DNA of 64,000 nt from Yoonia sp. (GTDB lineage Bacteria; Pseudomonadota; Alphaproteobacteria; Rhodobacterales; Rhodobacteraceae), in assembly GCF_014859355.1 (NCBI RefSeq), contig NZ_JACUUJ010000012.1, positions 1 to 64,000 on the forward strand. The letters run 5' to 3'. Of the stretch, positions 1-64,000 are shown piece after piece. Position numbers and translations under genes: made by a program. How positions within the stretch are numbered: the stretch's first letter is position 1; each line of letters starts with the position of its first letter. The notes beneath the pieces were generated by a model. The model had not been told where the DNA came from. It was given only the letters and a program-made list of their open reading frames with translations, and searched no databases.

Positions 1-65
1 CCCCTTTGAAACAAAAAGAAAAAAGGACCCCGAAAGGGCCCCTGTGCAGATTCGGGAGGTCAAGG

Positions 66-155
66 TGGCGGAGGAGGTGGGATTCGAACCCACGGTAGAC
101 TTTCACCTACGTCGGTTTTCAAGACCGGTGCATTCAACCACTCTGCCACTCCTCC
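66..155 (-). tRNA. tRNA-Ser (anticodon TGA)
   Basis: Reverse complement GGAGGAGTGGCAGAGTGGTTGAATGCACCGGTCTTGAAAACCGACGTAGG...GGTTCGAATCCCACCTCCTCCGCCA: acceptor stem, long variable arm, T-loop, encoded CCA; anticodon loop CTTGAAA. Confidence 0.95.
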
Positions 156-400
156 GACCACGCCCTGTTAGCGACCAATTTCCGATTCGAAAAGCAGCTT
201 TGCAGCGGCACCTGTTTTACAAAGGCTGCAGACCTGCCTTTCAAATGCGCCAAACCGGCGTTATCTTGCCAGAAGAGCCATGCAAAGTAGGTTGTTTTGC
301 TGGCGCAATGTAGGCATCCGTGCGAAGAAACGCGAAGATCAAATCGGCGACGAACGGGCAAAAGCCCAGCGCAACGATCAATGGGCAAGGGGGCGGACAG

Positions 401-1273
401 ATGATGTGCGAAAAGATCAGCGCGGGGCATAAATTCAGAAGTCTGGCATTTCTTGTCGCAGCGATGATTATCACGGGATGTAGCGAAGACGGTGGTTTTT
501 CTTTTCCCGGCACATCCAAAACCGCGACAAACGAAACTGCGGCCCAACCTGCGGCGGCGCAAGGGCGCAGCGTGGAACAAGACGTTGAGCGGCCGGATAT
601 TTTCGCGATAACGGATCGGGGGCTATGGGATGGGCGGCCATCGCTGGGGGGCATCTGGGTGGCGCATCCCGATGTGACCGATCCAGAACGTGTGCGGATT
701 ACCAATCAGACCAATGGCCAGACAGTCATTGGAGCCTTGTTTCGCCGCGAACGTGAAAACCCCGGCCCATTGCTGCAAATGTCATCGGATGCGGCGGATG
801 CATTGGGTATTCTGGCCGGCGCTCCAACGGAAATCAGCGTGGTGGTGCTGCGGCGCCAAGAGGTGCTGACAGCACCAACACCAGAGGAAAATCCGGTCGT
901 TGCGGCCCTTGCTGCGCCTGTTAGCGTGCAGGAAACCGCGCTTGATCCGGTAGATGCAAGTGCCGTCAACCCCGAGGCCACTGGTGCGGTTATTGTGGCC
1001 GCGCAACCCCCGGACACAACTGCGGCGGGCGCGCCAGACCTAGCTGGTCGGCTGATACAGATTGGGGTGTTCAGTATCCAGGCCAACGCCGAAGCGGCGG
1101 CAGGCAGACTGCGCGCTGCCGGTCTTGCTGCACAGTCCCTGCCCGAAGAGGCCGGTGGCAGGACGGTCTGGCGCGTTGTTTCTGGCCCGGCGACCGATGC
1201 CGATGCGCAAGCGGCAATGCTTGCCCAAATCAAACAGCTTGGCTTTGCCGATGCTTTCGGTTTTGAAATTTGA
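401..1273 (+). CDS. SPOR-domain lipoprotein
   Basis: Lipobox LVAAMIITGC near N-terminus; C-terminal LIQIGVFSIQANAEAAAGRLRAAGL SPOR-like repeat; start moved to in-frame ATG at 401. Confidence 0.75.
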   Translation: MMCEKISAGHKFRSLAFLVAAMIITGCSEDGGFSFPGTSKTATNETAAQPAAAQGRSVEQDVERPDIFAITDRGLWDGRPSLGGIWVAHPDVTDPERVRITNQTNGQTVIGALFRRERENPGPLLQMSSDAADALGILAGAPTEISVVVLRRQEVLTAPTPEENPVVAALAAPVSVQETALDPVDASAVNPEATGAVIVAAQPPDTTAAGAPDLAGRLIQIGVFSIQANAEAAAGRLRAAGLAAQSLPEEAGGRTVWRVVSGPATDADAQAAMLAQIKQLGFADAFGFEI

Positions 1274-1285
1274 CACAGACCCACG

Positions 1286-2482
1286 ATGCGGAGACCCGAA
1301 CACATGCCCAGATCATCCATCCTCATTGCGATTTTCGGTTGCGTTCTCAGCGCGAGCGCAAGCGTGGCGCAAACCTTTGATACGCGGGCGACAGCGGCTT
1401 ACGTCTTCGACCAGACCACCGGCACCGTTCTTTTGGCCAAGAATGAAGATATCCCCCTGCCCCCGGCATCCATGTCCAAGCTGATGACCATTTACATGGC
1501 ATTTGAAGCAATCGTAGACGGCCGTTTGTTGATTGACGATATTTTGCCGGTTTCTGCCCATGCAGCCAGCTATGGCGGATCGTCGATGTTTCTGGACACC
1601 ACTGATCGTGTCACGGTCGAGGATCTTTTGCGCGGCGTCATCGTCTTGTCGGGCAATGATGCAAGCACCGTGCTGGCCGAAGCCCTGTCACCCGACGGAA
1701 CAGAGGCAGGGTTTGCGCTCATGATGACACAGCGGGCGCAACAGTTGGGGATGGAACATTCTGTCTTTGCCAATGCAAACGGCTGGCCTGCCGACGAACA
1801 TCGCATGTCAATGGAAGATCTGGGGATTTTGACTGACCGGTTAATAACGGATTTCCCCACGTTCTATCCACTTTTTGCCGAAACCGAATTTGCCTTTGAC
1901 AATCGCGTTCCGTCAAATTCGCGCAACCGCAACCCGCTGTTGACGCTGGGGATCGGGGCTGACGGTCTGAAAACGGGCCATACCCAAGAGGCAGGTTACG
2001 GGCTGGTCGGTTCTGCAAAACAAGACAATCGTCGGGTCATTTTCGTGATTACCGGATTAGAGTCGCAGGCCATCCGAGCCGAGGAATCCGAACGGATTGT
2101 CAACTGGGCCTTCCGGCAGTTCGCGCAAAAGGATGTGGCCAGCGCAGGCACCCGCCTCGCAGAGGCCCCCGTCTGGATGGGTGACGCAAACACCGTTGGG
2201 CTGACGGTGGCAAATGATCTGTCGTTGCTGGTTCCGATCCTGAACCAAGGCACGATTGATGCACAGGTGGTCTATCATAGTCCAATCGAGGCACCCATCA
2301 CCGCAGGCCAGCCATTGGGAGAGCTTGTGATCACCCTGGATGGGCTGCCTGAAAAGCGTCTGCCGCTTGTGGCGCAAACCGATATCGGGCGCGGTGGATT
2401 TGCCGCACGTATGCGCACGGTCGCCGCCGTGCTATGGCAGAAGTTTGGCCCCCAGGCAGACCAGACCACCGAGGGCGCATGA
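1286..2482 (+). CDS. D-alanyl-D-alanine carboxypeptidase (penicillin-binding protein 5/6 family)
   Basis: Motifs PPASMSKLMT (SxxK), SGNDAS (SxN), DGLKTGHT (KTG). Confidence 0.93.
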   Translation: MRRPEHMPRSSILIAIFGCVLSASASVAQTFDTRATAAYVFDQTTGTVLLAKNEDIPLPPASMSKLMTIYMAFEAIVDGRLLIDDILPVSAHAASYGGSSMFLDTTDRVTVEDLLRGVIVLSGNDASTVLAEALSPDGTEAGFALMMTQRAQQLGMEHSVFANANGWPADEHRMSMEDLGILTDRLITDFPTFYPLFAETEFAFDNRVPSNSRNRNPLLTLGIGADGLKTGHTQEAGYGLVGSAKQDNRRVIFVITGLESQAIRAEESERIVNWAFRQFAQKDVASAGTRLAEAPVWMGDANTVGLTVANDLSLLVPILNQGTIDAQVVYHSPIEAPITAGQPLGELVITLDGLPEKRLPLVAQTDIGRGGFAARMRTVAAVLWQKFGPQADQTTEGA

Positions 2483-3087
2483 CCCTGCCGCGCTTTATCA
2501 CTTTCGAAGGTATAGACGGTTCCGGCAAATCAACACAAGCCCGGCGTTTTGCACAACATCTTCAGGCGCAGGGCACTGGGGTCGTTCTCACCCGTGAACC
2601 CGGCGGCAGCCCCGGCGCAGAGGACATTCGCAAGCTGCTTTTGACCGGTGACCCCGATCGCTGGTCTGCCGAAACCGAAATACTGCTCTTCACTGCCGCA
2701 CGCAGGGACCATCTTGAAAAAACGATCAATCCCGCGCTTGCGGCAGGAAAAACCGTCGTTTCAGACCGTTTCGCAGATAGCACAAGGGTTTATCAGGGCG
2801 CAACGCGCGGTGATCTACGGCCCATGGTGGATCAGTTGCATGCTTTGATGATCGCGCGAGAACCGGACCTGACCTTCGTCATTGACATGGACCCTGTGCT
2901 TGCCTTGGAACGCGGCCTTGCCCGCAAATCAGGCGAAGACCGTTTCGAAGATTTTGGCCTGCCCTTTCAGGAAACCCTGCGACATGGGTTTCTGGCGCTT
3001 GCGCATGCCAACCCGAACCGCTGTGTCCTGATTGACGGCAACCGCACCGCCGATCAGATCGCCTCAGAAATCGCAGCCCACGCATGA
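2479..3087 (+). CDS. tmk: thymidylate kinase
   Basis: MTLPRFITFEGIDGSGKSTQ P-loop, TREPGGSPGAE, SDRFADSTRVYQG; ATGA overlap with upstream stop. Confidence 0.95.
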   Translation: MTLPRFITFEGIDGSGKSTQARRFAQHLQAQGTGVVLTREPGGSPGAEDIRKLLLTGDPDRWSAETEILLFTAARRDHLEKTINPALAAGKTVVSDRFADSTRVYQGATRGDLRPMVDQLHALMIAREPDLTFVIDMDPVLALERGLARKSGEDRFEDFGLPFQETLRHGFLALAHANPNRCVLIDGNRTADQIASEIAAHA

Positions 3088-4190
3088 CAGACGCGTCCAA
3101 TCCCGAACCCGACCGGATCGAGGGCGCGCCGCATCCGCGCGAAACGCCGGTCCTGTTTGGGCAGGGCATGGCAGAACGCGATTTTCTGGATGCCTTCACC
3201 AACGGTCGTTTGCACTCAGGCTGGCTGATCACCGGGCCACGCGGTGTGGGTAAGGCGACGCTGGCGTGGAAGATCGCAACCTTTTTGTTGGCAGGGGCTG
3301 CGCCTTCGCTTTTTGACGATCAGACCCTTGCCGTTGATCCCCAACACCCCGACGCACGCTTGGTGCAATCCGGTGCGCACCCACGGCTGGCACTGATCCG
3401 CAGGCCCTGGGACGACAAGGCAAAGGCGCTGAAGGCCGATATCACGGTTGACGCGGTGCGCAGCCTGAAAACCTTTTTCCAACTTTCGGCGGCAGATGGC
3501 GGGCGGCGGGTGGTGATCGTTGATGCGGCAGATGAACTGAACCGCAACGCAGCCAACGCGATCCTGAAAGAACTGGAAGAGCCCCCAGCAAACACCACAT
3601 TGCTGCTGGTCGCGCACCAACCGTCACGGCTTTTGCCAACGATTCGGTCACGGTGCCGGGAATTGCGCTGTGCCCCCTTGTCAGCTGGCGATCTGGAAAA
3701 AGCACTGAATCAGGCGGGCCATCCGGCAGGCAGTGCCGAAAGTCTTGCTGCGCTGGCTGGCGGATCGCCCGGTGACGCGGTGCGACTGCTCAATCATGAC
3801 GGACTGACGCTTTACGCTGCATTGATCCAGCTTTTTGACGGCCTGCCACAGATCAACCGGCCTGCGGCGTTAAAAATCGCCGAAAGTTGCACAGGCCGGG
3901 CCGGCAGCACCCGTTTTGGACTGACACTGGACCTGATCGACCTGTTCCTTGCACGTGCGGCCAAGGCCGGCTTGATGGGCGCACCCAGCGTACAAGGCGC
4001 AAACGGCGAAGCACGCCTGTTGTCCCGCATCGCCCCCGATGATCGCGCCGCGCGCCGCTGGGCGCAATTGCAACAGGACCTTTCCGAAAGGTCGCGCCAT
4101 GGGCGCGCAGTGAACCTTGACCCTGCCGCGCTGATCCTTGATATGATCTTCAAGATCGAACAGACGGCACAAGGTGTCGCCGCAGCCTGA
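3084..4190 (+). CDS. holB: DNA polymerase III delta' subunit
   Basis: GPRGVGKATLAWKIA, AANAILKELEEPPANTTLLLVAHQPSRLLPTIRSRCR; located between tmk and tatD. Confidence 0.93.
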   Translation: MTDASNPEPDRIEGAPHPRETPVLFGQGMAERDFLDAFTNGRLHSGWLITGPRGVGKATLAWKIATFLLAGAAPSLFDDQTLAVDPQHPDARLVQSGAHPRLALIRRPWDDKAKALKADITVDAVRSLKTFFQLSAADGGRRVVIVDAADELNRNAANAILKELEEPPANTTLLLVAHQPSRLLPTIRSRCRELRCAPLSAGDLEKALNQAGHPAGSAESLAALAGGSPGDAVRLLNHDGLTLYAALIQLFDGLPQINRPAALKIAESCTGRAGSTRFGLTLDLIDLFLARAAKAGLMGAPSVQGANGEARLLSRIAPDDRAARRWAQLQQDLSERSRHGRAVNLDPAALILDMIFKIEQTAQGVAAA

Positions 4191-4200
4191 AAGCCGCGAT

Positions 4201-4989
4201 ATGACCCAAGCAAAAATCGTTGACAGCCATTGCCATCTGGATTTTCCGGATTTCGACACCGAACGCGATGCCGTGATCGCGCGCGCGCTGGATGCTGGCG
4301 TGGAACGTATGGTGACGATCTGCACAAGACTGCGCCAAGAACCGCAGGTGCGCGCCATCGCCGAACGGTATGCCCCCGTCTATTATGCCGCAGGCACCCA
4401 TCCGATGAGCGCAGCGGCAGAGCCGCTAGCCACGGTGGATGAGCTGATCGCCCTGGCAGAACACCCCAAGTTTGTCGGCATTGGCGAAAGCGGGCTTGAT
4501 TATCACTACACCGCCGAAAGCAAGGATATCCAACAGCAATCGTTGCGCATCCACATTGCTGCGGCGCGGCAGACCCGTCTGCCACTGATCATCCACGCCC
4601 GTGCGGCGGATGACGACATCGCGCAAATCCTGTCGGAAGAATATGCCAACGGCGCGTTCACTTGCGTGCTGCATTGTTTTTCCAGCGGGGCCGCGCTCGC
4701 CAGAAAAGCGCTTGATCTGGGGTTTTACCTGTCGATGTCCGGCATCGCCACCTTTCCCAAAAGCCAGGACATCCGTGACATCTTTGCAAATGCACCGATT
4801 GACCGGATCCTTGTGGAAACCGATAGCCCGTATCTGGCGCCGCCACCCCATCGGGGCAAACGCAACGAACCAGCCTTTACCGCCCATACCGCAAAAATCG
4901 GTGCCGATATTTTCGGGCAGAGCTTTGCCGATTTTGCCGCACAAACAACCGCCAACTTTGATCGTCTGTTCTGGAAGGCCCACGCATGA
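4201..4989 (+). CDS. TatD family hydrolase
   Basis: VDSHCHLDFPDF, GESGLDYHY, HCFSSGAALARKAL, ETDSPYLAPPPHRGKRNEP. Confidence 0.93.
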   Translation: MTQAKIVDSHCHLDFPDFDTERDAVIARALDAGVERMVTICTRLRQEPQVRAIAERYAPVYYAAGTHPMSAAAEPLATVDELIALAEHPKFVGIGESGLDYHYTAESKDIQQQSLRIHIAAARQTRLPLIIHARAADDDIAQILSEEYANGAFTCVLHCFSSGAALARKALDLGFYLSMSGIATFPKSQDIRDIFANAPIDRILVETDSPYLAPPPHRGKRNEPAFTAHTAKIGADIFGQSFADFAAQTTANFDRLFWKAHA

Positions 4990-5789
4990 CTGACACCCTA
5001 AGTTTTACAATTCTTGGCTGTGGATCATCGGGCGGCGTGCCGCGTCTGGGTGGCGACTGGGGCGATTGTGATCCGGCCAACCCCAAAAACCGCCGTCAGC
5101 GGTGTTCGTTGCTGGTGACACGCACCAGTGGAAGCCATGTGACCCGCGTGCTGATCGACACATCACCCGATATGCGCAACCAATTGCTTGAAGCAGGGGT
5201 CGGGGTCGTGAACGGTGTGGTTTACACACATTCACATGCCGACCATGTCCACGGCATCGATGATCTGCGCATGATCGTTTTCAACACCCGCACACGGATG
5301 CAGGTCTGGGCTGATGGCGACACAACCGATGCTTTGCTGTCCCGGTTTGGATATGCTTTCGTGCAACCCGCAGGCTCTGCCTATCCGCCGATCTGTGACC
5401 TGAACACCATCATCGGCGATGTAACCATCGACGGGCCCGGCGGGCCGATCACGCTGACACCCTTTCAGGTCAAACACGGCAACATAGACGCCCTTGGTTT
5501 TCGCGTTGGCGGCGTTGCATATTTGCCCGATGTCTCTGACATCCCAGAACCGGTTTGGGCGCAGCTTCAGAACCTTGACTGCTGGATTGTCGATGCATTA
5601 CGCCGCAAACCGCACCCGACCCATGCGCATCTGGCCAAGACACTTGACTGGATCGCGCACGTCGCCCCGGGGCAGGCGGTTTTGACAAATCTGCACAACG
5701 ATCTGGACTATGACACCCTCGAGGCCGAAACCCCCGCCCATGTCCACCCTGCTTTCGATGGCATGACCTTGACCTTCCCTGTCCGGTAA
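4986..5789 (+). CDS. MBL-fold metallohydrolase (PhnP-like)
   Basis: LGCGSSGGVPRLGGDWGDCDPANPKNRRQRCS; THSHADHVHGIDDLR. Confidence 0.9.
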   Translation: MTDTLSFTILGCGSSGGVPRLGGDWGDCDPANPKNRRQRCSLLVTRTSGSHVTRVLIDTSPDMRNQLLEAGVGVVNGVVYTHSHADHVHGIDDLRMIVFNTRTRMQVWADGDTTDALLSRFGYAFVQPAGSAYPPICDLNTIIGDVTIDGPGGPITLTPFQVKHGNIDALGFRVGGVAYLPDVSDIPEPVWAQLQNLDCWIVDALRRKPHPTHAHLAKTLDWIAHVAPGQAVLTNLHNDLDYDTLEAETPAHVHPAFDGMTLTFPVR

Positions 5790-5863
5790 CGGCTTCTTTC
5801 GCGCGAAAATATCCCCGCCGGAGGCCTGAAAATAGAACGCGGCGCAGCCGCACCTTTAGGAAA

Positions 5864-6799
5864 ATGGTGATGGCAGCTCTGCTTGATGTGATCCTGCCGG
5901 TCTTTCTGGTGATCGGCTTTGGCTATCTTGCCGTCTGGAAAGGTGGCTTTAGCGAGGCGGGCGTCGATGGCCTGATGAAATTCACCCAAGGCTTCGCAAT
6001 TCCCTGTTTGTTGTTCCGGGCGATATCGACCCTTGATCTGGGCCAGAATTTTGATCTTGCCTTGTTGTTCAGTTTTTACGCCGGTGCGCTTGCCGGTTTC
6101 TTTGCAGGCTTGCTTGGCGCGCGTTTCATCTTTGGCCGCGATTGGGAAGACAGCGTTGCAATCGGGTTCTGCTGTCTGTTTTCAAACTCGCTTTTGCTTG
6201 GTCTGCCGATTACGGAACGGGCCTATGGGTCTGATGCGCTGATGGCAAATTATGCAATTATCGCAGTGCATTCACCCTTTTGCTATGCGGTCGGCATCAC
6301 GGCGATGGAAATCGCACGCAACCGGGGCAGCAATATTGCCGCCCTGCCCGGCAAAGTGATCAGCGGCATGTTTCATAACGCCTTGATCATCGGGATTACG
6401 GCAGGGTTTATCGTCAACCTTGGCAATATCCCCCTGCCCGCTGTGCTGACCGATGGCATCGACCTGATGGTGCGCGCGGCACTGCCTGCAGCTTTGTTCG
6501 GGCTTGGCGGCGTGCTTTACCGTTATCGGCCCGAAGGCGACATGCGCACCATCCTTTACGTTGTAGCGGTGTCACTGGTTCTTCATCCTGCCGTTGTTTG
6601 GGGGCTGGGGCGCGCCAATGATCTCAGCGTTGAAGCATTCCGCTCGGCCATGCTGACCGCGGCAATGGCACCGGGGATCAACGCGTATGTCTTTGCCAAC
6701 CTTTATGGCAGGGCCAAACGGGTGGCGGCCTCGGCTGTGTTGATGGGGACAGCACTTTCGATCCTGACAGTTTGGGTCTGGCTGGCTGTCCTTCCCTAA
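5864..6799 (+). CDS. AEC family transporter (auxin efflux carrier-like)
   Basis: Multi-TM protein with AEC-type N- and C-terminal 5-TM halves (SNSLLLGLPI, MAPGINAYVFANLYGRAKRVAASAVLMGTALS). Confidence 0.85.
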   Translation: MVMAALLDVILPVFLVIGFGYLAVWKGGFSEAGVDGLMKFTQGFAIPCLLFRAISTLDLGQNFDLALLFSFYAGALAGFFAGLLGARFIFGRDWEDSVAIGFCCLFSNSLLLGLPITERAYGSDALMANYAIIAVHSPFCYAVGITAMEIARNRGSNIAALPGKVISGMFHNALIIGITAGFIVNLGNIPLPAVLTDGIDLMVRAALPAALFGLGGVLYRYRPEGDMRTILYVVAVSLVLHPAVVWGLGRANDLSVEAFRSAMLTAAMAPGINAYVFANLYGRAKRVAASAVLMGTALSILTVWVWLAVLP

Positions 6800-6809
6800 C
6801 CCAATGCAA

Positions 6810-6839
6810 AAAATGCGGCTATTTTCACAGCCGCATTTT
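6810..6839 (+). terminator. Hairpin AAAATGCGGCT...AGCCGCATTTT between convergent genes
   Basis: 11-bp perfect stem, A/T-rich flanks, downstream of stop at 6799. Confidence 0.75.
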
Positions 6840-6866
6840 GCAACGATCAAACCGGCAATGGACAGG

Positions 6867-7754
6867 TCAGCCCGGCGACATGCCGCGCAACCGCTCGGAT
6901 CGGCGGCGCAACATCTCGACCGTTGCCAGCAGCAGAATCGACACGCAGACCAGCACTGTCGCAACCGCCAGAATTGTCGGGCTGATCTGTTCACGCAGCC
7001 CCGTAAACATTTGCCAAGGCAGTGTTTTTTGCGCCGCGGCCCCGACAAACAAAACCACCACCACTTCGTCAAATGACGTGATAAAGGCGAAAAGCCCCCC
7101 TGAAATGACCCCGGGCAAGATCAATGGCATCTGCACCCGGAAAAACGTGACCGTGGGCGTAGCACCCATATTGGCAGCAGCGCGCGTCAGCGATTCATCA
7201 AAACCCACAAGTGTTGCGGTCACTGTGATAATCACAAAAGGAATTCCAAGCGCCGCATGGGCCAGGATCACCTTGACATATCCCGTCACGGACCTTGACA
7301 TGCCCAGATATTCTTCCATCCACAGCCCCATCTGGCTGTAGAAAAAGAACATCCCCGTCGCAGAAATGATCAGCGGCACAATCATTGGTGAAATCATGAT
7401 CGCCATGATCGCGCGCCGAAAGGGCACATGGCTTTGGCTCAATCCGATGGCGGCCAATGTCCCTAAAGACACAGAAATGATCGTCGCAAATGGCGCGATG
7501 ATCAGCGAATTTTTCAGCGGCCGGGTCCATTCGGGGTTGCTGAAAAAATCGCGGTAGTGTTTCAGCGAATAACCTTCGGGATCCAGCGCCAACATTTTTG
7601 GCGTGAAGGTGAAAAAGTTTTCCGCGTTAAACGACAACGGAATGATCGTGACAATCGGTGCGATCAAGAAAAACAGAACTAAGCCAACAATCACGCGAAA
7701 GCTATAATGCCAGATTTTCTGGCCCGTTGTGGCGTATGGTGGCAATGTGCTCAT
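6867..7754 (-). CDS. Spermidine/putrescine-type ABC transporter permease (PotC-like)
   Basis: BPD transport motif (EAA-like) AAANMGATPTVTFFRVQMPLILPGVISG; operon with PotB/PotD/PotA-like genes. Confidence 0.9.
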   Translation of the reverse strand: MSTLPPYATTGQKIWHYSFRVIVGLVLFFLIAPIVTIIPLSFNAENFFTFTPKMLALDPEGYSLKHYRDFFSNPEWTRPLKNSLIIAPFATIISVSLGTLAAIGLSQSHVPFRRAIMAIMISPMIVPLIISATGMFFFYSQMGLWMEEYLGMSRSVTGYVKVILAHAALGIPFVIITVTATLVGFDESLTRAAANMGATPTVTFFRVQMPLILPGVISGGLFAFITSFDEVVVVLFVGAAAQKTLPWQMFTGLREQISPTILAVATVLVCVSILLLATVEMLRRRSERLRGMSPG

Positions 7755-7757
7755 CGC

Positions 7758-9419
7758 TCAGCCTCCCAGTTTGACGTTATCAATGCCTACGATCCGGTCG
7801 TATGCCCAGTAAAGAAGCAGGACAGCCGCCAGCAAAATTGCGCCAAGCGCAGCCGCCAGCCCCCAGTTAAGCGAGGTCGAGATGTGATAGGCGATCCGGT
7901 TCGAGATAAAGACACCCCGTGTCCCGCCCACGATTTCCGGCGTGATATAATAGCCGATCGACAGGATGAAACACAGGATAGACCCCGCACCGATCCCTGG
8001 AATGCTTTGCGGGAAATAGACCCGCCAGAACGCTGTCCAATTCGTTGCCCCCAGCGATTTCGCGGCGCGCAGATAGCTGGGCGGGATCGTTTTTAGCACC
8101 GAATACAGTGGCAAGATCATGAAGGGCAGCAGGATATGTGTCATTGCAATGATCGTGCCAGTCGCATTGTTGATTAACGAAAGTCGGTTGTCATCGGCAA
8201 CCAGGCCGATCCAGACCAGCAGTGAATTGATCACCCCCTGATCCTGCAACAGAACCTTCCAAGCGGATGTGCGCACCAGCAGCGATGTCCAGAAGGGCAA
8301 AAGCACAAGGATCATCAAAAGGTTGGCTGTGCGCGCTGGCAGGTTGGCCAGCATCCAGGCGACAGGATAGCCAAGCAGAATACAACTGCCCGTAATGGTC
8401 AATGACATCACCAATGTGCGCCAGAACAAAGTCAAATATATCTGTTGGTTTTCCGGTCGCCATTCAATGCCGTTCGGGGTCTGTTCCAGATCGATCGAAT
8501 TCAGGAAATACCCGGGTGTGAAAGGCGGGCTATACGTCTGGATGGTCTGCCACACACGGGGTTCCAGCCAACCACTGTCAATCTCGGCAAATGCGTCCTT
8601 ATAAGATGGTGCAGCAATATCCGGCACAATCGCCAGCGCAGCCAAAAGTGAATCTGCACCCGGGCCGTCATACGCCGCCAACCGTGCGCCGGCTTCTGGG
8701 TCACGCAGATCATCCGCCAATGCGGCATAGACCGCTTCCCACGGGGTTTCTTCGGCGATGACGTCATTGTCGACATTCGCCGTATAAAGTGCCCAACTCG
8801 CGTATTGCTGGGCCGTCAAGGGCAGCGCCTGCGCAATGTCACCGCGCAAGGCAAAGTCAACGTCAAGACTGATGTCGGCGGATGTCAGACGTTTCAGCCG
8901 GTCGCGCTGCTGGATCATCAAGCCGCTGGCGATTGCCCCGCCATTATCGTTCATCAGGTCAAACCAGAACGCGCCATCACCCCAAGCGGGGTTCAAGTCT
9001 TCGAAAGCGTCTTGATAAAGCTCACCTATATCGCTCAGGCTGCGGCCAGATTTGCGAAACAGGGACGAAATCCCCGCCTGTTCATAATTCAGCCGCGACC
9101 CCAGTTTCGTGTGTTCCTTGGCCTCTGCAGCAACGAACATATCATAGAACAAGGCCTGAAACACCGTTTCGTCGGGGGCTTCATTTTGATCGGCATCCCA
9201 CGCGGCCAGCGCCGCGACTGTCTTGGGAATCGTATTGCCCACGATCTGATTTTCGACAGACCGGAACAGCATCTGCCCGATCGGTATGACAAAGGTCAGC
9301 ATGATAAAGAGCAGTAGCGGCGCGATCAGCATCAGGGCCCGCATCTTTTGACGCCGCAGGGCACGGTTCAGGCTGGACTTGAGCGGGCGGCCATCGGCGG
9401 CCAGAACTTGCTCACTCAT
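7758..9419 (-). CDS. Spermidine/putrescine-type ABC transporter permease (PotB-like) with large periplasmic insertion
   Basis: C-terminal half typical PotB (RAAKSLGATNWTAFWRVYFPQSIPGIGAGS); about 230 aa inserted after the first TM. Confidence 0.88.
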   Translation of the reverse strand: MSEQVLAADGRPLKSSLNRALRRQKMRALMLIAPLLLFIMLTFVIPIGQMLFRSVENQIVGNTIPKTVAALAAWDADQNEAPDETVFQALFYDMFVAAEAKEHTKLGSRLNYEQAGISSLFRKSGRSLSDIGELYQDAFEDLNPAWGDGAFWFDLMNDNGGAIASGLMIQQRDRLKRLTSADISLDVDFALRGDIAQALPLTAQQYASWALYTANVDNDVIAEETPWEAVYAALADDLRDPEAGARLAAYDGPGADSLLAALAIVPDIAAPSYKDAFAEIDSGWLEPRVWQTIQTYSPPFTPGYFLNSIDLEQTPNGIEWRPENQQIYLTLFWRTLVMSLTITGSCILLGYPVAWMLANLPARTANLLMILVLLPFWTSLLVRTSAWKVLLQDQGVINSLLVWIGLVADDNRLSLINNATGTIIAMTHILLPFMILPLYSVLKTIPPSYLRAAKSLGATNWTAFWRVYFPQSIPGIGAGSILCFILSIGYYITPEIVGGTRGVFISNRIAYHISTSLNWGLAAALGAILLAAVLLLYWAYDRIVGIDNVKLGG

Positions 9420-9422
9420 GTG

Positions 9423-9710
9423 TTAAACCCCTTCTACCAGCACGATCTGGCTGGTTGCATTCTTGCGCCGTATTTCGGCGACTTCCTGATATTCCGACGA
9501 ATAGTACAGCGCCTTTGCGCTTTCGTAGTCGGGAAATTCAAAAATCACATGGCGATCAAAGGCTGGTCCTTCGGGCACTTCGGATGTGCCTCCACGCACG
9601 ATGGGGCGGCCGCCATAGGATAGGATCATGGGTGTGTCGCGTGTGATATATTCCTGATAGGCCTCAGGATCATTCACGGTGATATGGCCGATGATATAGC
9701 CTTTTGGCAT
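9423..9710 (-). CDS. DUF1330 domain-containing protein
   Basis: MPKGYIIGHITVNDPEAYQEYITRDTPMILSYGGRPIVRGG...HVIFEFPDYESAKALYYSSEYQ; start refined within a longer ORF. Confidence 0.88.
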   Translation of the reverse strand: MPKGYIIGHITVNDPEAYQEYITRDTPMILSYGGRPIVRGGTSEVPEGPAFDRHVIFEFPDYESAKALYYSSEYQEVAEIRRKNATSQIVLVEGV

Positions 9711-9745
9711 CAGTTGTTTTCCACCCGCGCGACAAATCTTGAACA

Positions 9746-9772
9746 TGCAGGGTGGGCAAAACCCACCCTGCA
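9746..9772 (-). other. Intra-operon hairpin downstream of solute-binding protein gene
   Basis: Perfect 11-bp stem TGCAGGGTGGG-CAAAA-CCCACCCTGCA, no T-run. Confidence 0.7.
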
Positions 9773-9783
9773 AAGGCTGTAGC

Positions 9784-10899
9784 TTAGCGTGCCAGCCAGC
9801 TTTGGAACTTGGCGTCCAGATCGTCGCGGTAATCAGCCCACCATTCGTAGTTGTAAACGAATATGTTCTGCGCGTTTGCCGGGTTGGTTGGCATGTGCGG
9901 GGCCATATCGATCCCCAGCGTGGCATGTTGACCAACCAGCGGTGCAGACGACTGACGTGCCGGACCATAGGCGATATATGCAGCCTGATCCGCCAGGCGC
10001 TGCGTATCGGTCGCAAAGCGGATAAAGTCCATGGCGCGCGCCAGGCGATCCTCTGGCAGGCCGGTAGGAATAATCCAACCATCAATGTCATACACCTGCG
10101 CGTCCCACAGCATGGCGACGGGCTGGTCCTGCTCTTCGATCAGGCTGAACAGACGGCCATTGTAGGTGGACCCGATCAGAACCTCGCCATCAGCCAAAAG
10201 CTGGGGTGTGTCGGCACCGGCCGACCACCAGACAACGCTGTCCTTGATGGTGGCCAGCTTGGCGAATGCCATGTCCTGGCCTTCTTCGGTTTCCAGCATG
10301 TCATAGACGTCTTCCTTGGCAACGCCAGAGCAGAGCAACGCCCATTCCATGTTATTGATCGGGCGGCGTTCCAGCGACCGCTGACCGGGGAATGTTTCCA
10401 GGTCAAAGACATCACAGATTTCGGTGGGTGTATTCCCGCCCCATGCTTCCACGTCCGTACGATAGCCGAATGCGGTCGAATAGGCGATTTGCGGAATAAA
10501 GCAATCAGACACCAGCAACTCACCAAAGTCTTGGGTTGGTGTGGAGCCATCGTCACCCGCTAACAGCACCTCGTCGACGTCGATTTCCATTGCCAGACCT
10601 TCGTCGCACAGGCGAATGGCGTCGGCTGCAACAACATCAACAACATCCCATGTGATATTGCCCGCTTCGTTCATCGCACGCAGCTTGGCAACCGCCTCGT
10701 TCGAGGATTCATCCCATACGGCGGTGACGCCCGGATTCATCTCAAGATACGGCTTGAGATAGGCTTCGTTCTGGCTGTGCTGATAGGCGCCACCCCAGCT
10801 GACAAGCGTCATCGAGTCGACCATATGCGCGTCTGCAAATGCTGATGCGCCCGCCAATGTCAGCGCGGATGTCGCCATTAGTGTTTTTGTCAGTTTCAT
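9784..10899 (-). CDS. Extracellular solute-binding protein (PotD-like)
   Basis: Signal peptide MKLTKTLMATSALTLAGASAFA; LVSWGGAYQHSQNEAYLKPYLE; adjacent to ABC transporter genes. Confidence 0.9.
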   Translation of the reverse strand: MKLTKTLMATSALTLAGASAFADAHMVDSMTLVSWGGAYQHSQNEAYLKPYLEMNPGVTAVWDESSNEAVAKLRAMNEAGNITWDVVDVVAADAIRLCDEGLAMEIDVDEVLLAGDDGSTPTQDFGELLVSDCFIPQIAYSTAFGYRTDVEAWGGNTPTEICDVFDLETFPGQRSLERRPINNMEWALLCSGVAKEDVYDMLETEEGQDMAFAKLATIKDSVVWWSAGADTPQLLADGEVLIGSTYNGRLFSLIEEQDQPVAMLWDAQVYDIDGWIIPTGLPEDRLARAMDFIRFATDTQRLADQAAYIAYGPARQSSAPLVGQHATLGIDMAPHMPTNPANAQNIFVYNYEWWADYRDDLDAKFQSWLAR

Positions 10900-10977
10900 T
10901 TTATACTCCCGTTAATCTACCCGTTATCCAGTTTATTTGCAGGGCCGCCCGTCGGGCATCGGCGGTCCATCATTCCG

Positions 10978-12078
10978 CTATGCATCAAGCGCGCGGCAAT
11001 CCTCTGCCAGCCAGCCGATGTCGATCTGCTGGCCCGGCTCCAAGCGCACCTGATCAGGTGCGTTGCGTGTCTTGATGATGAAATCGTCGCGTCCGGCAAC
11101 CCGCAGGCGTGTGCGGAAAATGTCACCCATATAGATGAATTCAAGCACTTCGGCTTTCAGCGTATGGGCACCTTCTTGCAGGCGGCTTTTATCAAATTCG
11201 ACCCGCTCTGGCCGGATGGACACCAGCGTCCGGTCACCCACATTCGCCACATTCACCGGAACCGCGTCGATTACGTCACCGCTGTCTAGCTTGACGATGC
11301 AGGTATCGCCGCGGATTTCCTGCACGACGCCATCCAGCGTGTTATTTTCACCAATGAACTGTGCCACAAAACTGTTCTGCGGCTTTTCATAAAGCTCGTC
11401 CGGCGGCGCCAACTGTTGGATCCGGCCATCATCAAAAACGGCAACGCGGTCTGACATGGTCAGCGCCTCGGTCTGGTCGTGGGTCACGTAAACCACGGTG
11501 ATACCCAAATCATGCGCCAGGTTGGTAATTTCAAACTGCAATGTTTCGCGCAACTGCTTGTCCAGCGCGCCCAGCGGTTCGTCCATCAGCACCAGCTCCG
11601 GTTCAAACACCAACGCGCGGGCCAAGGCGATCCGCTGTTGCTGACCACCCGAAAGCTGTGCCGGACGCCGCCCGCCAAAGTCACCCATCTGCACCATCTC
11701 CAGCGCGCGCTTGACCTTTTCCTCGCGCAGCGACTTGCCCATTTTGCGAACTTCCAACGGAAACGACAGGTTTTCTGCCACCGTCATATGCGGAAACAGC
11801 GCATAGTTCTGGAACACCATCCCGATGCCGCGTTTATGAGGTGGGATATCGTTGATAGATACGCCATCCAACCGGATCGCCCCATGCGTCGCCGTCTCAA
11901 AGCCGGCCAGCATCATCAGGCAGGTTGTCTTGCCAGACCCCGACGGGCCAAGCATCGTCAGAAATTCACCTTTTGGCATCGACAGGTTGAGATCTTTCAC
12001 AACCAGTGTCTCGCCGTCATAGCTTTTTTGCACACGTTCGAATTCAACGAACGCTGCGCTGTTTCCAGCTTGTGACAA
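10978..12078 (-). CDS. Spermidine/putrescine-type ABC transporter ATP-binding protein (PotA-like), probable TTG start
   Basis: GPSGSGKTT, LSGGQQQRIALARAL, LMDEPLGALD, TOBE-like C-terminus; the 499-aa ORF N-terminus is non-homologous; in-frame TTG at 12078 gives LSQAGNSAAFVEFERVQKSYDG. Confidence 0.88.
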   Translation of the reverse strand: MSQAGNSAAFVEFERVQKSYDGETLVVKDLNLSMPKGEFLTMLGPSGSGKTTCLMMLAGFETATHGAIRLDGVSINDIPPHKRGIGMVFQNYALFPHMTVAENLSFPLEVRKMGKSLREEKVKRALEMVQMGDFGGRRPAQLSGGQQQRIALARALVFEPELVLMDEPLGALDKQLRETLQFEITNLAHDLGITVVYVTHDQTEALTMSDRVAVFDDGRIQQLAPPDELYEKPQNSFVAQFIGENNTLDGVVQEIRGDTCIVKLDSGDVIDAVPVNVANVGDRTLVSIRPERVEFDKSRLQEGAHTLKAEVLEFIYMGDIFRTRLRVAGRDDFIIKTRNAPDQVRLEPGQQIDIGWLAEDCRALDA

Positions 12079-12415
12079 ACTTTTTCTCCCCAGCGGTCCG
12101 GCAGTTTTTTCTGCTCGTCTTTGTGCCTTGACTAAAACAAGTGGTCTTTGGTTATGCAACCGGAAAGACAAGAAAGAAGGTAAAAATAGGTAAAGCAGGT
12201 CTTTTTGCCTAATTTTTACCATCATGTCAGGACATTTATCCGCCGCATACGCAGATGAAGGACGAATTAACGGGATGTGGTTTTCACAAAAAAGCGCGTA
12301 TCCGGTAAATTTCGTGAATCGCCGGCCCGGCAACGGCTGACTTGGGGCCTGCCGCATCTGCAAAGGGTCAAGGTTGCCTTGGCCTGCGGGGGTCATTAGT
12401 AGTTGAAAAATACAG

Positions 12416-13432
12416 ATGGATACCATGCATATGGCGCAGCCCGCCCGCCACGCACAGCCTTTCAATATTCTGATCATCGGTCAGGCGGGCCGCCTTGCGT
12501 ATGAGGCAGTGCTTTTCTTGGCGTCATTGCGTTCGCATTCGCCCGGCTTTGCAGGCCAGGTCTATGTGGGCGAACCACAGCCCGGGCCGCTGTGGGATCA
12601 CGACCCCCGGATGCCCGCCGATATCAAGGCGGTGCTATCAGACATGGGCGCACAAATCGTGCCCTTCACGTCGGTGCATTTCGGCCAAAGCTACCCCTAC
12701 GGCAACAAGATCGAAGCATTGTCAGCCTTACCGGCGGGCGCGCCGTTCGTATTCTTTGACACCGATACGCTGATCACGGGCGATCTGGGCGCGGTTCCCT
12801 TCGACTTTACCCGCCCCGCTGCATCCATGAACCGCAGCGGCACGTGGCCGGTCGAGGAATTGTACTGGCCTGGCTACACCGCAATATGGAAATCGCTTTA
12901 TGAACGGTTCGGGCTGGATTTTGACAGCACCCTGGACCTGACCCAGCCCGATGAATACTGGGAACGCTATCTCTATTTCAACGCAGGCTGGTTTTTTGGC
13001 GCCGATCCTGTTGCATTTGGCAGGCGGTTCACCGAATACGCCGTATCCGTGCGCGATAACCCGACCGCAGAAATGGTGATCCAGCCGCTTGACCCGTGGC
13101 TGGACCAGATTGTTCTACCATTGGTCATTCATGCGCTTGGCGGCGGCAGACCGGGGCCGGACCTGGCCGGGCTGGACGGCGACGTGACCTGCCACTACCG
13201 GGTGCTGCCACTGTTTTACGCCCGCGCAAGCGATGCTGAAATCACCGCACTGGAAACCGCCGCCGCGCCCAACAAGGTGAAAAAGTGGCTCAAGCAATAT
13301 GACCCGTTCAAGCGGATAATCTATCAAGGGCGCGGGCAAAAGCTGCGCGCGTTGTTTGACCGCGATAACCTGCCCCGCCATGAAAAGGCATTGCGCAACC
13401 AGATCAAAGCGGCCGGGTTCTGGATTCGGTAA
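12416..13432 (+). CDS. Putative glycosyltransferase (GT-A-like, DxD motif), uncharacterised
   Basis: NILIIGQAGRLAYEAVLFLASLR; KIEALSALPAGAPFVFFDTDTLITGDL. Confidence 0.6.
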   Translation: MDTMHMAQPARHAQPFNILIIGQAGRLAYEAVLFLASLRSHSPGFAGQVYVGEPQPGPLWDHDPRMPADIKAVLSDMGAQIVPFTSVHFGQSYPYGNKIEALSALPAGAPFVFFDTDTLITGDLGAVPFDFTRPAASMNRSGTWPVEELYWPGYTAIWKSLYERFGLDFDSTLDLTQPDEYWERYLYFNAGWFFGADPVAFGRRFTEYAVSVRDNPTAEMVIQPLDPWLDQIVLPLVIHALGGGRPGPDLAGLDGDVTCHYRVLPLFYARASDAEITALETAAAPNKVKKWLKQYDPFKRIIYQGRGQKLRALFDRDNLPRHEKALRNQIKAAGFWIR

Positions 13433-13615
13433 AGGCCAGACCCGCGCGACGCCAGCCGAGGCTGCATGAAACCCTCGGCGGAATATGGCCGAGCATGCCA
13501 CCCGGGGTTCAGGCTGGCCTTACATCTTTCATGGTCCATGCACACCTATCATCTGATCGCGACGGCAGCCCCTGAACATCAGGCAGGCACCCCTGCGGCT
13601 CGAAAGGAATATTCC

Positions 13616-14299
13616 ATGAAATCTTTGACCCTTGGCCTCGCTTCGGTGATCGCGTTGACTGCTGCCGCACCGAGTTTTGCGCAATCAACCGAAGCACGCG
13701 CCGGTGCCGAAATCTCTGCCCGTGTGACACCAAGCGAATTCGCCCCGTCCGTCGGTGTCCTTGAACTGAACCAAGCCGTTATGATCGAAGGTTGCCTGGA
13801 AGATGTCAGCTGGTGCCAGATCAGTTTCGACGAGCAGACAGCTTGGGCCTCAGCCGAATATCTATACGTGGAGGAAGACGCAAAGCCAGTGGCGCTGATC
13901 AACCGCCCCGGTTCGTTGTCACTGACCACCGTGACGGTGCCAGATGTGGATGCAACCCAAGCGGAACAGAATTCCGCTGCGGCCCTTGGCGCGACGCTGG
14001 GGTCACTGATTGCCTTTGCGGCGGGTGGCCCATTGGGTGGCATCATCGCAGGCGGGGTGATTGGCTCTGCCGTTGCCGTATCGACCGTCGAGCCATCCGA
14101 GGAAACGCTGGTGTTTGTGACCGCCAATCCTGTCGATACGATCTACCTCAACGGTGAAGTCGCCATTGGTGCCGGCGTTCCTGCCGAGGTCGTGATGTTT
14201 GATGTGCCTGCACAGCCCGAATTCCGGTATCTGAACGTCAACAACCAAACTGTTCTGGTCGATGCCGCAACGGGCACGATCGTGCGCGTTATCCGCTAA
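13616..14299 (+). CDS. Secreted SH3-like / glycine-zipper / DUF1236-like protein
   Basis: Signal peptide MKSLTLGLASVIALTAAAPSFA; SH3-like CLEDVSWCQISFDEQTAWASAEYL; Gly-zipper GGPLGGIIAGGVIGSAVAV; DUF1236-like C-terminus. Confidence 0.7.
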   Translation: MKSLTLGLASVIALTAAAPSFAQSTEARAGAEISARVTPSEFAPSVGVLELNQAVMIEGCLEDVSWCQISFDEQTAWASAEYLYVEEDAKPVALINRPGSLSLTTVTVPDVDATQAEQNSAAALGATLGSLIAFAAGGPLGGIIAGGVIGSAVAVSTVEPSEETLVFVTANPVDTIYLNGEVAIGAGVPAEVVMFDVPAQPEFRYLNVNNQTVLVDAATGTIVRVIR

Positions 14300-14313
14300 A
14301 CGGCAACAACACG

Positions 14314-14341
14314 ATCGGGCCCGGTGTTTGCATCGGGCCCT
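14314..14341 (+). terminator. GGGCCCG/CGGGCCC hairpin after the DUF1236-like gene
   Basis: Stem GGGCCCG...CGGGCCC followed by TTTGT. Confidence 0.6.
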
Positions 14342-14364
14342 TTGTCATGCGGTCATTGATTGAC

Positions 14365-14781
14365 TTAGCCCTTTGCAAAAACGCCGCTTTCTTTTGCAAA
14401 GCCTTTGACCTCGATCGGGTTGCCGGACGGGTCGCGGAAAAACATTGTCCATTGCTCGCCCGGCTCGCCTTTGAACCGCACGGATGGGGCGATGATGAAA
14501 TCGGTCTGGCGGTCCTCCAGCCGGCCGGCCAGCGCCGTCCAGTCATCCAAGGGCAGCACGACACCAAAATGCGGCATTGGCACCATGTGATCGCCCACCT
14601 TGCCAGTGGGCGCGTTGGCAAATGCTTCGCCCAGATGCAGGCTGAGCTGATGACCGAAGAAATCGAAATCGACCCATGTGTCGGTGGACCGTCCTTCAAC
14701 CGCGCCCAGCGCGCCGGAATAAAATTCCCGTGCGGCGTCCAGATCAGTGACGTGAAAGGCAAAATGAAAGGGAACGGGCAT
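14365..14781 (-). CDS. VOC family (glyoxalase-like) protein
   Basis: MPVPFHFAFHVTDLDAAREFYSGALGA; FFRDPSGNPIEVKGF. Confidence 0.88.
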   Translation of the reverse strand: MPVPFHFAFHVTDLDAAREFYSGALGAVEGRSTDTWVDFDFFGHQLSLHLGEAFANAPTGKVGDHMVPMPHFGVVLPLDDWTALAGRLEDRQTDFIIAPSVRFKGEPGEQWTMFFRDPSGNPIEVKGFAKESGVFAKG

Positions 14782-14869
14782 GGTTTGATCCTTTTTCGCA
14801 TGAGTCGTTGAGCAGGCCATGGTTTCCGCCTACACCTTTCACAAAATGATTTCAAAGGGAGAGAGACAG

Positions 14870-16162
14870 ATGACCGACACCCCCCACTATGGCTTTGACA
14901 CGCTGCAAGTGCACGCAGGCGCCCGCCCTGACCCTGCCACAGGTGCGCGGCAGGTGCCGATTTATCAAACCACCGCCTATGTGTTCCGCGATGCCGACCA
15001 CGCGGCGGCATTGTTCAACTTGCAAGAGGTCGGCTATATCTATTCGCGCCTGACCAACCCCACGGTGGCCGCATTGCAGGAACGCATCGCCACGCTGGAA
15101 GGCGGCGCAGGCGCGGTGTGCTGTTCGTCGGGTCACGCAGCCCAGATCATGGCGCTGTTCCCGCTGATGGCACCTGGGCGGAATATCGTGGCCTCCAGCC
15201 GGCTTTACGGTGGCACGGTCACGCAGTTTTCACAGACGATCAAACGCTTTGGCTGGTCCGCAAAATTCGTCGATTTCGACGATCATGACGCCGTGGCCGC
15301 CGCGATTGATGATGACACCCGCGCTGTGTTCTGCGAGGCGATCGCCAACCCCGGCGGTCATATCACCGATCTGGATGCGATTTCCGCCATCACCGATGCG
15401 GCAGGTATTCCACTGATCGTCGATAACACCAGCGCGACGCCCTATCTGTGCCGCCCTATCGAACATGGTGCAACGCTGGTGGTGCATTCGACCACAAAAT
15501 ACCTTACCGGCAATGGCACGGTAACGGGCGGCTGTGTCGTGGACAGCGGTAAATTCGACTGGGCTGCGAATGACAAGTTCCCGTCACTGTCCGCACCGGA
15601 ACCGGCCTATCACGGGCTGAAGTTCGCAGAAACATTCGGCCCGCTGGCATTTACGTTCCACGGTATCGCCATTGGCCTGCGCGACCTTGGCATGACGATG
15701 AACCCGCAGGCGGCGCATTACACGCTGATGGGCATCGAAACCCTGTCGCTGCGCATGGATCGCCACGTGCAAAACGCCATGACCATCGCCAAATGGCTGG
15801 AAAATGACCCTAGGGTTGATTACGTCACCTATGCCGGGCTGGATAGTTCGCCCTATGCGAAACTGGTGCCCAAAATCTGCCCCAAAGGCGCAGGCGCCTT
15901 GTTCACCATTGCCGTCAAGGGCGGCTATGATGCTTGCGTGAAACTGGTGGATAGTCTGGAAATATTTAGCCATGTGGCTAACCTTGGTGACACGCGCAGC
16001 CTGATCATCCATTCCGCCAGCACCACCCACCGCCAGCTGACCCCCGAACAGCAGATCGCCGCAGGCGCCGGACCGAACATTGTGCGCCTGTCTATCGGGA
16101 TCGAAGATGCCAAAGATCTGATCGCAGATCTGGATCAGGCGCTGGCCAAGGCTGTATCCTGA
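14870..16162 (+). CDS. O-acetylhomoserine sulfhydrylase / aminocarboxypropyltransferase (PLP, Cys/Met metabolism)
   Basis: YGFDTLQVHAGARPDPATGARQVPIYQTTAYVF; VHSTTKYLTGNGTVTGG PLP lysine; LSIGIEDAKDLIADLDQAL. Confidence 0.93.
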   Translation: MTDTPHYGFDTLQVHAGARPDPATGARQVPIYQTTAYVFRDADHAAALFNLQEVGYIYSRLTNPTVAALQERIATLEGGAGAVCCSSGHAAQIMALFPLMAPGRNIVASSRLYGGTVTQFSQTIKRFGWSAKFVDFDDHDAVAAAIDDDTRAVFCEAIANPGGHITDLDAISAITDAAGIPLIVDNTSATPYLCRPIEHGATLVVHSTTKYLTGNGTVTGGCVVDSGKFDWAANDKFPSLSAPEPAYHGLKFAETFGPLAFTFHGIAIGLRDLGMTMNPQAAHYTLMGIETLSLRMDRHVQNAMTIAKWLENDPRVDYVTYAGLDSSPYAKLVPKICPKGAGALFTIAVKGGYDACVKLVDSLEIFSHVANLGDTRSLIIHSASTTHRQLTPEQQIAAGAGPNIVRLSIGIEDAKDLIADLDQALAKAVS

Positions 16163-16165
16163 AAA

Positions 16166-16205
16166 CCATGTCCCCGCCCATGCATTGACATGGGCGGGGA
16201 CATGG
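16166..16205. other. 17-bp perfect inverted repeat hairpin
   Basis: CCATGTCCCCGCCCATG-CATTGA-CATGGGCGGGGACATGG, 4 bp after the stop at 16162. Confidence 0.85.
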
Positions 16206-16282
16206 GCGGGTTTCCGCTAGAATTTGCCTGATTGGCGACAAAACGCGTTTTCTCGTTGAAACCAAAATGCTAGATGTTGGGC

Positions 16283-18718
16283 ATGACAATTAACTTCGCG
16301 CTATCGCTGTCTTTTGAAGGGATTGACCTGCTTGTTCGCGTGCCAGGCGGCTGGCGGCTGATTGGCACCGCCAGTCTTGATGACCCTGACCTGGGTACGG
16401 CCCTGGCACGGATGCGCGAACAGGCACAGGGCCTTGCCGATGGCCCCTTGCGCAGCAAGATCGTCATCCCGTTGGAACAGATTAAATGTCTTGCAATCGA
16501 CAGCACACAGACTGACCTGACCGACATCCATGCGATCCTTGACGGGACAACGCCTTATCGCCTTGATGAACTGGTTATTGATTATGAACGCTCCGGCGGG
16601 CGCACCCACATCGCAGCCGTGGCCCGCGAAACCCTGAGCGAAGCTGAAAACTTTGCCATGGACCATGGGTTCAACCCGGTGTGTTTCGTGGCCGTGCCGG
16701 AACCTTTTACCTTTCAGACAGAGATATTTTTTGGCCCAACGTCGATGATGCACGACCTGCTGGGCACAGACGCAACGGTGACACGTGACCCGCTGCCGGT
16801 GCTGGTGGCGGGGACGTCAATCAAATCCAGGATGCTGGTTTTGCATGCCGACAACGGCGCGGCTGACCTTGATCTGACCGCCTTGCTTGCGCGGGGGGCC
16901 GGTGACAGGCCAGAAGAAACCGACGCGCAGGCGTCGAACCAACAGACCGCAAAAGCCAGGTGTGGCGATGTGTTCATGTCTGACCTTTCTGCGGACAGCA
17001 CCGGGGCGCATAAGGCAATGCAATCAAGCGATGCAACCGCGACGATCAGGGCCGATGCGATTGTCGCGGAATATTATCCGCATCGCCCTGAAGCGATCAA
17101 CCGGTTGCAGCGACCGGCCAAATCAACAACGCGGGTTGACCGCATTATCCCCGAATATTGCCCCATGCTGCGGACAACCACGGCCCATATCCTTACGGCC
17201 ACACCGCCCCCCGCAGCAACGCCAAAAACACGCAATTTTGCAGCCCCGTCGGGCCAATCCCGGCGCGCACCTGTTGCGTCCAGCCATCGCAGGCTGATCG
17301 CCGGCTCTGCCGTTGCAGCGGGGGTTCTGCTAATTTTCGGGCTGATCTGGGCGCAAGACAAATTTCCTGACACGGCGACGCGGGGCATCTCGGCACAACA
17401 GGCCGACAACCTGACCGACGCCGCCCCGTTGCCACCACTTCAAACCATCACGGCCAGCCCCCGGCCGAGTCTGCCTGATCTGGCGCTGGCAGCGCCGCGC
17501 GCCATTGACGCACCGATCACCCCGACCCCCCAAGGTGGCGCAGACGTCCCTACTGCCGATGCACTGCGCGTAGACATGCCGCCTGCCAATACCCCGCTGG
17601 GCCAAGTGCTAAGCCCCGATCAAGCTGCCGGAATTTACGCGGCTACGGGCGTTTGGCAACGGGCGCCGCGCTTTGCCAGTGTCCCCCGCGCCACGTCTGA
17701 GATATCTGTTACGCCCCCCGCACCATTGCCTGCGGCGGGCCGGATAACGCAGCCGGCAACTGTCGCCCTGCCGCTGGACGAAACCGACATGAGCTTTCTA
17801 CCCCCCGCTGACCCACCACCGGCTGACGTCCGTTTTACCATTGATGAAAACGGCTTTGTTCAGGCAACACCCGAAGGAACGCTCACGCCAGAAGGTGCCA
17901 TTGTCTTTGCGGGGTTGCCTGACATTCAATTGCGCCTGCGTCCGGAACGGGCCGAAACGGCGCCGGCTGAAACGGCAACGCCTGCGGAGGAAACAAATGG
18001 CGTGGTCGTCATCGCTGGCGCGCCTTCTGTCCAGCCACCGCTGCGCCCTGATGAAATTGCCCCTTCGATCAGCCCCGGGGGCGTTGCCCTGACGCAGCTT
18101 GAACCTGCGACAGCCGATGTCACAGAATCATCCCAGTTGGCCCCGGTGACCGCTTCGCTGCGCCCTCGTCTGCGGCCGGCCAGCATCGCGTCAGCAGTTG
18201 CAAGCGCCACGGCACCTGCAAACCCCGATATCACCGCCGTCATTTCCGAAATTGAACGAGACAGCGCGGCGCGGGCATTCATCGACATGACTCCGCGCGC
18301 GGTCGGTGCATCAAAACGCCCCGAAGCACGCCCCCGGAATTTCGACCGTGTTGTTGCCGTTGCCCAATCACGCCCACAGCCCGCCGCCGCCCCGGACAGA
18401 TCAGCACCCGACACAAACGCGCCCATAGACGAGGCACCGCCTGAACTGACACTGCCACCAACCACCACGGCAATTCCGGGGGGTGTGGCCCGTGCGGCAA
18501 CGCAAGAAAATGTGATCTCATTGCGGGACATGAACCTGATCGGCGTTTATGGTCGCTCCAATGCCCGCCGGGCGCTGGTGCGCCTGAACAATGGGCGGTA
18601 TGTCAGGGTCGAGGTTGGCAGCACGCTTGATGGTGGGCAGGTGACAGCAATCAGTGAAAAATCACTGAACTTCGTCAAACGCGGGCGCACTTACGCACTG
18701 GAACTGCCATCTGGGTAA
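16283..18718 (+). CDS. Uncharacterised membrane protein: PilM/GspL-like N-terminus, TM helix, Pro-rich spacer, PilP/GspC-like C-terminus
   Basis: N-terminal FEGIDLLVRVPGGWRLIGTASLDD...; TM LIAGSAVAAGVLLIFGLIWA; C-terminal LIGVYGRSNARRALVRLNNGRYVRVEVGSTLDGGQVTAISEKSLNFVKRGRTYALELP. Confidence 0.6.
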   Translation: MTINFALSLSFEGIDLLVRVPGGWRLIGTASLDDPDLGTALARMREQAQGLADGPLRSKIVIPLEQIKCLAIDSTQTDLTDIHAILDGTTPYRLDELVIDYERSGGRTHIAAVARETLSEAENFAMDHGFNPVCFVAVPEPFTFQTEIFFGPTSMMHDLLGTDATVTRDPLPVLVAGTSIKSRMLVLHADNGAADLDLTALLARGAGDRPEETDAQASNQQTAKARCGDVFMSDLSADSTGAHKAMQSSDATATIRADAIVAEYYPHRPEAINRLQRPAKSTTRVDRIIPEYCPMLRTTTAHILTATPPPAATPKTRNFAAPSGQSRRAPVASSHRRLIAGSAVAAGVLLIFGLIWAQDKFPDTATRGISAQQADNLTDAAPLPPLQTITASPRPSLPDLALAAPRAIDAPITPTPQGGADVPTADALRVDMPPANTPLGQVLSPDQAAGIYAATGVWQRAPRFASVPRATSEISVTPPAPLPAAGRITQPATVALPLDETDMSFLPPADPPPADVRFTIDENGFVQATPEGTLTPEGAIVFAGLPDIQLRLRPERAETAPAETATPAEETNGVVVIAGAPSVQPPLRPDEIAPSISPGGVALTQLEPATADVTESSQLAPVTASLRPRLRPASIASAVASATAPANPDITAVISEIERDSAARAFIDMTPRAVGASKRPEARPRNFDRVVAVAQSRPQPAAAPDRSAPDTNAPIDEAPPELTLPPTTTAIPGGVARAATQENVISLRDMNLIGVYGRSNARRALVRLNNGRYVRVEVGSTLDGGQVTAISEKSLNFVKRGRTYALELPSG

Positions 18719-18727
18719 TTTGGCCGA

Positions 18728-19834
18728 TTAACTTGATGAAGCATCGGGAAGCAGCACACCCCGCGCGATCTGGTCTGCCTCAATGCTTTCAAAAAGCGCT
18801 TTGAAATTACCTTCGCCAAAGCCGTCGTCGCCTTTGCGCTGGATGAATTCAAAAAAGATCGGGCCGATTACAGTTTTGCTGAAAATTTGCAGCAAAATGC
18901 GGGTTTCGCCGCCGTTTACGACGCCTTCGCCGTCGATCAGAATGCCGTATTTCATCATCCTGTCTTTTGGCTCTGTATGGCCAGGAACGCGTGTTTCGCT
19001 TTGGTTATAATAGGCTGCGGGCGGTTTTGGCATGAATTTGATGCCGCGGCGGGCGATTTCATCGGTCGCAGTGTAAATATCGCGGGCGCCAACGGCGATA
19101 TGCTGGATCCCTTCGCCGTTATAGCGTTTGAGGTATTCAACGATCTGGCCTGTCTCTCCACGGTCCTCATTGATGGGAATACGGATGCGGCCGCAGGGCG
19201 ATGTCAGCGCGCGTGACAAGAGCCCGGTGAATTTTCCTGCGATATCGAAAAACCGGATTTCCTTGAAATTGAATAGATCACCATAAAAGGCGAACCATTT
19301 ATCCATGTTCCCCTTATGCACATTATGCGTCAGGTGATCGAGATAATAGAAACCAACGCCGGTTGGATGGGCATCTGCGACCCAGTCAAATTCTGCATTG
19401 AACGGGTTGGTGTCGTAATATTGGTCGATAAAATAGATCAGGCTACCGCCAATCCCTACGATGGCAGGCACCTCCAGTGTTCTGCCAGATCCTTCGTAGG
19501 GCACCGCACCTTTGCTGACGGCATGATCAAAGGCGTGCTGCGCGTCGATAACCCGCCAGCCCATCGACGGCGCACAGGGGCCGTGTTGCGCAATAAATTC
19601 TGCCGCATGGCTGCCCGGTTCGCTATTGATAATATAAGTAATATCGCCTTGCTGCCAAAGCTCTATTGCCTTGGACTTGTGGGTGGCTGTCCGTGTATAG
19701 CCCATTTTGCTGAACAGATCGCGCAGCGTATCAGGTTCGGGATGCGCAAATTCAACAAACGCAAAGCCATCTGTTCCGGCCGGGTTCTCTGTCGTGATCT
19801 TTGCTTTGGGGGCGTCGTGCGGGAAAGGGCCCAT
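18728..19834 (-). CDS. hppD: 4-hydroxyphenylpyruvate dioxygenase
   Basis: GFAFVEFAHPEPDTLRDLFSKMGY; DHLTHNVHKGNMDKWFAFYGDLFNFKEIRFFDI; EGIQHIA; FFEFIQRKGDDGFGEGNFKALFESIE. Confidence 0.95.
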   Translation of the reverse strand: MGPFPHDAPKAKITTENPAGTDGFAFVEFAHPEPDTLRDLFSKMGYTRTATHKSKAIELWQQGDITYIINSEPGSHAAEFIAQHGPCAPSMGWRVIDAQHAFDHAVSKGAVPYEGSGRTLEVPAIVGIGGSLIYFIDQYYDTNPFNAEFDWVADAHPTGVGFYYLDHLTHNVHKGNMDKWFAFYGDLFNFKEIRFFDIAGKFTGLLSRALTSPCGRIRIPINEDRGETGQIVEYLKRYNGEGIQHIAVGARDIYTATDEIARRGIKFMPKPPAAYYNQSETRVPGHTEPKDRMMKYGILIDGEGVVNGGETRILLQIFSKTVIGPIFFEFIQRKGDDGFGEGNFKALFESIEADQIARGVLLPDASSS

Positions 19835-19967
19835 CGTGAATCTCCTGATGTCGCGTTTTTCGGATTATACCGCGTCATTTTCGCGTAATTTAGCCAATTT
19901 AGACTATATTTTCTGTTAATTATGCAATATTTAAGCGTATATTTTATCAAATAAGCGGAGTTCACGC

Positions 19968-20426
19968 ATGACGCTTGATACAACAGACCGGCGATTGCTC
20001 GCGACACTGCAACACGATTCGACCCAAACAGCACAGGATCTGGGGGCCACATTGCATATGTCACCCTCACAGGCCGGGCGGCGGCGTCAGCGGCTGGAGG
20101 TCGAAGGGTATATCGCGGGCTATCGTGCGCATCTGAGCCCTGAAAAGGTTGGCCTGCATGTCGAGGCATTCATCCGGGTGGTCATGGCAACGCATACCGC
20201 GCAAAACGCGCAGGATTTTGTGCGGATGACCCGCACCAGGCCCGATATTGTTGGCGCATGGACCCTGACCGGCGAGGCTGATTACCTGCTGCGCGTGTAT
20301 TGTGCGGATCTTGCGGCACTCAATCTTTTGGTGCAGCAGGTCTTGCTGCCGCATCCGGCCGTCAGCCGGGTGCAAAGCCAGATCGTCATGGAACGTATCA
20401 AACCCGACGCGCCGTTGCCGGTTTAG
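19968..20426 (+). CDS. Lrp/AsnC family transcriptional regulator
   Basis: LDTTDRRLLATLQHDSTQTAQDLGATLHMSPSQAGRRRQRLEVEGYI HTH; RAM-like C-terminus. Confidence 0.93.
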   Translation: MTLDTTDRRLLATLQHDSTQTAQDLGATLHMSPSQAGRRRQRLEVEGYIAGYRAHLSPEKVGLHVEAFIRVVMATHTAQNAQDFVRMTRTRPDIVGAWTLTGEADYLLRVYCADLAALNLLVQQVLLPHPAVSRVQSQIVMERIKPDAPLPV

Positions 20427-20462
20427 CATCGCAAAGGTGGGCCTGTTGGCCGCAGCCGGCCA

Positions 20463-21476
20463 TCAACCGTCGCTGACCCCCGCTTCGGCAAAGGTTGCCA
20501 TACCCGAATGGCAGGCGACCGCCCCTTGCAAAACGGCAATCGCCAAGGCTGCGCCCGACCCTTCACCCAGCCGCAAGCCAAGGTTCAAAAGCGGTGCCTT
20601 CCCAAGTGCATCCAGCAAGGCCTGATGCGCGCCTTCGGCACTCAGATGTCCGGCAACGGCGTGATCAAGGGCACCGGGATGGGTTTTTTCCAGCACAGCG
20701 GCAGCAGCACAGCAGATGAAACCGTCCAGAATGACGGGAATCCGGTAATGGCGGGCTGCTGCGATCGCCCCCGCCATAGCCGCCAGTTCGCGCCCCCCAA
20801 GGCACCGCAGCGCCATCAGCGGATCGGATGTGGCGTGCAACGCCAATCCGCGCGCAACGACTGCGATCTTTTGCGCAAGGCCCGCATCATCGACACCGGT
20901 GCCGCGCCCGGTCCAGCGCGCGGCATCCCCGCCAAGCACCGCGGCGGCAACTGCGGCGGCAGCCGTGGTATTGCCGATCCCCATTTCCCCTGTCACCAGC
21001 AAATCCGCCTGTGGGTCCACTGCCGCCCAGCCCGTTTGCAAGGCCGCGATGAGTTCTTCTTCGGTCATTGCGGGCGCTTGGGTGAAATCGACGGTCGGCA
21101 CATCCAGGGTCAGCGCGTGAACGTCCATGCGCGCACCAAATACCTTGCACAACTGGTTGATTGCTGCCCCACCATGTTGAAAATTCGCCACCATCTGCGC
21201 CGTCACCTCGGGCGGAAAAGCCGAGACCCCCTGCGCACAGACCCCGTGATTGCCTGCAAATATCACCACCTGCGGCGCTGTAATGGTCGGCTGGCCTGTG
21301 CCACGCCAGCCCGCATACCAAATTGCCAGATCTTCCAAGCGCCCCAGCGCGGCTGGGGGCTTGGTCAACTGCGCGTTGCGATGCTGCGCAGCCCGCGTTG
21401 CATCCCCATCAGAAGCGGGGCTTTGGGCCAAAAGATTACGAAAAGCAGTTAGGGTTTCAAAGGGCGCTTGCATCAC
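20463..21476 (-). CDS. cobT: Nicotinate-nucleotide--dimethylbenzimidazole phosphoribosyltransferase
   Basis: [69 protein letters not shown]. Confidence 0.95.
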
Positions 21477-21523
21477 ATCCTCGTTGCATCAATTCTGCAC
21501 CCTGTCTAACGATCAGACATGAG

Positions 21524-22312
21524 ATGAAAAGAGCCACAAGGGGCAGATGCTTGGAAAAACGCAACAATATCTTGATTGACCCGCGCGATCTAGCGGCGGC
21601 CTTGGGCCTGCTGACACGGTTGCCTGTCCCGATCGAGACGACCCGTGCGGTGGCGCGGGGTGCGGCGGCCGCATGGGCCTATCCTGTGGTCGGCATCGTC
21701 GTTGCGGTGATTATTTCAGCAACAGTCGCAGTCATGCTGACGCTGGATTTGCCCGCGCAGATCGCCGCCGCATTGGGGCTGGGTGCTGGTGTTGTCCTAA
21801 CCGGAGCCATGCACGAAGACGGGTTGGCCGACACGGCCGACGGGCTTTGGGGCGGCTGGGACCGGGCGCGCAGGCTCGCGATCATGAAGGACAGCCACAT
21901 CGGCACCTATGGCGTCATTGCATTGGCGCTGACCCTGCTGATCCGCTGGCTGGCCCTGACGGCGCTGATCGCATCCGGCAGCCATTGGGCCGCGCTGATC
22001 GGTGCTGCCGCACTGAGCCGTGGGGGGATGGTCGTGCTGATGGGGGCCATGCCCAACGCCCGCGACACCGGCCTTAGCCATCACGTCGGCAGGCCCAGCA
22101 CCGCAACAATCTGGCTGGCTGTGGCAATTGCCGGGGTCATCGGCCTTGTGACCACGGGCTTTGGCGTTGTTTTGATGGCTGCATTGGCTGTGCTGCTGTG
22201 TGGGATGATCGCAAAAGCCAAAATCGGGGGGCAGACCGGCGATATTCTTGGTGCGACACAACAGATGACCGAAATCACGGTGCTTTTAGCAGTGGTTGCC
22301 GCAAGCGCCTAA
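21524..22312 (+). CDS. cobS: Adenosylcobinamide-GDP ribazoletransferase (cobalamin 5'-phosphate synthase)
   Basis: LGLLTRLPVP, HEDGLADTADGLWGGWDRARRLAIMKDSHIGTYGVIAL; divergent from cobT. Confidence 0.94.
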   Translation: MKRATRGRCLEKRNNILIDPRDLAAALGLLTRLPVPIETTRAVARGAAAAWAYPVVGIVVAVIISATVAVMLTLDLPAQIAAALGLGAGVVLTGAMHEDGLADTADGLWGGWDRARRLAIMKDSHIGTYGVIALALTLLIRWLALTALIASGSHWAALIGAAALSRGGMVVLMGAMPNARDTGLSHHVGRPSTATIWLAVAIAGVIGLVTTGFGVVLMAALAVLLCGMIAKAKIGGQTGDILGATQQMTEITVLLAVVAASA

Positions 22313-23009
22313 TCAGACAGCATGTCGCACCGCAGCGCCGCCGCAAAACTGTTGCGGTCAACATGCGCGCCAATATCGCGGGTTTGCAATGCACCATCAC
22401 GCAGCAGCGTCGCCATGATGCGACTCCAATCCGCGTTCGCTGTAATCAGCTCTGGCCCCTGCCCGCAATCACGGATGCCGCCACCGATATCGGTTTCGCC
22501 AATACGGTGATTGGTCAGCCCCTCCAACTGCGCGACCGGCACCAGTGTGTCATCGACAAAGCGCCAAACTTTTAGCGTTTTTGCTAAGTGTGGGCGATCA
22601 ATGAAAGCAAGCTCGATCGCGCCGTCACCGTCCAGATCGGCCGCGCCGATTGGCGCCAGCCAACGGAAGGGTTGCCCGATCGCCGGGGTTTGCGCCAGTT
22701 TGCCGGCCGGTCCATAGACTGCCAGCGCGGCCCCCGCGCGTATGTCGGTTTCAATCACGACGATTTCGGGTGCCCCGTCACCGGTCACATCCCACAAACG
22801 TGGTTGCCAGTCTTCGAAAACATGTGTGTCAGGCAGCGTAATGTGATACTGACGCCCATCCGCCACAAACCCCAAGCGCGACCATTCCGCATGATCACCC
22901 AATACACCATGGGCATAACGGTCGCTTGGGGTGTCAAACCACGCTTGCGACACTGTCTGTGCCCCCGCCATTGCAGGCCAGCAAGCAAGGGCAAGGGCGC
23001 AAAGACGCA

Positions 23010-23010
<1 letters not shown>
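22309..23010 (-). CDS. FG-GAP/VCBS-repeat-like secreted protein
   Basis: Signal peptide MRLCALALACWPAMAGA; LWDVTGDGAPEIVVIE, GAADLDGDGAIELAFID repeats. Confidence 0.75.
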
Positions 23011-23333
<323 letters not shown>

Positions 23334-23666
23334 TCAAATTATTCCCTCGGATTTTTTCGACGTTGCGCGTTATTTAGTGCAGCACCTCAGGTTCTGCCAG
23401 TCCCATTCCGAAATGGTTTCCCGATCCACAGACCCGAGTCACCGGCCCGCTATTTGATCCTTGAAACTGATGTTGGCGCTATCATCCGTGCGGAATACCG
23501 CACACACCCTGCGTGACCAGTATATTTTTTTCTTATTTTATTATTATTTTCAATTATTTGTCCGCATTTTGTCGATAGCCCTTGTTCTTGTCAGGACACC
23601 CATGTTTCTTTTTCCTGTCAGCGCAGAAAACTGGGCGACACCAAAACGACAATGGGAGGAGACATC

Positions 23667-24668
23667 ATGAACGTCCTGAAAGCCGCCGTCGCGGCAACTT
23701 TTGTGTTGGCGGCTCCGGCTGCGCAAGCCGAAGAAGCAAACTATATTCTGGCAACCGCATCAACGGGGGGCACCTATTATCCAGTGGGCGTCGCACTTTC
23801 AACCTTGGTAAAGGTGAAACTGGAACCCAGCGAAGGCATCGGCATGTCCGCAATCAGTTCCGCCGGATCAGGAGAGAACGTCCGGCTGCTGCGCGAAGGC
23901 GAGGCACAGTTTGCCATTTTGCAAGGGCTTTATGGTTATTACGCGGCCAGCGGCACTGGCCCGCTGGAACAGGCAGGCCCGCAAGACCATCTGCGATCTG
24001 TCAGTATGCTTTGGCAGAACGTAGAACAATTCGTCATTTCATCTGATGCCGCCACCACCGGCACAATGTCTGACCTCGTTGCGCTCAAGGGCGCGGCAAT
24101 GGCGTTTGGCGCACAGAACTCTGGCACGATCGGGTCCAACGGTGCCCTGCTGGAAGGGCTGGGGGTTGATATCAATACCGACTACGAACTTGTTTATGGC
24201 GGCTATGGCCCGGCGGCGGATGCCCTGCAAAACGGGCAGGTCAAAGGGTTGGGTGCCCCCGCAGGTGTGCCAACCGGTGCCATCGCGCAATTGATGGCCT
24301 CTGCCGGTGACAGCGTGACGCTTTTGTCATTTACCGAGGAACAGCGGATCGCTGCCGACAATGGCCGCGACTTGTGGACGCCTTACCTGATCCCGGCAGG
24401 CACCTATCCGGGCCAAACCGCCGATGTGATGACCGTCGCACAGCCAAACTTCCTGGCCACGAACGCTGATATCCCAGAAGAAAATGTCTATCTGATTACC
24501 AAGGCGATTTTTGAAAACCTGCCATTCTTGCAGGCCATTCACCCCGCCACCAAGGTGATGGCAATCGAATCCGCCATTGCAGGTTTGCCGCTGCCGCTGC
24601 ACCCCGGCGCGCTGCGCTATTATCAGGAAGTCGGAATTGATGTCCCCGCGCGCCTGATCGCCGACTAA
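23667..24668 (+). CDS. TAXI family TRAP transporter solute-binding subunit
   Basis: Signal peptide; YILATASTGGTYYPVGVALSTLVK; adjacent fused TRAP permease. Confidence 0.92.
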   Translation: MNVLKAAVAATFVLAAPAAQAEEANYILATASTGGTYYPVGVALSTLVKVKLEPSEGIGMSAISSAGSGENVRLLREGEAQFAILQGLYGYYAASGTGPLEQAGPQDHLRSVSMLWQNVEQFVISSDAATTGTMSDLVALKGAAMAFGAQNSGTIGSNGALLEGLGVDINTDYELVYGGYGPAADALQNGQVKGLGAPAGVPTGAIAQLMASAGDSVTLLSFTEEQRIAADNGRDLWTPYLIPAGTYPGQTADVMTVAQPNFLATNADIPEENVYLITKAIFENLPFLQAIHPATKVMAIESAIAGLPLPLHPGALRYYQEVGIDVPARLIAD

Positions 24669-24724
24669 GCTGACATGCGGCCCATGGATTTGCTGTGGGC
24701 CGCATTTGCCAAGGGGTTTCCACC

Positions 24725-26824
24725 ATGTCCGAAGAACGCCCGTCCGAGGGACTGATCCTCCGCGAATTCAACCGGCTGCCCAATCTCGCCCTGACGATCA
24801 TTTGCCTGATGATCGCTGTCGGGCACATCTATGTGGCCTTCGACCCGATCATTTCGGAATTTCAGCGCAACGCTTATCACTTTGCCGGTTTCGCCTTTCT
24901 GGCAGCTCTGCTGTATCCGTTGGTCAGGGGTCGCACACGCAGCCGTGCGATGCTGGCATTTGACCTGACACTGGGATGCGTGATTGCGGCTGCCGCCATT
25001 TACCTGCCTGCCGCCGAAAACGCGATTTATGACCGCGGGGTGAAACTGGCCCCGCTGGATTGGGCCGCGGCCATCGCTTGCGTTCTTGGCGCAATCGAAC
25101 TGACGCGCCGCCTGACCGGCTGGATCATACCGGGGCTGATCATCATATCGCTGAGCTATATCGGGTTTTGGGGCAAATATGTCGGAGGTGTTTTCAGCTT
25201 TCCCGGCCTGCGATGGGAAACGATCGCGTTTCGGTCGATTTATGGCGATGATGCCATGTTCGGCACAATTGCGCGAATTTCATCGACCTACGTTTTTCTA
25301 TTCATCATTTTCGGGGCGTTCCTGCTGCGCTCTGGTGCGGGGGATTTCGTCATCAACCTTGCCCGTGCTGTCGCGGGGCGCATGGTCGGCGGGCCGGGTA
25401 TTGTCGCGGTCATCGCAAGCGGGTTGACAGGCACGATTTCCGGGTCAGCCGTGGCGAACACGGCGTCCACCGGGGTCATCACCATTCCGCTGATGAAAAA
25501 GGCAGGCTTCCCCCCTAAATTCGCAGGCGGGGTCGAGGCCGCATCATCAACCGGTGGCCAGCTCATGCCGCCGATCATGGGTGCGGGGGCCTTTGTGATG
25601 GCCAGTTTTACCCAGATACCCTATGAAACCATCGTTGCCGTCGCAGCCCTGCCTGCGCTGCTGTATTTCCTTTCGGTCATGTTTTTCGTGCGGATCGAGG
25701 CGCGCCGCCTTGGCCTGCCCCCGATGGACGATAACGGCGAAACCCTGCGGTCGGCCTTTGTCAAAGGTGGCGCAAGCTTTATGCTGCCCATCGGCGGGTT
25801 GATCGGCTTGTTGGTGTCAGGGTTTACGCCTGCCTATGCTGCCGTATTCGGTATTCTGGCTGTCATCGTATCAAGCTGGCTGACCACCACGCCAATGGGC
25901 CCCAAGGCCGTCGTCGAGGCGCTGGTGATGGGCACGAAGGGTATGATCATGACGGCCGTGCTTTTGTGTTCGGTCGGTCTGGTGGTCAACGTGATCGCCA
26001 CTGCGGGCATCGGCAATATATTTAGCCTGATGATCGCTGACTGGGCCGGTGGCAACCTGTTTATCGCAATCGTGCTGATCGCTCTGGCCAGCCTTGTGCT
26101 GGGGATGGGGCTGCCGGTGACGGCGGCCTATATCGTGTTGGCGACCCTGTCCGCACCGGCTTTGGCCGGAATGATCGCGGACCGTTTTGTCATTGATGCA
26201 TTGGCCAGCGGCACCCTTCCCGATGCGGCCCGTGCGATTTTGATGTTTGGTTTGCCCGATCCTTCGGTCTTGGCCGGGCCATTGACCACCACCGAAGCGG
26301 GGGCCATCATCAAAAGCCTGCCCCTGGAAATTGCCGCACCCCTGCGCGACATGGTGGTTCCCGCGCAGGTGATGATAGCCGCCGTGCTTTCGGCGCATAT
26401 GATCATCTTTTGGCTGTCACAGGACAGTAACGTCACACCACCCGTCGCATTGGCCGCCTTTACCGCCGCCGCGATAGCCAAGGCACCTGCCATGGCCACG
26501 GGATTCGCCAGTTGGAAGCTGGCCAAGGGGTTGTATATCGTGCCGATGATGATGGCCTACACGCCGTTTCTGTCAGGCGACTGGGGGGTGATGCTGGTGA
26601 TCTTCAGCTTTGGCGTTGTCGGCATTTATGCGCTCGCCTCGGCGATGCAGGGCTGTATGGAACGACCGATTGGTCCAGTGTCAAGGATTGTTCTGGGGGT
26701 CGCCGGACTGGCCTGCATCTGGCCCGGTGCGCTGCTGCTGCATTTGGGTGCAGCCGCGGCCGTGATCGGTCTGTTGGTCTGGAACCTGCGCCAGCCAGAG
26801 GTCAGACAGGCAGACCTGGCCTGA
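24725..26824 (+). CDS. TRAP transporter fused permease subunit
   Basis: GLTGTISGSAVANTASTGVITIPLMKKAGFPPKFAGGVEAASSTGGQLMPPIMGAGAFVMASF; about 700 aa, many TMs. Confidence 0.94.
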   Translation: MSEERPSEGLILREFNRLPNLALTIICLMIAVGHIYVAFDPIISEFQRNAYHFAGFAFLAALLYPLVRGRTRSRAMLAFDLTLGCVIAAAAIYLPAAENAIYDRGVKLAPLDWAAAIACVLGAIELTRRLTGWIIPGLIIISLSYIGFWGKYVGGVFSFPGLRWETIAFRSIYGDDAMFGTIARISSTYVFLFIIFGAFLLRSGAGDFVINLARAVAGRMVGGPGIVAVIASGLTGTISGSAVANTASTGVITIPLMKKAGFPPKFAGGVEAASSTGGQLMPPIMGAGAFVMASFTQIPYETIVAVAALPALLYFLSVMFFVRIEARRLGLPPMDDNGETLRSAFVKGGASFMLPIGGLIGLLVSGFTPAYAAVFGILAVIVSSWLTTTPMGPKAVVEALVMGTKGMIMTAVLLCSVGLVVNVIATAGIGNIFSLMIADWAGGNLFIAIVLIALASLVLGMGLPVTAAYIVLATLSAPALAGMIADRFVIDALASGTLPDAARAILMFGLPDPSVLAGPLTTTEAGAIIKSLPLEIAAPLRDMVVPAQVMIAAVLSAHMIIFWLSQDSNVTPPVALAAFTAAAIAKAPAMATGFASWKLAKGLYIVPMMMAYTPFLSGDWGVMLVIFSFGVVGIYALASAMQGCMERPIGPVSRIVLGVAGLACIWPGALLLHLGAAAAVIGLLVWNLRQPEVRQADLA

Positions 26825-26835
26825 TCGCATAAAAA

Positions 26836-26868
26836 AAGCGGCCCAAGATGGGCCGCTTGTTATTTTTG
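26836..26868 (+). terminator. Rho-independent terminator
   Basis: AAGCGGCCC-AAGAT-GGGCCGCTT followed by gttattttt. Confidence 0.85.
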
Positions 26869-26877
26869 AAGGGTTGC

Positions 26878-28356
26878 TCAGTCTTCCAGAACCAGCGCCA
26901 CAAAGCGTGGGTCGCCCCCGCGCCGCACCAACAGCAGGATTGACCGCCGCCCGGCTTCTGTCGCAACCGCGATCTGATCTTGCAGATCAATGACCGAAGC
27001 AACGGGTTTCTGTCCGGCTTCAGTAATCACATCGCCCTGCAACAACCCCTTGGAGGCGGCATCGCTTTCAGGATTGATTGCCGTGATAACCAGCCCTGTT
27101 TCAGTCGTCAAAGAATATTGCTCGGCCAGTTCAGGGGTGATTTCCGATAGGGTCAGCCCCATGATTTCAGCTTCTTCAGGTTCTTCTTGCTGATCGCTCG
27201 ACGCAGGGAACGCGACAGCTTCGGATGTTTCACGCCGTCCCAGAACGACGGTCAGTTCGACCATACGCCCGTCACGCAGCACACTGACCGGCACTGATTT
27301 ACCAACCGGTGAATTGCCCACGATACGGACCAATTCGCGGGTGTCTTCGATCGCGACAGCATCAAAATTCACGATCACATCGCCCGACATCATGCCGGCA
27401 TCTTCGGCCGGGCCAGCAGGCACATCCGTGACCAGCGCACCGCGCGCCAGATCCAGCCCGTCGATGGCATCCACCATGTCCGGTGTCACATCCTGAATGC
27501 GCACGCCCAGCCAGCCGCGCCGGGTTTCACCAAATTCGATCAACTGGTCCACAACATTGGACACGACAGCAGATGACATCGCAAAGCCGATCCCGATCGA
27601 CCCGCCATTGGGCGACAAGATGGCCGTGTTCACACCGATCACGTCGCCGTCCATGTTGAACAGCGGCCCGCCAGAGTTTCCCCGGTTGATCGCTGCATCT
27701 GTCTGGATGTAATCGTCATAGGTTCCCGACAAGGCCCTGTTGCGCGCCGACACGATACCGGCCGACACAGAAAACCCCTGCCCCAACGGGTTGCCCATCG
27801 CCATCACCCAGTCACCGACCCGCGCACCTGCCGCATTGCTGTCACCGAATTGCACAAACGGCAGATTTTCAGCATCCACCTTCAAGACAGCGATATCTGT
27901 GTTGGGGTCCGTGCCGATCAATGTGGCAGGCATTTCTTCGCCCGAGAAGAATTCGATCTGGATTTCGTCAGCACCTTCAATCACGTGGTTGTTCGTGACG
28001 ATAAACCCGTCTGCCGAGATCACGAAACCTGACCCTAGTGCAGATGACCGCCGCGGGGCACCATCTGGGCGGCCACGGTCAAGATCGTTGAAGAAATCTT
28101 CGAATGGGGATCCTTCAGGAACGATCCCGCGTGGCATGGTGCGGCCGGCAACCATTGTGCTGGTCGTGATGTTCACCACCGATGGGCTGACCTTTTGTGC
28201 AAGATCGGCAAAGGTATTCGGGCGGTTTTGCGCGGTGGCCGCCGTCACCTGGGCCAACAGCAGCGCGAGCGCAACCGCCAACACCGAAAAAAGCGCGGTC
28301 AACACGCGCCGGGCCTGTGCCTGATTTTGCTGAATTGCGATTGCCGTTTGTTTCAC
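26878..28356 (-). CDS. Do-family periplasmic serine endopeptidase (DegP-like), GTG start
   Basis: SGFVISADGFIVTNNHVIEGADEI, TDIAVLKVD, DAAINRGNSGGPLFNMDGDVIGVNTAI catalytic triad, two PDZ-like regions; start refined to GTG at 28356. Confidence 0.92.
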   Translation of the reverse strand: MKQTAIAIQQNQAQARRVLTALFSVLAVALALLLAQVTAATAQNRPNTFADLAQKVSPSVVNITTSTMVAGRTMPRGIVPEGSPFEDFFNDLDRGRPDGAPRRSSALGSGFVISADGFIVTNNHVIEGADEIQIEFFSGEEMPATLIGTDPNTDIAVLKVDAENLPFVQFGDSNAAGARVGDWVMAMGNPLGQGFSVSAGIVSARNRALSGTYDDYIQTDAAINRGNSGGPLFNMDGDVIGVNTAILSPNGGSIGIGFAMSSAVVSNVVDQLIEFGETRRGWLGVRIQDVTPDMVDAIDGLDLARGALVTDVPAGPAEDAGMMSGDVIVNFDAVAIEDTRELVRIVGNSPVGKSVPVSVLRDGRMVELTVVLGRRETSEAVAFPASSDQQEEPEEAEIMGLTLSEITPELAEQYSLTTETGLVITAINPESDAASKGLLQGDVITEAGQKPVASVIDLQDQIAVATEAGRRSILLLVRRGGDPRFVALVLED

Positions 28357-28493
28357 AGGCTGTCTCCTTGTGGGGTTGGAATGCCCATGACAATATGGGC
28401 GCCGATGATCTGTCTTTAGATATTTAGGGCAAGACGGACAGAACACAAACCCTATCACCGCCCTGTGAAGTCATTGCCATGCCCCCAAACGGG

Positions 28494-28521
28494 AAAGGGC
28501 CAGCGCAATGGCTGGCCCTTT
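28494..28521 (-). terminator. Terminator downstream of hflC
   Basis: AAAGGGCCAGC-GCAATG-GCTGGCCCTTT. Confidence 0.75.
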
Positions 28522-28538
28522 GGTGGCTTCTGAACAGA

Positions 28539-29420
28539 TCAGCGCGTTGCCGCACTACCCTGATCTGACTTCAAATAATTGAAGAATTCATTATCAGGTG
28601 ACAAAACCATCGTTGTATTGCCGGCCTGTAGCGCCCGTTGATAGGCCGTCATGGACCGATAGAATTCAAAGAATTCCGGATCTGCCCCGAAGGCCTCTGC
28701 GAAAATTTCGTTCCGCAGCGCATCGGCTTCACCCTGAACGATCTGACTTTCGCGTTCCGCGTCGGAAACCAGTTCGATCACTGTCCGGTCGGCCTGTGCC
28801 TCGATCCGTTGCGCGGCTTCACGACCACGCGCGATTTCGTCGGCGGCTTCACGTTCACGTTCAGCTTTCATCCGTTCGTATGTTGCGTTCAGGTTGGCCT
28901 CGGGGAGGTCTGTCCGTTTCAGGCGCACATCAAGAACCTGCAATCCAAGCGCGGATGCCTGTGCGATTGCGCTGTTTCGAATGCGCAACATCAAAGCCGC
29001 ACGATCCACAGACAAGATATCGTTAGATGATACCGACCCCAACACCTCTCGGGTGCCGGCGCGCAGAATGCTGTCCAACCGCTGGGACGCGGCGGGCAAA
29101 CCACCCGCACCCACGGCGCGGCGGAACTGTTCTACATCCACGATCCGGTAACGCGCAAAGGCGTCAACGACAAGCCGGCGGTCATCGGCTGGCGTGACCT
29201 CGATCGGGTCAAGATCCCGGCTCAGGATGCGGTCATCGTATTTTACAACCTCCTGTATCAGCGGTATCTTGAAGCTGAGACCGGGGTCTTCCTTGACGCG
29301 GACAATCTGGCCGAATTGCAGCACCAGAGCCTTTTCACGTTCATCGACAATGAAAATGGACGATACTGCAACGACCAAAACGACAACGATTGCGGGGATA
29401 ATAAGAGCTGTTTTCCGCAT
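28539..29420 (-). CDS. hflC: Protease modulator HflC
   Basis: SPFH protein FIVDEREKALVLQFGQIVRVKEDPGLSFKIPLIQEV; overlaps hflK. Confidence 0.93.
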   Translation of the reverse strand: MRKTALIIPAIVVVLVVAVSSIFIVDEREKALVLQFGQIVRVKEDPGLSFKIPLIQEVVKYDDRILSRDLDPIEVTPADDRRLVVDAFARYRIVDVEQFRRAVGAGGLPAASQRLDSILRAGTREVLGSVSSNDILSVDRAALMLRIRNSAIAQASALGLQVLDVRLKRTDLPEANLNATYERMKAEREREAADEIARGREAAQRIEAQADRTVIELVSDAERESQIVQGEADALRNEIFAEAFGADPEFFEFYRSMTAYQRALQAGNTTMVLSPDNEFFNYLKSDQGSAATR

Positions 29421-30568
29421 TAGTTTGACCCTCCTGTCGTAGCAGTGGTGCGGCGCATTTCATTCAGTGGCAGATAAGGCACAACACCCTGGCTGCCGCC
29501 TGCGTTATCATCCATCAGGATGATCTCGACATCGCGCAACACACCTTCCATTGTCTCCAGGTACAAACGCTTGCGCGTCACTTCCGGTGCTTTCTGGTAT
29601 TCTGACAATACAGCCGAGAAACGGCTTGCTTCACCCTGTGCTTCGTTCACGACGCGGGCGCGATAACCTTCGGCCTCTTCCAGAATTTGTGCCGCACTAC
29701 CGCGGGCCTCTGCGACGACACGGTTGGCATAGGCGTCGGCGACGTTCTGCACGCGGTCACGCTCTTGTCGGGCGTCCTGCACCCGGCGGAAAGATGCAAT
29801 CACGGGATCCGGCGGGTCGGCCTTGTCAAAGTTGATCCGCACGACGTTCACACCTGAATTGTAGCTGTCCAGCGAAGACTGGATATCATCGCGCAAACGG
29901 TCCGCGATGGCACCCCGGTCCCGGTTCAGGATCGGCGCCAGTTCGGACTGCGAAATGATTTCCCGCATGGCTGATTCAGACACCGCAGCAATGGTTTGTG
30001 GCGGATCTGACAGGCTGAACAGGAACATCTGCGGGTCAATAATGTTCCAGACGACCTGGAATTCGATATCAACGATGTTTTCGTCACCCGTCAACATGAG
30101 CCCGGTTTCCTGGCGCATGCGGTTTGTGCCGATTTCGATGTTGCGTTCGGTTGAAACTGCCACAACTTCGCGCGTCACAACCGGCCATGGTGCAAAATTA
30201 AGACCTGGCTCTCCGGTTTTGTAATAAGAGCCAAGAAACAGCTCGACTGACTTTTCCTCAGGTTTGACGGTGTAAAAGGACGCAAAAAGCCAAAGCGCGA
30301 CAATCGCGACCAGCCCAAGCCCGATCGACCCGCGCGTCAGTTGCGGCCCGGGGCCACCATCGCCACCCGGTCCGCCCGCGCCGCCCCGGCCCCCGCCGCC
30401 CATCAGAACACGCAATTGTTCGCGGCCTTTGTTTACCAGGTCATCAATTTCAGGAATATTCGGTCCGTCGTTGCCGGGTCTGCGGCCACCACGGTTACGG
30501 TCATCGTCACCGCCGCCTGACCCATTATTTCCGCCACCCCCCCAGGGGCCTCCAGTATTTCCTGCCAT
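29420..30568 (-). CDS. hflK: FtsH protease activity modulator HflK
   Basis: Gly-rich N-terminus, SFYTVKPEEKSVELFLGSYYKTGEPGLNFAPWP, VVRINFDKADPPDPVIASFRRVQDARQERDR. Confidence 0.94.
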   Translation of the reverse strand: MAGNTGGPWGGGGNNGSGGGDDDRNRGGRRPGNDGPNIPEIDDLVNKGREQLRVLMGGGGRGGAGGPGGDGGPGPQLTRGSIGLGLVAIVALWLFASFYTVKPEEKSVELFLGSYYKTGEPGLNFAPWPVVTREVVAVSTERNIEIGTNRMRQETGLMLTGDENIVDIEFQVVWNIIDPQMFLFSLSDPPQTIAAVSESAMREIISQSELAPILNRDRGAIADRLRDDIQSSLDSYNSGVNVVRINFDKADPPDPVIASFRRVQDARQERDRVQNVADAYANRVVAEARGSAAQILEEAEGYRARVVNEAQGEASRFSAVLSEYQKAPEVTRKRLYLETMEGVLRDVEIILMDDNAGGSQGVVPYLPLNEMRRTTATTGGSN

Positions 30569-30648
30569 GTTCTTACTATTCTTCCCTTTTCATCGGTCCG
30601 GCCTTTAAGGCCTCTGTGTTGTGTCATGTGTGGTCTTTGCCCACGAAA

Positions 30649-32082
30649 TCAAGCGCTGCGCACCGGATCCTTCATGGTAACAAGTTCTTCGGCCATCGTC
30701 GGATGGACAGCAACGGTGCGATCAAAGTCTTCCTTGGTCGCCCCCATCTTGACCGCAATACCCGCCAACTGAATCATCTCGCCCGCATGATCTGCGACGA
30801 TATGACAGCCCAGCACCTTGCGGGTTGCCTTGCTGACGACAAGTTTCATCAGCACCCGGTCGCTGCGCCCGGAAAAGGCATGGTTCATGGGCTTGAAAGA
30901 CGTGCAATAGATATCAACCGGTTCCATTGCTCTGGCGTCTTCTTCTGACAAACCCACCGTACCAAATTCGGGTTGCGTGAAAATGGCCGACGGGATCAGG
31001 TCGTGATCAACCGGCGTTGGGTTACCCTTGAACACCGTTTCAACAAAGGCCATCGCTTCACGGATGGCCACGGGGGTCAGCTGCACCCGGTTCGTCACAT
31101 CGCCGATGGCATAGATAGACGGCACCTTGGTCTGGCTAAAGGTGTCGACGATAATTTCACCACTGCGGCCAAGCGCGACCCCGGCGGCTTCGAGCCCCAT
31201 TCCTTCGGTATTGGGCGCACGTCCGGTCGCGAACATCACTTGGTCAAACACCTGTTCGATCCCGTTGGTGGCCTTGACCCATATGCCACGGCCACCCCCG
31301 CCAGAGGCCACGGTCGCCGGTTTTCCCTGTTCCATCGGGGTGCCCATGGAATCGGAAAAATCGGCATCCTTGGCGGCGCGGATATCAACGATATTCGTGC
31401 CAAGATGCAGGTCCACACCCTTTGCGCGCATCCCTTCGGCAACAAGACCGCGGGCCTCTTCGTCAAAGCCGCGCAGGATTTGCGCACCGCGATAGAATTG
31501 CGTCACAGCCACGCCCAGACCGTTGAGAATTCCCGCAAATTCCGACGCGATATAACCGCCGCCAATAATCAGGATGGATTTGGGCATATCTTCAAGATTG
31601 AAAATCTCGTTCGAGGTGATGCCCAGTTCAGCACCCTGAATGTCCGGCAGGACCGGCCGCCCGCCCGTGGCGATCAGAATATGTTTCGCGGTCACGTCCC
31701 GCCCGTCGCCCAGCGCAATGGTGTGCGGGTCTTTGAGCGTGGCACGACAATCGAAAATTGCCACATCGGACCCATCCAGCAACTTGCGATAGACGCTTTC
31801 CAGCCGGTCCAGTTCACGGTGCAGGTGGCTGCGGAATTTCGACCAGTCAAACGGCCCATCTGTCACATCCCAGCCATAGGCGCGGGCATCCTTAAACATT
31901 TCCGAATAACCTGACGCATAAACCATCAGTTTTTTTGGCACACAGCCCCGGATCACACACGTGCCGCCCATACGGAACTCTTCCGCCAGCCCCACTTTGG
32001 CACCGGTTGCCGCAGCAGTCCGCGCGGCGCGCACCCCGCCAGAACCGCCGCCAATAACAAAAAGGTCGTAGTCAAATGCCAT
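30649..32082 (-). CDS. gor: Glutathione-disulfide reductase
   Basis: MAFDYDLFVIGGGSGGVRAARTAAATGAKVGLAEEFRMGGTCVIRGCVPKK; dinucleotide-binding and dimerisation domains. Confidence 0.93.
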   Translation of the reverse strand: MAFDYDLFVIGGGSGGVRAARTAAATGAKVGLAEEFRMGGTCVIRGCVPKKLMVYASGYSEMFKDARAYGWDVTDGPFDWSKFRSHLHRELDRLESVYRKLLDGSDVAIFDCRATLKDPHTIALGDGRDVTAKHILIATGGRPVLPDIQGAELGITSNEIFNLEDMPKSILIIGGGYIASEFAGILNGLGVAVTQFYRGAQILRGFDEEARGLVAEGMRAKGVDLHLGTNIVDIRAAKDADFSDSMGTPMEQGKPATVASGGGGRGIWVKATNGIEQVFDQVMFATGRAPNTEGMGLEAAGVALGRSGEIIVDTFSQTKVPSIYAIGDVTNRVQLTPVAIREAMAFVETVFKGNPTPVDHDLIPSAIFTQPEFGTVGLSEEDARAMEPVDIYCTSFKPMNHAFSGRSDRVLMKLVVSKATRKVLGCHIVADHAGEMIQLAGIAVKMGATKEDFDRTVAVHPTMAEELVTMKDPVRSA

Positions 32083-32111
32083 GGTCTGGCTCCCTCGCGT
32101 GTTTTGGTCGA

Positions 32112-32900
32112 TCAATCGGCAATGTCGAAAAAGATGTTGTCATCATCGCGGACGTCAAAGCGCAGTTCCTGATGGCTGTCATTGGTCAGGTCGGTCACTT
32201 CTACGCGACCATCCCCGTAACCAAGGATCACAACGTCGCAAATATCTATGAACAGGCCATTCTCGACCACTCCGGGGATCTGGTTCAAGATCAGGCTCAA
32301 CTGGCGCGGATTGCCAATGCGCCTGAGATGCAGGTCAAAGATGAAATTGCCTTCGTCACTGATGAAAGGCATATCACCCGCCATCCGCTGGGTCACATCG
32401 CGGCCCAGAACATCCATGCCGATCAACGTTTCTTCGATCAGGGCCTGGGTCGTTTTTGCCCCGAACGGGATCACTTCGAGCGGTAACGGGAATGAACCCA
32501 GCGTATCCACCTTTTTGCTGGCATCAGCGATCACGATCATCTGATCGCTGGCTGTCGCCACGATCTTTTCCTGCAAATGTGCGCCACCGCCGCCCTTGAT
32601 CAGGCACAGATCCGCATCAAATTCATCCGTTCCGTCAATGGTCACGTCCAGCCAGCGCGCTTCATCCAGCGTGATCACATCGATACCAACTTCACGGGCC
32701 AGTTGCGCGGTCCTGCTGGAGGTCGGCACAGCCTTGATCTGCAAGCCTTCATCGCGCACCATCTCGCCAAGACAGCGGACCAGCCAAGACGCAGTTGACC
32801 CTGTCCCCAGACCAACCTTCATGCCGGATTTCACATACTCTGTCGCCTGCTTGGCGGCGATGAATTTCGCTTTTTCAATGGGTGACAATTCACTGGTCAT
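32112..32900 (-). CDS. rpiA: Ribose-5-phosphate isomerase A
   Basis: VGLGTGSTASWLVRCLGE, TIDGTDEFDADLCLIKGGGGAHLQEKIVA. Confidence 0.95.
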   Translation of the reverse strand: MTSELSPIEKAKFIAAKQATEYVKSGMKVGLGTGSTASWLVRCLGEMVRDEGLQIKAVPTSSRTAQLAREVGIDVITLDEARWLDVTIDGTDEFDADLCLIKGGGGAHLQEKIVATASDQMIVIADASKKVDTLGSFPLPLEVIPFGAKTTQALIEETLIGMDVLGRDVTQRMAGDMPFISDEGNFIFDLHLRRIGNPRQLSLILNQIPGVVENGLFIDICDVVILGYGDGRVEVTDLTNDSHQELRFDVRDDDNIFFDIAD

Positions 32901-33053
32901 GGTCTTTCTCCAACGCTTCTTGCCGACGTTATATCAATTTCCGCCGCAGGTGCGAGACCTCAAATGCGCGCCGCACGCACCCGGAACCGCGTTTTTGAAG
33001 GCAAAGGTCGCATTTGGACGGATTGTCCGGCGCGGCTGGGCTAGGGTTGGAGG

Positions 33054-33740
33054 ATGACAAAGCCCCTGATCTTGCATTACGCGCCCGACAACGCCTCGTT
33101 TTGTGTGCGTCTTGCCTTGGAAGAATTGCACCTGCCCTACCGCACGGTTCTGGTGGATCGGGCAACAGGCGGCCAGAAATCTGCCGACTTTCTGACGTTG
33201 AACCCCAACGGGCTGATCCCCGTGCTGGAAACGCCGCATGGGCCGTTGTTTGAAACCGGTGCAATCCTTTTGTGGCTGGCCGATAGGTCTGGCATCTTGA
33301 TGCCACCGCCGCTTGATCCCGCGCGCGGGCCTGCGCTGCAATGGCTGATCTGGCTGGCGAACACGCTGCATCCCACACAGCGGATGCTGTTTTATCCCGA
33401 TCAATACACTGCCACCGCCCCAGAGGCGCTGCGCACACGGACACGCACGCGCCTGACCGCCCTGTTTGATCTTCTGGAAAGCGCAAGCCAGGCTGACTGG
33501 CTAGACACAGAGGCGCCATCGGCGCAGGGCTGTTATCTTGGCCCGCTGTTGCGCTGGCCCGCGCTTTATGGCGGGCAGACAGACTGGTTTGACCTGCGCC
33601 GCTGGCCGCGCCTGATGCGCTTTGCCCAAAGCTATGAGGCACGACCGGCTGCCCGGCGCGCCTCTGATGCCGAAGGGCTTGGCCCACAACCGTTTTCCGC
33701 CCCTCTGCCCTGCCATCCCCCGGAAGGAAGTGCCGTCTGA
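33054..33740 (+). CDS. Glutathione S-transferase family protein
   Basis: LHYAPDNASFCVRLALEELHLPYRTVLVDR..LNPNGLIPVLETPHGPLFETGAILLWLAD. Confidence 0.9.
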   Translation: MTKPLILHYAPDNASFCVRLALEELHLPYRTVLVDRATGGQKSADFLTLNPNGLIPVLETPHGPLFETGAILLWLADRSGILMPPPLDPARGPALQWLIWLANTLHPTQRMLFYPDQYTATAPEALRTRTRTRLTALFDLLESASQADWLDTEAPSAQGCYLGPLLRWPALYGGQTDWFDLRRWPRLMRFAQSYEARPAARRASDAEGLGPQPFSAPLPCHPPEGSAV

Positions 33741-35113
33741 TGTTTCTTTCTGTCTTTGATATGTTCAAGGTGGGCGTCGGCCCGTCATCTTCGCACACCA
33801 TTGGGCCAATGGTGGCGGCGGCGCGTTTTCTTGACCATCTGCGCGCGCAGCCCTTTGGCGTGGCGGGCGTGCGAGCGTCGCTGCATGGCAGTCTGGCCTT
33901 TACCGGCGTCGGCCACGCCACCGACCGGGCCGTGATCCTTGGTCTGGCGGGACTGCGCGCCGAAGACTACGACGCCATAAAGGCCGCGGCGGAACTGGCC
34001 CGCATCAACGCCGAACACACCGTTTTGCCGTCAGGGCTTGGCCCGCTGCGTTTCCACCCCAAGGATGATCTGCTGTTTGATTACGGCCCCGCCCTGCCCG
34101 GCCATCCCAATGGGTTGATCCTGCGTGGCGTAGACGCCCAGGGTGATGTGATCACGCAAGTGACCTATTATTCCATCGGTGGCGGCTTTGTTCTGACGGA
34201 CACAGAACTGGCCACAGGCGAAGACACCGATACCGGCCCGGCCGTCCCTTATCCCTTTCAAACGGGGCAGCAGATGCTGGATATGGCCGCGGCCAGCGGC
34301 AAAAGCATCGCAGCGATGAAACGCGCCAATGAACTGTCGCGCATGCCCAGCGCCGATCTGGACAGGGGGCTGCTGCGGATATGGGAGGTGATGAACACCT
34401 GCATCGACCGTGGCCTGAAGACCGACGGCATTTTGCCCGGCGGATTGCAAGTGCGCCGGCGCGCGAAAGGGATTTACGATGCGCTGCTGGCCGAACGCGG
34501 CGTGAACCTGTCTGCGCCCCACACGATCAACGACTGGATGTCCACCTATGCTATGGCGGTAAACGAAGAAAACGCCGCCGGTGGGCAGGTCGTCACCGCG
34601 CCAACAAACGGCGCGGCAGGCGTGGTGCCTGCGACGATCCGCTATTGGCTGGATCATGTGCCGGGGGCCAGTGCATCGCGGGTGCCGGAATTCCTACTGA
34701 CGGCAGCGGCGATTGGCGGGCTGATCAAGTTCAACGCCTCGATTTCCGGTGCCGAATGCGGCTGCCAGGCCGAGGTGGGCAGTGCCGCCGCCATGGCCGC
34801 CGCCGGTCTGGCCGCGGTGCTGGGCGGCACGGTCGAACAGATCGAAAATGCCGCTGAAATCGCGTTGGAACATCATCTTGGCATGACATGCGATCCGGTG
34901 CGCGGCTTGGTGCAGGTACCCTGCATCGAACGCAATGGCCTGGGTGCGATCAAGGCGGTTTCTGCGGCCTCGCTGGCGCTGCGCGGCGATGGCAAGCATC
35001 TGGTTTCGCTGGATGTAGCGGTGGAAACCATGCGCCAGACAGGCGCGGATATGTCCGAAAAATACAAGGAAACCGCATTGGGCGGGCTGGCCGTGAACGT
35101 GCCGAATTGCTAG
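33740..35113 (+). CDS. sdaA: L-serine ammonia-lyase
   Basis: [68 protein letters not shown]. Confidence 0.95.
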
Positions 35114-35132
35114 GGCCTGTTACGCACCGTGT

Positions 35133-35804
35133 TCAGGCGCGATCTGCACCGATGGCGCGCAAGACCTCCGCCAGATGCGCCCGTGGCAACGTGATCAGCA
35201 CCGGACCCTGCGCTGAAATTTCGACGTGCTGCTCTGCCACTGCATTTGACGCGCTGGTCATCCCCGCAGGCTGCATCTGCGCCCGGTTCAACGGCCACCG
35301 CAGACCTGTTGCCGTGACAACCGTATCGGCCAGCGGCATCAGCGAAATGCGGCTGCCTAGCGGCAAGTCCAGCCTGACCGGCGATTGCGGCGCGACAAAA
35401 CTGGCATCACTGCCATCCAGCAAGACAACCGAACGGTGCGCATGCCGTGCCAGAACATTCAGCACAGCCAGCGCATGATCCATGCGCCCGCCCGTAAACC
35501 CCAAGGCAAGCACACAGGCGGCGCCAATGCGTGTTAATGCCTTTTCAAAATCCGTCGTTTCCTGTTCGCCAATGCGGTGCAGGCGATCCTTGAATGCGCG
35601 CTGCGCCCGGTCGGTGATGCTGTCCATGTCGCCGATCACCGCCGCCGGAATCAGCCCCGCAGCAAGAAGATGATCTGCCCCCCCATCAGCGGCAACGATA
35701 TCTGTGATCAATGGCAAAAGCTGTTTTATTTCAGTAACTTCTACCTTGGCCCCGCCGATCAAACCAATGACACCGGAGCTGGAAACAATATGTTCATTTG
35801 ACAT
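35133..35804 (-). CDS. Thiamine diphosphokinase
   Basis: VAADGGADHLLAAGLIPAAVIGDMDSI; TDFEKAL; ALGFTGGRMDHALAVLNVL. Confidence 0.9.
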   Translation of the reverse strand: MSNEHIVSSSGVIGLIGGAKVEVTEIKQLLPLITDIVAADGGADHLLAAGLIPAAVIGDMDSITDRAQRAFKDRLHRIGEQETTDFEKALTRIGAACVLALGFTGGRMDHALAVLNVLARHAHRSVVLLDGSDASFVAPQSPVRLDLPLGSRISLMPLADTVVTATGLRWPLNRAQMQPAGMTSASNAVAEQHVEISAQGPVLITLPRAHLAEVLRAIGADRA

Positions 35805-35939
35805 TAATTTGACCCCAATTCACAAACATTCCCCAAAACGGTCACAAAATGATCCCGAATGGAACGTCTTACTGGTACCGGGTCTGGTTCAGGTTAGGCC
35901 TTGGAATTAAAGCCGACAACAGTGGAAAGCAATGACCTC

Positions 35940-37613
35940 ATGAGCGACACGCATCAAATTCTGGACGTCAGCTATGGCACCTTTTCTTGCCGGCTGGAAG
36001 GTTTCGATGATTCTGTGGAAACAATGAAAACCGTCGTCACATTCTTTCATCAGCTTGCCGGTCACGACCGTTTTATGGACATGGCCCCGCAGGCCCCTGA
36101 CCTTGACGCCTTGGCTGAGATGACCGCCCGGAAAACCGGCGTATCCGTGCAAGTAGAGGCAGAAACAGATGCGCAGCGGCTTAACCTGCATGTGCGTCGT
36201 TCAGCGGCAGACAACCTGACAGAAAAGCCCGACCTGCGCATCAAGCCGTCGGTCGCACCAGACCACACCGCGCCTTTGCAGGAAACCGCCGCAGAAGATT
36301 CGGAACCGGCAGACGCGGTTGCCCCGGAATCGAACGCCAAAGCGGACGAGGCGGGTGATATCGCCCCTAAAGATGACATGTTCGACGAAGAGTATGAGGA
36401 CGAAGACGCCGCGCCGGTGGTTGCGATGGTCCAGCCTGCGCTGGCCCAGACTGACATTGCGCCTGCAAAGGCCGGTCGGCCGTCGGCTGATACTGCCGAA
36501 AGCGTGGCGGCAAAGCTTCAGCGTATTCGTGCCATCGTTGGACGTGCGGCCACAACCGGAACGCACGATACCTTGGTCGAAGATTCGACCACAGACACTG
36601 ACACAGATGACATAGCCCCAGCCGCCAATCCGCTGACGCAGCGGTTGGCAGAACTGGCCCAACGGCATGCAGCGCAATCGGTCATTCAGAAAAAGGCGGT
36701 TTCCGAAAGCACAGGAGCCATACGCAACGCCGCCGATGCTGAGCTACAAGAAAGCGATTCAGTCACGGAAGTTGACCACACAACTGACGATCACCCTGCG
36801 TCCGACACCGCAGATGCGCCCGCCAATGTTGCCGTTACATCGTCCGAAAATGTGCCGGACATGACTGACGACCGCATTGAGCTGAGCAAACAAGTGGCCG
36901 AAGTTGAACAGGCCATCGCGATGCGCCGCGAAATCAAGTCTAAACGCGATGAGTTGCCCGGCAACGTTGATGCGGCCATCAGCCGGATCCTGTCACAGGC
37001 CGACCAACGGCTGAACGAACCCCTGGGCCGACGCCAGCGCGATGCCTTTGCACAGCTCAAGGCGGCCGTCGCGGCAACCGAGGCCGCACGCCAGCTGGGC
37101 GACCCCGGCACCGAAGCAGAAGACCCCGGTGAAGCGTTCCGCGACGATCTGGATGCGCAAAAGGCCGAAGACGAAGAAATCGTCAAAAACGAAAGCAAGG
37201 AGGCGTCCAGCCCAAGCCCCCTGAGACTGGTTCCGTCACAGCGCGTCGATGAACCCGCGTCCAAGATTGAGCGCACGGCAGACCGATTGCGCCAGATCGC
37301 AGCCCAAAAAGACAGCGAAGACTCGCCAAACGGAGATTTTGCCGCATTTGCCGCAGATAAAGGAGCCACCGAACTTGGCGATTTGCTGGAGGCTGCCGCT
37401 GCCTACATTGCTTTTGTAGAAGGCGATGAAGAGTTTTCACGCCCGCAGGTCATGAAGAAGGTGCAAGTCGCATCGTCTGATGAAATTACGCGTGAAGACG
37501 GTTTGCGCTGCTTTGGTCAGTTGTTACGCCAAAACCGGATCGTCAAGTTGAACAACGGCCGTTTTACCGTTGCCAAGGACACGCGGTTTCGTCCGGATGA
37601 AAGATCTGTCTGA
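35940..37613 (+). CDS. Uncharacterised protein with acidic disordered centre and winged-helix-like C-terminus
   Basis: Long ORF with consistent codon usage; MSDTHQILDVSYGTFSCRLEGFDD...; C-terminal FSRPQVMKKVQVASSDEITREDGLRCFGQLLRQNRIVKLNNGRFTV. Confidence 0.75.
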   Translation: MSDTHQILDVSYGTFSCRLEGFDDSVETMKTVVTFFHQLAGHDRFMDMAPQAPDLDALAEMTARKTGVSVQVEAETDAQRLNLHVRRSAADNLTEKPDLRIKPSVAPDHTAPLQETAAEDSEPADAVAPESNAKADEAGDIAPKDDMFDEEYEDEDAAPVVAMVQPALAQTDIAPAKAGRPSADTAESVAAKLQRIRAIVGRAATTGTHDTLVEDSTTDTDTDDIAPAANPLTQRLAELAQRHAAQSVIQKKAVSESTGAIRNAADAELQESDSVTEVDHTTDDHPASDTADAPANVAVTSSENVPDMTDDRIELSKQVAEVEQAIAMRREIKSKRDELPGNVDAAISRILSQADQRLNEPLGRRQRDAFAQLKAAVAATEAARQLGDPGTEAEDPGEAFRDDLDAQKAEDEEIVKNESKEASSPSPLRLVPSQRVDEPASKIERTADRLRQIAAQKDSEDSPNGDFAAFAADKGATELGDLLEAAAAYIAFVEGDEEFSRPQVMKKVQVASSDEITREDGLRCFGQLLRQNRIVKLNNGRFTVAKDTRFRPDERSV

Positions 37614-37645
37614 AACTGCTGGTCCTGTCAGCGCGAATGAAAAAT

Positions 37646-37675
37646 AGGCGGGGCCACAGCCCCGCCTTTGTCATT
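37646..37675. terminator. Bidirectional terminator between convergent genes
   Basis: AGGCGGGGC-cACA-GCCCCGCCT followed by ttgtcatttt. Confidence 0.8.
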
Positions 37676-37701
37676 TTAACCGCGCTGGCCTGCCCAAAAT
37701 G

Positions 37702-37926
37702 TCAATCATTGGCATCAGGGTCGGGCTGGCCGATCCCGCGAAACACCCATTTCAGCGGAAACACCCAGCCAATCCCAAGTGCAACATAGATGAAAAACTC
37801 AATGACCTTATGAAAGCGCGCCGCCTCGCTCATCAAGGTGACGGCCAGCACGATATAGGCGGGCAGCCCCAAAACCAGAACGGCAAGCGCCAGTCGCTTG
37901 CGGGCTTTATATTCCATCGCCATCAA
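37702..37926 (-). CDS. DUF2842 domain-containing small membrane protein
   Basis: [69 protein letters not shown]; overlaps purA stop. Confidence 0.85.
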
Positions 37927-39215
37927 TCTGCGAAAGGGTCGGTCACAAGAATCGTGTCTTCACGCTCGGGCGATGTGGACACCAATGCGACTGGACAATC
38001 GATCAGCTCCTCAATTCGGCGCACATATTTGATCGCCTGCGCAGGCAGATCCGCCCAGGACCGCGCGCCTTCGGTCGATTCTGACCAACCCGCAATTTCT
38101 TCGTAGATCGGCGTGCAACGGGCCTGTTGGTCAGCCGCTGTGGGCAAATAGTCCAGCGTTTTGCCGTCAAGGTCATAGCCCACGCAAATCCGCAAGGTTT
38201 CAAAACCGTCCAGCACGTCCAGTTTGGTCAAAGCGATTCCGTCGATGCCCGAAGTGGCACAGGTTTGCCGCAACAGACAGGCATCAAACCAGCCGCAGCG
38301 CCGTTTGCGGCCCGTGGTAGTCCCAAACTCGTGCCCGCGTTCACCCAACCGCTGACCATCATCATCGTGCAGTTCCGTCGGAAACGGCCCTTCGCCCACA
38401 CGGGTCGTGTAGGCTTTGACGATTCCCAAAACAAAATCAATCGCCCCGGGGCCCATGCCAACACCGGTGGCCGCTTGCCCTGCGATCACGTTCGAAGAAG
38501 TCACGAACGGATATGTGCCGAAATCAATGTCCAACAGGGCGCCCTGCGCGCCTTCGAACAGGATACGCTTGCCAGCCTTGCGCTGTTCGTTCAGCACCTT
38601 CCACACCGGGGCAGCGTACTGCAAGATCTTGGGCGCGATTTCGCGCAAGCTGGCAAGCACGGAATCACGGTCGATCGCGTCCAGCCCCAAACCGCGCCGC
38701 AGCGCATCATGATGCACCAGCGCCCTGTCCAGACGCAATTCCAGCGTCGCGTCGTCGGCCAGATCAGCCACCCGGATCACGCGGCGGCCAACCTTGTCTT
38801 CATAACACGGCCCAATCCCGCGTCCCGTTGTGCCGATCTTGGCGACAGAGGACTGGCTTTCGCGGGCGCGATCCAATTCGCCGTGAAACGGCAGAATCAG
38901 CGGGGTATTTTCCGCGATCATCAACGATTCCGGTGTAATACTGACGCCCTGCCCGCGAAGTGTTTCAATTTCACCCAGCAAGTGCCACGGGTCCAGCACC
39001 ACACCGTTACCAATAACCGAAAGCTTACCCCCGCGCACCACACCCGAGGGCAGCGCGTGCAGTTTGTAAACCTTGCCGTCGATCACCAGCGTGTGGCCGG
39101 CATTGTGCCCCCCCTGAAAACGGGCGATCACATCGGCGCGTTCAGACAACCAATCTACGATCTTGCCTTTGCCTTCGTCGCCCCATTGGGCCCCAACGAC
39201 CACCACATTTGCCAT
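37923..39215 (-). CDS. purA: Adenylosuccinate synthase
   Basis: [43 protein letters not shown]. Confidence 0.97.
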
Positions 39216-39475
39216 AAGATGTCTGTTCCTTCTGTGCTGACGGTCCCCCTATATCGTTGCGTCCGCGCTTGCGAAACAGGAAATTTGCTGCGCAGCATCA
39301 GCGGATGCGTCCCCACGAACCGCAGCCGCACCGGTTTTTTACCGCTGTGACCGGACCCAGGCGCAACACGCCCCAGATCATCGGGCAGAAACTGAGGCAT
39401 ATCAGGGGTTGCGGGACCGGACGGCAGCTTTTAGATACGGCTGGATCGCACCCGCGCCCTGAAAGGCAGCTTTGT

Positions 39476-39829
39476 ATGGAAAACGTCGTTCTTATCGTCC
39501 ATTTGATCCTGGCGCTTAGCCTGATCGGCACCGTTCTTTTGCAACGGTCCGAAGGTGGTGGCCTTGGCATGGGCGGCGGCGGCGGCGCAACGGGCGGGCG
39601 CCCTGCACCCACCGCGATGAGCAAATTCACATGGGCATTGGCGATTGCGTTTATTGCGACATCCATAACACTGACGCTGATTGCCGCCGAAAAATCCGCG
39701 GGAACATCAGTGGTCGATCGTCTGGGTGGCGGGTCTTCTGCGGTGGAAGGGTCTGGCGTGCCAGATCTTGGCGAAAGCTTGCTGCCACCATCAGCGGATG
39801 AAACGCCTTTGCTTCCATCTGGCGACTAA
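39476..39829 (+). CDS. secG: Preprotein translocase subunit SecG
   Basis: MENVVLIVHLILALSLIGTVLLQRSEGGGLGMGGGG; two TMs; start refined to 39476. Confidence 0.93.
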   Translation: MENVVLIVHLILALSLIGTVLLQRSEGGGLGMGGGGGATGGRPAPTAMSKFTWALAIAFIATSITLTLIAAEKSAGTSVVDRLGGGSSAVEGSGVPDLGESLLPPSADETPLLPSGD

Positions 39830-39987
39830 ACACAATCAGTTGCACAACCGGCGCGCAAGTTAACATGATCTTGCGGCATCGGTTGCGCATCTGTGGCGAA
39901 TCCGCTATATGCCAAATCCCGTGATGATGTGAATTTGACGGTTCGCCTTTCCACAAATTTTGGAATTTTTCTCGGGGGCTCCAGCCA

Positions 39988-41631
<1,644 letters not shown>

Positions 41632-41749
41632 GGGGGCCGTGTGCGCAGGCGATATCGCCAGTCGTTCATGTGCTGTATAATGCGATATGATGCACCCTTG
41701 GCCTTGGTCTGATTTGTTATGACTGCACTACCAAACAAGGGGGCGGGCG

Positions 41750-42541
41750 ATGCTTTCTTATCAACACGGCTATCACGCGGGCAATCTGGCGGATGTGCAT
41801 AAGCACAGTCTGCTGGCTTGGGCGCTGGACTATATGACGCAAAAGGACAAGCCGCTGTCTTACCTGGAAACGCACGCCGGGCGGGGGCTTTATGATCTGG
41901 CCGATGCAGCCGCCACCAAGACAGGCGAAGCGGCCAAGGGGATTGTAATCGCGGCAGACTGGTTCGCCCCCGATCACCCCTATGCAAAGGTTCTGGCGCG
42001 CATCCGTGCCGCCCACGGGCCCAACGCCTACCCAGGATCGCCTCTTGTCGCCGCCGAAATCCTGCGCCCGATGGATACGATCCACCTGTCAGAATTGCAC
42101 CCGCAGGAATTTGCCGGCCTTCATGCAAATATGGCCCCCTATGGCGGCATTTTCCGCCAGCGCGATGGCTGGGAAATGGCCCTGTCGCTGTGCCCGCCCG
42201 ACCCGCGCCGGGGGCTTTTGCTGATTGATCCGTCATATGAAGTAAAGGCGGATTACCAGACGATCCCCGACACCATCGCCAAGATCCATCGCAAATGGGG
42301 GGTTGGGGTCATTATGCTGTGGTATCCCATCCTGACAGATGCCCCGCATCTGCCGATGATCAGCGCCCTGCGCGCCGCCATCCCTGACGCGGTCGTGCAC
42401 GAGGTGCGCTTTCCCCCGGCGCGTCCCGGTCACCGCATGGTCGGATCAGGGCTTTTTGTCGTGAATCCGCCATATGGTTTTGCACAAGAAGGCGCACGGC
42501 TGGGCGCGCTCTTTCAACAGCAACTGAAGGGGGCTATGTAA
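41750..42541 (+). CDS. rlmJ: 23S rRNA (adenine2030-N6)-methyltransferase RlmJ family
   Basis: MLSYQHGYHAGNLADVHKHSLLAWALDYM; ETHAGRGLYDL; LLLIDPSYE; GSGLFVVNPPYGF. Confidence 0.93.
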   Translation: MLSYQHGYHAGNLADVHKHSLLAWALDYMTQKDKPLSYLETHAGRGLYDLADAAATKTGEAAKGIVIAADWFAPDHPYAKVLARIRAAHGPNAYPGSPLVAAEILRPMDTIHLSELHPQEFAGLHANMAPYGGIFRQRDGWEMALSLCPPDPRRGLLLIDPSYEVKADYQTIPDTIAKIHRKWGVGVIMLWYPILTDAPHLPMISALRAAIPDAVVHEVRFPPARPGHRMVGSGLFVVNPPYGFAQEGARLGALFQQQLKGAM

Positions 42542-42546
42542 GGCAT

Positions 42547-42990
42547 ATGTTTGCTGATCTTCTAAGGCGCTTGGCCGCCCCCGCTCCTGAGAAACTCCCC
42601 GATCCGGACGCTCGGCTGGCGCTTGGTGCACTTTTGGTGCGCATCGCGCGGGCGGATGGGGATTATGCGGATGTTGAAATCGCCCAGATCGACCGGTGCC
42701 TTGTCAGCCGTTACGGCCTGTCCCCTTTCGCTGCGGCAAGCCTGCGCGCAAAATGCGAGGTTCTTGAAGCCGAAGCGCCTGATACAGTGCGGTTCACCCG
42801 CGCAATCAAGGACGCCGTTGACTATGAAGACCGGGTCGCTGTGGTGGCGGCGCTTTGGGCGGTGGTGCTGGCGGATGGGGTCCGCGAGGATGAGGAGGAC
42901 AGCATGATGCGGATGACCGCATCCCTGTTGGGCGTCACTGATCAGGACAGCCATAAAGCACGACTGCGCGCAATGCTGCCCAAGGCATGA
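42547..42990 (+). CDS. TerB-family protein
   Basis: LALGALLVRIARADGDYADVEIAQIDRCL...VAALWAVVLADGVREDEEDSMMRMTASLLGV. Confidence 0.85.
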   Translation: MFADLLRRLAAPAPEKLPDPDARLALGALLVRIARADGDYADVEIAQIDRCLVSRYGLSPFAAASLRAKCEVLEAEAPDTVRFTRAIKDAVDYEDRVAVVAALWAVVLADGVREDEEDSMMRMTASLLGVTDQDSHKARLRAMLPKA

Positions 42991-43159
42991 TCCTGCACCG
43001 AAGATTTGCAAGCGCGCGACACTTTGCACACAGACCTGCCTTGAGTGACTAAAAATCAGGCAGATGCGCGAAACAATCCATAAAAAGTGTTCAAGAGTGA
43101 TTGCATCGCGCATGGAAATGGGCAGACTTGACAGAAATGCAATAAAAAGATGACACGAC

Positions 43160-43933
43160 GTGGAATCCGACGCCCCTGTTATTGAAATCCGTGACCTGCA
43201 TAAATCCTATGGCGCGCTAGAGGTCCTGAAGGGTGTTGATATCGTCGCCCCTGCAGGTCATGTGGTATCTCTTATTGGGTCTTCTGGATCGGGAAAATCG
43301 ACGCTGTTACGCTGCGCCAACCTATTGGAAGACAGCCAGCAAGGGGATATTTTGTTTTGCGGTGAAGCTGTCACCTGGAAAGGCCACGGCCTGGCCCGCC
43401 GGCCGGGCGACCACGCCCAGATGATCCGTATCCGCACTCATCTGTCGATGGTGTTCCAACAGTTCAACCTTTGGGCGCATATGACCATTCTGCAAAATGT
43501 GATGGAGGCCCCTGTGACCGTGCTGAAGCGCAACCGGACAGAGGTTGAAGCCGCCGCACGGCGCTATCTGGACAAGGTCGGGATCGGCGACAAATGCGGG
43601 GCTTATCCGGCGCAATTGTCCGGTGGTCAGCAACAGCGCGCCGCTATCGCGCGCGCGCTTTGCATGGAACCAAAGGCGCTGTTGTTTGACGAACCAACCA
43701 GCGCGCTGGACCCCGAACTGGAACAAGAGGTTGTGAAAGTGATCAAGGATCTGGCCAACGAAGGCCGCACCATGATCATCGTCACCCACGACATGCGACT
43801 GGCGGCTGATGTCAGCGACCACGTCGTATTTCTGCACCAAGGCAAGATCGAAGAAGAGGGCCCACCCGCCACCCTTTTTGGCCATCCCAAAACCGACCGG
43901 CTGCGCGGATTTCTATCTGCGACCGTATCTTGA
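43160..43933 (+). CDS. Polar amino acid/opine-type ABC transporter ATP-binding protein, GTG start
   Basis: GSSGSGKSTLLRCANLLE, LSGGQQQRAAIARALCMEPKALLFDEPTSALDPELE. Confidence 0.92.
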   Translation: MESDAPVIEIRDLHKSYGALEVLKGVDIVAPAGHVVSLIGSSGSGKSTLLRCANLLEDSQQGDILFCGEAVTWKGHGLARRPGDHAQMIRIRTHLSMVFQQFNLWAHMTILQNVMEAPVTVLKRNRTEVEAAARRYLDKVGIGDKCGAYPAQLSGGQQQRAAIARALCMEPKALLFDEPTSALDPELEQEVVKVIKDLANEGRTMIIVTHDMRLAADVSDHVVFLHQGKIEEEGPPATLFGHPKTDRLRGFLSATVS

Positions 43934-43955
43934 TTATCATGAACCGGAGAAAACA

Positions 43956-44687
43956 ATGAAGAAACTGATGCTAACCCCACTCGCACTGACCCTGATGGGC
44001 GGCATGGCCCTTGCCGATGCGCATAGCGTTGTCCGCATGGGCACTGAAGGTGCCTACCCTCCTTACAATTTCATCAACGACAACGGTGATGTTGACGGAT
44101 TCGAGCGCGAAGTCGGCGACGAAATCTGCGCCCGTGCCGCATTGACCTGCCAATGGGTCACGAACGACTGGGACAGCATTATCCCCAACCTTGTGTCCGG
44201 CAACTACGATACGATCATTGCGGGCATGTCGATCACGGATGAACGCGCCGAGGTCATCGACTTTACGCAGGATTACTACCCGCCGACCGCTTCGGCCTAT
44301 GTGGCAGCCACCGACGGCGTTGATCTGTCAGGCGGCGTGATTGCCGCACAGACGGGCACGATTCAGGCCGGTCACGTCGTGGACAGCGGTGCCAGTCTGC
44401 TGGAGTTCCCAAACCCCGAGGAAACCGTCGCCGCCGTGCGTGCGGGCGAAGTTGATGCCGTTCTGGCCGACAAGGATTTCCTTGTGCCGATCGTGGATGC
44501 GTCCGGCGGTGCCTTGATGTTTGTCGGCGATGATGTGGCACTTGGCGGTGGCATCGGCATGGGTCTGCGCAAAAGCGACCCCGCGTTGCGCGAAAAAATG
44601 GATGCCGCAATCACCGCGATGAAGGAAGACGGCACGCTGAACGCCCTTCTGATCAAGTGGTTCGGCGAAGAAACCACCACTTACTAA
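43956..44687 (+). CDS. Polar amino acid/opine-type ABC transporter substrate-binding protein
   Basis: Signal peptide MKKLMLTPLALTLMGGMALA; VRMGTEGAYPPYNFINDNGDVDGFEREVGDEIC. Confidence 0.92.
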   Translation: MKKLMLTPLALTLMGGMALADAHSVVRMGTEGAYPPYNFINDNGDVDGFEREVGDEICARAALTCQWVTNDWDSIIPNLVSGNYDTIIAGMSITDERAEVIDFTQDYYPPTASAYVAATDGVDLSGGVIAAQTGTIQAGHVVDSGASLLEFPNPEETVAAVRAGEVDAVLADKDFLVPIVDASGGALMFVGDDVALGGGIGMGLRKSDPALREKMDAAITAMKEDGTLNALLIKWFGEETTTY

Positions 44688-44695
44688 AAATCCTT

Positions 44696-44723
44696 GCGCC
44701 CCGGTCACCCGATGCCGGGGCGC
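44696..44723 (+). other. Intra-operon hairpin after substrate-binding protein gene
   Basis: GCGCCCCGG-TCACCCGATG-CCGGGGCGC. Confidence 0.7.
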
Positions 44724-44769
44724 GAAAACCTTTTCCCTGTCACATTTGACCTGACCCAAAGGCCCCGCC

Positions 44770-45654
44770 ATTTTCAGTTATTGCACCGACCCAGCCACCC
44801 TTGACGGCCTGACGTGGCTGTCGTGCTACCTGACAACAGGCAAGCATATGGGAATCTATTGGGCGGTCGGCACTGTCCTATTGTTGCTGGCAATCACAGC
44901 ACCGTTGGCGCTGGTCTTCGGATTTGGCGGTGCAGCGGCGGCGCGCAGCCATGTGACCCCGCTACGCTGGTTTGGCAAGACATATATCGCCATCGTGCGC
45001 GGCGTGCCGGATATTGCGTTTTTCCTGTTTTTCGTCATCGCGCTGGATCAGGGGATCGAATACCTTCGCCATCTGATCAAGTGCCCGGACTGGCCAGATG
45101 AAGTGTGGCAAGGCAGTGATTTTGTCGTTTGTCAGGCTGCCAAGATGCCTTTGGGCAATGCCCCGCAATGGGTGCATGAAACTTATGGATTTTTCATCGC
45201 GGTGTTCACCTTTGCGCTGGTCTTTGGCGCCTTTGCGGCGAATGTGCTTTATGGCGCAATGACTGCCGTGCCGCGTGGTCAGCTGGAAACTGCCGAAGCC
45301 TATGGTATGTCAAACCGCCAGACATTCTGGCGCGTTCTTGTGCCGCAAATGTGGGTCTATGCCTTGCCCGGCCTGTCAAACCTCTGGATGGTGCTGATCA
45401 AGGCCACGCCGCTTTTGTTCCTGCTGGGTGTGCAGGACATCGTCTATTGGGCGCGCGAATTGGGTGGCACCAAAACGCCGCAGTTTACGGATTACCCACA
45501 CTCTGACTGGCGGATGTGGTATTTTCTTGCCCTGCTCGTCTTTTACCTCTGCTTTACAAAGGTATCCGAGATTGTGTTGGACAGGATCATGGCGCGCTTG
45601 ACCAAGGGTCAAGCCACCGCCGCAGGTGAACGCCAGCGAAAGGCCACCGCATGA
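44770..45654 (+). CDS. Amino acid/opine-type ABC transporter permease, possible ATT start (next ATG is 44848)
   Basis: BPD motif LETAEAYGMSNRQTFWRVLVPQMWVYALPGL; in-frame extension (I/M)FSYCTDPATLDGLTWLSCYLTTGKHMGIYWAVG reads back to ATT at 44770 with AAAGG upstream. Confidence 0.85.
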   Translation: MFSYCTDPATLDGLTWLSCYLTTGKHMGIYWAVGTVLLLLAITAPLALVFGFGGAAAARSHVTPLRWFGKTYIAIVRGVPDIAFFLFFVIALDQGIEYLRHLIKCPDWPDEVWQGSDFVVCQAAKMPLGNAPQWVHETYGFFIAVFTFALVFGAFAANVLYGAMTAVPRGQLETAEAYGMSNRQTFWRVLVPQMWVYALPGLSNLWMVLIKATPLLFLLGVQDIVYWARELGGTKTPQFTDYPHSDWRMWYFLALLVFYLCFTKVSEIVLDRIMARLTKGQATAAGERQRKATA

Positions 45655-46457
45655 GTTGCTGGGAAACGGTGCTTGATTATGGTTTGCGCAGCATCGGCTA
45701 TGGCGAACGACTTTTGCCGCGTAGTGATTTCACGCTGTGCCAACAATTCACACTGATCGGGTCGGGCATGATCTGGAACGTGTATTTTGGCATTGTGGCA
45801 CTTTGCACCGGTTTTTTTCTGGCGACGGCTGTTGCCATGGGCAAAGCTGCACAGAACCCGTTTCTGCGTAAACCATCGGAATGGTTCATCTTTATCTTTC
45901 GCGGCTCGCCGCTGTTTATCCAGTTCTTTTTTGCATATTTCCTGTTTCTTAGCCTCAAAGGCTCCTATCCGTTTTTCAGCCCGCTGACATCGGCCTGGGC
46001 CGGTGCATTGCTGGTGCTGTTTTTGAACACCGCTGCCTATACGGGCGAAATTTTCTATGGTGCGCTGCAATCCATCCCCAAAGGCGATATCGAAGCGGCA
46101 GATGCCTATGGTCTGTCAGGCTGGTCGCGGTTCCGACGGATTATCTGGCCCACAATGCTGCGGCTGGCATGGCCTGCCTATACAAACGAAGCGATTTTCC
46201 TGTTTCATGCCACGACACTGGTTTATTTTTCCGGTTTTCCGGCGGCACAACAACGGGGTGACGCACTGTATTATGCCAGCTATTTCGCTGACAAAACCTT
46301 CAATCCGTTTGTACCCTACCCCATCCTTGCGGGCTATTTCATTTTGTTGACACTGCTCATCATAACAGGCTTCAATATGGTGAACCGCCGCCTGAACCGG
46401 CATTTGCCACAGGAGCAAAGGCGCAGACTGCGAATTCGTCCACAGGTGATCAGATGA
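45651..46457 (+). CDS. Amino acid/opine-type ABC transporter permease
   Basis: FIFRGSPLFIQFFFAYF; IEAADAYGLSGWSRFRRIIWPTMLRLAWP; ATGA overlap with upstream gene. Confidence 0.92.
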   Translation: MSCWETVLDYGLRSIGYGERLLPRSDFTLCQQFTLIGSGMIWNVYFGIVALCTGFFLATAVAMGKAAQNPFLRKPSEWFIFIFRGSPLFIQFFFAYFLFLSLKGSYPFFSPLTSAWAGALLVLFLNTAAYTGEIFYGALQSIPKGDIEAADAYGLSGWSRFRRIIWPTMLRLAWPAYTNEAIFLFHATTLVYFSGFPAAQQRGDALYYASYFADKTFNPFVPYPILAGYFILLTLLIITGFNMVNRRLNRHLPQEQRRRLRIRPQVIR

Positions 46458-47785
46458 GCTGGCTTGACGACCATCCAGAGGTGCGCAATGTGCGCTGCGG
46501 CGCGGCTGACCTGAACGGGCAGGCACGCGGCAAACGTGTTCCCCGCCGTTTCGCCGACAAGCTGGAAAAAGAAGGCACGCGGTTTCCTTTGTCGGTGCTG
46601 AACCTTGATATCTGGGGCGAAGACATAGACGATAGCCCACTGGTGTTCGAAAGCGGCGATGCCGATGGGGTGCTGCTGCCCACCGAACGCGGCTATGTGC
46701 CGATGCCGTGGCTGTCATCGCCATCCGCGATACTGCCGCTGTGGTCGTTTCACGAAGACGGCACGCCCTTTGGCGGCGATCCACGCCATGCGCTGGCCAG
46801 CGTCGTCGCGCGCTATGCCGAACGGGGGCTAACCCCGGTTGTTGCCACCGAAATGGAATTCTATCTGATCGACGACAGCGGTCGCGACATCCGCCAGCCC
46901 AAATCCCCCAGATCCGGCAAACGCCGCGCCGGGGCCGAGGTGCTGTCGCTCCGCGCGCTGGATTCGTTCGACCAGTTCTTTAACGAGCTTTACGACGCCT
47001 GCGATATCATGGACATCCCCGCCGAGGCGGCGATTTCCGAAGGCGGGATCGGCCAGTTCGAGGTGAACCTTGAACATGTGCCCGACGCGCTGAAAGCCGC
47101 CGACGATGCCTGGCTGTTCAAGATGCTGGTGCGGGGCACGGCGCGCAATCACGGTATGGCAGCCAGTTTCATGGCAAAACCCTATCCAGATTATGCAGGC
47201 AACGGGCTGCATATGCATTTTTCGGTGATCGACAGCAAAGGCAACAATGTCTTTGCCAACGACACCCACGAAGGCAGCCCGCTGCTGCACAATGCCATTG
47301 CCGGATGCCTTGCTGGCATTCCTGACCTGGCGCTGATCTTTGCACCGCACGGCAACAGCTTTGAACGCTTGGTGCCGGGCAGCCACGCGCCCACCGGCAT
47401 CTGCTGGGCCTATGACAACCGCACTGCATCGGTCCGCGTGCCTGGCGGCAGTTTCCAGGCGCGGCGGATCGAACACAGGGTCGCAGGTGGTGATGTAAAC
47501 CCCTATCTGTTCATCGCCGCCGTGCTGGGGTCGGCCCTTGTCGGAATCGAGGATGACATGAAACCGTCTGACCCGATCACCGGAAACGCCTACACCCAAA
47601 AACTGCCACAGGTGCCGCACAGCTGGGGTGCCGCGATTGACGCGTTCGAAGGCAGCACGCTCGCACGGCGGATTTTCAATGACGAACTGGTGGTCAACTT
47701 CGTTCGCACCAAACGACAGGAAATGCATTATTTTCAGGAACTCAGCCCTGAAGAACAGCTCGAACTTTACCTTGATACCGTGTGA
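46454..47785 (+). CDS. Glutamine synthetase family protein (gamma-glutamyl-amine ligase-like), paralogue 1
   Basis: EMEFYLIDDSGRD; NGLHMHFSVIDSKGNNVF; FAPHGNSFERLVPGSHAPTGICWAYDNRTASVRVPGG. Confidence 0.92.
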   Translation: MSWLDDHPEVRNVRCGAADLNGQARGKRVPRRFADKLEKEGTRFPLSVLNLDIWGEDIDDSPLVFESGDADGVLLPTERGYVPMPWLSSPSAILPLWSFHEDGTPFGGDPRHALASVVARYAERGLTPVVATEMEFYLIDDSGRDIRQPKSPRSGKRRAGAEVLSLRALDSFDQFFNELYDACDIMDIPAEAAISEGGIGQFEVNLEHVPDALKAADDAWLFKMLVRGTARNHGMAASFMAKPYPDYAGNGLHMHFSVIDSKGNNVFANDTHEGSPLLHNAIAGCLAGIPDLALIFAPHGNSFERLVPGSHAPTGICWAYDNRTASVRVPGGSFQARRIEHRVAGGDVNPYLFIAAVLGSALVGIEDDMKPSDPITGNAYTQKLPQVPHSWGAAIDAFEGSTLARRIFNDELVVNFVRTKRQEMHYFQELSPEEQLELYLDTV

Positions 47786-47791
47786 GCGGGC

Positions 47792-47815
47792 ACAGAAATT
47801 TCGCGAAATTTCTGT
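47792..47815. repeat. 24-bp perfect palindrome
   Basis: ACAGAAATTTCGCGAAATTTCTGT immediately after the GS-like stop. Confidence 0.9.
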
Positions 47816-47884
47816 CTGACGGACACGCTTGCGGCAGCCAAGCAGTCAAGGTAGCCTGTGCTGAAACAAATCCACGGATCATCC

Positions 47885-48568
47885 ATGAAAATCGGCATTC
47901 TGCAAACTGGTCACGCGCCCGACAAGCTTTTGGCGGGCTTTGGCGATTATGACGACCTGTTCAAAACGCTTCTGGCCGGGCAAGCCTTTGAGTTCGCAAC
48001 CTATAACATCGTGGATATGCAATTCCCCGATGCAGTCACCGACCACAACGGATGGCTCATCACCGGTTCCAAACACGGAGCCTATGAAGATCACGCCTTC
48101 ATCCCCCCGCTCGAGGACTTGATCCGCCAGATCTATAACGCCGAAATTCCGATGGTTGGTATCTGCTTTGGTCACCAGATCATCGCACAGGCGCTTGGTG
48201 GCAAGGTTGAAAAATTTGCAGGCGGTTGGGCTGTCGGGCGACAAACCTATGACTGGGACGGCCAGACCATCGCGTTGAATGCCTGGCACCAGGATCAGAT
48301 AGCGGTGCGCCCTGCTGATGCCACAGTGGTTGCCAGCAACGCCTTTTGCGAAAACGCGGCACTGATCTATGGCGACCGCGCATTCACCGTGCAAGCGCAT
48401 CCTGAATTCAGCGCTGAATTTCTGGCTGAACTTGCCCGGCAGCGCGGCCCCGGTGTTGTGCCTGATGCGCAGCTTGACGCAGCCCATGCCAGCGTTGGGG
48501 AACCCACCGACAACGCAAAGCTTGCCGAAAAAATCGCCGGTTTCTTCAAGGAAAGAAAACTCTTATGA
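47885..48568 (+). CDS. Class I glutamine amidotransferase-like protein
   Basis: MKIGILQTGHAPDKL; WLITGSKHGAYED; MVGICFGHQIIAQALGG; AHPEFSAEFLAEL. Confidence 0.9.
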   Translation: MKIGILQTGHAPDKLLAGFGDYDDLFKTLLAGQAFEFATYNIVDMQFPDAVTDHNGWLITGSKHGAYEDHAFIPPLEDLIRQIYNAEIPMVGICFGHQIIAQALGGKVEKFAGGWAVGRQTYDWDGQTIALNAWHQDQIAVRPADATVVASNAFCENAALIYGDRAFTVQAHPEFSAEFLAELARQRGPGVVPDAQLDAAHASVGEPTDNAKLAEKIAGFFKERKLL

Positions 48569-49917
48569 CCTGGACGAACCATATCCCCGAAGCCGCAAAA
48601 CGTTACCTTGAAAACAACCGTCTGGACGAGGTTGAATGTGTCATCGCCGACCTGCCCGGCATTGCCCGCGGCAAGGCGGTTCCAGCCATCAAATGGGACA
48701 AGCAGACCCATTTCCACCTGCCCAATTCGATCTTTTTCCAGACCATCACCGGCGACTGGGGCGAGGCCGCCGGCCCCGATGGATTTCTGGAACCCGACAT
48801 GATCCTGAAACCCGATCTGGCCACCGCCACCGCCGCCCCCTGGGCCGCAGATGGCACGCTGCAAGTGATCCATGACGCGTTTGACCAAAAGGGCAATCCG
48901 GTGCCGTTTTCGCCGCGCAACGTGCTGCGGCGCGTGGTCGATCTTTACAAGGCCGAAGGCTGGACCCCCGTCGTCGCACCGGAAATGGAATTCTACCTTG
49001 TGGGCCGCAACATTGACCCCGCCAAACCGATCGAGCCGATGATGGGCCGCACCGGGCGCCCCGCCGCAGGGCGTCAGGCCTATTCGATGTCGGCAGTGGA
49101 TGACTATGGCCCGGTGATCGACGATATCTACGAATATGCCGAAATTCAGGGGATCGAGATCGACGGCATCGCGCAGGAAGGCGGCGCAGGGCAGTTGGAA
49201 ATCAACCTGCGCCACGGCGACCCGATTTTGCTGGCCGATCAGGTGTTCTATTTCAAACGCCTGATCCGCGAGGCCGCGCTGAAACATGATTGCTTTGCCA
49301 CCTTCATGGCCAAACCGATCGAGGGCGAGCCGGGGTCGGCCATGCATATCCACCATTCGGTGCTGGATGAAAAAGGCCGCAACATCTTTACCGGCCCGCA
49401 GGGCGGCGAAACCGATGCGTTTTTCCACTTTATCGGCGGATTGCAGGAACACATGCCCAACGTGATCGCCATGATCGCGCCTTATGTGAACAGTTTCCGC
49501 CGCTACGTGCGCGACCACGCCGCCCCGATCAATCTGGAATGGGGCCGCGACAACCGCACAACCGGTATCCGAATCCCTATTTCCGATCCGACTGCACGGC
49601 GCGTCGAAAACCGGCTGGCGGGTATGGATTGCAACCCCTATCTGGCGATCGCCGCATCGCTGGCTTGCGGCTATCTGGGCCTGCGTGACGAAATTCGCCC
49701 CGACAAACGTTGGCGCGGTGACGCCTACGAGGCCGAGGATGAAATCCCGCAGGGGCTTTACGCCGCTTTGGAGCTGTTCGACAACGCCACGGCGATTCAC
49801 GACGTGATCGGCCCCGATTTCGCCCGCGTCTATTCCATCGTAAAACGGGCCGAATATAACGAATTCCTGCAAGTGATCAGCCCGTGGGAACGCGAACATC
49901 TACTGCTGAACGTCTGA
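48565..49917 (+). CDS. Glutamine synthetase family protein (gamma-glutamyl-amine ligase-like), paralogue 2
   Basis: VAPEMEFYLVGRNIDPAKP; GSAMHIHHSVLDEKGRNIF; WGRDNRTTGIRIPISDP. Confidence 0.93.
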   Translation: MTWTNHIPEAAKRYLENNRLDEVECVIADLPGIARGKAVPAIKWDKQTHFHLPNSIFFQTITGDWGEAAGPDGFLEPDMILKPDLATATAAPWAADGTLQVIHDAFDQKGNPVPFSPRNVLRRVVDLYKAEGWTPVVAPEMEFYLVGRNIDPAKPIEPMMGRTGRPAAGRQAYSMSAVDDYGPVIDDIYEYAEIQGIEIDGIAQEGGAGQLEINLRHGDPILLADQVFYFKRLIREAALKHDCFATFMAKPIEGEPGSAMHIHHSVLDEKGRNIFTGPQGGETDAFFHFIGGLQEHMPNVIAMIAPYVNSFRRYVRDHAAPINLEWGRDNRTTGIRIPISDPTARRVENRLAGMDCNPYLAIAASLACGYLGLRDEIRPDKRWRGDAYEAEDEIPQGLYAALELFDNATAIHDVIGPDFARVYSIVKRAEYNEFLQVISPWEREHLLLNV

Positions 49918-49921
49918 TCCG

Positions 49922-51226
49922 ATGAACCCGCTTTACCGCAACGACCGCCCCGGCCAGTTCCCCAAAAGCTGGTACGCCGCAACCACCGATCTGCCGCCCG
50001 AACGCCCGCCGTTATACGGGCAGACGGTGGCGGATGTCTGCGTGATTGGCGCGGGCTTTACCGGTCTGTCAGCGGCGCTGCATCTGGCGCGCAAGGGGCT
50101 GGATGTGGTTGTGCTGGATGCGCATCGTGCGGGTTTTGGTGCCTCGGGGCGCAACGGCGGGCAGGTCGGCAGCGGCTATAACGCCAGCCAAAGCACGCTG
50201 GAAAAAAAGCTGGGGGCTGACGCCGCGCGCGCGCTTTGGGCGCTGGCCGAAGAGGCCAAGCAGGATATCCGCGACACCTGTGCGCGTGACATCCCCGAGG
50301 CGCGATACACCTCCGGCGTCGCCCATGGGTTTTACAGCGCAAAAGAGGCCCGCGAAGCCGCGACCGAAGCGCGGCATCTGGCCGACACATATGGCTATGA
50401 CCAGATCGCGCAGCTTGATCCTGAAGAAATGCGCGCGCTGGTCAAATCGCCGGTCTATCAGGGCGGCGAACTGGACATGGGCGCGGGCCATATCCACCCG
50501 CTGCGCTATGCGCTGGGGCTGGCGCGACTGGCCGAGGCTGCGGGCGCGCGGCTGTTCGACCGATCAGAGGTACATCACATCGCCCATGGCGACCCCGCCG
50601 AAGTGCGCACTGACAAAGGCTGTGTCAAGGCGCGGCATGTGGTCCTTGCCGGCAATGGCTATCTGCCGAACATCGCCCGCAAGGTGAATGCCAAAGTCAT
50701 GCCGATCAACAGCTTCATCTGCGCCACCGCGCCACTAGGCGACCGTGCAGCGGATGTGCTGGCGCGTGATATCGCCGTCGCGGACAGCAAATTCGTGGTG
50801 AATTACTACCGCCTTTCCGAAGACAAAAGGCTGCTGTTCGGCGGGCGCGAAAGCTATTCTATCGGTTTTCCCAGTGATATCAGCACCGCACTGGTCGCGC
50901 GGATGACGACGCTTTTCCCGCAACTTGCCGGTGTGCCGGTGGATTACGTCTGGGGCGGCACGCTGGGCATCACCATGACCCGCCTGCCCGCGATCCAATG
51001 TGTCGCGCCAAATGTGCTGTCAGGTGCAGGATTTTCGGGCCATGGTGTTGCCCTGTCCGGTTTGGCAGGCAAGGTCATGGCCGAGGCGATCGCCGGTCAA
51101 GCCGGTCGGTTTGATACGCTTGCGGGAATCAAGGTGCCCAATTTCCCCGGTGGAACCGCATTTCGTGCACCGCTGCTGACGCTGGCGATGACGTGGTATG
51201 CATTCCGTGACAGGCTTGGTATCTGA
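49922..51226 (+). CDS. FAD-dependent oxidoreductase (gamma-glutamylputrescine oxidase-like, DAO family)
   Basis: DVCVIGAGFTGLSAALHLARKGLDVVVLDA..FGASGRNGGQVGSGYN; operon context. Confidence 0.9.
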   Translation: MNPLYRNDRPGQFPKSWYAATTDLPPERPPLYGQTVADVCVIGAGFTGLSAALHLARKGLDVVVLDAHRAGFGASGRNGGQVGSGYNASQSTLEKKLGADAARALWALAEEAKQDIRDTCARDIPEARYTSGVAHGFYSAKEAREAATEARHLADTYGYDQIAQLDPEEMRALVKSPVYQGGELDMGAGHIHPLRYALGLARLAEAAGARLFDRSEVHHIAHGDPAEVRTDKGCVKARHVVLAGNGYLPNIARKVNAKVMPINSFICATAPLGDRAADVLARDIAVADSKFVVNYYRLSEDKRLLFGGRESYSIGFPSDISTALVARMTTLFPQLAGVPVDYVWGGTLGITMTRLPAIQCVAPNVLSGAGFSGHGVALSGLAGKVMAEAIAGQAGRFDTLAGIKVPNFPGGTAFRAPLLTLAMTWYAFRDRLGI

Positions 51227-51352
51227 CGCCGCCGCTGTTCAGGCGCAGACGACGCCGCACAGCGCCCCTGAATGATCTTGTCATCGGCCCATTGTAAGAC
51301 CACATACGCCAGCTTATTCTTTCATAAACAGAAGCAAAAAGGTTGCCCGCCC

Positions 51353-52720
51353 ATGTCTGACACATCCCCCAACAGCTGGGAAGCCCGCGCCGACGCCAGT
51401 TCCTTTTACGGCTTCACCGATCTGCCCACGGTCCATGACCGCGGTATGATCGTGGTCACCCACGGCAAAGGCCCTTATGTCTATGACACAACCGGGCGTG
51501 AATACCTTGATAGCAACTCTGGCCTGTGGAACATGGTTGCCGGATTTGACCACCCTGGCCTGATCAAGGCAGCGCAAGACCAATACGCCAGATTCCCAGG
51601 CTATCATGCGTTTTTTGGCCGGATGTCGGACCAGACCGTGATGCTGTCGGAAAAACTGGTCGAAGTATCACCGTTTGACCGGGCCAAGGTATTTTATACC
51701 AATTCCGGGTCCGAAGCGAACGACACGATGGTCAAGATGCTGTGGTTTCTGGCCAAGTCAGAGGACAAGCCGGATCGCCGCAAGATCCTCACTCGGATCA
51801 ACGCCTATCACGGGGTCACGGCGGTTTCTGCATCCATGACGGGCAAGCCCTATAACAGCGTCTTTGGCCTGCCGTTGGACGGGTTTATCCACCTGTCCTG
51901 TCCGCATTACTGGCGCTATGGCAAACAAGACGAGACCGAGGCGCAATTCACTGTCCGCATGGCGCAAGAACTGGAAGACACCATTCAACGCGAAGGCCCG
52001 GATACCATTGCGGGATTCTTTGCCGAACCTGTCATGGGGGCTGGCGGCGTGATCCCCCCGTCTGCGGGGTATTTTCAGGCGATCCAGCCGATCCTGCGCA
52101 AATACGGCATACCCCTGATCGCGGATGAGGTCATCACGGGCTTTGGCCGCACCGGCAACACCTGGGGCTGTGAAACCTATGATTTCATCCCCGACGCAAT
52201 CATTTCATCCAAGAACCTGACAGCCGGGTTTTTTCCGATGGGCGCGATCATCCTTGGCCCCGATCTGGCAGACAGGTTGCAGGCCGCCGCAGAAGAGATC
52301 GAGGAATTTCCCCATGGCTTCACCGCATCGGGCCATCCTGTCGGTTGCGCCATCGCACTGAAAGCCATCGACGTGGTTATGAACGAAGGATTGGCCGAAA
52401 ACGTCCGCACCCTGACACCATTGTTCGAAGAAGGCATGGCGCGGCTGGCAGAAAACCCCAATATCGGCGAATGGCGCGGCAAGGGCCTGATGGGCGCGCT
52501 GGAGGCCGTGGCCGATAAGGCGACCAAACGGCCGTTTGACGGATCGTTATCGGTCAGTGAACGCATCGCCAATGCTTGCACCGATCAAGGGCTGATCTGT
52601 CGCCCGCTGGGGCAAGCCGTTGTCCTGTGCCCACCTTTCATTTTCACCCCCGCCCATATGGACGAAATGTTTGGTAAACTGGAAAAGGCATTAAAAGGCG
52701 TCTTTGCAGAGGTCGCTTAA
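51353..52720 (+). CDS. Class III aminotransferase (putrescine/omega-amino acid--pyruvate type)
   Basis: YTNSGSEANDTMVKMLWF; LIADEVITGFGRTGNTWG; SSKNLTAGFFPMGAI PLP lysine. Confidence 0.93.
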   Translation: MSDTSPNSWEARADASSFYGFTDLPTVHDRGMIVVTHGKGPYVYDTTGREYLDSNSGLWNMVAGFDHPGLIKAAQDQYARFPGYHAFFGRMSDQTVMLSEKLVEVSPFDRAKVFYTNSGSEANDTMVKMLWFLAKSEDKPDRRKILTRINAYHGVTAVSASMTGKPYNSVFGLPLDGFIHLSCPHYWRYGKQDETEAQFTVRMAQELEDTIQREGPDTIAGFFAEPVMGAGGVIPPSAGYFQAIQPILRKYGIPLIADEVITGFGRTGNTWGCETYDFIPDAIISSKNLTAGFFPMGAIILGPDLADRLQAAAEEIEEFPHGFTASGHPVGCAIALKAIDVVMNEGLAENVRTLTPLFEEGMARLAENPNIGEWRGKGLMGALEAVADKATKRPFDGSLSVSERIANACTDQGLICRPLGQAVVLCPPFIFTPAHMDEMFGKLEKALKGVFAEVA

Positions 52721-52761
52721 CGCGGTTTTAACCAATGTGACTGGACTGTCGCGCCGCCCAA

Positions 52762-52920
52762 ATGGGTGGAATTATTCGTCGTGAGGTGGTGGATGTCGAA
52801 CGCGAGGTCGGGACAGCAGCATTTGTCGCAGAGGTCCGCAGCAGAGGTTTTCGGCTGATCCGGACAAGGCATTACTTCATCATTGTCTGTAACAATGACC
52901 CTATCGAAATTGTCATGTAA
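52762..52920 (+). CDS. Candidate 52-aa small protein
   Basis: ATG at 52762 reads MGGIIRREVVDVEREVGTAAFVAEVRSRGFRLIRTRHYFIIVCNNDPIEIVM*, stop directly before a 13-bp hairpin; no strong RBS; below the ORF-track cutoff. Confidence 0.3.
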   Translation: MGGIIRREVVDVEREVGTAAFVAEVRSRGFRLIRTRHYFIIVCNNDPIEIVM

Positions 52921-52921
52921 A

Positions 52922-52951
52922 AGCCGGCAGATTTCTAAAAATCTGCCGGCT
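52922..52951. terminator. 13-bp perfect hairpin
   Basis: AGCCGGCAGATTT-CTAA-AAATCTGCCGGCT. Confidence 0.75.
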
Positions 52952-52957
52952 ACACAC

Positions 52958-52981
52958 AAAGGAATTTTGCAAAATTCCTTT
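52958..52981. terminator. 24-bp perfect palindrome, probable phaR terminator
   Basis: AAAGGAATTTTGCAAAATTCCTTT directly after the phaR stop. Confidence 0.7.
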
Positions 52982-52985
52982 GGTC

Positions 52986-53522
52986 TTATTTGTTCAATTT
53001 TGAAAGTTTTTCCTGCAATTCAGCAAGCTGGCTTTTGATTTCAACAAGGTCGTCCTCTTCTTTTGCCGGTCCACTGCTGCCGGGAATCATACCCCCGGTC
53101 ATGGCCTTGAAGAACGCAGCTTGCTGGGCGCGCATCGCCTCGAATCCCGGCATAGCGGCCATGGGGTTAGCTTTGCCCATATTCTCCATGGCTTTGGACT
53201 GACCATCGCGTAGCATTTCGAAACTGGCTTGCAGGAATTGCGGCACAACGGACGCGGCCTGTGTTGTATAACTGCGCACCAGATCTGTCAGCACATCAAC
53301 TGGCAGCACATTTTCTCCGCGGCTTTCGTGTTCAGAGATAATTTGCAACAGATATTGGCGGGTAAGATCATCGCCGGATTTAAGGTCAACAATCTGCACT
53401 TCACGGCCTTCGCGAATAAACAGAGCGATATCTTCCAACGTCACGTAATCGCTGGTTTCCGTGTTATAAAGACGCCGGCTTGCGTAACGCTTGATCAGTA
53501 GCGGTTTATTTATCTCAGCCAC
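52986..53522 (-). CDS. phaR: Polyhydroxyalkanoate synthesis repressor PhaR, GTG start
   Basis: INKPLLIKRYASRRLYNTETSDYVTLEDIALFIREGREVQIVDLKSGDDLTRQYLLQIISEHES. Confidence 0.94.
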   Translation of the reverse strand: MAEINKPLLIKRYASRRLYNTETSDYVTLEDIALFIREGREVQIVDLKSGDDLTRQYLLQIISEHESRGENVLPVDVLTDLVRSYTTQAASVVPQFLQASFEMLRDGQSKAMENMGKANPMAAMPGFEAMRAQQAAFFKAMTGGMIPGSSGPAKEEDDLVEIKSQLAELQEKLSKLNK

Positions 53523-53674
53523 GTCTGTCTCTCCCCGAACATGTTGCAGTGCAGAGAAGCCTATGCCGCGTCTTTGCAAAAAGAAAGAGGCAAGCGCAGA
53601 AAACAAAAGGCGGCCCAAAATTGGACCGCCTTTCAAATCAAACCCTCAGGGAGGCAAGGGCAGATTAAAACAAT

Positions 53675-54127
53675 TTACTTGGCAACAGTCGTGGCTTTTT
53701 TCGCAGCAGCCGTCATATCGGTCGATGCCTTCTTGGCAGCGGCGGTCATGTCTTCGGACATGTCTTTGCCTGCAGCCAGAACCAGTTCCATCGTCTGTGT
53801 CTGCACTTTTTTCGCAATTTCAGCAAATGCAGCCATATGCTCGGCGGCAGCTTCAGCAGAGGCAGATGCGAAATCGGTCATTGCCTTGGCATAATCGGCA
53901 GGCTCAGCCTTTGCTTTTGACATTGCTTCGATTTTAGCCAGCGTATCTTGTGCCCATTTTGCCGACAGTTCGGTTGACTTGCCAGCCGCGTCGATGGCAA
54001 CACCGGACATTTTTTCAGCCAGCGTTGTTTGTGTTTTAAAGGTTTCTTCCATTGACTTTGTGTCGACGGGGAATGCGCCCATCATGTCCTTGAACACGGC
54101 GGTGAAGTCTTGCGTTTTAGTTGTCAT
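53675..54127 (-). CDS. phaP: Phasin family protein
   Basis: MTTKTQDFTAVFKDMMGAFPVDTKSMEETFKTQTTLAEKMSGVAIDAAGKSTELSAKWAQDTLAKI; Ala/Lys-rich, in PHA locus. Confidence 0.9.
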   Translation of the reverse strand: MTTKTQDFTAVFKDMMGAFPVDTKSMEETFKTQTTLAEKMSGVAIDAAGKSTELSAKWAQDTLAKIEAMSKAKAEPADYAKAMTDFASASAEAAAEHMAAFAEIAKKVQTQTMELVLAAGKDMSEDMTAAAKKASTDMTAAAKKATTVAK

Positions 54128-54195
54128 AATATGCAGCCTTTCCTGGTGCGGCGCGGTTCGTAAACCGCTGTTATCTCTCACACCAATATGTATGC

Positions 54196-54255
54196 TGCAG
54201 TGCGGCATTTCAAGTTTTTTTTCTGCACTGCGGCATATTTTTTGCAGTGCAGCAT
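54196..54255. promoter_or_regulatory. Three TGCA(G/C)TGC(G/A)GCAT repeats upstream of phaP (putative PhaR operators)
   Basis: 54196 TGCAGTGCGGCAT, 54224 TGCACTGCGGCAT, 54243 TGCAGTGCAGCAT. Confidence 0.8.
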
Positions 54256-54273
54256 ATTGCCGAAATTTTACAG

Positions 54274-56070
54274 CTACTTAGAAACAACGTATGTACCCGG
54301 CGCCGGGGCAAGCACCGGATGATTTGCAGCGCCAGGTTGGCGTGCAGGGACCATTTTACCTGATTTCTTGGACAACCACGCATCCCAAAGCGGCCACCAA
54401 GACCCATCGTGCCTGTCTGCTGATTCCCGCCAATCATCGGCGCTCAACGCCAGTTCAGGGTTGGTATAGTGGCCGTATTTGTTCTTGGATGGCGGGTTCA
54501 CGATGCCCGCAATATGGCCGGATTCCGACAGGATGAATGTCTTGTCCTTCGATCCCATCTTCTGAATGCCGTGATAGCTGCTTTTCCATGCGGCGATGTG
54601 ATCGGTTTCGCAGGCGATGGCGATCAGGGGAACGGTCACATCCTTGATATGCACCGTCGTGCCGCAGACATCAAAACCCGTGGTGGCGAATTTATCCCGC
54701 TGGCACAGCCCGCGCAGATATTCCATCGTCATGGTGGCGGGCAGGTTCGTGCCGTCGCCGTTCCAATACAGCAGATCAAAGGCCGGGGGGGCCTTGCCCA
54801 TCATGTAGCTTTTGATCGCAGGCCCATAAATCAGATCATTTGCGCGCAGATAGGAAAACGTGCGCGACATGAAAAAGGAATCCAAAATACCGTTTTCCGC
54901 CACCTCTGCGGCGATCCCGTTGACGAAATCATCTTCAAGGAACACACCCACCTCGCCCCGGTCGGAAAAATCAGTCAGCGTGGTGAAAAAGGTCGCAGCA
55001 TTGACGGATGTATCCTTGCGCTGCTTCATCAGGGCCAGCGTCAGCGACAGCGTGGTGCCCGCAATGCAGTAACCCACGGCGTTCACCTTTTTCACGCCGC
55101 AAATCTTTTTCACCTCTTCAATCGCGGTCAGATAGCCGTCTTCGACGTAATGCGACATGGATGTGTCGCGATATCCCGGATCAGGATTGACCCATGACAC
55201 GATGAACACAGTGTAGCCCTGATCGACCGCCCATTTAATCAGGCTGTTTTGCGGTTTCAGGTCAAGAATATAGAATTTATTGATCCACGGCGGAAAGATG
55301 ATCAGCGGCGTTTCATACACTTTTTCTGTGGTCGGGGTATACTGTATCAACTCGAACAGTTTATTGCGATAAACGACGGCCCCGGGCGTGGTGGCCAGGT
55401 TTTCGCCCAGTTTGAACGCGGTTTTATCTGCCAGCGTCACCACCAGATCGCCGTTGTTTGCCTCCAGATCAGCGACCAAATTCTCCAGGCCCGTTACAAG
55501 ACTTTCGCCATCGGTTTCAGCCGCCAACGCCAGCGCCTCTGGGTTGGTGGGCAGAAAATTTGTGGGGCTCAGCATATCAATCAATTGCTGACTGAAATAG
55601 CGCAGCCGCTTCTTTTCTTCAGAATCGAGTGTATCAATATCTTCGACCGCCTGCTGCACTGCGGCAACGTTGATCAAATATTGCTGTTTGATAAAATTAA
55701 AATACGGGTGGGTATCCCATAGTTCGTGCGAAAAACGCCGATCCTTGGGGGTTTCATCGTTCGGCGGTTCCAGTTTACCTTGGGCCAGCAGATGTTGCGC
55801 CGCAACATAATGCTTGACAGATTTACCCCAAAATTCCAGTTGATGTTCCAACAGTTTCGCCGGATTGTGCATCATTTCAGACAGATACCCGGTCGCCGCC
55901 TTGAGATAGAGATCCTGGCTTGGCCCCTGCAAAGCAGGTGGCACAGGGCGCGCCTGACCAAGCGCAGAAATAAGCCGTTGTGTCAGTTGTTCGACCCGTG
56001 CCAAGTTCGCTTCAAGTTTGGCAACATTCTGTTGGGAAGTGACACCGTGTTCCAAATCGTTTGTTGTCAT
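54274..56070 (-). CDS. phaC: Class I poly(3-hydroxyalkanoate) polymerase
   Basis: VNAVGYCIAGTTLSLTLAL lipase-like box; PPWINKFYILDLKPQNSLIKWAVDQGYTVFIVSWVNPD; start refined to 56070. Confidence 0.96.
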   Translation of the reverse strand: MTTNDLEHGVTSQQNVAKLEANLARVEQLTQRLISALGQARPVPPALQGPSQDLYLKAATGYLSEMMHNPAKLLEHQLEFWGKSVKHYVAAQHLLAQGKLEPPNDETPKDRRFSHELWDTHPYFNFIKQQYLINVAAVQQAVEDIDTLDSEEKKRLRYFSQQLIDMLSPTNFLPTNPEALALAAETDGESLVTGLENLVADLEANNGDLVVTLADKTAFKLGENLATTPGAVVYRNKLFELIQYTPTTEKVYETPLIIFPPWINKFYILDLKPQNSLIKWAVDQGYTVFIVSWVNPDPGYRDTSMSHYVEDGYLTAIEEVKKICGVKKVNAVGYCIAGTTLSLTLALMKQRKDTSVNAATFFTTLTDFSDRGEVGVFLEDDFVNGIAAEVAENGILDSFFMSRTFSYLRANDLIYGPAIKSYMMGKAPPAFDLLYWNGDGTNLPATMTMEYLRGLCQRDKFATTGFDVCGTTVHIKDVTVPLIAIACETDHIAAWKSSYHGIQKMGSKDKTFILSESGHIAGIVNPPSKNKYGHYTNPELALSADDWRESADRHDGSWWPLWDAWLSKKSGKMVPARQPGAANHPVLAPAPGTYVVSK

Positions 56071-56087
56071 TTTAACCTTCCTATGCA

Positions 56088-56107
56088 TATGCTGCATGCG
56101 CAGCATA
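56088..56107. promoter_or_regulatory. TATGCTGC-ATGC-GCAGCATA inverted repeat in the phaC/phaZ divergent promoter
   Basis: Perfect 8-bp arms; same GCAGCATATTGC word as the phaP repeat. Confidence 0.75.
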
Positions 56108-56138
56108 TTGCCTGTGACCGCGTGACCGGAGATCTTAA

Positions 56139-57407
56139 ATGAAGTATATGCTGACCTACGACCTGATGGAAAGTGCGCGCAACACAAACCAATGGCTTGG
56201 GGCGACAGCCCGCGCCTTTGCGTCATACCCCATGATGTCGATGGCAGCTAACCCGGCAATGGACTGGTTGAAGGCCTGGGGCGAAGTCACCGAACGCACA
56301 TTTGAACGCATGGTGGTCAAACCAGACTGGAACCTGCCGCCCGTGACCTGCGAAAAGGGCCGTGACCACATGGTTGTGATCGAAACTGTCGTTTCACGGC
56401 CATTTGGCGACCTGATCCATTTCACGACCCCCGGACGCAAGCCCAGCAAACGCCGGGTGTTATTGGTGGCCCCCATGTCCGGCCACTATGCCACGCTATT
56501 GCGCAAAACTGTCATTAGCTTACTGCCCGATTGTGACGTCTATATTACGGATTGGCACAATGCCCGCGACATTCCCGTCAGCGCCGGGAAATTCGATGTT
56601 GAGGATTACACCCTTTACCTTGTGGATTTCATGCGTGAACTCGGGTCAGATCTGCATGTGATCGCTGTGTGCCAACCGGTGCCGCTCACGCTGGCCGCTA
56701 CGGCCTATCTGGCCGAACAAGACCCCAACGCGCAGCCTCGGTCGCTGACCCTGATCGGCGGCCCTGTTGACCCAGAGGCGAACCACACCGAAGTCACGGA
56801 TTTCGGCCGGTCGGTGACAATGGGCCAGTTGGAACAGACAATGATCCAGCGTGTTGGATTTAATTACAGCGGGGTGGGCCGTCTGGTTTACCCCGGCCTG
56901 TTGCAGCTTGCATCCTTTATTTCAATGAACCTTGAAACCCATGCAACGGCGTTTCAAAATCAGATCATCAAGGTGGCCAAGGATGAAGCCGGTGATTTTG
57001 ACAAACACAATGCGTTTTACGATGAATACCTTGCCGTGATGGATATGACCGGCGAATTTTACCTTTCCACCGTAGAACGGGTTTTCAAGGGCCGCGAAAT
57101 TGCCCGAAATGCCTTTGTTGTCGATGGGCACAAGGTTGATTTCGGCAAGATCACAACCGTTGCCGTGAAAATCGTAGAAGGCGAAAACGATGATATTTCA
57201 GCGCCCGGACAATGCCTTGCCGCCCTGCCCCTGCTGACGGGCCTGCCGGACGAAAAGAAAGCATCGCATCTGGAACCCGGCGCGGGGCATTACGGTATTT
57301 TTGCAGGGGCAAGCTGGCGTAACAATATCCGCCCGCTTGTCCTGAACTTTATCGACGTCAACGCGGATCCTGAAAAAAAACCCGCCAACAAGAATACTGC
57401 TGCCTGA
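56139..57407 (+). CDS. phaZ: Intracellular polyhydroxyalkanoate depolymerase
   Basis: VLLVAPMSGHYATLLRKTVISLLPDCDVYITDWHNARDIPVSAGKFDVEDYTLYLVDFMRELG; divergent from phaC. Confidence 0.95.
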   Translation: MKYMLTYDLMESARNTNQWLGATARAFASYPMMSMAANPAMDWLKAWGEVTERTFERMVVKPDWNLPPVTCEKGRDHMVVIETVVSRPFGDLIHFTTPGRKPSKRRVLLVAPMSGHYATLLRKTVISLLPDCDVYITDWHNARDIPVSAGKFDVEDYTLYLVDFMRELGSDLHVIAVCQPVPLTLAATAYLAEQDPNAQPRSLTLIGGPVDPEANHTEVTDFGRSVTMGQLEQTMIQRVGFNYSGVGRLVYPGLLQLASFISMNLETHATAFQNQIIKVAKDEAGDFDKHNAFYDEYLAVMDMTGEFYLSTVERVFKGREIARNAFVVDGHKVDFGKITTVAVKIVEGENDDISAPGQCLAALPLLTGLPDEKKASHLEPGAGHYGIFAGASWRNNIRPLVLNFIDVNADPEKKPANKNTAA

Positions 57408-57436
57408 TATACGGCGCGCTGCGCAGCACGCCCCTG

Positions 57437-58180
57437 TCACCATCCGGTCGCCAGCACATCAGCCACCGCAGCGGTGATCAGTTGCAGGCAACGCGCGTCG
57501 GAAAAGCGGTGATCTGCCCCTTTTACCAGTGTCAGCCGCATATCCGGCCCTGTCGCATGATCCAGCAAACGCAAGGCGACAGACATATCCACATCCGCAT
57601 CTGCCGTGCCTTGCAGAAACCGCACCGGAAACGGCAGCGGCAAAGGGTCACGCAGCACCAACCGGCTGCGCCCTTCGGTGATCAGACGTTTTGTGATGAT
57701 GTAGGGATCACCGTATTCTGACGGCAGCGCGACCTGGCCTTTGCTTTCCAGTTTTGCCTTTTGCGCATCGGAAAACCCCGCCCACATGCTGTCTTCGGTG
57801 AAATCGGGGGCGGCGGCAATCGTGACCAGCCCGGCGATACGGTCCGGCATCGTGCGCGCCGCCAGTAGCGAAATCCATCCGCCCATCGACGACCCCACCA
57901 GCACCACAGGCCCCGCGATCAGGCCCAGCGCGGCGCAGGCATCCTGAAACCAGTCGCCAATGGCGCCATCGGTAAAGTCGCCGCCACTTTGCCCGTGGCC
58001 GGAATAGTCGAACCGCAGGAACGCGCGGCCCTGCGCGCGCGCCCAGTTTTCCAGATATACCGCCTTGGTGCCTTGCATGTCGGATTTGAACCCGCCCAGA
58101 AACACCACAGCAGGCCCTGTGCCGTCTGTCAGGTGATAGGCGATGCGCCGCCCTTGGGGTGTGACGAATGTGTCAGCCAT
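57437..58180 (-). CDS. Alpha/beta hydrolase
   Basis: VVFLGGFKSDMQGTKA; FLRFDYSGHGQSGGDF; VLVGSSMGGWISLLAA nucleophile elbow. Confidence 0.92.
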   Translation of the reverse strand: MADTFVTPQGRRIAYHLTDGTGPAVVFLGGFKSDMQGTKAVYLENWARAQGRAFLRFDYSGHGQSGGDFTDGAIGDWFQDACAALGLIAGPVVLVGSSMGGWISLLAARTMPDRIAGLVTIAAAPDFTEDSMWAGFSDAQKAKLESKGQVALPSEYGDPYIITKRLITEGRSRLVLRDPLPLPFPVRFLQGTADADVDMSVALRLLDHATGPDMRLTLVKGADHRFSDARCLQLITAAVADVLATGW

Positions 58181-58298
58181 GTTGCACCTCTTGTAGCCCG
58201 TTTGCGATCATTGCCACAGCAAAACACATCGCCGCGAAAAGGCCAATGATCACAGGCACGCTGATCGCGGCCACTGTCACTGTCCATGGTAACCGCAT
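58173..58298 (-). CDS. 41-aa small single-TM membrane protein
   Basis: MRLPWTVTVAAISVPVIIGLFAAMCFAVAMIANGLQEVQHG*; overlaps the hydrolase start by 8 nt; below the ORF-track cutoff. Confidence 0.6.
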   Translation of the reverse strand: MRLPWTVTVAAISVPVIIGLFAAMCFAVAMIANGLQEVQHG

Positions 58299-58444
58299 CA
58301 AAAACCTGATCTTTAAGGTTTTCTGTCAAGGTAAGGGACCGTGTTCATGTCACGATGAACATAAGGGGCAGCGCAAAATTATCACGTAAGCGGCGCGCGC
58401 GCTGGCCCTGTCAGCAAGACGTGCGAAGCGGGCTGTGTAGCGCG

Positions 58445-58687
58445 TCAGCCACTGACATATACGGCTTTTTGGGGGCGATAGAAAATCTTTTGGTCGTGCA
58501 GACGGCCCAACAATTCTTCGCCGGTGCGTTGGTCGTGTTCGATCACACGGATCGATTCAAGATGCGCGGGGTTTTCTTCGGTCAGGGCAAGACGCATCCG
58601 GCTTAATTCACGGCCACGGGCGCGCAGGGCTTCTTCGATCAGGTCAATGTCTTCAACGCTCAGGTTGAACGTGCGGTTATATGGCAT
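58445..58687 (-). CDS. Conserved hypothetical protein, 80 aa
   Basis: MPYNRTFNLSVEDIDLIEEALRARGRELSRMRLALTEENPAHLESIRVIEHDQRTGEELLGRLHDQKIFYRPQ. Confidence 0.75.
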   Translation of the reverse strand: MPYNRTFNLSVEDIDLIEEALRARGRELSRMRLALTEENPAHLESIRVIEHDQRTGEELLGRLHDQKIFYRPQKAVYVSG

Positions 58688-58893
58688 GATTTTCCCCAAA
58701 ATTTCGCGCGTTTCCCATCGGAAACTTATGTCGTGTTTACCACCCGATCTGTCGCAGTCAACGTATATCTGTGCATACAAATCATGCACCGGATGCACAC
58801 CACTTGACCATTCGGGCGCACAGGGGCATTTAACGCCGAGACATAACCCGCAACCGGGCGTTCCGTGGGCGCCAAACCGACGAGGAGCCGTAT

Positions 58894-60840
58894 ATGGCCC
58901 AGATTTCCCTGACTTTCCCCGATGGCAACGCGCGCAGCTATGACGTGGGCATCACCGCGGCCGATGTTGCTGCCGACATTTCCCCATCATTGCGCAAAAA
59001 GGCGATCAGCGCGACGGTGAACGGCGCCCATTGGGATTTGCAATGGCCGATTGACGCGGATGCATCCATCGCCATCAACACGATGAAGGATGATGCCCCC
59101 GCGCTGGAACTGGTGCGCCACGATCTGGCGCATATCATGGCCCGCGCGGTGCAGGAAATCTGGCCCGATACCCAAGTCACAATCGGCCCCGTGATCAAGG
59201 ATGGCTGGTATTACGATTTCGACCGTGCCGAACCCTTTACCCCCGAAGATCTTGGCGCCATCGAAAAGAAGATGAAGGACATCATCAACAAGCGCGATGC
59301 GGTCCGCACCGAAATCTGGGACCGCGCAAAAGCCGTGCAATATTACCAAGACCGGGGCGAACCCTATAAGGTTGAACTGATCGACAGCATCCCCGGCAAT
59401 GAACCGCTGCGCATGTATTGGCACGGGGACTGGCAGGATCTGTGCCGTGGCCCGCATTTGCAGAACACCGGCCAGGTGCCCGCCGATGCCTTCAAGCTGA
59501 TGTCGATCGCCGGGGCCTATTGGCGCGGTGACAGCAACCGCGCGATGCTGCAACGCATCTATGGCGTGGCCTTTCGCAACAAGGAAGACCTGCGCGCCCA
59601 CCTGCACATGCTGGAAGAGGCCGCCAAGCGCGACCACCGCAAGCTGGGCCGCGAAATGGACCTGTTCCACATGCAGGAAGAAGCCCCCGGTCAGGTCTTC
59701 TGGCACCCCAATGGCTGGACGATCTACACCGAATTACAAGACTACATGCGTCGCAAACAGCGCCAGGGCGGCTATGTCGAAGTGAACACACCCCAGGTCG
59801 TGGACCGCAAGCTGTGGGAAGCATCCGGTCATTGGGAAAAATATCAGGAAAACATGTTCATCGTCGAAGTGGACGAAGACCACGCCCGCGAAAAGGCCGT
59901 GAACGCGCTGAAACCGATGAACTGCCCCTGTCATGTGCAGATTTTCAATCAGGGCCTGAAATCTTACCGCGACCTGCCGCTGCGCATGGCCGAATTCGGG
60001 TCGTGCAACCGCTATGAACCATCCGGCGCGCTGCACGGTATCATGCGGGTGCGCGGGTTTACGCAGGATGACGGGCATATTTTCTGCCGCGAGGACCAGA
60101 TTGAAGCGGAAACAGCAGAATTTATCCAGTTCCTCAGCGCGGTTTACAAGGATCTGGGGTTCGAGAATTTCAGCGTGAAATTCAGCGACCGCCCCGACAC
60201 CCGCGCCGGATCGGACGCGGTGTGGGACAAGGCCGAAGCCGCGCTGCTGGCCGCCACCCGCGCCGCCGGGATCGAGCCCGAACTGAACCCCGGCGAAGGC
60301 GCGTTTTACGGCCCGAAACTGGAATTTGTGCTGACCGATGCAATCGGGCGTGACTGGCAATGCGGCACGCATCAGGTGGATTTCGTGCTGCCCGAACGGC
60401 TGGATGCGGAATATGTCGGCATGGACGGAAACAAACACCGCCCCGTCATGCTGCACCGCGCCTGCCTTGGGAGTTTTGAACGTTTCATCGGCATCCTGAT
60501 CGAGGAACACGCCGGGAAACTGCCGTTTTGGCTTGCCCCGCGGCAGGTTGTCGTGGCGTCGATCATTTCAGACGCGGATGATTATGTGCAAGAAGTTGTC
60601 GCCGCACTGAAGGCCGCAGGCGTGCGGGCCGAGGCGGATGTCCGCAACGAAAAGATCAACTACAAGGTTCGGGAACATTCGGTTGGCAAGGTGCCGGTCA
60701 TTCTGGCGCTTGGTGCGCGCGAAGTGCAAGAACGCACCGTCACTGTGCGGCGTTTGGGCGAGAACAGGACCACTGTAACATCGTTGGAGGACATCGTGAA
60801 AAATCTGTCCAAAACCGCTACGCCACCCGACCTTTTGTAA
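58894..60840 (+). CDS. thrS: Threonine--tRNA ligase
   Basis: TGS domain, [44 protein letters not shown], anticodon-binding C-terminus. Confidence 0.97.
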
Positions 60841-60861
60841 CATTCCAGCGCTGGACACTGT

Positions 60862-60904
60862 AATAAACCCGCCATGCCGTGCCATGGCGGGTTTATTTTT
60901 TTCA
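60862..60904 (+). terminator. Rho-independent terminator of thrS
   Basis: AATAAACCCGCCATG-CCGTGC-CATGGCGGGTTTATT followed by T-run. Confidence 0.93.
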
Positions 60905-61074
60905 AGGAATACGCTGCCGCGACAGGCTGCCGCAGGCATTTTGACTGTCACAGAACCTCACGGGCGCGCGATACACGTGGCTGTGAATGGCCGATGAACA
61001 CATAAAGCGGTTAGAGTTTCCGCATCGCCGGCTAACGGTGAACGTGAAACAATCTGAACCAAAGGATTTTCCCA

Positions 61075-61377
61075 ATGTCCAAAGCTACCAAGACACTTGT
61101 TCTCGCCAGTGCTGTGGCCACTGCACTCGCCGGCCTGTCCACCACTGCATCTGCCGCAGGCGAAGTGAAATGCTTCGGCATTTCATTGGCTGGTCAAAAC
61201 GACTGCGCTGCCGGCCCTGGCACAACTTGTGCTGGCACCTCAAGTGTGGATTATCAGGGCAACGCCTGGACGCTGGTCCCCGCAGGCACATGCGAAACCA
61301 TGGAACTGCCCACTATGGCCGATGGCACCCCGCGCACCGGTGCGCTGGAAGCACTTGATCGCGATTTGCCCGCATAA
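61075..61377 (+). CDS. bufA: DUF2282 / BufA1-family bufferin precursor peptide (secreted, 4 core Cys)
   Basis: Signal peptide [27 protein letters not shown]; core [47 protein letters not shown]; next to DUF692, DUF2063 and DoxX genes. Confidence 0.9.
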
Positions 61378-61392
61378 AATATCGACAACAAG

Positions 61393-61422
61393 CGCGCAGG
61401 GCAGTCACGCCGGCCCTGCGCG
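61393..61422 (+). other. Hairpin between bufferin precursor and maturase genes
   Basis: CGCGCAGGGC-AGTCACGCCG-GCCCTGCGCG perfect 10-bp stem. Confidence 0.75.
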
Positions 61423-61443
61423 TATCTTGCCAAGGACGGACAC

Positions 61444-62292
61444 ATGTTTGACGCCACCGCCCCCAGCCCGCTGCCTGCCCGCCCAGGCGTGGGATACAAG
61501 CCCCAGCATTACAGCGCCATCATGGCAAACCCGGGCCCTGTTCGGTGGCTGGAAATTCACGCCGAAAATTACATGGGCGACGGCGGGCGCCCCATTGCAC
61601 AATTGCGCCAACTGGCGGAACTTTTTCCCATATCGGTGCATGGCGTGGGCCTGTCGATCGGGGGTGAGGGCGATTTGGACGCCGACCACCTTGCCCGACT
61701 GAAGCATTTGGTTGGCTGGCTGAACCCCGCCAGTTTTTCCGAACATCTGGCATGGTCTACCCACGACACCCATTTTTTCAACGACCTGCTACCGCTACCT
61801 TATAACAGCGCCACACTGTCCCGCGTCGCGACACATATTGATCAACTGCAAGAGGCATTGGGGCGGCAAATACTGTTAGAAAACCCATCCAGCTATCTGG
61901 CCTTTGCCGGCGCGACCATGTCAGAAACAGATTTCCTGCGCGACCTGACCACACGCACCGGCTGCGGCCTGCTTCTTGATGTCAACAACGTCTTTGTAAG
62001 CGCCACCAATTTGCAGACGTCACCCCAGGACTATATCGCAGATTTTCCTTTGCACGCTGTGGGCGAAATTCACCTTGGCGGACATGATGTCGATGCCGAC
62101 GAAACCGGCGCACCCTTGTTGATCGACAGTCATGGCAAGCCTGTGGTGGATCCGGTCTGGTCCTTGCTCGACTTGACCTTGGCCAAAACCGGGCCAAAAC
62201 CCGTGCTGATCGAATGGGACAACGACGTGCCCGAGTGGCCTGTTCTGGCATCCGAGGCCGCACGTGCCGATGCTGTTTTGGCCAGCCAATGA
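61444..62292 (+). CDS. bufB: DUF692 family MNIO bufferin maturase
   Basis: GVGYKPQHYSAI, LEIHAENYMGDGG, SVHGVGLSIGG, SEHLAW, LLENPSSYL, LLLDVNNVFVSATN, EIHLGGH, DSHGKPV, IEWDNDVPEW. Confidence 0.94.
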   Translation: MFDATAPSPLPARPGVGYKPQHYSAIMANPGPVRWLEIHAENYMGDGGRPIAQLRQLAELFPISVHGVGLSIGGEGDLDADHLARLKHLVGWLNPASFSEHLAWSTHDTHFFNDLLPLPYNSATLSRVATHIDQLQEALGRQILLENPSSYLAFAGATMSETDFLRDLTTRTGCGLLLDVNNVFVSATNLQTSPQDYIADFPLHAVGEIHLGGHDVDADETGAPLLIDSHGKPVVDPVWSLLDLTLAKTGPKPVLIEWDNDVPEWPVLASEAARADAVLASQ

Positions 62293-63026
62293 CCGCAACG
62301 CAAGCCAGCTTTATCGCCAGCGTGCTGGACCCGCAGGCCGCCGTGCCGCAGGGGCTGCAAAACCCAGATGGCGCACCCGCGACCAAGCGGTTTGATGTCT
62401 ATCGCAACAATGTGTCTGTCAGCTTGGCTGACGCGCTTGAAACCGCCTTTCCGGTTGTGCGCAAGCTTGTGGGCGATGCTTTTTTCCGCGCTATGGCCGG
62501 GGTTTACTTGCGCCAGCATCCACCCAAAACCCCCCTGATGATGTTTTACGGCGATGCGATGCCCGCTTTTCTGGGCCGGTTTACACCCGCAAGATCATTG
62601 CCTTACCTTTCCGATATTGCCGCCGTCGAACTGGCAATGCGCCACGCCTACCACGCCGCTGACGTCCCCCCCATGGATGCTGAAACGCTGGCAACGCTGG
62701 CGCCCGACGCGCTGTTGCAAACACGGTTGCGGTTTGCCCCGGCAACACAGGTCATCCCATCGGATTACCCGATTTACAGCATCTACCGCGCCAATACGGT
62801 CGCCGATGCCCCCAAACCCGTCATGCAGCCGGAAACAGTTTTGATCACGCGTCCCGATCTGGACCCGATGATTGACCCGATCAACACCGCCACCGCCCGG
62901 TGCATCACCGCACTGTTGAAGGGCCAAACATTGGGTCAGGCGATGACCGGCGTCGGGGATGATCTGGATATGGGTGGTACGCTTGGATTGCTGCTGCGCC
63001 AATCAGCTGTGACCGCGATTTATTGA
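62289..63026 (+). CDS. bufC: HvfC/BufC-type DUF2063 protein
   Basis: FIASVLDPQAAVPQGLQNPDGAPATKRFDVYRNNVSVSLADALETAFPVVRKLVGDAFFRAMAGVYLRQHPP; ATGA overlap with bufB. Confidence 0.93.
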   Translation: MTATQASFIASVLDPQAAVPQGLQNPDGAPATKRFDVYRNNVSVSLADALETAFPVVRKLVGDAFFRAMAGVYLRQHPPKTPLMMFYGDAMPAFLGRFTPARSLPYLSDIAAVELAMRHAYHAADVPPMDAETLATLAPDALLQTRLRFAPATQVIPSDYPIYSIYRANTVADAPKPVMQPETVLITRPDLDPMIDPINTATARCITALLKGQTLGQAMTGVGDDLDMGGTLGLLLRQSAVTAIY

Positions 63027-63038
63027 AAGGCCAAACCG

Positions 63039-63593
63039 ATGTCGATCTTATCCCATCCCTTTACGCCGGTGGCGCGACAGCTTGATGCCGTGGGTCATCA
63101 CGCCCTGCCGCTTTTGGCGCGCTTGGTCTTTGCCGGGGTTCTTTTGGTCTATTACTGGAATTCAGGGCTGACCAAACTCGGAGATGGGCTGTTTGGTTTT
63201 CTGTTTCCCCGCTCGGGTGCCTATGCGCAGATTTTCCCCCAAGCGATGGAGGCCGCCGGCTATGACACCAGCCAGTTGGGCGTTTTTCACTGGGCGGTTG
63301 TGGTTGGCGGGACGGTTGCTGAATTTATTCTTCCGCTTCTGATCGTGCTTGGGCTTCTTACGCGGTTGGCGGCGGTCGGGATGATCGGGTTCATCATCGT
63401 GCAATCACTGACCGATCTTTACGGCCATGGCGGCATCGCCCACCCCGGCACGTTGGGTGCGTGGTTCGACGGTGCGCCAGATGCGCTGATACTGGATCAG
63501 CGCGCGTTCTGGGTGCTTTGTCTTTTGATCCTGGTGTTCAAAGGTGCTGGTGCGCTATCACTTGACCGTGCAATTTTCAAAAATGCGCCTTAG
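63039..63593 (+). CDS. DoxX-family membrane protein (HvfX-like)
   Basis: LLARLVFAGVLLVYYWNSGLTKLGDGLFGFLFPRSGAYAQIFPQAMEAAGYD; four TM helices; 12 nt downstream of bufC. Confidence 0.9.
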   Translation: MSILSHPFTPVARQLDAVGHHALPLLARLVFAGVLLVYYWNSGLTKLGDGLFGFLFPRSGAYAQIFPQAMEAAGYDTSQLGVFHWAVVVGGTVAEFILPLLIVLGLLTRLAAVGMIGFIIVQSLTDLYGHGGIAHPGTLGAWFDGAPDALILDQRAFWVLCLLILVFKGAGALSLDRAIFKNAP

Positions 63594-63945
63594 GTTCATC
63601 AGGTTTGCCAGCCGCAATCGCAAGCAAACCACCCAAGGCTGCAAACCCGATGGGGAACATCGTCGCAACATTGAACCCGAAAGCGGTATAGAAACAGGCT
63701 GCGGCGATCAGCATCAGGATCCCCCCCCACAGCGCGCGCGCCTTGGCCATGGCGCCACCGGCAATCGCCAGCAGTGGGGCAATGAAACTGGCAAAGCGGA
63801 TGAAGCCGGGGTTTTCAAAAACGCCAAAAATCTCGCCCACCTCGGTGCGCCGTTCGGTCAATTCGGCATAGCCGTAGCCAAACATGCCAACAAAAATGCC
63901 GATCAAACCAGCGATCAGGCCAAGTGTCAGGGCTGCGTTGCGCAT
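63577..63945 (-). CDS. Small four-TM membrane protein, uncharacterised
   Basis: MRNAALTLGLIAGLIGIFVGMFGYGYAELTERRTEV...; convergent overlap with DoxX gene. Confidence 0.7.
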   Translation of the reverse strand: MRNAALTLGLIAGLIGIFVGMFGYGYAELTERRTEVGEIFGVFENPGFIRFASFIAPLLAIAGGAMAKARALWGGILMLIAAACFYTAFGFNVATMFPIGFAALGGLLAIAAGKPDEPKAHF

Positions 63946-64000
63946 GGATATCTCCTTTTTGGGTCTGCCAGACTTATGATGCCTGCGTCCCTTTGCCAAG

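Follow-up and report, generated by a model that had tools for sequence, protein, structure and literature searches.

A short operon downstream of thrS in Yoonia sp. most likely encodes a periplasmic copper-binding peptide with its maturation proteins; the operon and its promoter are described here. The window, i.e. the whole stretch of DNA that was analysed, comprised 64,000 nucleotides.

Layout of the operon

Four co-directional ORFs, bufA1-bufB-bufC-doxX, were located at 61075-63593, 3' of the thrS terminator (Table 1). An ORF check reproduced the coordinates of the preliminary description exactly, including the ATGA overlap and the 12 nt gap. The terminator that it had placed ahead of the operon was likewise recovered as a strong intrinsic one, with its stem followed by T's. 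On the opposite strand, a convergent gene at window positions 63577-63939 (-) encodes a membrane protein of approximately 120 aa (MRNAALTLGL...), and shares its last 17 nt with the 3' end of doxX. This protein had no match in Pfam or NCBIfam. In relatives, a minus-strand counterpart was present at the same place in about 26 of 80 loci.

Table 1. Features of the buf locus, in window coordinates
Feature	Position	Strand	Remarks
thrS intrinsic terminator	60862-60897	+	15-bp stem, 6-nt loop, T tail; splits thrS from the buf operon
Conserved tandem promoter element TCACGGGCGCGCGATACACGTGGCTGTGAAT	60958-60988	+	Proposed regulator site; kept 5' of bufA in relatives
-10-like box TAGAGT (TAnnnT)	61012-61017	+	Start is the 24th base after the 31-bp element
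bufA1, DUF2282 bufferin precursor	61075-61377	+	100 aa; Cys33/44/52/73; signal peptide ~1-27 by eye
bufB, MNIO bufferin maturase	61444-62292	+	282 aa; Pfam and NCBIfam
bufC, DUF2063 partner protein (PME type 1)	62289-63026	+	245 aa; ATG overlaps bufB TGA (ATGA)
doxX, membrane protein of the DoxX family; final operon gene	63039-63593	+	184 aa; 12 nt gap after bufC

Assignment to the bufferins

The three domains proposed in the preliminary description, DUF2282, DUF692 and DUF2063, were all matched by HMM searches above the curated Pfam cut-offs. The precursor BufA1 was assigned to DUF2282 (PF10048) with an E-value of 2.9e-24 and 85.2 bits (cut-off 22.4). Its N-terminus resembled a Sec signal by eye, with putative cleavage near ASA-AG. 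The sequence contained four cysteines, and exactly four were counted in 68 of 78 homologous loci. The remaining 10 loci showed a fifth cysteine within the signal peptide or were wrong-frame reads of truncated loci. In bufferin 1, modification falls on the two central cysteines, whereas a disulphide joins the outer two (PMC12452194); hence, by transfer from relatives, Cys44 and Cys52 are the expected modification sites. Thiooxazole products are reported to absorb at approximately 305 nm (captophorin paper, PMC13097082).

BufB was affiliated with the family MbnB_TglH_ChrH (formerly DUF692; PF05114) at 1.8e-101 in Pfam. It scored 369 bits against the NCBIfam equivalog NF050167 MNIO_BufB, above the cut-off of 310. 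The usual MNIO motif blocks were present, with His66, His101, Glu146, Asp179/Asn181/Asn182, His210, Asp228, His230 and Glu257. The solved structure nearest by sequence was 3BWW, a DUF692 protein. BufC matched DUF2063 (PF09836) over the Pfam cut-off with 4e-26. An RRE half is predicted for BufC from its length of 245 aa, close to the ~250-260 aa expected for DUF2063 plus RRE, and from a weak match to HvfC that spans residues 5-213. The fourth protein belonged to DoxX (PF07681), with 2.7e-7 and 31.6 bits (Pfam cut-off 23.6).

HvfB, HvfC and HvfX all gave weak matches, as would be expected if the operon were of the HvfABCX/oxazolin (EGKCG) type. However, the NCBIfam scores lay below the curated cut-offs throughout (HvfB 221/360, HvfC 46/142 and HvfX 25/80 bits), whereas the BufB equivalog was reached, and the precursor is a DUF2282 protein devoid of EGKCG repeats. 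The sequence thus refuted an Hvf-type operon, which is extremely improbable, and the HvfX label previously attached to the DoxX protein was dropped. Other NCBIfam equivalogs were also missed by BufB, namely ApyH (100/400), MbnB (49/325) and ChrH (41/600 bits). The core bufferin gene set consists of precursor, MNIO, DUF2063 partner and DoxX (PMC12452194). Since BufB passed its equivalog cut-off and the precursor, partner and DoxX protein matched this set, the locus is a type-1 bufferin operon of an already described family and is ordinary in itself. The earlier reading as a bufferin-type operon was upheld on the same grounds. Its remark that no product from this locus had been characterised agreed with our findings; the family itself has been characterised in Caulobacter.

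Copy number and distribution

The genome of 2.98 Mb (99 contigs, 99.74% complete) held one match each for MNIO, DUF2282 and DUF2063, all within the buf locus. The best 80 relatives of BufA1 were nearly all Rhodobacteraceae, comprising Loktanella, Yoonia, Ruegeria, Marivita and others, with precursor identities of 61-85%. The gene order thrS-bufA-bufB-bufC-doxX was kept in most of them. A DUF2282 match was found in 141 of 199 genomes of the family, which, together with the common order, makes the buf operon a normal component of the family's gene content. Tandem pairs of DUF2282 genes, as reported for some bufferin clusters, were observed on two contigs of relatives (G007:C18 and G101:C45).

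A conserved tandem element upstream of bufA

In the alignment of the thrS-bufA intergenic regions, one block remained constant amid diverging surroundings. It was described by the 31-bp degenerate pattern TSACR-N4-YGYGA-N2-CAC-N5-YGTGANT, to which the copy in the window matched with zero mismatches. Across 64 upstream regions, the block was built from two TSAC/CAC-N6-GTGA dyads 15 bp apart, and the mean best match was 16.4 of 19 fixed positions compared with 10.5 in shuffled upstream regions. In 43 of the 52 sequences, a TAnnnT box began within the range of 16-33 bases past the element (shuffles over this whole range: mean 10.4 sequences, maximum 16). Its start fell exactly on the 23rd base in 18 and on the 24th base in 22 instances, 40 together. 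A consensus sigma-70 scan gave no match above chance.

The element was nearly exclusive to bufA. The pattern search of the own genome returned the bufA copy as the only match with fewer than two mismatches. The 199 family genomes contained 78 matches with at most one mismatch; 72 of these adjoined a DUF2282 gene, in 68 genomes, four of the 72 being opposite-strand readings of the same site. As the pattern was built from bufA upstream regions, its presence there was expected, and the informative results are its rarity elsewhere and the fixed spacing. Perfect copies all adjoined bufA in the 199 genomes, and the reversed element, used as a control pattern, matched once across all of them. In 67 genomes the element was located upstream of DUF2282, mostly 150-200 bp from the domain start; contrary to these, one copy (G063:C9:6219-6249) was situated 3' of the DUF2282 domain.

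Six one-mismatch matches lay away from bufA. They were judged chance-like and rejected as further targets, since they were mostly inside unrelated genes and none recurred. One copy of this kind (L138:1476-1506, i.e. G198:C4:2775-2805) had no clear gene and was located approximately 640 bp past the end of a TetR-like gene; it is probably due to chance. No regulator was constant among the adjacent conserved genes when the ORFs of 80 loci were clustered. An ArsR-like neighbour was rejected as candidate regulator, being present in just 12 of the 80 loci. The 31-bp element was not found described in the literature on bufferins and their clusters other than the original bufferin paper. With regard to regulation, PMC12452194 names sigma factors and NrsF only.

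Relation to sigma-F and NrsF

Buf-type operons of Caulobacter are controlled by the ECF sigma factor sigma-F and the anti-sigma factor NrsF at GTAACC-N16-CGAA promoters (PMC3511200). NrsF was absent from the own genome, and the 3 kb surrounding the element contained no GTAAY-N15-18-CGAA promoter; sigma-F control of this operon was rejected on these grounds. NrsF was detected in 21 of the 73 DUF2282 genomes that lack the element, compared with 1 of the 68 that carry it (Fisher p = 3e-6, a value that is too small because the genomes are related). A sigma-F-like promoter occurred at none of 53 loci with the element and at 10 of 25 loci without it, several of the ten having an NrsF-like sequence nearby; several of the other 15 were short contigs whose extracted stretch was not the true upstream region. 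The strict element and NrsF were both missing in 52 DUF2282 genomes; therefore, weaker forms of the element or further modes of control exist.

The element occupies the place where relatives have a sigma-F promoter and is the unexpected part of an otherwise standard operon. Because the element and the sigma-F system almost never co-occurred, and the own genome lacks NrsF, control of the bufferin appears to have passed to a putative, possibly single-target regulator in this group. The wider proposal is that the bufferin operon of Roseobacter-like Rhodobacteraceae dropped out of the sigma-F/NrsF regulon and came under a dedicated putative regulator, which would bind the tandem TSAC-N6-GTGA element at essentially one promoter per genome. 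We consider this proposal about evenly balanced between right and wrong.

Discussion

The best explanation of the locus, and a highly probable one, is a type-1 bufferin operon that yields a modified copper-chelating periplasmic peptide from an element-driven promoter; its chemistry and copper role are taken from the family literature. Transcription would begin after the thrS terminator, at a start predicted to lie about 7-10 nt beyond TAGAGT, with the tandem element replacing or abutting the -35 region of the promoter. A putative activator would bind the tandem element in place of the sigma-F/NrsF system of Caulobacter; both this activator and its metal response are postulated. BufA1 would be synthesised as a precursor carrying a Sec signal peptide, and its binding would be mediated by the partner BufC. 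BufB, as an iron-dependent MNIO, would oxidise Cys44 and Cys52 to thiooxazoles, and Cys33 and Cys73 would pair as a disulphide. The exported BufA1 would chelate surplus copper in the periplasm, with DoxX as a presumed membrane accessory.

The main target of the operon might instead be a different stress (Cr, Cd, Zn, gold or oxidative), with copper binding being incidental. The paralogous operons of Caulobacter depend on sigma-F and respond to dichromate and cadmium by induction (PMC3511200), and further bufferin fusions point to different metals (PMC12452194). Bufferins were nevertheless reported to chelate copper and to raise growth under copper stress (PMC12452194), and a main role against another stress is unlikely. 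Another view concerns the 31-bp element, which might be slowly diverging ancestral DNA and not a regulator site. All species compared are kin, so that its conservation partly reflects common ancestry, and the bufA upstream regions that supplied the pattern also came from this one family. However, the dyads keep their positions while flanks and spacer bases diverge, the spacing to the -10-like box is constant, and the element nearly excludes sigma-F promoters and NrsF. Ancestral DNA alone is likewise unlikely. For the bufferin operon with its proposed regulator site, the significance is twofold. Bufferins, a bacterial response to copper stress that was described recently, are widespread, and the present locus contributes a copy from marine-type Rhodobacteraceae that is syntenic and apparently inherited vertically. 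The 31-bp site is a testable lead to a putative, perhaps metal-responsive regulator.

Comparison with known systems

The closest counterparts are the operons CC3254-CC3257 and CC2907-CC2905 of Caulobacter vibrioides, which likewise encode DUF2282, DUF692/MNIO and DUF2063 proteins in the same order, with DoxX in the CC3254 operon. Caulobacter vibrioides holds two paralogous bufferin 1 sets, whereas the present genome holds one. It also relies on sigma-F/NrsF and GTAACC-N16-CGAA promoters, in contrast to the different promoter element and missing NrsF seen here. The HvfABCX/oxazolin and fontiphorin systems (EGKCG captophorins) share the MNIO with DUF2063 partner, a DoxX-family protein and a secreted cysteine precursor, but their precursor carries EGKCG repeats instead of DUF2282, and the Hvf equivalog cut-offs were not reached here. 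Methanobactin MbnABC uses the same enzyme superfamily (PF05114) and is also a copper-binding RiPP. It differs in its partner MbnC, in lacking a Sec signal and in scavenging rather than detoxifying copper, and the BufB described here lies below the MbnB equivalog (49/325).
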